Numbered from the stretch's first letter, positions 1-20,801 are shown. The stretch is DNA of 20,801 bases from a virus (IMGVR_UViG_3300030419_005468:16963-37763); one strand, 5' to 3'. Program-made: numbers and translations. Notes: generated from the letters alone by a model not told the origin.

Positions 1-1
1 T

Positions 2-1135
2 AATGGTGGCGACGTTAAAATTGAATATAGAAATAGTTTTGGAACAGATACAAATTGGTTTGGCGGATTAGAAGAGTCTGATGGCTCATGGAGAATTAAT
101 TTTAAAGAAGATAGTATAAGTTCAGCTGAGGATACCTATGTAGCGATTAAGAAAACTATGCAAGTAGGAATAGGCACAGCATCTCCTGATTCTAATCTTC
201 ATGTTATAGGCACTGGTCATATTACTGGACAAGTTAATTTAGATGATGATTTAATTGTCACAGGTAATTTACAAGTTCTTGGAAGCACTACTACTGTTAA
301 TACAGATAGTTTAGTAATTCAAGACCATTTTTTGATGTTAGCAAATGGTGTTTCAGGTTCTCCCTCTTTAGATTCAGGTATGTTTTTCAATCGTGGGAAT
401 CAAGGTAATGCTGCTGTATACTATGATGAATCTGCAAAAGGTTATAGGCTTGCTGAAACGACCGCTCCAATATCAAGTAGCACAATTTCAGATAGTGATG
501 TAACCAGAAGTGCTAATTTAGTAGTAGGCAATGTTTCTATCGAAACTCTATCTCTAAATGGAACAGCTATAACATCATCAGGTGCTGAGCTAAATATACT
601 TGATGGAGTCACTGCTTCCACTACTGAGATAAACGGTCTTGATGGGTTAACAGCTTCTCGCGCAATGGTTACAAGTGGATCAGGTATTACTACAGTAAGT
701 GCTGTAACAGCTACAGAACTTGGATATCTTGATGGTGTCAGTTCAGCTATTCAAACTCAGCTCGATGCAAAAGATCCTACATCAAATGTATATGCTACAT
801 ATATAAGACTTAATGCTAATTTAAATGCTACTACTGCTAATATTAATATAGTTCAAGATAATGTTGCAGCTACCATTGGTCTTCTTCCATTTACTAATGC
901 AGTTACACAAACTGGAACCGCAAATACATTCTTCTTAGGCAAGGCAATGCCTGGTGATCATTTAGCTAACGTACTTTCAGTAACATTAGATGGTATCACA
1001 CAACTAAAGGATAATCCAGGAACTGCTAATAACGACTTTATAGTAAATGCAGTTGCGGCACACGCATCAATTAAATTTACTGCTCCAAGTATACCTGCTG
1101 GCTCAAAGGTTCAAACTGTAATACTGTTCACTTGA
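2..1135 (+). CDS. Tail fibre / receptor-binding structural protein (5' partial)
   Basis: The reading frame is open from base 2, so the gene begins left of the window and the first ATG (158) is internal; 377 residues are visible. After the first ATG comes a stretch typical of marine phage tail fibres (LHVIGTGHITG, then NLQVLGSTTTVNTDSLVIQD), often seen just before a beta-rich shaft. The middle holds imperfect repeats of the type AELNILDGVTAS / TEINGLDGLTAS / TELGYLDGVSS, which recur in phage fibre shafts. The C-terminal 70 or so residues (VLSVTLDGITQ, FTAPSIPAGSKVQ) resemble the beta-sandwich tip repeated in many phage fibres. It should form part of the adsorption apparatus, but the receptor cannot be inferred. 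Its TGA overlaps the next ATG by one base (TGATG). The fibre class is clear from composition and repeats; the exact family is not. Confidence 0.8.
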   Translation, partial: NGGDVKIEYRNSFGTDTNWFGGLEESDGSWRINFKEDSISSAEDTYVAIKKTMQVGIGTASPDSNLHVIGTGHITGQVNLDDDLIVTGNLQVLGSTTTVNTDSLVIQDHFLMLANGVSGSPSLDSGMFFNRGNQGNAAVYYDESAKGYRLAETTAPISSSTISDSDVTRSANLVVGNVSIETLSLNGTAITSSGAELNILDGVTASTTEINGLDGLTASRAMVTSGSGITTVSAVTATELGYLDGVSSAIQTQLDAKDPTSNVYATYIRLNANLNATTANINIVQDNVAATIGLLPFTNAVTQTGTANTFFLGKAMPGDHLANVLSVTLDGITQLKDNPGTANNDFIVNAVAAHASIKFTAPSIPAGSKVQTVILFT

Positions 1136-2121
1136 TGAGAAAAATTAGACAACTTACAACAGAACTTACATTTAGATGTAATGCTAAATGCCCTGCTTGT
1201 CATCGTTTACGAATTGATAAAATTAATTTAAATGATCCAAAGTATACTTATACGCTGGATTCTTTTAAACAACTTTTTTATCCTGAGTTACTAAATAATT
1301 TACAATGGTTAGTTTTAAATGGTAATTTTGGTGATTCAGTGATGAATAAGCAGTTTCGAGAAATTATATCTTATGTAAAAGAGCATGGAACAAAAATATT
1401 AATTCATACTAATGGTGGTATCCATAATGATGCGTATTGGTCTGATGTAGGTAGAATACTTAAAAAAGGCGATATTATAAATTTTGATTTAGATGGATTA
1501 GCTGACACACATCATATATATAGAATAAATACAAAATTTGATGAAGTATTATCTAATGCAAAATCTGTGATAGACAATACTAAAGCAAGTGTTCATTGGA
1601 AATATATTGTTTTTGAATATAATAAACATCAAGTTGATCAAGCTAAAAAGTTAGCAAAAGAACTTGGTTTTACGACTTTCTCAGCAGTAAAAACGAGTAG
1701 AGAGTTTGCTAGGCCTAAGAGTGGTAGTTTTATCCATATCAAACGAACAAAAGATTATGAAAATGCAGAGAAAAAAATTAATTGTGTATGGGAAAATTGG
1801 GGTAAGTGGTATATTTCTCCAGAAGGATTAGTTTTTAGGTGTTGTTGGACAGGTGGTCATTATTATGATACTGATAACTCACGTTTTTATTATCCATCGG
1901 ACTTTACTAAAAAATTTAATGGATTTTATGTTCCCATAGAAAAAATAATTAGTTATAATTATTGGAATAAACTTAGTAAATATCTTGAAGGATACGAACG
2001 TAGCTTCTCACTCTGTAAGTCACAGTGTGGAAAAATTGTAAGTAGTATTGAGAAAATAGAAGAAAATTTCATTACAGGCAGTCAGAAAAAAGTTGATGCT
2101 CATAATCAATGGGGTAATTAA
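1135..2121 (+). CDS. Radical SAM / SPASM-type enzyme
   Basis: The N-terminus carries the radical SAM cluster motif CxxxCxxC (C15, C19, C22 in CNAKCPAC), which binds a 4Fe-4S cluster that cleaves S-adenosylmethionine to a 5'-deoxyadenosyl radical. GNFGD near residue 63 and HTNGG near 91 fit the radical SAM barrel. A second cysteine set near the C-terminus (C217, C236, C237, then C294 and C298) suggests a SPASM or twitch domain holding one or two auxiliary clusters. SPASM enzymes usually modify peptides or proteins, but the substrate here is unknown. The start is the ATG at 1135, overlapping the fibre stop (TGATG); a TTG one codon upstream is less likely. The stop overlaps the next ATG by one base (TAATG), so three genes are translationally coupled. 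Length is 328 residues, normal for the family. Class confidence is high, function open. Confidence 0.88.
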   Translation: MRKIRQLTTELTFRCNAKCPACHRLRIDKINLNDPKYTYTLDSFKQLFYPELLNNLQWLVLNGNFGDSVMNKQFREIISYVKEHGTKILIHTNGGIHNDAYWSDVGRILKKGDIINFDLDGLADTHHIYRINTKFDEVLSNAKSVIDNTKASVHWKYIVFEYNKHQVDQAKKLAKELGFTTFSAVKTSREFARPKSGSFIHIKRTKDYENAEKKINCVWENWGKWYISPEGLVFRCCWTGGHYYDTDNSRFYYPSDFTKKFNGFYVPIEKIISYNYWNKLSKYLEGYERSFSLCKSQCGKIVSSIEKIEENFITGSQKKVDAHNQWGN

Positions 2122-3002
2122 TGGAACATATTGATATAGGTAATTGGATGTATAAAGGGCCAAAAGACTTTGTTATTAAGTTAATGGATAAATTTGGAAC
2201 TCCTTCTTATATTGAGAAATGCCCTACTACTAATGAAGCATATTCAGTTACTTTTAAAAATATTGACGGATTTGATATGGTTCGTGTTGTTGATTCTAAT
2301 ACTAATAAATTACACCCATACCCTGCAAAAATTTATGTAGAAGGTAGTTTGTATTTTTCAGTGCCAAAAGAGTTAGTTGGTCCTCTTAAAGCAGCATCAC
2401 CAACAATTATGATTGATGAATTAAATCAACTGGTTACAGGTAAATGCGCAAGTTTAAGTATAGCGGCTGCAACTGTTCAATTTATTATTGATGCTGTCAA
2501 CGGTGTTTCTCCTCCAACACGAGAGGAATATGATAAACGATTAATAAGTATTATAGATGAAAATAAATTAGAGCCAAAAATATCTTGGTGGGAAGACGGG
2601 TTAAATGAAATGAGCAGTTCAAAAAATTTAAAACATGAAAAAAATGAAGAATTTGAATTAATAATAAAAGATGGGCATACAGATATTCCGTCTGCTAAAC
2701 GACAAATGAAAAAAATACAAGAAGATGTCATTGACATGTATAACTCATTATTGTCTAAAAATGAAGAAGAAAGTTTACCCTCTTGGTGGACTAACAAACT
2801 AGCAGTTTCCTCTGCATATTTAAATTCTTTAAGAGATTATATTGTTTATGAAACTAATGAAGGAGCCACAGTTAATGCCGAGGATTCTTCCTCTTCTCTA
2901 TTAGTATTTAGAGATGATGATATTGATGTTGTACCCGTTGATAATTCTGAAATGCTACCTCCTTCAGTTCTTCAAGCTAGGGAACAAAATAATGCCACTT
3001 AA
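2121..3002 (+). CDS. Phage protein with paired SWW motifs, possibly virion-associated
   Basis: This is a 293-residue soluble protein without signal peptide or membrane segments. I do not recognise a characterised family. The N-terminal 130 residues look globular. Two similar tryptophan motifs follow, [11 protein letters not shown] near residue 155 and [22 protein letters not shown] near residue 222, joined by a charged helical stretch with [17 protein letters not shown]. Linkers like SAKRQMKK followed by [10 protein letters not shown] occur in uncharacterised genes of marine T4-like phages, as I recall them, usually near structural genes. The C-terminus is acidic and low complexity. Both borders overlap neighbours: one base with the radical SAM gene and 11 bases with the next small gene. 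A virion or assembly role is inferred from position only. Confidence 0.7.
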
Positions 3003-3141
3003 ACGAGGATATAGCCAAAAGACTATTGGCATGAATATTAGAAAATTAAAAAAAGAAGGTAAACCACAGAAACAAGCTATTGCAATTGCTCTAAGCAATG
3101 CAGGTAAAAACAAAAAGAAAACTAAGAGAAAAAGTAAGTAG
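2992..3141 (+). CDS. Small basic phage protein, DUF6496-like
   Basis: A 49-residue protein opening [20 protein letters not shown] and continuing through [10 protein letters not shown] to a lysine-rich tail ([11 protein letters not shown]). The pattern of a short start, GYS, TI..NI.KL, then [10 protein letters not shown] matches the small phage proteins grouped as DUF6496, whose role is not known to me. I chose the ATG at 2992 because the family begins there; a longer frame from 2914 only reads through the end of the previous gene. It overlaps the preceding stop by 11 bases, with AGGG upstream as a modest ribosome site. The highly basic tail suggests nucleic acid contact, which is inference. 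Confidence 0.75.
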
Positions 3142-3168
3142 CAAAACTTAACGTAAAAAAATAAATTT

Positions 3169-3197
3169 TTGACACTACACGCAAATTTTGCGATTAT
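3169..3197 (+). promoter_or_regulatory. Candidate sigma70-type promoter for the beta-helix gene cluster
   Basis: A perfect -35 hexamer TTGACA (3169-3174) is followed 17 bases later by GATTAT (3192-3197), which matches four of six -10 positions. It sits in the only long gap of the rightward block (3142-3270), upstream of a gene with a very strong ribosome site. Apart from this promoter, its palindrome and the ribosome site, I see nothing else in the gap. A middle or late phage promoter with another consensus cannot be excluded. Confidence 0.5.
3180..3192. promoter_or_regulatory. Operator-like palindrome between -35 and -10
   Basis: CGCAAA-T-TTTGCG is a perfect inverted repeat with six-base arms and a one-base centre. 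It lies wholly between the -35 and -10 elements of the candidate promoter, overlapping the first -10 base. This is a placement typical of repressor sites. No regulator gene is visible in the window, so the function is inferred from symmetry and position only. Confidence 0.35.
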
Positions 3198-3270
3198 AGA
3201 CATATTGACGTAAGAGTTCAAGGATATTTCCGAAATCTTATAGAAATATTTATATTTAAAGGAGAAAGTT

Positions 3271-4002
3271 ATGGCGAATAAACAAATTCATAGAGTTAGT
3301 CCTGAACTAACCGATGATGCTCAATTCACTAGTATTGAGTCGATTCCTACAACTATGCTTAAAGATGGAGATACGATTTTGGTCTATCCTGGTGAGTATA
3401 GTGACCCGCGTACGTCTAACGTGGCCAACGTTACAATTCAAGGCTTTGGCGGGAATAAAGATGTTGTATTTAATGGATTTTCCATTATGTCTGACGGTCC
3501 TGGGGGCGCAAATGTTGCGATTAAAAACGTAACAATTCGTTCTGCAGGTCTTATTGTTGGTAATACTGCTTCTACAGTTAAAGTAGAAGATTGCGTTATT
3601 GATGGTACTTCTGGCCCAAGTAAAGTTGGTGCTCTAGGTATTGCTAACGCCGCAATTACTATCGGTGTTCTAGATTCAAATGCAGCTGTTGCAGCAACTG
3701 ATGCAGCCGCAGTCGTTAGTCTTGAACGCTGTTCAATCGGTTCTAATATTAGTGGAGGTTATGGTATTGTTGCGCATAATAATTCCGGCTCTTTGACAGT
3801 ACGTGATTGTACTGTTGCTACGGATTGTGGCATGATGATTAATGTTGCAACTACTATTGAACATAGTACATTTACAGGGGCTAATGCTTATGCTCTTGCT
3901 ATTGCTGCTGGCGGAACTCCAACTGCTACAGTTCGTGCATCTGTTGCGGCTGCGGCTAATGCAGGTAATATGACAGAAACTGTCGTTGCACTTATTTCGT
4001 AA
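3271..4002 (+). CDS. Right-handed beta-helix virion protein
   Basis: A 243-residue protein with DGDTILVYPGEYSD near residues 32-45, the entry motif of right-handed parallel beta-helix (pectate-lyase-like) folds. After it come regular short beta-rungs such as VTIQGF, VAIKNVTIRS, VKVEDCVIDG, VSLERCSIG, LTVRDCTV and TTIEHSTFTG. The C-terminal third is rich in Ala, Thr and Gly. There is no catalytic signature of a lyase or glycosidase, so I call a structural decoration, spike or fibre-like protein rather than an enzyme. Signs of high expression are a near-perfect ribosome site AAAGGAG (3258-3264, six bases before the ATG), its own upstream promoter candidate, and a base composition richer in G and C than its neighbours. 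It may be a major virion component. Confidence 0.75.
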   Translation: MANKQIHRVSPELTDDAQFTSIESIPTTMLKDGDTILVYPGEYSDPRTSNVANVTIQGFGGNKDVVFNGFSIMSDGPGGANVAIKNVTIRSAGLIVGNTASTVKVEDCVIDGTSGPSKVGALGIANAAITIGVLDSNAAVAATDAAAVVSLERCSIGSNISGGYGIVAHNNSGSLTVRDCTVATDCGMMINVATTIEHSTFTGANAYALAIAAGGTPTATVRASVAAAANAGNMTETVVALIS

Positions 4003-4019
4003 TAAAGGAGAAATTAATT

Positions 4020-4415
4020 ATGTCGATGATTAAAAAGACGGTCACTGGTAGCACAGAAGCATATAAACTTGTTAAAAATGCAAAAAATGCGCCTACGACA
4101 GCTAAAGGAGGCACTCAACGTACTTCTTTCACTGGTTCAAGTGATGGAAGATCAGGGGCTGGAGCAGCAAGTGGGAAAAAGTATCTCAAAAATGCTCCAG
4201 GTTTAGTAGATCAGGGTCCGGTTATGATGGAACCTCAAAATAATAAACAACCTAATAATACTACTAGCGGTGGTCCTAATGCTGGCGTAAATAAAAAGTA
4301 TTCTGCATCTAATGAGAATGTTAATTCTGGTATGGGTGGAAAAGTTTATACCCCGATGAAGCCGTTTGGCGCATCAGGTTCTCAAGCCCCTTTCAGTAAT
4401 AATGTGAAGAAATAA
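4020..4415 (+). CDS. Disordered low-complexity phage protein
   Basis: A 131-residue protein of unknown function. After a short basic N-terminus (MSMIKKTVTGSTEAYKLVKN) almost the whole chain is Gly, Ser, Asn, Pro, Lys and Thr, with no predicted hydrophobic core, cysteine or membrane segment. It is therefore probably intrinsically disordered, with repeated short elements such as KKYLKNAPG and KKYSASNEN. It follows the beta-helix gene by 17 bases and has an equally strong ribosome site (AAAGGAG at 4004-4010), so the two are probably co-expressed at a high level. That makes a virion or scaffold-like role plausible, but nothing in the sequence proves it. Confidence 0.65.
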   Translation: MSMIKKTVTGSTEAYKLVKNAKNAPTTAKGGTQRTSFTGSSDGRSGAGAASGKKYLKNAPGLVDQGPVMMEPQNNKQPNNTTSGGPNAGVNKKYSASNENVNSGMGGKVYTPMKPFGASGSQAPFSNNVKK

Positions 4416-4417
4416 TT

Positions 4418-4636
4418 ATGGCTCGAAAAACATTTGGATCAGGAAAAGGTGAAGGTAAGGTCGGAAGAATAGGCGATAATCGCTATGGTCTTCGTGAGCA
4501 ATACGATCCTAAAGTAAAAGAACAAACTTTAGAATTTTATCGTAGTGGTCATAATGTTACTGTAACTGAAGTTAAAAATCCAAATTTACAAACTGTTGCT
4601 ACTGTTAAAGGACCAAAGGTTACATTTAAAGAATGA
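4418..4636 (+). CDS. Small conserved-looking phage protein, function unknown
   Basis: A 72-residue protein that I do not recognise. It opens with a glycine- and lysine-rich segment (MARKTFGSGKGEGKVGRIGD). The second half reads like a small beta-hairpin (HNVTVTEVKN, LQTVATVKG, PKVTFKE). It starts three bases after the previous stop without a clear Shine-Dalgarno sequence, which suggests translation by re-initiation. Its TGA overlaps the next ATG in the ATGA arrangement. Position places it with the virion genes. Confidence 0.65.
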   Translation: MARKTFGSGKGEGKVGRIGDNRYGLREQYDPKVKEQTLEFYRSGHNVTVTEVKNPNLQTVATVKGPKVTFKE

Positions 4637-4734
4637 ATATACCCGAAGTTTTTCAAAGATCACCTCGGTATACTAAAAAGAAAAAGATTAAAAAAATCAA
4701 AAAGAAAAAAGTTAAAACTCGGAAAAGTAAGTAG
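4633..4734 (+). CDS. 33-residue lysine-rich ORF at the convergent junction
   Basis: The ATG at 4633 overlaps the stop of the preceding gene (ATGA). The frame encodes MNIPEVFQRSPRYT followed by an almost pure Lys/Arg tail ending TRKSK and a TAG. The last 23 bases overlap the 3' end of the convergent methyltransferase-like gene. The final 13 bases before and after its stop (AAAAGTAAGTAGC) also occur at the end of the small DUF6496-like gene (3130-3142). Coupled placement and a coherent basic protein support a real gene, but it is short and AT-rich, so chance is possible. If real, it would bind nucleic acid or acidic surfaces. Confidence 0.5.
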   Translation: MNIPEVFQRSPRYTKKKKIKKIKKKKVKTRKSK

Positions 4735-5272
4735 CTAAATTTCTAATCCAAGAATCTTTATAAGGCGCACACACTAGTGGTTGCGCCTTACTTGTTTTTA
4801 AGACTTTATTGTATATTTTTTTATTATTATTTACATCTACACTTAAAAATACAAAATCTTCATCAGTCATCCATGAATAGTCAAAATCTATACCATCAAT
4901 TGTTATAATTTTTATCATATCTTTAGCAGGTGATGCATCAATTAGTTTTCTACTTATTAATGCTCTATTAGATTCTATTTCTAAACCTACTTGTTTTATG
5001 TGTGGATATTGTCGATGTAAATCAAACATGCTATATGGATATATTCCACTTCCTACTAATACTATTGATTTGCAGCTTTTAAATTTATATCTTTGTTTCT
5101 TTTCTACTAGAGTTTTAATTATCCAAGCATTTAATTGAGCTTTTTCATAGGCAAGATGATACCCTTCTTTCTTAAAACGTCTTAAATGTCTCATTTCATC
5201 ATAAGATACTAACTCTTTCCAAGTTATTTCTTCTTTTTTAATATCATCTATTGTAAATTTTGCTAATTTCAT
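4712..5272 (-). CDS. Class I SAM-dependent transferase, nicotianamine-synthase-like
   Basis: A Rossmann-type core is visible: SIVLVGSGIYPYSMFDLHR (glycine loop V73-G76) followed by QVGLEIESNRALISRKLI, where the acidic end of beta-strand 2 (E98) would bind the SAM ribose, and then DMIKIITIDG. The spacing and the loop GSGxxPxS are closer to nicotianamine synthases than to ordinary methyltransferases. Those enzymes transfer the aminocarboxypropyl group of SAM rather than a methyl. I set the start at the ATG at 5272 (186 residues), preceded by GGAG; the ATG at 5293 has no ribosome site and would lengthen the overlap with the upstream gene. It is the last gene of the leftward block. Its 3' end contains the hairpin terminator of the opposing block. 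Fold confidence is good, reaction uncertain. Confidence 0.65.
   Translation of the reverse strand: MKLAKFTIDDIKKEEITWKELVSYDEMRHLRRFKKEGYHLAYEKAQLNAWIIKTLVEKKQRYKFKSCKSIVLVGSGIYPYSMFDLHRQYPHIKQVGLEIESNRALISRKLIDASPAKDMIKIITIDGIDFDYSWMTDEDFVFLSVDVNNNKKIYNKVLKTSKAQPLVCAPYKDSWIRNLATYFSEF
4761..4799 (+). terminator. Intrinsic terminator of the rightward virion block
   Basis: A perfect nine-base stem, TAAGGCGCA (4761-4769) with TGCGCCTTA (4782-4790), encloses a 12-base loop that itself holds the palindrome CACTAGTG. The stem is followed on the + strand by CTTGTTTTT. On the minus strand no T-run follows the stem, so it should stop only rightward transcription. It lies 26 bases beyond the last rightward stop codon and inside the coding sequence of the leftward methyltransferase-like gene. 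Confidence 0.75.
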
Positions 5273-6368
5273 TAGCTGATATCTCCGCTCCATTTAGATT
5301 TATTTTATTACTGTTTGGATATTTAGGATTACTTAATATATTATTTATAATATCTGGTAGTTCCTTAAAATTAGCTCTTGAACATACCTTAAAAAAATCA
5401 TAAGGTTTTAAAATACTAGTTCTTACGAATTGTTCTTGTTTTTGCCCGTCATCTCTAGGGATAATTATCGCGGGTATACCACTTTTTAGAATTTCCATTG
5501 TGCTATTATAACCACCATATGTTATATATAATGCACAAGAGCTAAGTAATTTATACATATTTTCTATAAAGGGAACCATAACCACATTATCTTTAGTTTT
5601 AGATTTAATATTTTTTAGATAACGATTAGCTATTGGCATTATAAATTTATAATCTGGAAACTTATCTGCGATATTTACTATTTCTTTAAATATCAACATC
5701 CCTTCTTCTTTATTTAAACCAGTACTTACAAATATATTATTATTTTGTTTTTTATAATTTTTTATATTTGGATTACATACATAGCCAGTGTAAGTTATTT
5801 TTTCATCTAGTTCTTCTATTACTTCTGATGGATTATGCATACGTACTCTATCAGAAAACAATGGTAAATAATCAGGATCTCCATGCACAAGGACTGTCTC
5901 TGCATAGTATTTACAGATTACATTTTGTGTATGTGCTACCCAATCTTGTAAACTCTCTTGATGGGGTTCATCCCAAGGAAAATCTCTAATACTTATTATT
6001 AGTTTTATTCCACGTTTTTTTGCTTCTTCAAAAAATGAAAAGTATTCGTGAGAAAACTGATGCCTACAAAACGGGAATCCTTCGCATATAATAACTTTTA
6101 CGGGATACGTATCAAGAATCTTAATCCATTCTTTCTTACGGAGCAAGACAAGCTCTCTACTCATTAAGAATTTAAAAATGTTTTTTATATCGCTTGGAAT
6201 GTATGCCTTTAGAAACGAAGTTCTTTCACAACCATCGTAAGAAATTGGTGGGTCAAAAAGTTGGTCAACAACAAGAACACGATGTCTTTTTGCTACTTCT
6301 TCCGCAATAAACTTGGTTCTCATACAGTGACCTAAACCACGGTAATATTGCGTGAGGAAAACAATCAT
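5244..6368 (-). CDS. GT-B glycosyltransferase, MurG/COG4671-like
   Basis: A 374-residue protein with the two-domain pattern of GT-B glycosyltransferases. The N-terminal nucleotide-fold domain begins MIVFLTQYYRGLGHCMR, where GxGH is the acceptor-side glycine loop of the MurG-like group. The segment ETVLVHGDPDYL near 157 and the switch IFVSTGLNKEEG near 212 separate the domains. The C-terminal donor-binding region is YITYGGYNSTMEILKSG through IIIPRD and QEQ (281-313), the usual nucleotide-sugar contact. It would transfer a sugar from a nucleotide-sugar donor; acceptor (DNA base, virion protein, host surface or small molecule) is not shown. Its start overlaps the thyX stop by four bases (ATGA). 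It overlaps the following gene by 29 bases. Confidence 0.85.
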   Translation of the reverse strand: MIVFLTQYYRGLGHCMRTKFIAEEVAKRHRVLVVDQLFDPPISYDGCERTSFLKAYIPSDIKNIFKFLMSRELVLLRKKEWIKILDTYPVKVIICEGFPFCRHQFSHEYFSFFEEAKKRGIKLIISIRDFPWDEPHQESLQDWVAHTQNVICKYYAETVLVHGDPDYLPLFSDRVRMHNPSEVIEELDEKITYTGYVCNPNIKNYKKQNNNIFVSTGLNKEEGMLIFKEIVNIADKFPDYKFIMPIANRYLKNIKSKTKDNVVMVPFIENMYKLLSSCALYITYGGYNSTMEILKSGIPAIIIPRDDGQKQEQFVRTSILKPYDFFKVCSRANFKELPDIINNILSNPKYPNSNKINLNGAEISANEISKIYNR

Positions 6369-7024
6369 TCACTGATAAATTCCGTAATCATTGGAAATAC
6401 TTGTGCAAGTGCCTCAGCACAAGCAATAGCTACTTCTCTATGTTCTTTTTGTGTTTCTGGACCTGAGCGAAGTTCAACATAATGAATCCAAGAACGAATT
6501 GTCCCATTCATATATAATTTACTTTCCATATTACCCTCTGGTAAAACAGCTCTAGCTTGCTCTTTAGCAATGCCATTTGCTATTGCCCAGTTATACGCTT
6601 CAAGAACTTCACCCATAACTAAGGATTGTCGCATTTTCCAGTTTGCTTGAATATTAGCGTTGTCTATTTCAATAGAGTTTTGTCTATTTTTATTATCTTG
6701 TAATCTTGCTTCTCTCATTATAAAATCTAAATCTTCTGTAGGATCAGCATATCTTTGAGAAAATTCTTGAAATGAAAAAGAACGATGACGAAGTATTTGT
6801 CTAGCAATATCTCTTGTTGTTGTAATTTCAAGACAAACTGATGCCATTTCAAAAGGAGACCAATGTTTATGTTTAATTAGATACCTAATTAGCTTTTCAC
6901 TGGTTTTTGTATTACCTTGGTTTGAAGGATTAGATACTCTTGCACAATAAGAAATAAGATCTAATATACTATTACCAACACTATCATGTGATGGTATTGA
7001 GTGAGCTTTTAGTTTAACTTTCAT
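6365..7024 (-). CDS. thyX: FAD-dependent thymidylate synthase
   Basis: ThyX makes dTMP from dUMP using methylenetetrahydrofolate, FAD and NADPH. The family signature RHRx7SxR is complete (R79-H80-R81, S89, R91 in RHRSFSFQEFSQR). The upstream HWSPFEMASV (HxSPFE-type FAD/dUMP segment) and the later MNGTIRSWIHYVELRSGPETQKEHREVA are in the expected order. Length (219) is normal. Unlike ThyA it does not release dihydrofolate, so no phage DHFR is needed. The start overlaps the end of purC by 11 bases and the stop overlaps the glycosyltransferase start by four. It sits with the reductase, MazG and PurC genes as part of a dNTP supply module suited to an AT-rich genome. Confidence 0.97.
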   Translation of the reverse strand: MKVKLKAHSIPSHDSVGNSILDLISYCARVSNPSNQGNTKTSEKLIRYLIKHKHWSPFEMASVCLEITTTRDIARQILRHRSFSFQEFSQRYADPTEDLDFIMREARLQDNKNRQNSIEIDNANIQANWKMRQSLVMGEVLEAYNWAIANGIAKEQARAVLPEGNMESKLYMNGTIRSWIHYVELRSGPETQKEHREVAIACAEALAQVFPMITEFISE

Positions 7025-7715
7025 TTAGTACTCTTTGTACCTCTCGATATCCGGCTAGTAAATCACCACTATCATTTCTAAATAAATCTTTGTCAAAACT
7101 TTCATTTTTATCATTCCAAAGTCGCATAGTATCAGGACATACTTCATCAGCAAGTAATATTGTACCGTTTTCTGTTAAACCAAATTCTAATTTAAAATCT
7201 ACAAGTTTTAACTTACATTTAGCAAAAATACTTGTTAGTACTTCATTAATATGAGTAGCTTCTTTACGAAGATAGTGCAAAGTAAGTTTATCAGTAATAT
7301 CTAGAGCTGTAATTGCATCTTCAGCAATAGGAGGATCATTTAAATCGTCATCTTTTATACAGAACTCAATAATAGTATTTTTAAGAGCTTTACCTACTTC
7401 CATACCATATCGTTTACAGAAAGTTCCCGCAGCTATATTTCTTACTATAACTTCTAATGGGATAATCTTTACTTGATGACAGATATGCTCTGTAGGACTT
7501 ATTTTTTCTATAAAATGTGTAGCAATCTTATGCTTATGTAATTTATTAAACATTGTTGCACTAATATCACAGTTAAGTTCTCCCTTACCGACAAACTGTG
7601 CTTCTTTAGCGCGATTACCCGCAGTTGCATCATCTTTAAACTGTAATTTTACTTTTCCTATATCATGTTGATATATTTTTTTTGCTTTACCTTCATATAA
7701 AAATTCACCTGTCAT
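7014..7715 (-). CDS. purC: SAICAR synthetase (purine biosynthesis)
   Basis: PurC joins CAIR and aspartate with ATP to give SAICAR in de novo purine synthesis. Family landmarks are in order: YEGKAKKIY at the N-terminus, KIIPLEVIVRNIAAG (signature 1, near residues 83-97), LVDFKLEFG (signature 2) and LADEVCPDTMRLW near the C-terminus. At 233 residues it matches short bacterial PurC. I chose the ATG at 7715, which sits in an ATGA overlap with the upstream stop and has AAAGGA eight bases before it; an upstream in-frame start would add ten unrelated residues inside the previous gene. No other pur gene is visible here. It is an auxiliary metabolic gene known from marine phages, where it would raise purine supply during infection. 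Confidence 0.97.
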   Translation of the reverse strand: MTGEFLYEGKAKKIYQHDIGKVKLQFKDDATAGNRAKEAQFVGKGELNCDISATMFNKLHKHKIATHFIEKISPTEHICHQVKIIPLEVIVRNIAAGTFCKRYGMEVGKALKNTIIEFCIKDDDLNDPPIAEDAITALDITDKLTLHYLRKEATHINEVLTSIFAKCKLKLVDFKLEFGLTENGTILLADEVCPDTMRLWNDKNESFDKDLFRNDSGDLLAGYREVQRVLNES

Positions 7716-8218
7716 ACTTGTTTTCCTTTTTCTGTTTGTATCCATTTTTTACCTGTTTTAGTAGAACTTACTTCTTCTACTTGGTAAATATATTCAAAAG
7801 AGGTTTGATTAAAAGTTTTACTTTGGAACATTGCTATACGTTCATATGGTCCAATATGTTTAATCTTATCTGTTGTATTATATAGTATTAAAAATATTTC
7901 GTTTCTAAATCCGTGTCCAAAATAAGTAGGAGCATCTAAAACTATTAAACCTTTTTCATAGACTAAATTACTATCACTTATTATTTCTAAATATGTATAC
8001 GGATCATCTATTTGTAAATAGAATCCTGTTTTAATAATTTTTCTTTGAAAAGGCTTAATTTCAATATCTTGCTCAATACAGGCTTGTAAGCTATAGTAAA
8101 GATCAAAAGGAGTATATTGCTCTACAATCCATGCTTTACCGTATTCTTTTTCAAGTTTAAGTGCTAAACTACTCTTTTCAAATTTTATCTTATGCAGTAT
8201 AGGAAGATCTAAGTTCAT
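7712..8218 (-). CDS. dUTPase/dCTP-deaminase-superfamily protein with degenerate active site
   Basis: The 168-residue chain follows the jelly-roll order of trimeric dUTPases. YTPFDLYYSLQACIEQDIEI then KIIKTGFYLQI corresponds to motif 1 and the beta-turn after it. YLEIISDSNLVYEKGLIV corresponds to the motif 2 region. PTYFGHGFRNEIFLILYN corresponds to motif 3, and IKHIGPYERIAMF to motif 4. In my hand alignment the catalytic Asp of motif 3 (usually IDxxYRG) is replaced by Gly and the RSS of motif 2 by SDS. The glycine-rich motif 5 is absent. It may have lost dUTP hydrolysis, bind another nucleotide, or act as a sensor. It starts 29 bases inside the exonuclease gene and ends in an ATGA overlap with purC. 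Fold confidence is good; dUTPase activity is doubtful. Confidence 0.7.
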   Translation of the reverse strand: MNLDLPILHKIKFEKSSLALKLEKEYGKAWIVEQYTPFDLYYSLQACIEQDIEIKPFQRKIIKTGFYLQIDDPYTYLEIISDSNLVYEKGLIVLDAPTYFGHGFRNEIFLILYNTTDKIKHIGPYERIAMFQSKTFNQTSFEYIYQVEEVSSTKTGKKWIQTEKGKQV

Positions 8219-9044
8219 CTAAATTTTCTTCTCCATACTTACCGCTAATTATTGCATCTTCATTATATCTTTTAAGATTTATTAATTTTTCATTTCTTTC
8301 TAATACTTCACGACTTGCATTAAGATTTTGTATATATTTAGCTCGTCCTTTTACTGGAAGAGATTTTAATAATGTATCAAATGTTTTATGTTCTTTAGCC
8401 AACCCTTGAGCACGTTTTGGGCCTATACCTTCAACACCGATTATATTATCACTTTTATCACCTTCGATTATTCGTGATAAAAGATATTCATCAGGAGATA
8501 AATCAAAATTTTCTTTAAGTGTTTGTTTGGTGATTTCTTTACGGGAAAATATATTAAATATACTTACATTATCATCAATTAACTGATATAGATCTCTATC
8601 TGAAGAAATAATCCAAGTATGGTCAAAAGATTTAGCTATATGTTTTACAAGGTACGTAATTATATCATCTGCTTCTATACCTCTAAATTTTAAAACTTCT
8701 TCATTAAGTGTTTCGGGTAGTGCATTAAGAACTCCAAAGAATTCCTCATACTTTTTTGCTTCATCTTCTTCTTTAGGTTTTTTGCGATTTTGTTTATATT
8801 CATCATACATATTCATACGATAGTAGCTACGACCAAAATCAAAACAAACTATTGTTTTACCTGCTTCGTAGCTTTTTGATAAACTTTGTATTGTACGTTG
8901 ATAATCAGATGCAAAATTATTATAGTTAACTCTTTGTAACCAGCGATAGGCAACATTATTTGCATCTACTAATAGTAGATTATTATACGAGCTATCTATA
9001 ACCATGTTTAGCTCGGCTAAATCATTCCAAGATTTTGTATTCAT
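8190..9044 (-). CDS. 5'-3' exonuclease (FEN / T4 RNase H family)
   Basis: A flap-type nuclease of 284 residues that would remove RNA primers and 5' flaps during replication. Acidic metal ligands appear at the family positions: LLLVDANN (D27), CFDFGRSYYRMN (D69) followed by YDEYKQNR, GIEADDIITYL (E124, D126, D127), ISSDRDLYQLI (D149, D151) and EGDKSDNI (D196, D199). The helix-hairpin-helix GVEGIGPKRA (203-212) binds duplex DNA. It resembles the isolated 5' nuclease domain of Pol I and phage T5/T4 nucleases. The start at 9044 has AGGAG at the right distance and gives a short 13-residue leader; an ATG at 9005 is an alternative. A candidate promoter lies just upstream. Confidence 0.93.
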   Translation of the reverse strand: MNTKSWNDLAELNMVIDSSYNNLLLVDANNVAYRWLQRVNYNNFASDYQRTIQSLSKSYEAGKTIVCFDFGRSYYRMNMYDEYKQNRKKPKEEDEAKKYEEFFGVLNALPETLNEEVLKFRGIEADDIITYLVKHIAKSFDHTWIISSDRDLYQLIDDNVSIFNIFSRKEITKQTLKENFDLSPDEYLLSRIIEGDKSDNIIGVEGIGPKRAQGLAKEHKTFDTLLKSLPVKGRAKYIQNLNASREVLERNEKLINLKRYNEDAIISGKYGEENLDELRSSYTA

Positions 9045-9066
9045 GTTATTCTCCTGTATTATAAGT

Positions 9067-9095
9067 ATTATATATTACAGAAGCCATTTATGCAA
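9067..9095 (-). promoter_or_regulatory. Candidate internal promoter for exonuclease-purC-thyX segment
   Basis: Reading leftward, TTGCAT (9090-9095) is followed after 17 bases by a perfect -10 TATAAT (9067-9072), in one of the few real gaps (9045-9087) of the leftward block. The -35 match is only three of six and the region is very AT-rich, so chance is possible. A start near 9060 would leave a short leader carrying the AGGAG ribosome site. Confidence 0.33.
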
Positions 9096-9537
9096 GATTT
9101 GTTTGACTTTTAAGTGCTTTAATCCAGTCATCAAGTTGTGTTACTTTAAAGTGACACCCAAATGATTTAATTTCTACATAATGATCCACTTCTATTTCAT
9201 CACTCCATCCAACAAAATCTTTTGAGCGATTCCATCTAAAAATAAGCAGAGGTTTCTTTTTCATAACCTCTGCTTCTCTTTCTGCTTGTCTCCAAAAATT
9301 AAGTAAATCTGTAGTCTTAGCTGTTAAAAGATTATTCCATTGAATATCTTTATAATGTTTACACTCTATACAATAGGGCCATGCGGCTGTATCATGAGGA
9401 GTCCATAAATCACCTTTTAAATATTCTATAGCGCCAGAAAGAGGCATACGTTCAAATTCAAAATTAAGATGAGAGTTTAAATATCTTTTAATTTTAGCTT
9501 CGTAAGCAGAACCTTTAATTTTACTTTTATTAACCAT
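9088..9537 (-). CDS. PD-(D/E)XK nuclease, Hjc-type Holliday junction resolvase-like
   Basis: A 149-residue nuclease-like protein. It starts with basic KSKIKGSAYEAKIKRYLNS (E13), continues with FERMPLSGA, which parallels the RvpxSG strand of archaeal-type Hjc resolvases, then KGDLW (D43) and CIECKHYKD (E58, K60), the D...ExK catalytic core. Hjc-like enzymes resolve four-way junctions and branched DNA during packaging and recombination. It lies among replication and recombination genes, which fits. It has no obvious Shine-Dalgarno sequence and starts 13 bases after the glutaredoxin stop, so re-initiation is likely. Other PD-(D/E)XK families with the same core are possible. Confidence 0.78.
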   Translation of the reverse strand: MVNKSKIKGSAYEAKIKRYLNSHLNFEFERMPLSGAIEYLKGDLWTPHDTAAWPYCIECKHYKDIQWNNLLTAKTTDLLNFWRQAEREAEVMKKKPLLIFRWNRSKDFVGWSDEIEVDHYVEIKSFGCHFKVTQLDDWIKALKSQTNLA

Positions 9538-9550
9538 TTTTTATTCATAA

Positions 9551-9799
9551 TTAATGCCCATAGTTACTCGTTGTTTCCTCAAAGTATTGCATTAATTCAT
9601 TATAGCCCCCAATATATCTGTCGTTTATAAAGATTTGCGGTACTGTCCTTGCTTTAGGTACTACTTTTAATAAATCTTCTTTTGACCAAAGACTAGTAAT
9701 ATTTCTTTCATCAATTTTATATTTTCTACTATGTAATTCTTTTTTTGCGAGAGAACAATATAGACAATTATCTTTAGTCCAAACTGTTGCTTTAATCAT
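9551..9799 (-). CDS. grx: Glutaredoxin
   Basis: An 82-residue thioredoxin-fold protein with the active site CLYC (C12-C15), the cis-proline segment TVPQIFI (P54) and the glutathione-binding GGYNEL (G64-G65). All are in standard glutaredoxin order. It would reduce disulfides, and the likely client in this phage is the ribonucleotide reductase encoded upstream in the same block, whose C-terminal cysteine pair needs re-reduction. The start is the ATG at 9799 because AAAGGAG lies 11 bases ahead of it; a TTG at 9823 would place that ribosome site inside the gene. Confidence 0.93.
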   Translation of the reverse strand: MIKATVWTKDNCLYCSLAKKELHSRKYKIDERNITSLWSKEDLLKVVPKARTVPQIFINDRYIGGYNELMQYFEETTSNYGH

Positions 9800-9826
9800 A
9801 ATATATATTACTCCTTTAGGCAATAT

Positions 9827-10213
9827 TTATCTTTCTTCGGACCTTTCTACCGAAAATTTTCCGCCCGGATATCTTGACTCTAATTTACGGATATTTTCTT
9901 TTATTATATCATATGGATCAAGATTAAGAGCCATACATGCTTGTGACCAATACCACATAATATCACCTAATTCACTTTTTAATTTATCTTTGTTTTCTGT
10001 ATTATATTCCTTACCTTGAAAAAATATTTTTTTAACTATATCATTAAATTCACCAATTTCACCAGATAATCCAATAGCTGCTGTTGATAATCTAGGAACA
10101 TCCATTCCATGATTAGCAAGTGTAGCTATAGTTCTCATATATACATCATTTGATTTACTTCCTTCTGATGTTACACCATCTACAAAAGATTGATAACTAT
10201 ATAAATCTATCAT
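9827..10213 (-). CDS. mazG: MazG-type nucleotide pyrophosphohydrolase
   Basis: This all-alpha NTP pyrophosphatase has the family motif EXXE...EXXD: E52-I-G-E55 in GLSGEIGEF and E81-L-G-D84 in SELGDIMWYW. These bind magnesium and the triphosphate. The length (128) is that of single-domain phage MazG. Proposed roles in phages are dNTP pool sanitation and recycling of bases from degraded host DNA; an effect on host ppGpp has been suggested and disputed. The start overlaps the upstream stop by four bases (ATGA), which indicates coupling to the unknown CPFAK gene. The glutaredoxin gene follows after 27 bases. Confidence 0.93.
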   Translation of the reverse strand: MIDLYSYQSFVDGVTSEGSKSNDVYMRTIATLANHGMDVPRLSTAAIGLSGEIGEFNDIVKKIFFQGKEYNTENKDKLKSELGDIMWYWSQACMALNLDPYDIIKENIRKLESRYPGGKFSVERSEER

Positions 10214-10650
10214 TTATTTCTCCATATTTTTTCTTTATATTCTTTAGACCAATTATCATAATAATTAGTTTTTTCTAAAGTCTTACGCGCTTCATTTAAT
10301 TTATATCTATTTTGTATTAAAAATAAAATTTTGTTATGCCCACAACTAGTATTTGTACCACCTATATATCCAGGATCCTCATAATGATCTATTAAAATTA
10401 CAACATCATCTCTTTGTGTATTTAACCTATCTTCTAATTTTTGTGCTTGAGTAGGAGATATATATTTAGTATATTCAATAATTATAACATCTAATTCGTT
10501 ATTCCAATTAAAAATTTGTTCTTCTATAAAATTTATATCTCCTTTAAGAATGATAAATTTAGCATTTTTAGCAAAAGGACAAATAATATTATTACTATTT
10601 GTTTTCTTTGTAGACACATATTTATGCCAATTATAAATAGGATTCGACAT
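10210..10650 (-). CDS. Unknown protein with ICPFAK motif
   Basis: A 146-residue protein that I do not recognise. Near residues 22-32 it has NIICPFAKNAKF, similar to the CPFA segment of some DUF1415-like proteins, but the rest does not clearly fit. Later come a hydrophobic strand ELDVIIIEYTKYIS, another VVILIDHYEDPGY and then GTNTSCGHNKILFLIQNRY. This suggests a small alpha/beta fold with Cys and His that could be catalytic or metal-binding. The C-terminus is charged and helical. It starts 20 bases inside the amidinotransferase gene with AAAGG just upstream and ends in an ATGA overlap with mazG. Sitting between amidinotransferase and MazG, it may act on the same substrate as the former, which is inference. 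Confidence 0.6.
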   Translation of the reverse strand: MSNPIYNWHKYVSTKKTNSNNIICPFAKNAKFIILKGDINFIEEQIFNWNNELDVIIIEYTKYISPTQAQKLEDRLNTQRDDVVILIDHYEDPGYIGGTNTSCGHNKILFLIQNRYKLNEARKTLEKTNYYDNWSKEYKEKIWRNK

Positions 10651-11677
10651 TACCTTTCCTTTTGATATCTGTTGTTATACAATGTAAACCACCATCCCAG
10701 AAATATCTATGTCTAAAAGGAGCTATTATTGGTTCAATTTTGTGTTTTTTAAAGTATTCAAAAACTTGTTTATTATAGCTTGAAACACATACAGTATGTT
10801 CATCTAAAGAAATTACATTTACATCAAAAACAGTTTCTTTTGCATATCCTACCCATTTAGATAGCCAAGTATCAATATAATTAAAAAATTCTTTTTCTCT
10901 ATATCTTTCATTATCAAACCAATAGGTATAGTTAGCTATTTCAGGAATAGATTTACTAAATTGATGCCATTCATCCAGTTTCTTCCAACTTTCTCCCTCT
11001 AATCTACAAGTATCCCAATTAGGAAATAATCCATCTGTATACATATATTCTGGTCTAAGTGTTAATAGAACTCCTGGTTTTAAAATAGCAAAACAACCAT
11101 CAGCATGACAACCTGGTGCTTCAAATTTAAAATTATGAGTTTGATAGTAAATAACATTAAAACCATCTGGTTCTAGTATTTTTTTAAGATATTTATATGA
11201 ATTTTCAAGATTAGCTCCATCATTAGAATCAACAATAATATCTTTTCCTAATCTTACAATTGATGGCGGAGCTAGTCCTAGAAAAGGTTTTTCATATCTG
11301 AAATATTTTTTATATTTTTCTAAAGGAATAGCTAAATCTTTTGTGGTTGATTTTTGAAGAGATTTAAATATTATATTATTACCTAATACTATCATTTCAT
11401 CTCTAGGATTCATAAGATAAGGCTCATTTCGTAACTGCGTTATGTTACTATAATTAGGACGGTAAACTTTTGCACCATATGTTTCAAATATTTTTATAAG
11501 ATTTTGATAATCTTCTTCTGTTTCATCTAATAAGTATCCAAGTAATCTTTTTGTAGTTGTACTCATATATTCTGTATGAAATTCATCAAGTATATTTTTA
11601 GAATATCCTTTACCAACCATTACTTCTTCAAGTGGCTGAAACTCAGTGTATGCTTGTGGTAATACTTCTTGTAGCAT
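10631..11677 (-). CDS. Glycine-amidinotransferase-like pentein enzyme
   Basis: A 348-residue pentein-fold protein similar to arginine:glycine amidinotransferase, which moves the amidino group of arginine to an amine. Landmarks in order: NPRDEMIVLGNNII (90-103), GKDIIVD, GCHADGCFAILKPGVLL (H191, D193) and WDGGLHCITTDIKRKG with the nucleophile C333. The match of HxD and GGxHC to the family is strong. In my hand alignment the Asp equivalent to human GATM D254 (FDAAD) is not present (APPSIVRLG here), so the reaction may differ. The start is the ATG at 11677 (GAGAGGG close ahead); TTG at 11689 is the alternative. It overlaps the speD-like gene by 35 bases and the next gene by 20. The two enzymes are probably coupled, in a polyamine or guanidino pathway. 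Confidence 0.85.
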   Translation of the reverse strand: MLQEVLPQAYTEFQPLEEVMVGKGYSKNILDEFHTEYMSTTTKRLLGYLLDETEEDYQNLIKIFETYGAKVYRPNYSNITQLRNEPYLMNPRDEMIVLGNNIIFKSLQKSTTKDLAIPLEKYKKYFRYEKPFLGLAPPSIVRLGKDIIVDSNDGANLENSYKYLKKILEPDGFNVIYYQTHNFKFEAPGCHADGCFAILKPGVLLTLRPEYMYTDGLFPNWDTCRLEGESWKKLDEWHQFSKSIPEIANYTYWFDNERYREKEFFNYIDTWLSKWVGYAKETVFDVNVISLDEHTVCVSSYNKQVFEYFKKHKIEPIIAPFRHRYFWDGGLHCITTDIKRKGNVESYL

Positions 11678-12008
11678 AATCCCTCTCAAAAAAACTCATT
11701 TTTATATTATATACAGAAAATTCCTCTAAAATATCTATCACCGTTTGTACATTAAAATTTTTACAACTATAAAGGTCAAATTGAAACTCTCCTGTATCCC
11801 AAGTATGAATACTAATATGGCTAGTATCAATAGCTGTTAATATAGTATATCCTTCATTTTGTTCTACAGTAGAATAATGTATATAAGGACCGCCTAATAT
11901 ATTCATATTTATTGCTTTAACTAAAATTTTTACTAAAAATTTTAATTTTTCTTCATCAAGAGTATCTGCATAGTTACCCATTAAAATTAGATGATAATGT
12001 TCCCTCAT
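11643..12008 (-). CDS. S-adenosylmethionine-decarboxylase-family (pyruvoyl) protein
   Basis: A 121-residue protein of the short prokaryotic SpeD family, whose members self-cleave to form a pyruvoyl cofactor and decarboxylate SAM (or, in some branches, arginine or ornithine). The core DTSHISIHTWDTGEFQFDLYSC holds S63 (pyruvoyl precursor), H68 and C82, matching the catalytic Ser63, His68 and Cys83 of the Thermotoga enzyme. The residue before the serine is Thr62 rather than the usual Glu, and WP is WD. These are changes at or near the cleavage and substrate pocket. The start overlaps the ribonucleotide reductase stop by one base (TAATG). Family is certain; substrate is not. No spermidine synthase of the classic type is visible. 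Confidence 0.85.
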   Translation of the reverse strand: MREHYHLILMGNYADTLDEEKLKFLVKILVKAINMNILGGPYIHYSTVEQNEGYTILTAIDTSHISIHTWDTGEFQFDLYSCKNFNVQTVIDILEEFSVYNIKMSFFERDYATRSITTSIH

Positions 12009-14131
12009 TAGATTTCACAACCATCTGAGTCACAAAATTTATTAGCGTCTGCATTTTCTCCTTCCTCTCCTAATAAATTAAAATTTAAAGGTTTTAAAGT
12101 ACTAGCATAAGTTTCAATCTCTGTTCTATCCATAGTAATATATGGTGCTTGAGCATAGCCATGGTCTGATATTGGAAGTAATGAAACACCTTTAAGTCGT
12201 GAATCAAAACATGATAACGCCCTTCCAATTTGGTCTGCTTCTGCTGGTTTAAATGTAATTGTAATGGATACTTGATTATCTGCCCAATAGTATTGCATAT
12301 CTGCTGCATTTGCAAATTGTTCCCAGATAGATACATCATGTTTTGAAATTGTACCTTCTGGATGGACAACAGGAAAATAAACAACTACAGTTCGTACTGG
12401 ATCAGAAACTGCTGGTTCAATACGATATCCTGCATCTTTTAAAATATCAATCATTGGAGATATAGCAGATAATCTAACAGTACGATAGTAGGATTCATTT
12501 TCTGCATAATGTATACCGGGAAGAGAACCTGCAACTAGACTTACTGTACCTGATGGTTTAACAGATGTTGTTTTACGAGATAAAGGAACACCCATCCATT
12601 CTGAGTATTTTTGATCAATATATTGAATATAAGTATAAGCACGATCACAATATTCATCTAAATATTTACGGCGACCAAATTTAAGAATAGCTTCTTGAAT
12701 ACCTGATTGTGAACAACCAATTCTACGATTACGTTTAATAACATCATTAGTATCTTGCCAATGAGTAGCCATAAGTGTAACAGCTTTTGCATAAAGATAT
12801 GCAAATTTAAGTGTACGTTGATAATCCCAATAATCATCATGTTTAGAAGGAAAAGTTTCAACTAAACAACATAATTCATAAGTTTCTAAAGATTGTTCTA
12901 AGCAAGGATTGCCTCCTGCTACACGACGATCTTTCCAATCAGCAGGGTCTTTCATGCGACTATATTGTTGCATATTATCTAACCATGCAAAACCTGGTTC
13001 TCCAGAAATTGCTATGGAGTTAGCAGCTTCAGTATAATCCATACCTACTCTTGCAAAAATAGAATTGTTAGAGGCCCAACGCCAACCCCCAAATTTATAT
13101 GCCCAAGAATTTTCACTATATTTCTTAGCAATTTCACTTCTTGAATCAAAATCATTATTATATAAATCATAATCTTGACTATTTAAAAGTTTTAGCTCTT
13201 CTGGAGCAGTTGCACCTGTTTCTACACTTGCTGTTTCCCAGTTTTTCATTTCCATAAAGGCTATATCATCAGGCTCAGAAAAAGCAATTTCAGCAGTACG
13301 TCTAACATTACCAGCGACTACTATTTTACCAATAATATTCATAATATCGGTAATATCTACAGAGCTTAATAGAGGATTATCAGATTTTGCTCTTTTAGTT
13401 AGAATATCTCTAATACCCTCAAGTCCGTGTTTTAATGGTTCTGGCCCTGATGCTACTCCGCCAAAACCCATAATTGGCTCTCCGTAGGGTCTAATACTAT
13501 TATAATTAAACTCTACAGGAGCAGAACCTTCTTCTAAGTAAGAATCAATTAGACATGATAAGGCTTCTACCCATCCTTCTCTTGAATCTTCAATATAGAT
13601 AAGTTCAGGAGAACCCTCTGGTTCTATGGATGCAATTTTATCTGCACCTTTTGTATCAAAACCTACACCTACACCTACCATACTCATATCCATTAAGAAG
13701 GCAAAAGATTTTGATAGTTCTGCGTCAATATCTTGTGTAGATACAAAAGCACAATTATTTAAAGCTGCCCCACCTTTTTCCCATATAAAAGGAGTACCCA
13801 TCATCCAAAGTCCTCGACCTGGGGGCATCCATTTAAATGCAAAAAGACGTTCAGCAGCTTCTTCTGCTAATTTATGTGCTTTTTTTTCATTCCATGTAAT
13901 ATATGATGCTACAGAATGAGTTTTCAAAATAGAAAAGAATCCTTCTACAACACGGAGTACGCAGTCTGCCCACGTTTCCATGTGACCGTCAGGTTTCATT
14001 CGTGAATATGTTCGGTAATAAGTAAACTCTGAAAGACCTCCATAACCCCAATTTACTGGTTTAGATCTGAGTTCTTCTTTAAAGTGATTTCGCAAAGCGA
14101 AAGTAATCGGATATTTTCCGGGTGCTAACAT
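12008..14131 (-). CDS. nrdJ: Class II adenosylcobalamin-dependent ribonucleotide reductase
   Basis: This 707-residue monomeric reductase converts ribonucleotides (probably triphosphates, like the Lactobacillus RTPR) to deoxyribonucleotides, using adenosylcobalamin as radical generator. LNNCAF provides C127. NPCLEQSLETYELCCLVE carries the thiyl radical residue C410, E412 and C421 with the same spacing as RTPR C408, E410 and C419. The C-terminal FCDSDGCEI holds the C700/C705 shuttle pair. VKPSGTVSLVAG is the phosphate-binding loop region. No NrdB is needed and no intein is seen. The ATG at 14131 has AAGGAG nine bases before it. The host must supply or import cobalamin. The 46-base gap upstream (14132-14177) has only a weak dyad near the ribosome site. 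Confidence 0.96.
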   Translation of the reverse strand: MLAPGKYPITFALRNHFKEELRSKPVNWGYGGLSEFTYYRTYSRMKPDGHMETWADCVLRVVEGFFSILKTHSVASYITWNEKKAHKLAEEAAERLFAFKWMPPGRGLWMMGTPFIWEKGGAALNNCAFVSTQDIDAELSKSFAFLMDMSMVGVGVGFDTKGADKIASIEPEGSPELIYIEDSREGWVEALSCLIDSYLEEGSAPVEFNYNSIRPYGEPIMGFGGVASGPEPLKHGLEGIRDILTKRAKSDNPLLSSVDITDIMNIIGKIVVAGNVRRTAEIAFSEPDDIAFMEMKNWETASVETGATAPEELKLLNSQDYDLYNNDFDSRSEIAKKYSENSWAYKFGGWRWASNNSIFARVGMDYTEAANSIAISGEPGFAWLDNMQQYSRMKDPADWKDRRVAGGNPCLEQSLETYELCCLVETFPSKHDDYWDYQRTLKFAYLYAKAVTLMATHWQDTNDVIKRNRRIGCSQSGIQEAILKFGRRKYLDEYCDRAYTYIQYIDQKYSEWMGVPLSRKTTSVKPSGTVSLVAGSLPGIHYAENESYYRTVRLSAISPMIDILKDAGYRIEPAVSDPVRTVVVYFPVVHPEGTISKHDVSIWEQFANAADMQYYWADNQVSITITFKPAEADQIGRALSCFDSRLKGVSLLPISDHGYAQAPYITMDRTEIETYASTLKPLNFNLLGEEGENADANKFCDSDGCEI

Positions 14132-14177
14132 TTATTTCTCCTTAAACGCATTTAAAGTAATTCAGAATAACTCATTA

Positions 14178-16010
14178 TTACTGAATCACACTTATGTTAT
14201 TTTCTTTTATTATTGATAATTTATCGATTAATGGGTGGGTAAAATCATGAGAAATAAGAAATACATTTAATTCTTCTTCTTCTGATAGTACTTCTATTAA
14301 TTTTTCTTTTCCTTCATCATCTAATACACCTGTTATCTCATCTAAAAATAATAAATTTATACTACTTCCGCCTAATTTTGATAATAAACTTCTGATTGCT
14401 AATAAGATAGCTGTTTGAATTCTGCTGAATTCTCCTCCAGAAACTGTTTCAATAGGTGTATCTATTCCATTATTTCTTACAATTATATTTAATTTTTCTT
14501 TATCTAAACGAAATGAAACTTGAAATTGACCATCAGAAAGTAAGGATAGATAATAGTTAATAGATAATTCTAATTCTTTAGTTAAATTTTCTAATTTAAA
14601 CGCAACTATTCCTGATGTACTAAATGCTTTCTTTAATATATTTATATTATTAACCTTAGTAGATAATTTAATAATATCATTCTTTATTATTGTTTGTCTA
14701 CTTAAAAAATCTTCTTTTTGCTCTGTTAGAGCATCTACTTTTGCATTATGTATTCCTACCTTTTGGTTATGTTCAGTAGCATTTTGTATTTTTATAGTAT
14801 TTGCTTTAACTTGTTTTTCTGTCGTAACTAACTCATATTGTAATTGATCATAATTAGGGTGTATAGTAGGTAATGTTTCATCAATCATACGAGTAAGTTG
14901 TTCAAACTTTTCTATAGTTTTTTGATTCTTATTATATTTTTCTACATCATACTGATAACTATTAACGTGTTCTTTAGCATATTTTAGTTCTTCTACTAAA
15001 CCTTCAATTCTTATTACTGTATTACATAAATCATTATTTAAATCTTTATGTAATTGTTTTGATTGAGAATTATCTATTATTTGTCCACAAGCATAACAAG
15101 TATCAGACATATCAATATTCATTAAAGATTTTTCAATATTTTGTTTATGTAGCTTTGCTTTAGTTACTTCTTGATTTAATTCTTCTAAGTCAGAAAACAT
15201 ATTAGGATCTGTCTCTGGAATTTTCATAGACATATCAAAATTTAAGTTGTTTCTTTCTTCTATATTTAAATTATTTTTGTCAATTTTTTTACAAGTTTGA
15301 GCGTATTCTTCTACTTCTTTTTCAATAATAGCTAAACTTTTAATCATATCTTGATTAGTTTCTGGAACTTCTATATAATCCATTTTTTCTGGTATAGTAG
15401 TAGTGCTTAAAAATGACTCAATAGTTTTAAGTTCTGCTTGTGTTTGTAAATATTGTTTATCAATAGAATTAGCTTTTATTTTAAGTGTTTCACCTATTTT
15501 TAAATATTTTTCTAAGTTAAATAAGTTTATTAAAAACTTTTTTCTATTTGTATCTGTTGCTTTAAGAAATTCCAATAAATCTATAGAACTTTGATAGGTA
15601 AGTTGTGAAAATATATTAAAATCAAGACCTAGTAATTCTTGTATTTTTTTATAGGTATCTAATACTTTATGTTCACTTAAATCTTTATTATCTTGTTTAA
15701 AAAGAACAGAACTTTTAGCTCCTATTCTATCAACCTTAACAATATAATTCTTATTATCAACTTTAAAATCTAATTCAGCCCACCATTCTTTTGAATTTGA
15801 CCATCTATTAACAATATCTGATTTTTTAATACTTTTTACATTTTTACTAAATAATATTTCTTGTAATATTAATGCGATAGAAGATTTACCACTACCATTA
15901 GGTGCAGTTAATTGCGTTATTTTACTTTTATTAAAATCAATTATGTTTTCCTTTTTCTGATACGAAAACATATTTGAAAATTTTAATGTATTAAGAATTA
16001 CCTTTGACAT
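14178..16010 (-). CDS. SbcC/Rad50-like recombination ATPase (T4 gp46 type)
   Basis: A 610-residue SMC-like ATPase, the partner of the nuclease encoded two genes upstream. Walker A is APNGSGKSS (36-44), the Q-loop QLTYQSS is near 136-142, the signature SGGE is at 524-527, and Walker B LLFLDEITGVLDD ends at D557-E558, followed by LISHD. Between the ATPase halves lies a heptad-rich coiled coil with a zinc hook DTCYACGQ (C305, C308) at its apex. The coil is short compared with bacterial SbcC and similar to T4 gp46. The complex resects double-strand ends to start recombination-dependent replication. The start overlaps the PP-loop gene by 20 bases. Confidence 0.93.
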   Translation of the reverse strand: MSKVILNTLKFSNMFSYQKKENIIDFNKSKITQLTAPNGSGKSSIALILQEILFSKNVKSIKKSDIVNRWSNSKEWWAELDFKVDNKNYIVKVDRIGAKSSVLFKQDNKDLSEHKVLDTYKKIQELLGLDFNIFSQLTYQSSIDLLEFLKATDTNRKKFLINLFNLEKYLKIGETLKIKANSIDKQYLQTQAELKTIESFLSTTTIPEKMDYIEVPETNQDMIKSLAIIEKEVEEYAQTCKKIDKNNLNIEERNNLNFDMSMKIPETDPNMFSDLEELNQEVTKAKLHKQNIEKSLMNIDMSDTCYACGQIIDNSQSKQLHKDLNNDLCNTVIRIEGLVEELKYAKEHVNSYQYDVEKYNKNQKTIEKFEQLTRMIDETLPTIHPNYDQLQYELVTTEKQVKANTIKIQNATEHNQKVGIHNAKVDALTEQKEDFLSRQTIIKNDIIKLSTKVNNINILKKAFSTSGIVAFKLENLTKELELSINYYLSLLSDGQFQVSFRLDKEKLNIIVRNNGIDTPIETVSGGEFSRIQTAILLAIRSLLSKLGGSSINLLFLDEITGVLDDEGKEKLIEVLSEEEELNVFLISHDFTHPLIDKLSIIKENNISVIQ

Positions 16011-16965
16011 ATTCTAATCCTGTTAATAATTTATACTCTAACCAATCTTCTGATAATTTTTTATTTTCAAAATGTTTATCTAATTTATCTTCTAATCTTT
16101 TTTTATATCTTAGTGTACTACTTCTCCAAGTTAAAAATGTTTGATAAGCATATCTACATTCTTTACGCAATAAATTTTCAGCTAAATTCATTTCTTTTAA
16201 GCTTTTTTCCCAACCAGTATATTTAATTCTATATGCTAAATTATCATAAGATTCATATAAAAAACTATTATCTTTCTCTCCTGGTTGCGAAGAATCGTGA
16301 TTTTTAGCATAGTGACAAAAGATAGGTTCTACACTAGTAAAAGTCATAAATTTATTATTTGTATTAATTGCATATTTTACATAATTAGGACTATCTTCCC
16401 ACCAACCTAGTCCTACTCCTGTATAATAATCTGGATTATGCCCACTATTTATAAGTATTTCTTTTTCACCAATAAATTCAAATAGATATGTTAACGCAGT
16501 TTGACTAACAGAATGAGTAAATTGTCCATATTTTACTGCTTTTGGTATAACATTTCTTAAAAGTTTATCGTAAGATAAAGGAATAATTTTTTGTTTTATT
16601 TTTCTATCTTTACAATATTTAGCGGCATATATTAAATCAAAATCATTCTGTCCATTAAAAAGTCGCATACTTAAAACTCTAAATGGGATATTTAATTGAT
16701 AGAAAGTTTCAGCACATACTTCACTATCTATTCCTCCACTCATTCCCAATACAAAGTTATAATCTTTATACTTCTCGGCAAATTTTTGTACTAAAATAAA
16801 ATAATCATCTCTAATTGATTTTCCATGATTTTTATAGGGAGGCACACAAATATAAGAACCTAGACTGGGAATTTTCTCATGACAATAATAATTTTTAAGA
16901 GGTCTCATAAATGTATTTGTCTGAATATATTTCCAATAAGTTCTATTTATTGTAATATCATACAT
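15991..16965 (-). CDS. PP-loop (N-type) ATP pyrophosphatase superfamily protein
   Basis: A 324-residue protein with the adenylating PP-loop motif FVLGMSGGIDSEV (S76-G-G-I-D-S81). Strand IPFRVLSMRLFNG and ILINSGHNPDYYTG further on fit the same fold. Members activate a carbonyl or thiol-accepting base by adenylation (QueC, asparagine synthetase, NAD synthetase, tRNA thiolation enzymes). It lacks the C-terminal cysteine zinc site expected of QueC and any glutaminase domain, and does not carry CxxC pairs typical of tRNA thiolases. I therefore leave the substrate open. It overlaps the gp47 gene by eight bases and gp46 by 20, so it is embedded between two subunits of one nuclease. Confidence 0.8.
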   Translation of the reverse strand: MYDITINRTYWKYIQTNTFMRPLKNYYCHEKIPSLGSYICVPPYKNHGKSIRDDYFILVQKFAEKYKDYNFVLGMSGGIDSEVCAETFYQLNIPFRVLSMRLFNGQNDFDLIYAAKYCKDRKIKQKIIPLSYDKLLRNVIPKAVKYGQFTHSVSQTALTYLFEFIGEKEILINSGHNPDYYTGVGLGWWEDSPNYVKYAINTNNKFMTFTSVEPIFCHYAKNHDSSQPGEKDNSFLYESYDNLAYRIKYTGWEKSLKEMNLAENLLRKECRYAYQTFLTWRSSTLRYKKRLEDKLDKHFENKKLSEDWLEYKLLTGLEYVKGNS

Positions 16966-17923
16966 TTATACCCAAATCTTTATATTCACTTAAAATTTCA
17001 TTTGTATTTTTAATTTTAATAAAATTTAAATATAATTCTAGTTCTTCAATTAGCGATTTATTTTTAAGATCGAGTTTTGAATCTTCAACTGGTTGTGTAG
17101 CTATTTTTTTATCTAAAAGTTCCGTATTTTTAATTTTAGAAAGTTCATCAATAGAACCAGTTACTTCATATACAATATGATTAAAATCATCCTCAATCAT
17201 TTTATCTGCTACTCCAATTGTTTTTCTTAGTAGTTTTGGTAGTTCTAAATCAATAAAATCTACTTTATAAGTAAAATCTTCATAAAATTTTGTTATTATA
17301 TTAACACCATATTTACGTTTATCGTCTCGATCAAAGGTAACATTTAAAGGGCTACCTGGATAATATGCTGGATAATCTTGATATTTATGTGCAAAGTGAA
17401 GATCGCCAAGAAGAATAAGTTTCCAAGGACGAAGTTTTTCAAAATCATATTCTGCGGTAATATGTGGAGGTACTTCTCCTCTAATATGTGTTACTAAAAT
17501 ATCATCTTCAAAATGTTTTGGTAGATTATCTAATTGCATTTCTCCATATGGAAAAAACTGAAATACTGCACTATTGATTTGAATTCGTTCATTCTTAGTG
17601 ATAATTTGGACATTTTTATTTTTTATTGCGTTTTCCTGTCCAAAATACGCTAAGAAACTATCTCCTTTTTTAGTTGCTTCATGATTACCTGGTATGATAT
17701 ATGTTGGTATAGATACTGAGTTTATATAACTAAGAAAAAGACATACCTCATCAGCCTCTGGTTTTTTATCAAATACATCTCCACTAATTATATGTACATC
17801 ACATTGTTGTTCTAACGCAAGAAGTTTTCTAAACATAGTTTTAAATCTATTAACTTGCCATTTATAAGGAACTTTCTTTTTGTGAAGAAGTATATGCCAA
17901 TCAGCTGAATTTAAAATTTTCAT
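16958..17923 (-). CDS. SbcD/Mre11-like nuclease (T4 gp47 type)
   Basis: A 321-residue metallophosphatase-fold nuclease. The five motifs are present in order: DWH (D8, H10), GDVFD (G48-D52), GNHE (G79-E82), THIRGE (H146) and GDLHFAH (H176, H179). These ligate two manganese ions that cut DNA ends. The C-terminal 90 residues are the capping and ATPase-binding part. It pairs with the SbcC-like ATPase downstream; the PP-loop gene lies between them. Its start overlaps the stop of the upstream gene by four bases and its stop overlaps the PP-loop start by eight. Confidence 0.94.
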   Translation of the reverse strand: MKILNSADWHILLHKKKVPYKWQVNRFKTMFRKLLALEQQCDVHIISGDVFDKKPEADEVCLFLSYINSVSIPTYIIPGNHEATKKGDSFLAYFGQENAIKNKNVQIITKNERIQINSAVFQFFPYGEMQLDNLPKHFEDDILVTHIRGEVPPHITAEYDFEKLRPWKLILLGDLHFAHKYQDYPAYYPGSPLNVTFDRDDKRKYGVNIITKFYEDFTYKVDFIDLELPKLLRKTIGVADKMIEDDFNHIVYEVTGSIDELSKIKNTELLDKKIATQPVEDSKLDLKNKSLIEELELYLNFIKIKNTNEILSEYKDLGINV

Positions 17924-18633
17924 TTTATCATATATCCTTCTCTTACATACTTTAAATGACCGTCAGCACCATAATTAAAAGAATCAGGATGTAGGTTTGC
18001 CTTAAATTGATACCCTTGTTCTTTTAACTCTTTAACTGTATTTTTTTCATCACTCCATATAGGAATAGCAGTTGTACCTAAAGGCATATTGTATAATATA
18101 TCATTACCTGTTCTAAGATGTATTTCTATTATTTTATCATCAATACATTCTATATTTAAATAATCAACATTCATTATTTTATTAATAAAATTTGGAAGCA
18201 TTATTTTAGGAGGTTCTACTGATGTCCAGCTTTTAAATCTAGTAAGATCTTTTTCTGTATTTTTACCTACCATTGCATGAAAAGGTTCCCATCTAAATAC
18301 AGAACCCGCAGGTGCTTTAGTAGTTTTATAATCTATAGAATAATGAGTTCCCTCAAAATATTCACACCAAAAATACCCTGGAGGAATACATCCATGATTA
18401 ACAATAAAATCATTATCAACTTCAGGTATAAATTTATGTACTTTTGCACCTATACCCATACCATATAAATTGTATATTGGTCTTACAACAGCTTTGAAGT
18501 AATAAGGTACTGGTGGAAGGGGTACACAAGCAGGACCAGCTTGATAACCAAGCTTAAGAGCTAGTTCAAGTTTATTGAAAGTCCATCTATATTGATGATA
18601 TATTTCCCAAGCTTGATAATCTTCATCAATCAA
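17920..18633 (-). CDS. Possible ATP-grasp-like protein
   Basis: A 237-residue protein that I recognise only by pattern. FKAVVRPIYNLYGMGIGA (46-63) resembles the ATP-grasp strand-lysine/glycine-loop region. FWCEYFEGTHYSIDYK (88-103) resembles the segment that contacts adenine and substrate. NIECIDDKIIEIHLRTGND (160-178) resembles the magnesium-binding C-terminal strand (viEiNxR), though the Asn is replaced by His. If correct, the protein would be a shortened ligase lacking the usual N-terminal domain. It starts with TTG in a TTGA overlap with the glycosyltransferase stop, with no good ribosome site, so it depends on coupling; no ATG lies near. It ends in an overlap with gp47. Fold assignment is tentative. 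Confidence 0.45.
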   Translation of the reverse strand: MIDEDYQAWEIYHQYRWTFNKLELALKLGYQAGPACVPLPPVPYYFKAVVRPIYNLYGMGIGAKVHKFIPEVDNDFIVNHGCIPPGYFWCEYFEGTHYSIDYKTTKAPAGSVFRWEPFHAMVGKNTEKDLTRFKSWTSVEPPKIMLPNFINKIMNVDYLNIECIDDKIIEIHLRTGNDILYNMPLGTTAIPIWSDEKNTVKELKEQGYQFKANLHPDSFNYGADGHLKYVREGYMIK

Positions 18634-19448
18634 GGATTCTGACCCATAATTAAGCTTACATCTCCTTCAAATGTATATGTACCAATATGATTAAGTCTAG
18701 TATTTGGATCAAGCCAAATTTCCCCACCAATTTTTTGCCATCTACGACAGAATGTATAATCTTCTGAAAGATAACGATTATCATCTGGATCTTGAATTGT
18801 ATCAAAAAATGAATAACAATATTTATGAAATTTCTCGTCTATATTAGAATCATTTCTATAATGTAATTCAGGATATGATTCTCTCATTTTATCAAATACA
18901 CGACGTTTTACGCAGAAAAAACCAGTAGAAGCATCAAGTACTTCAACCGCTCCATTTTCCATTCTAACCTGTCTTGTAGTTGGATCAAGAAATTTAAAAT
19001 TTATTGCATATTGAATTGGAAGAGCTTTTTTAGGGTATGCAGAAGCCATAATATCCTTATCATAAGCTAATGCTCTAAGAATAGAATCCACATCAAATTC
19101 AATATCTGCATCAATAAAAAATAAATGAGATGCAGTACTTTCCATAAACATTGCAGAAAGAATATTTCTTGCTCTTGTAACTAAACTCTCATTTCTTAAA
19201 GTAGTAATTCTAAAAGAAATTCCATACTGCATTAATGCTTGTGAAAGTTTAAACATAGAAAGAAAATATTGGTCAGTTATCATACCTCCATAGCACGGAG
19301 TTGCAAAGAATATTTCATATTTTCTTAACTTATCTAAGTCAATTTGTGCTTGATCTCCTTTTACTTGAGTAAAGGCTCCAAAAGATTTTTTATTGGAGCC
19401 TTCCTCTTCAATATCAGGAGTCACTAGATCTTTAAGTGACTTTTTCAT
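18630..19448 (-). CDS. GT-A (family 2-like) glycosyltransferase
   Basis: A 272-residue protein. After a 40-residue polar leader, IFFATPCYGGMITDQYF (46-62) opens the nucleotide-binding fold, TTLRNESLVTRARNILSAMF follows, and LFFIDADIEFD (109-119) holds the DxD motif (D113, D115) that binds metal and the nucleotide-sugar. ASTGFFCVKRRVFDKM and LSEDYTFCRRW (ED motif) match the acceptor half of GT2 enzymes. No membrane segment is present. This type of single-domain glycosyltransferase is frequent in marine phages; acceptor could be DNA, a virion protein or host glycan. It starts in an ATGA overlap with the SSB gene and is thus translated together with it. Confidence 0.82.
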   Translation of the reverse strand: MKKSLKDLVTPDIEEEGSNKKSFGAFTQVKGDQAQIDLDKLRKYEIFFATPCYGGMITDQYFLSMFKLSQALMQYGISFRITTLRNESLVTRARNILSAMFMESTASHLFFIDADIEFDVDSILRALAYDKDIMASAYPKKALPIQYAINFKFLDPTTRQVRMENGAVEVLDASTGFFCVKRRVFDKMRESYPELHYRNDSNIDEKFHKYCYSFFDTIQDPDDNRYLSEDYTFCRRWQKIGGEIWLDPNTRLNHIGTYTFEGDVSLIMGQNP

Positions 19449-20098
19449 GCTAAATCGTCAACGTCCTCTGTTGCTTTAAATTCGTCACCGGCATCACCAG
19501 CGAAATAAGAAGTATTTTGCATTAACCATTCTTTTTGCTCATCATATGTTTGACGCTTATAAATACGGTTAAGATCAAAAAGTTCAAGTGTTAGCTCTTC
19601 TTTACTAAGTGCAACACTTGCTCGTGCTGGAATACAGGTATATTTAACATTTTGAGGTAGTGGGCCTGTTTTCTCTTTTTTAACAGTAATATCATATCCT
19701 GTTTCAGGATCTGAAGGATTACCATATTCAGGATTAGAAGCGTAATCTACAATTTGACTATATATAGTTGAACGTAGATCAAATAATTTGATTTTACCAT
19801 CTGAACGATCAATTACATTGCAAACATAAGAAAATTGAGGTTTATCTGAGTATACAGCTTCATCAATTTCTTTAAAAGGATTAGCAGCACTATTGTCAAA
19901 ACCTTCAGTTTCTCTGCTAAACTCTAGACATTCTACGGGCATTTTTCTACCTTCAGTAGTTGTTACCCAATAACAATAACGAGGTAATACATCTCCAATT
20001 AGCCGAAGTTTGTTATCCCCGATATTCATTGTCATACGTTCGATTTCTCTACGTTGACCAGTATTTTGTTTTCCTTTTGCTTTATCCCAAGCGACCAT
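19445..20098 (-). CDS. Single-stranded DNA-binding protein, gp32-like
   Basis: A 217-residue protein with the layout of phage SSBs: a basic N-terminus (VAWDKAKGKQNTGQRREIER), an OB-fold core with KLRLIGDVLPRYCYWVTTTEGRK and the aromatic strands FSYVCNVIDR, and an acidic C-terminal tail ending EFKATEDVDDLA, used to recruit replication partners. No zinc site like T4 gp32 is seen. The ribosome site (AGGAGG six bases before the ATG) is among the strongest in the window, in keeping with the high level needed. The 38-base gap before it contains a short dyad GAAC-TAAC-GTTC. It lies between the helicase and the gp46/47 genes. SSB identity rests on overall features, not on a conserved catalytic motif. 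Confidence 0.75.
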   Translation of the reverse strand: MVAWDKAKGKQNTGQRREIERMTMNIGDNKLRLIGDVLPRYCYWVTTTEGRKMPVECLEFSRETEGFDNSAANPFKEIDEAVYSDKPQFSYVCNVIDRSDGKIKLFDLRSTIYSQIVDYASNPEYGNPSDPETGYDITVKKEKTGPLPQNVKYTCIPARASVALSKEELTLELFDLNRIYKRQTYDEQKEWLMQNTSYFAGDAGDEFKATEDVDDLA

Positions 20099-20136
20099 TT
20101 TATCCTCCTTGTTGAACGTTAGTTCTATGTTTAGGA

Positions 20137-20589
20137 TTATTTCTCTGAAACCAGAGACTCATATCTAAAATATATATAGTTTTCATCGTATGTTAAAAAT
20201 GGATTATCCATTTCTAAATCGGTTAAGTATGATTTAGGAATATAATTTACTTTTTCTGATATTCTTCGCATACTTAAAGCTCTAATATAATCGACTTTTA
20301 ATTTTGCATTTACATTATACCTTAAAACTTTTGGATTAATAATGTAACTCTGTTTTTCTTTAGTTCTATAATTACAAAGAAGCTTACCATTTATTGAATC
20401 TAAAGTTCCTTGTTCAAACAAAAACGTAGGAATATGATTTATCCTAAGAAACTCTAAAATTGATCTTCTTTGCCATACTATAGGTTCATTATAATCTTTT
20501 GTTTGGGCATGAGTCAAGATAACAATTGCAGCAGGGTTTCCCCTTCCTATTCGATAGATTTCATGCCAATTAAAATATGTAATATCCAC
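20137..20589 (-). CDS. Unknown protein between helicase and SSB genes
   Basis: A 150-residue protein that I do not recognise. It has a hydrophobic strand AAIVILTHAQTKDY, a helix with PIVWQRRSILEFLR, strand IPTFLFEQG, and a charged second half with VDYIRALSMRRISEK. This suggests a small alpha/beta protein without obvious metal ligands or nucleotide-binding loop. It begins with GTG, 20 bases inside the helicase gene, with GGAG some distance upstream; no ATG lies near the start. Position suggests a replication or helicase accessory protein, which is inference. Confidence 0.6.
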   Translation of the reverse strand: MDITYFNWHEIYRIGRGNPAAIVILTHAQTKDYNEPIVWQRRSILEFLRINHIPTFLFEQGTLDSINGKLLCNYRTKEKQSYIINPKVLRYNVNAKLKVDYIRALSMRRISEKVNYIPKSYLTDLEMDNPFLTYDENYIYFRYESLVSEK

Positions 20590-20800
20590 GATTTGTATAC
20601 CACTCCAATCTTTTTGTTTGTTGTCTATGTACTATTGGCCCGCCCAACCAAAAATCAACTATTAATGGTAATTCTTTATCATCATGTTCACGAATGATAC
20701 GACCAATTCGCTGTTCAAGCTTAATAGGATTATTATTAGGGCAAGTGAGAAACAATGTATCCAACCGATGACAACTAATACCTTCATCAAAGAGCTTAGT
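20570..20800 (-). CDS. SF2 helicase C-terminal part, UvsW-like (5' partial)
   Basis: The frame is open to the right edge, so the gene begins beyond the window and only the last 76 residues are seen. KLFDEGISCHRLDTLFL corresponds to motif V of superfamily 2 helicases. LEQRIGRIIREHDD is motif VI, with the arginine finger in QRxGRxxR. The short C-terminus after motif VI resembles phage UvsW-type branch-migration helicases more than long host helicases. It would unwind branched replication and recombination intermediates together with the gp46/47 complex. Helicase class is clear; the specific name is not. Confidence 0.82.
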   Translation of the reverse strand, partial: TKLFDEGISCHRLDTLFLTCPNNNPIKLEQRIGRIIREHDDKELPLIVDFWLGGPIVHRQQTKRLEWYTNRGYYIF

Positions 20801-20801
20801 C

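Follow-up and report, generated by a model that had tools for sequence, protein, structure and literature searches.

The window, the whole stretch of DNA that was analysed, is 20,801 nucleotides long and is part of a virus record of 37,763 bases. It contains a run of overlapping genes on the minus strand, comprising a SpeD-family gene, an amidinotransferase gene and a gene with a CPFAK motif (the CPFAK gene), flanked by a ribonucleotide reductase gene and a short gene from the ORF list:

12008..14131, minus strand: class II (B12-dependent) ribonucleotide reductase (phrog_367 9.6e-125, PF17975 1.6e-26), directly upstream of SpeD
12008..11643, minus strand: SpeD-family gene, 121 aa (PF02675, E 3.5e-13)
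11677..10631, minus strand: phage-type amidinotransferase of predicted GATM/HsvA/StrB fold, 348 aa from the ATG, with Ala136 at the D254 position
10650..10210, minus strand: CPFAK gene, 146 aa, CPFAK motif at C24; candidate minimal heme-thiolate (AglA/DUF6875-like) hydroxylase
9827..10213, minus strand: 128 aa gene, directly downstream of CPFAK with a 4-base overlap

Gene content and surroundings

The overlaps described in an earlier note on this DNA were confirmed. SpeD and the amidinotransferase overlap by 35 bases, counted from the amidinotransferase ATG, and the gene coordinates likewise agree with the 20-base overlap of the amidinotransferase and CPFAK and with the CPFAK motif. A TTG at 11689, upstream of this ATG, is an alternative start giving 352 aa. 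SpeD overlaps the ribonucleotide reductase gene by 1 base, and pelagiphage SpeD likewise adjoins ribonucleotide reductase in several genomes. The 128 aa gene, which from its sequence we take to be MazG-like, has a homologue at the equivalent place in locus L003.

Along with the class II ribonucleotide reductase, the neighbourhood of the three genes includes ThyX, SAICAR synthetase, glutaredoxin, a RusA-like resolvase and an SSB-like protein, and presumably, judging from sequence, gp46/47-like genes in the same block. This is the dense replication and nucleotide region of a marine, probably T4-like, phage. Elsewhere in the window are a PP-loop ATPase-like protein with a weak NAD_synthase match (15991-16965) and a radical SAM protein of unassigned role (1132-2121).

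The amidinotransferase

In amidinotransferases, arginine donates its amidino group to a Cys, giving a Cys-amidino intermediate, and ornithine is released. Among solved relatives, the best sequence match by phmmer was HsvA, a polyamine amidinotransferase (9e-17), with AGAT at 1e-11. An AlphaFold model made with 58 phage sequences (pLDDT 87.2) matched StrB1 (Z 28.1), HsvA (Z 28.0) and AGAT (Z 27.5), with the arginine deiminases lower at about 24. The likeness to HsvA, human AGAT/GATM and StrB1 covers the whole fold (Z 27-28) and includes the catalytic Cys, the HxD motif, the D170 equivalent, and the C-terminal GGxHC and SYL end. It differs from these enzymes in having Ala136 and Ser139 at the D254 and D257 positions, with 22-26% identity in the structural alignment, and it forms its own phage family (phrog_25854) apart from them. 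By its predicted structure the protein has the GATM/HsvA/StrB fold, and the phage family to which it belongs is large.

The HxD (H191/D193) and GGxHC (C333) motifs to which the earlier note had drawn attention are conserved in the 58 relatives; there is no variation at Cys333, His191 or Asp193, and Asp93 is present in 57 of the 58 phage sequences. The protein therefore has the fold of AGAT/GATM together with its Cys (C333), its His (H191) and the counterparts of D170 and D305 (D93 and D193). The catalytic Asp254 is missing, as the note had suspected. The model shows a transferase fold with Ala136 at this position, rather than a standard GATM site. The D254 column is not Asp in 51 of the 58 phage sequences, the counts being N 21, S 16, D 7 and A 4, and cellular homologues have FDAAD there in 10 out of 12. 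Since the Asp is missing in most of the phage family, its absence is characteristic of the family rather than a defect of this one gene.

With the His-supporting Asp gone, the enzyme could have become an arginine or guanidine hydrolase (deiminase), or be catalytically dead, and its fold does also match arginine deiminase. This is unlikely, however, given that the remaining catalytic residues are kept across deep divergence and that the transferases are the closest folds. Creatine synthesis was considered (a marine virus paper discusses GATM/GAMT) and set aside; no methyltransferase partner was seen.

Association of SpeD with the amidinotransferase

The earlier note had proposed that SpeD and the amidinotransferase may belong to one polyamine or guanidino pathway. 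Alignment-based scans produced 80 SpeD loci and 80 amidinotransferase loci, single-sequence scans of viral_contigs having yielded few. Adjacency of the two genes is confined to this virus and L003, which is 91-95% identical. Apart from copies of the virus's own region and L003, only the L023-L025 loci hold both genes, where they are 4.2 kb apart and on opposite strands. In the L103 record, SpeD is approximately 7 kb from an amidinotransferase that is 49% identical to that of this virus. When whole records were searched, about 6 of the 64 other amidinotransferase records contained SpeD, in one case as a weak match and in another interrupted by an in-frame stop, and 1 of the 40 SpeD records contained the amidinotransferase; as most records are fragments, these co-occurrence counts are lower bounds. 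The adjacency is clearly local. The pair is largely not conserved together among phages, which is the outcome that the note itself had named as speaking against its pathway, and the window yielded no evidence for the role in DNA modification that the note had suggested.

It is improbable that the two enzymes act together. As an example of how they might, an amidinotransferase with an HsvA-like polyamine acceptor would free ornithine, SpeD as an ornithine decarboxylase would convert this to putrescine, and amidination of putrescine would give agmatine. The sequence match to HsvA, the long overlap of the two genes and their joint presence in L103 and in L023-L025, which have the SpeD nearest to that of this virus apart from L003, are consistent with such a route. 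Set against these are the restriction of the adjacency to this virus and L003, the low co-occurrence counts, and the L104-L107 records, which retain the amidinotransferase and CPFAK while SpeD is absent within 13-28 kb.

In L023-L025, a stretch of no more than 6.5 kb (positions 5995-12321) brings together SpeD, the amidinotransferase and CPFAK with radical SAM genes, a class-III aminotransferase and a probable 2OG-Fe oxygenase. This gene group looks like a biosynthetic cluster.

The SpeD decarboxylase

SpeD enzymes self-cleave at a Ser to generate a pyruvoyl group. The S63, H68 and C82 residues identified earlier are present and invariant in the alignment, so that the protein has the pyruvoyl-site Ser, His and Cys required of the SpeDA/SpeDC type; the motifs are TSHISIHTWD and YSC. 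The T62 that precedes S63 in place of Glu is also real, but it is not peculiar to this protein. Pelagiphage-type SpeD proteins have Thr there too, so that the residue is a feature common to an enzyme class that is already known. These relatives have TSH and W-D, whereas cyanophage and cellular SpeD have ESH and WP. The Pro of true S-adenosylmethionine (SAM) decarboxylases is thus absent, with HTWD in this SpeD as opposed to HTWP in the cyanophage and cellular proteins. This Pro is fully conserved in true SAM decarboxylases and not conserved in arginine decarboxylases, and four residues, Thr and Tyr among them, mark ornithine decarboxylases (PMC10407285).

The 12 phage records that match SpeD at E <= 1e-5, HTVC201P among them, all come from pelagiphages or from a related fosmid phage. 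The SpeD of pelagiphage HTVC201P decarboxylates arginine, not ornithine or lysine, and does not replace SAM decarboxylase, and related freshwater phage SpeD proteins are proven ornithine decarboxylases (PNAS 2023, PMC9992855). In a tree of 108 sequences, pelagiphage-type SpeD is split from cyanophage SpeD with support of 94/96 and this SpeD is on the HTVC201P side, in a small subclade with L003, L023, L026 and L027 away from HTVC201P itself; with its long branches and few columns, and with no proven ornithine decarboxylase included, the tree does not separate arginine from ornithine decarboxylases. The proven ornithine decarboxylases (from a Lake Baikal phage and others) are not among the phage collection matches listed.

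An ordinary SAM decarboxylase serving spermidine synthesis, like that of cyanophages, is very improbable. The name S-adenosylmethionine decarboxylase does come from Pfam, PHROGs and phage annotations, but SpeD scores 36.4 bits against TIGR03330, the equivalog for the true enzyme, where the cut-off is 75.65, and both the signature residues and the tree point away from it. The earlier suggestion that this is not a SAM-type enzyme stands, on its signature and on its failure to group with true SAM decarboxylases in the phylogeny. SpeD is very probably, as judged from its sequence, an arginine or ornithine decarboxylase of the SpeDA/SpeDC type.

As it groups with pelagiphage homologues that include a proven arginine decarboxylase, this type of SpeD is already known, and by itself the gene is another member of a documented phage enzyme class. 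It shares with HTVC201P SpeDA and freshwater SpeDC (Li et al. 2023, PMC9992855) the class 1b SpeD fold, the TSH pyruvoyl site, W-D for W-P, the position beside ribonucleotide reductase and the non-SAM character. It is about 33% identical to the HTVC201P protein and falls in the separate subclade; both arginine and ornithine are candidate substrates.

Among cellular relatives of SpeD, that of L181 adjoins a spermidine synthase gene, and in L196 the new-type SpeD is followed by a true SpeD and then SpeE. The latter arrangement resembles the clusters of PMC10407285 in which the extra SpeD is an ornithine decarboxylase. The same row of three genes, like the published SpeDC-SpeD-SpeE clusters, is seen in L196-L198 and L188 (approximately 4000-5700), from delta-type proteobacteria. 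Microcystis phage MaAM05 (L022) has two SpeD homologues adjoining speE, one with a typical SESH..HTWPE and the other strongly diverged and without W-P.

Genetic context of the amidinotransferase in other phages

The CPFAK gene is found in 39 of 91 amidinotransferase loci. After dereplication it is present in 27 out of 62 amidinotransferase loci, compared with 1 out of 27 loci that have SpeD only (Fisher P 1.2e-4). Where the amidinotransferase and CPFAK occur together, they are on the same strand in 25 of 27 loci and have 0-2 genes between them in 26 of 27. In L103-L107, where the amidinotransferases are 43-49% identical and genes other than SpeD are upstream, the overlap with CPFAK is exactly 17 bases in all five. 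The gene whose association with the amidinotransferase is strongly conserved is CPFAK, not SpeD.

Many phage loci have the order CPFAK, ATE_C-like GNAT protein, DUF6614, amidinotransferase. The DUF6614 match is 1.6e-20; the GNAT protein matches PF04377 at up to 3.7e-4, which is under the cut-off. Within the window, neither a GNAT-like nor a DUF6614 gene was seen. In cluster 10 (L131:5226-5666, L140:7044-7475 and L147:5232-5663), a 143 aa protein has a weak likeness to the C-terminus of arginine-tRNA-protein transferase. In approximately 25 loci its gene is closely linked to those of CPFAK and the amidinotransferase.

A second class of locus has the order cupin, amidinotransferase, DUF6614, QueE. 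The cupin, the amidinotransferase (sometimes in tandem copies), DUF6614 and QueE occur in L108-L110, L116-L118, L120, L128 and others. A queuosine-transporter-like gene upstream in these loci is, we assume from its sequence, YhhQ. The amidinotransferase might on this basis serve nucleic-acid modification, such as the amidination of a 7-deazaguanine base, but this is most improbable, with no QueE-type gene recognised in the window or near L103-L107 and QueE mostly absent from the CPFAK-linked loci.

CPFAK homologues are present in 23 cyanophage records, and tblastn found the amidinotransferase in only 3 phage records. As cyanophages carry CPFAK without the amidinotransferase, the link between the two is strong but not absolute, and the distribution of the sequences suggests that CPFAK can act without the amidinotransferase. 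The homologues in S-PM2 (L013:3983-4447) and 22 other cyanophage records are hypothetical proteins, and that of S-PM2 is just before baseplate gene 25.

The CPFAK protein

The model of the CPFAK protein is confident (pLDDT 92.2). When structures were realigned, the top five matches were all AglA, with Z 6.0-6.5 over 137-139 of the 146 residues and the next match at Z 4.4, although Z values of 6.0-6.5 are too low to exclude that the arrangement is simply a common one. With Foldseek alone, the model had no match at E <= 0.001, and the sequence had only weak, unconvincing matches to solved structures. Matches of the model to a methyltransferase, IF3 and SepF (Z <= 4.4) were set aside as a common arrangement.

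The residues C24-P25-x-A27 and H89 are invariant in the family alignment. None of 20 members matched Pfam YqcI/YcgG (PF08892). In a profile alignment, C24 coincides with the Cys that bacterial YqcI/YcgG proteins have in their FPC.GAK.A motif, a weak match (hhalign probability 1%, E 0.05), and this Cys aligns with Cys44 of AglA. AglA is the prototype YqcI/YcgG heme-thiolate enzyme, which hydroxylates a guanidine nitrogen and has Cys44 as its heme ligand (PMC12866846). Another family member, ChmN, hydroxylates arginine and has Cys47 as its ligand (PMC10849742). The CPFAK protein resembles AglA and the other YqcI/YcgG guanidine N-hydroxylases (ChmN, GntA and DcsA) in its best structural match, the placing of its Cys by profile and its arginine-related context. 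It differs from AglA in its length of 146 aa as opposed to 274 aa, in having no match to the Pfam YqcI/YcgG family and in that its heme binding is a prediction.

A second likeness is to DUF6875 (PF21780), which 7 of the 20 members match, the best at 9.2e-5; scores of 20.2 and 16.1 bits were seen, where the cut-off is 24.5. By hhalign the probability is 90.4, over about 44 columns around the aligned Cys, and matches from the CPFAK genome search fall in DUF6875 proteins. Heme binding has been reported for DUF6875 proteins (PMC13307353). The likeness to these cytochrome P422 proteins is in the N-terminal W...CPF(A)K.A region and is limited to those columns, and the known DUF6875 members oxidise tryptophan-type substrates.

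CPFAK is on this evidence a candidate minimal heme-thiolate hydroxylase of the AglA/DUF6875 kind. As a Z value of about 6 can reflect a common arrangement, the heme reading is a promising lead rather than an established result. No reductase that could partner a heme enzyme was recognised.

Many of the phage loci have an arginine hydroxylase-like gene together with GNAT/ATE-like genes, as does the argolaphos cluster with its YqcI/YcgG hydroxylase and GNAT aminoacyl-tRNA ligases (PMC8976061). The phage loci differ in showing no phosphonate genes, the window has no GNAT gene, and the amidinotransferase is absent from the argolaphos gene list as given in the available part of that source.

Bacterial YqcI/YcgG genes repeatedly adjoin a conserved protein of about 195-220 aa (L212-L218, L220, L222-L224 and L226). 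From its appearance we take this neighbour to be DUF1989/urea-associated.

Possible function of the three genes

The three genes are best read, with confidence that is about evenly balanced, as an arginine/guanidine oxidation module of the amidinotransferase and CPFAK beside an independent polyamine decarboxylase, SpeD, in one transcription block. SpeD would process itself and decarboxylate arginine to agmatine or ornithine to putrescine. This would raise the polyamines of the host, from a position in the nucleotide-metabolism block behind ribonucleotide reductase. The amidinotransferase would use Cys333 to accept an amidino group from arginine and hand it on to an amine, releasing ornithine. 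CPFAK would bind heme through Cys24 and N-hydroxylate a guanidine, either arginine or the amidinotransferase product. The use of arginine and the yield of ornithine by the amidinotransferase are a possible meeting point with SpeD, although nothing here shows a dependence of SpeD on the amidinotransferase.

There is a real chance that the amidinotransferase and CPFAK unit is a phage arginine-metabolite pathway. SpeD-type phage polyamine enzymes are already documented, and the new part is this conserved unit; in the literature searched, no description was found of a phage unit of an amidinotransferase and a CPFAK heme-hydroxylase-like protein with a family-wide loss of D254. As the phage family is without the catalytic Asp and has its own partners, a phage match to glycine amidinotransferase is not safely taken for a gene of creatine or polyamine metabolism. 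Should CPFAK prove to be a heme enzyme, it would be an unusually small thiolate-heme oxygenase-like protein, and it would point to an arginine metabolite made by the phage.

That the unit is joined in other phages by an arginyl-tRNA-transferase-like GNAT protein and DUF6614 suggests an arginine-derived small molecule. It is conceivable, if doubtful, that many uncultivated phages encode a small arginine-based module, composed of the D254-less amidinotransferase and a minimal heme-thiolate guanidine hydroxylase, often with the GNAT protein and DUF6614, and that during infection this module yields an N-hydroxyguanidine or a hydroxyarginine compound. The window would then carry its two-gene core. 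Such a compound might, for instance, serve as a nitric-oxide-like signal or a metal ligand, or it might act on the host or on competitors.
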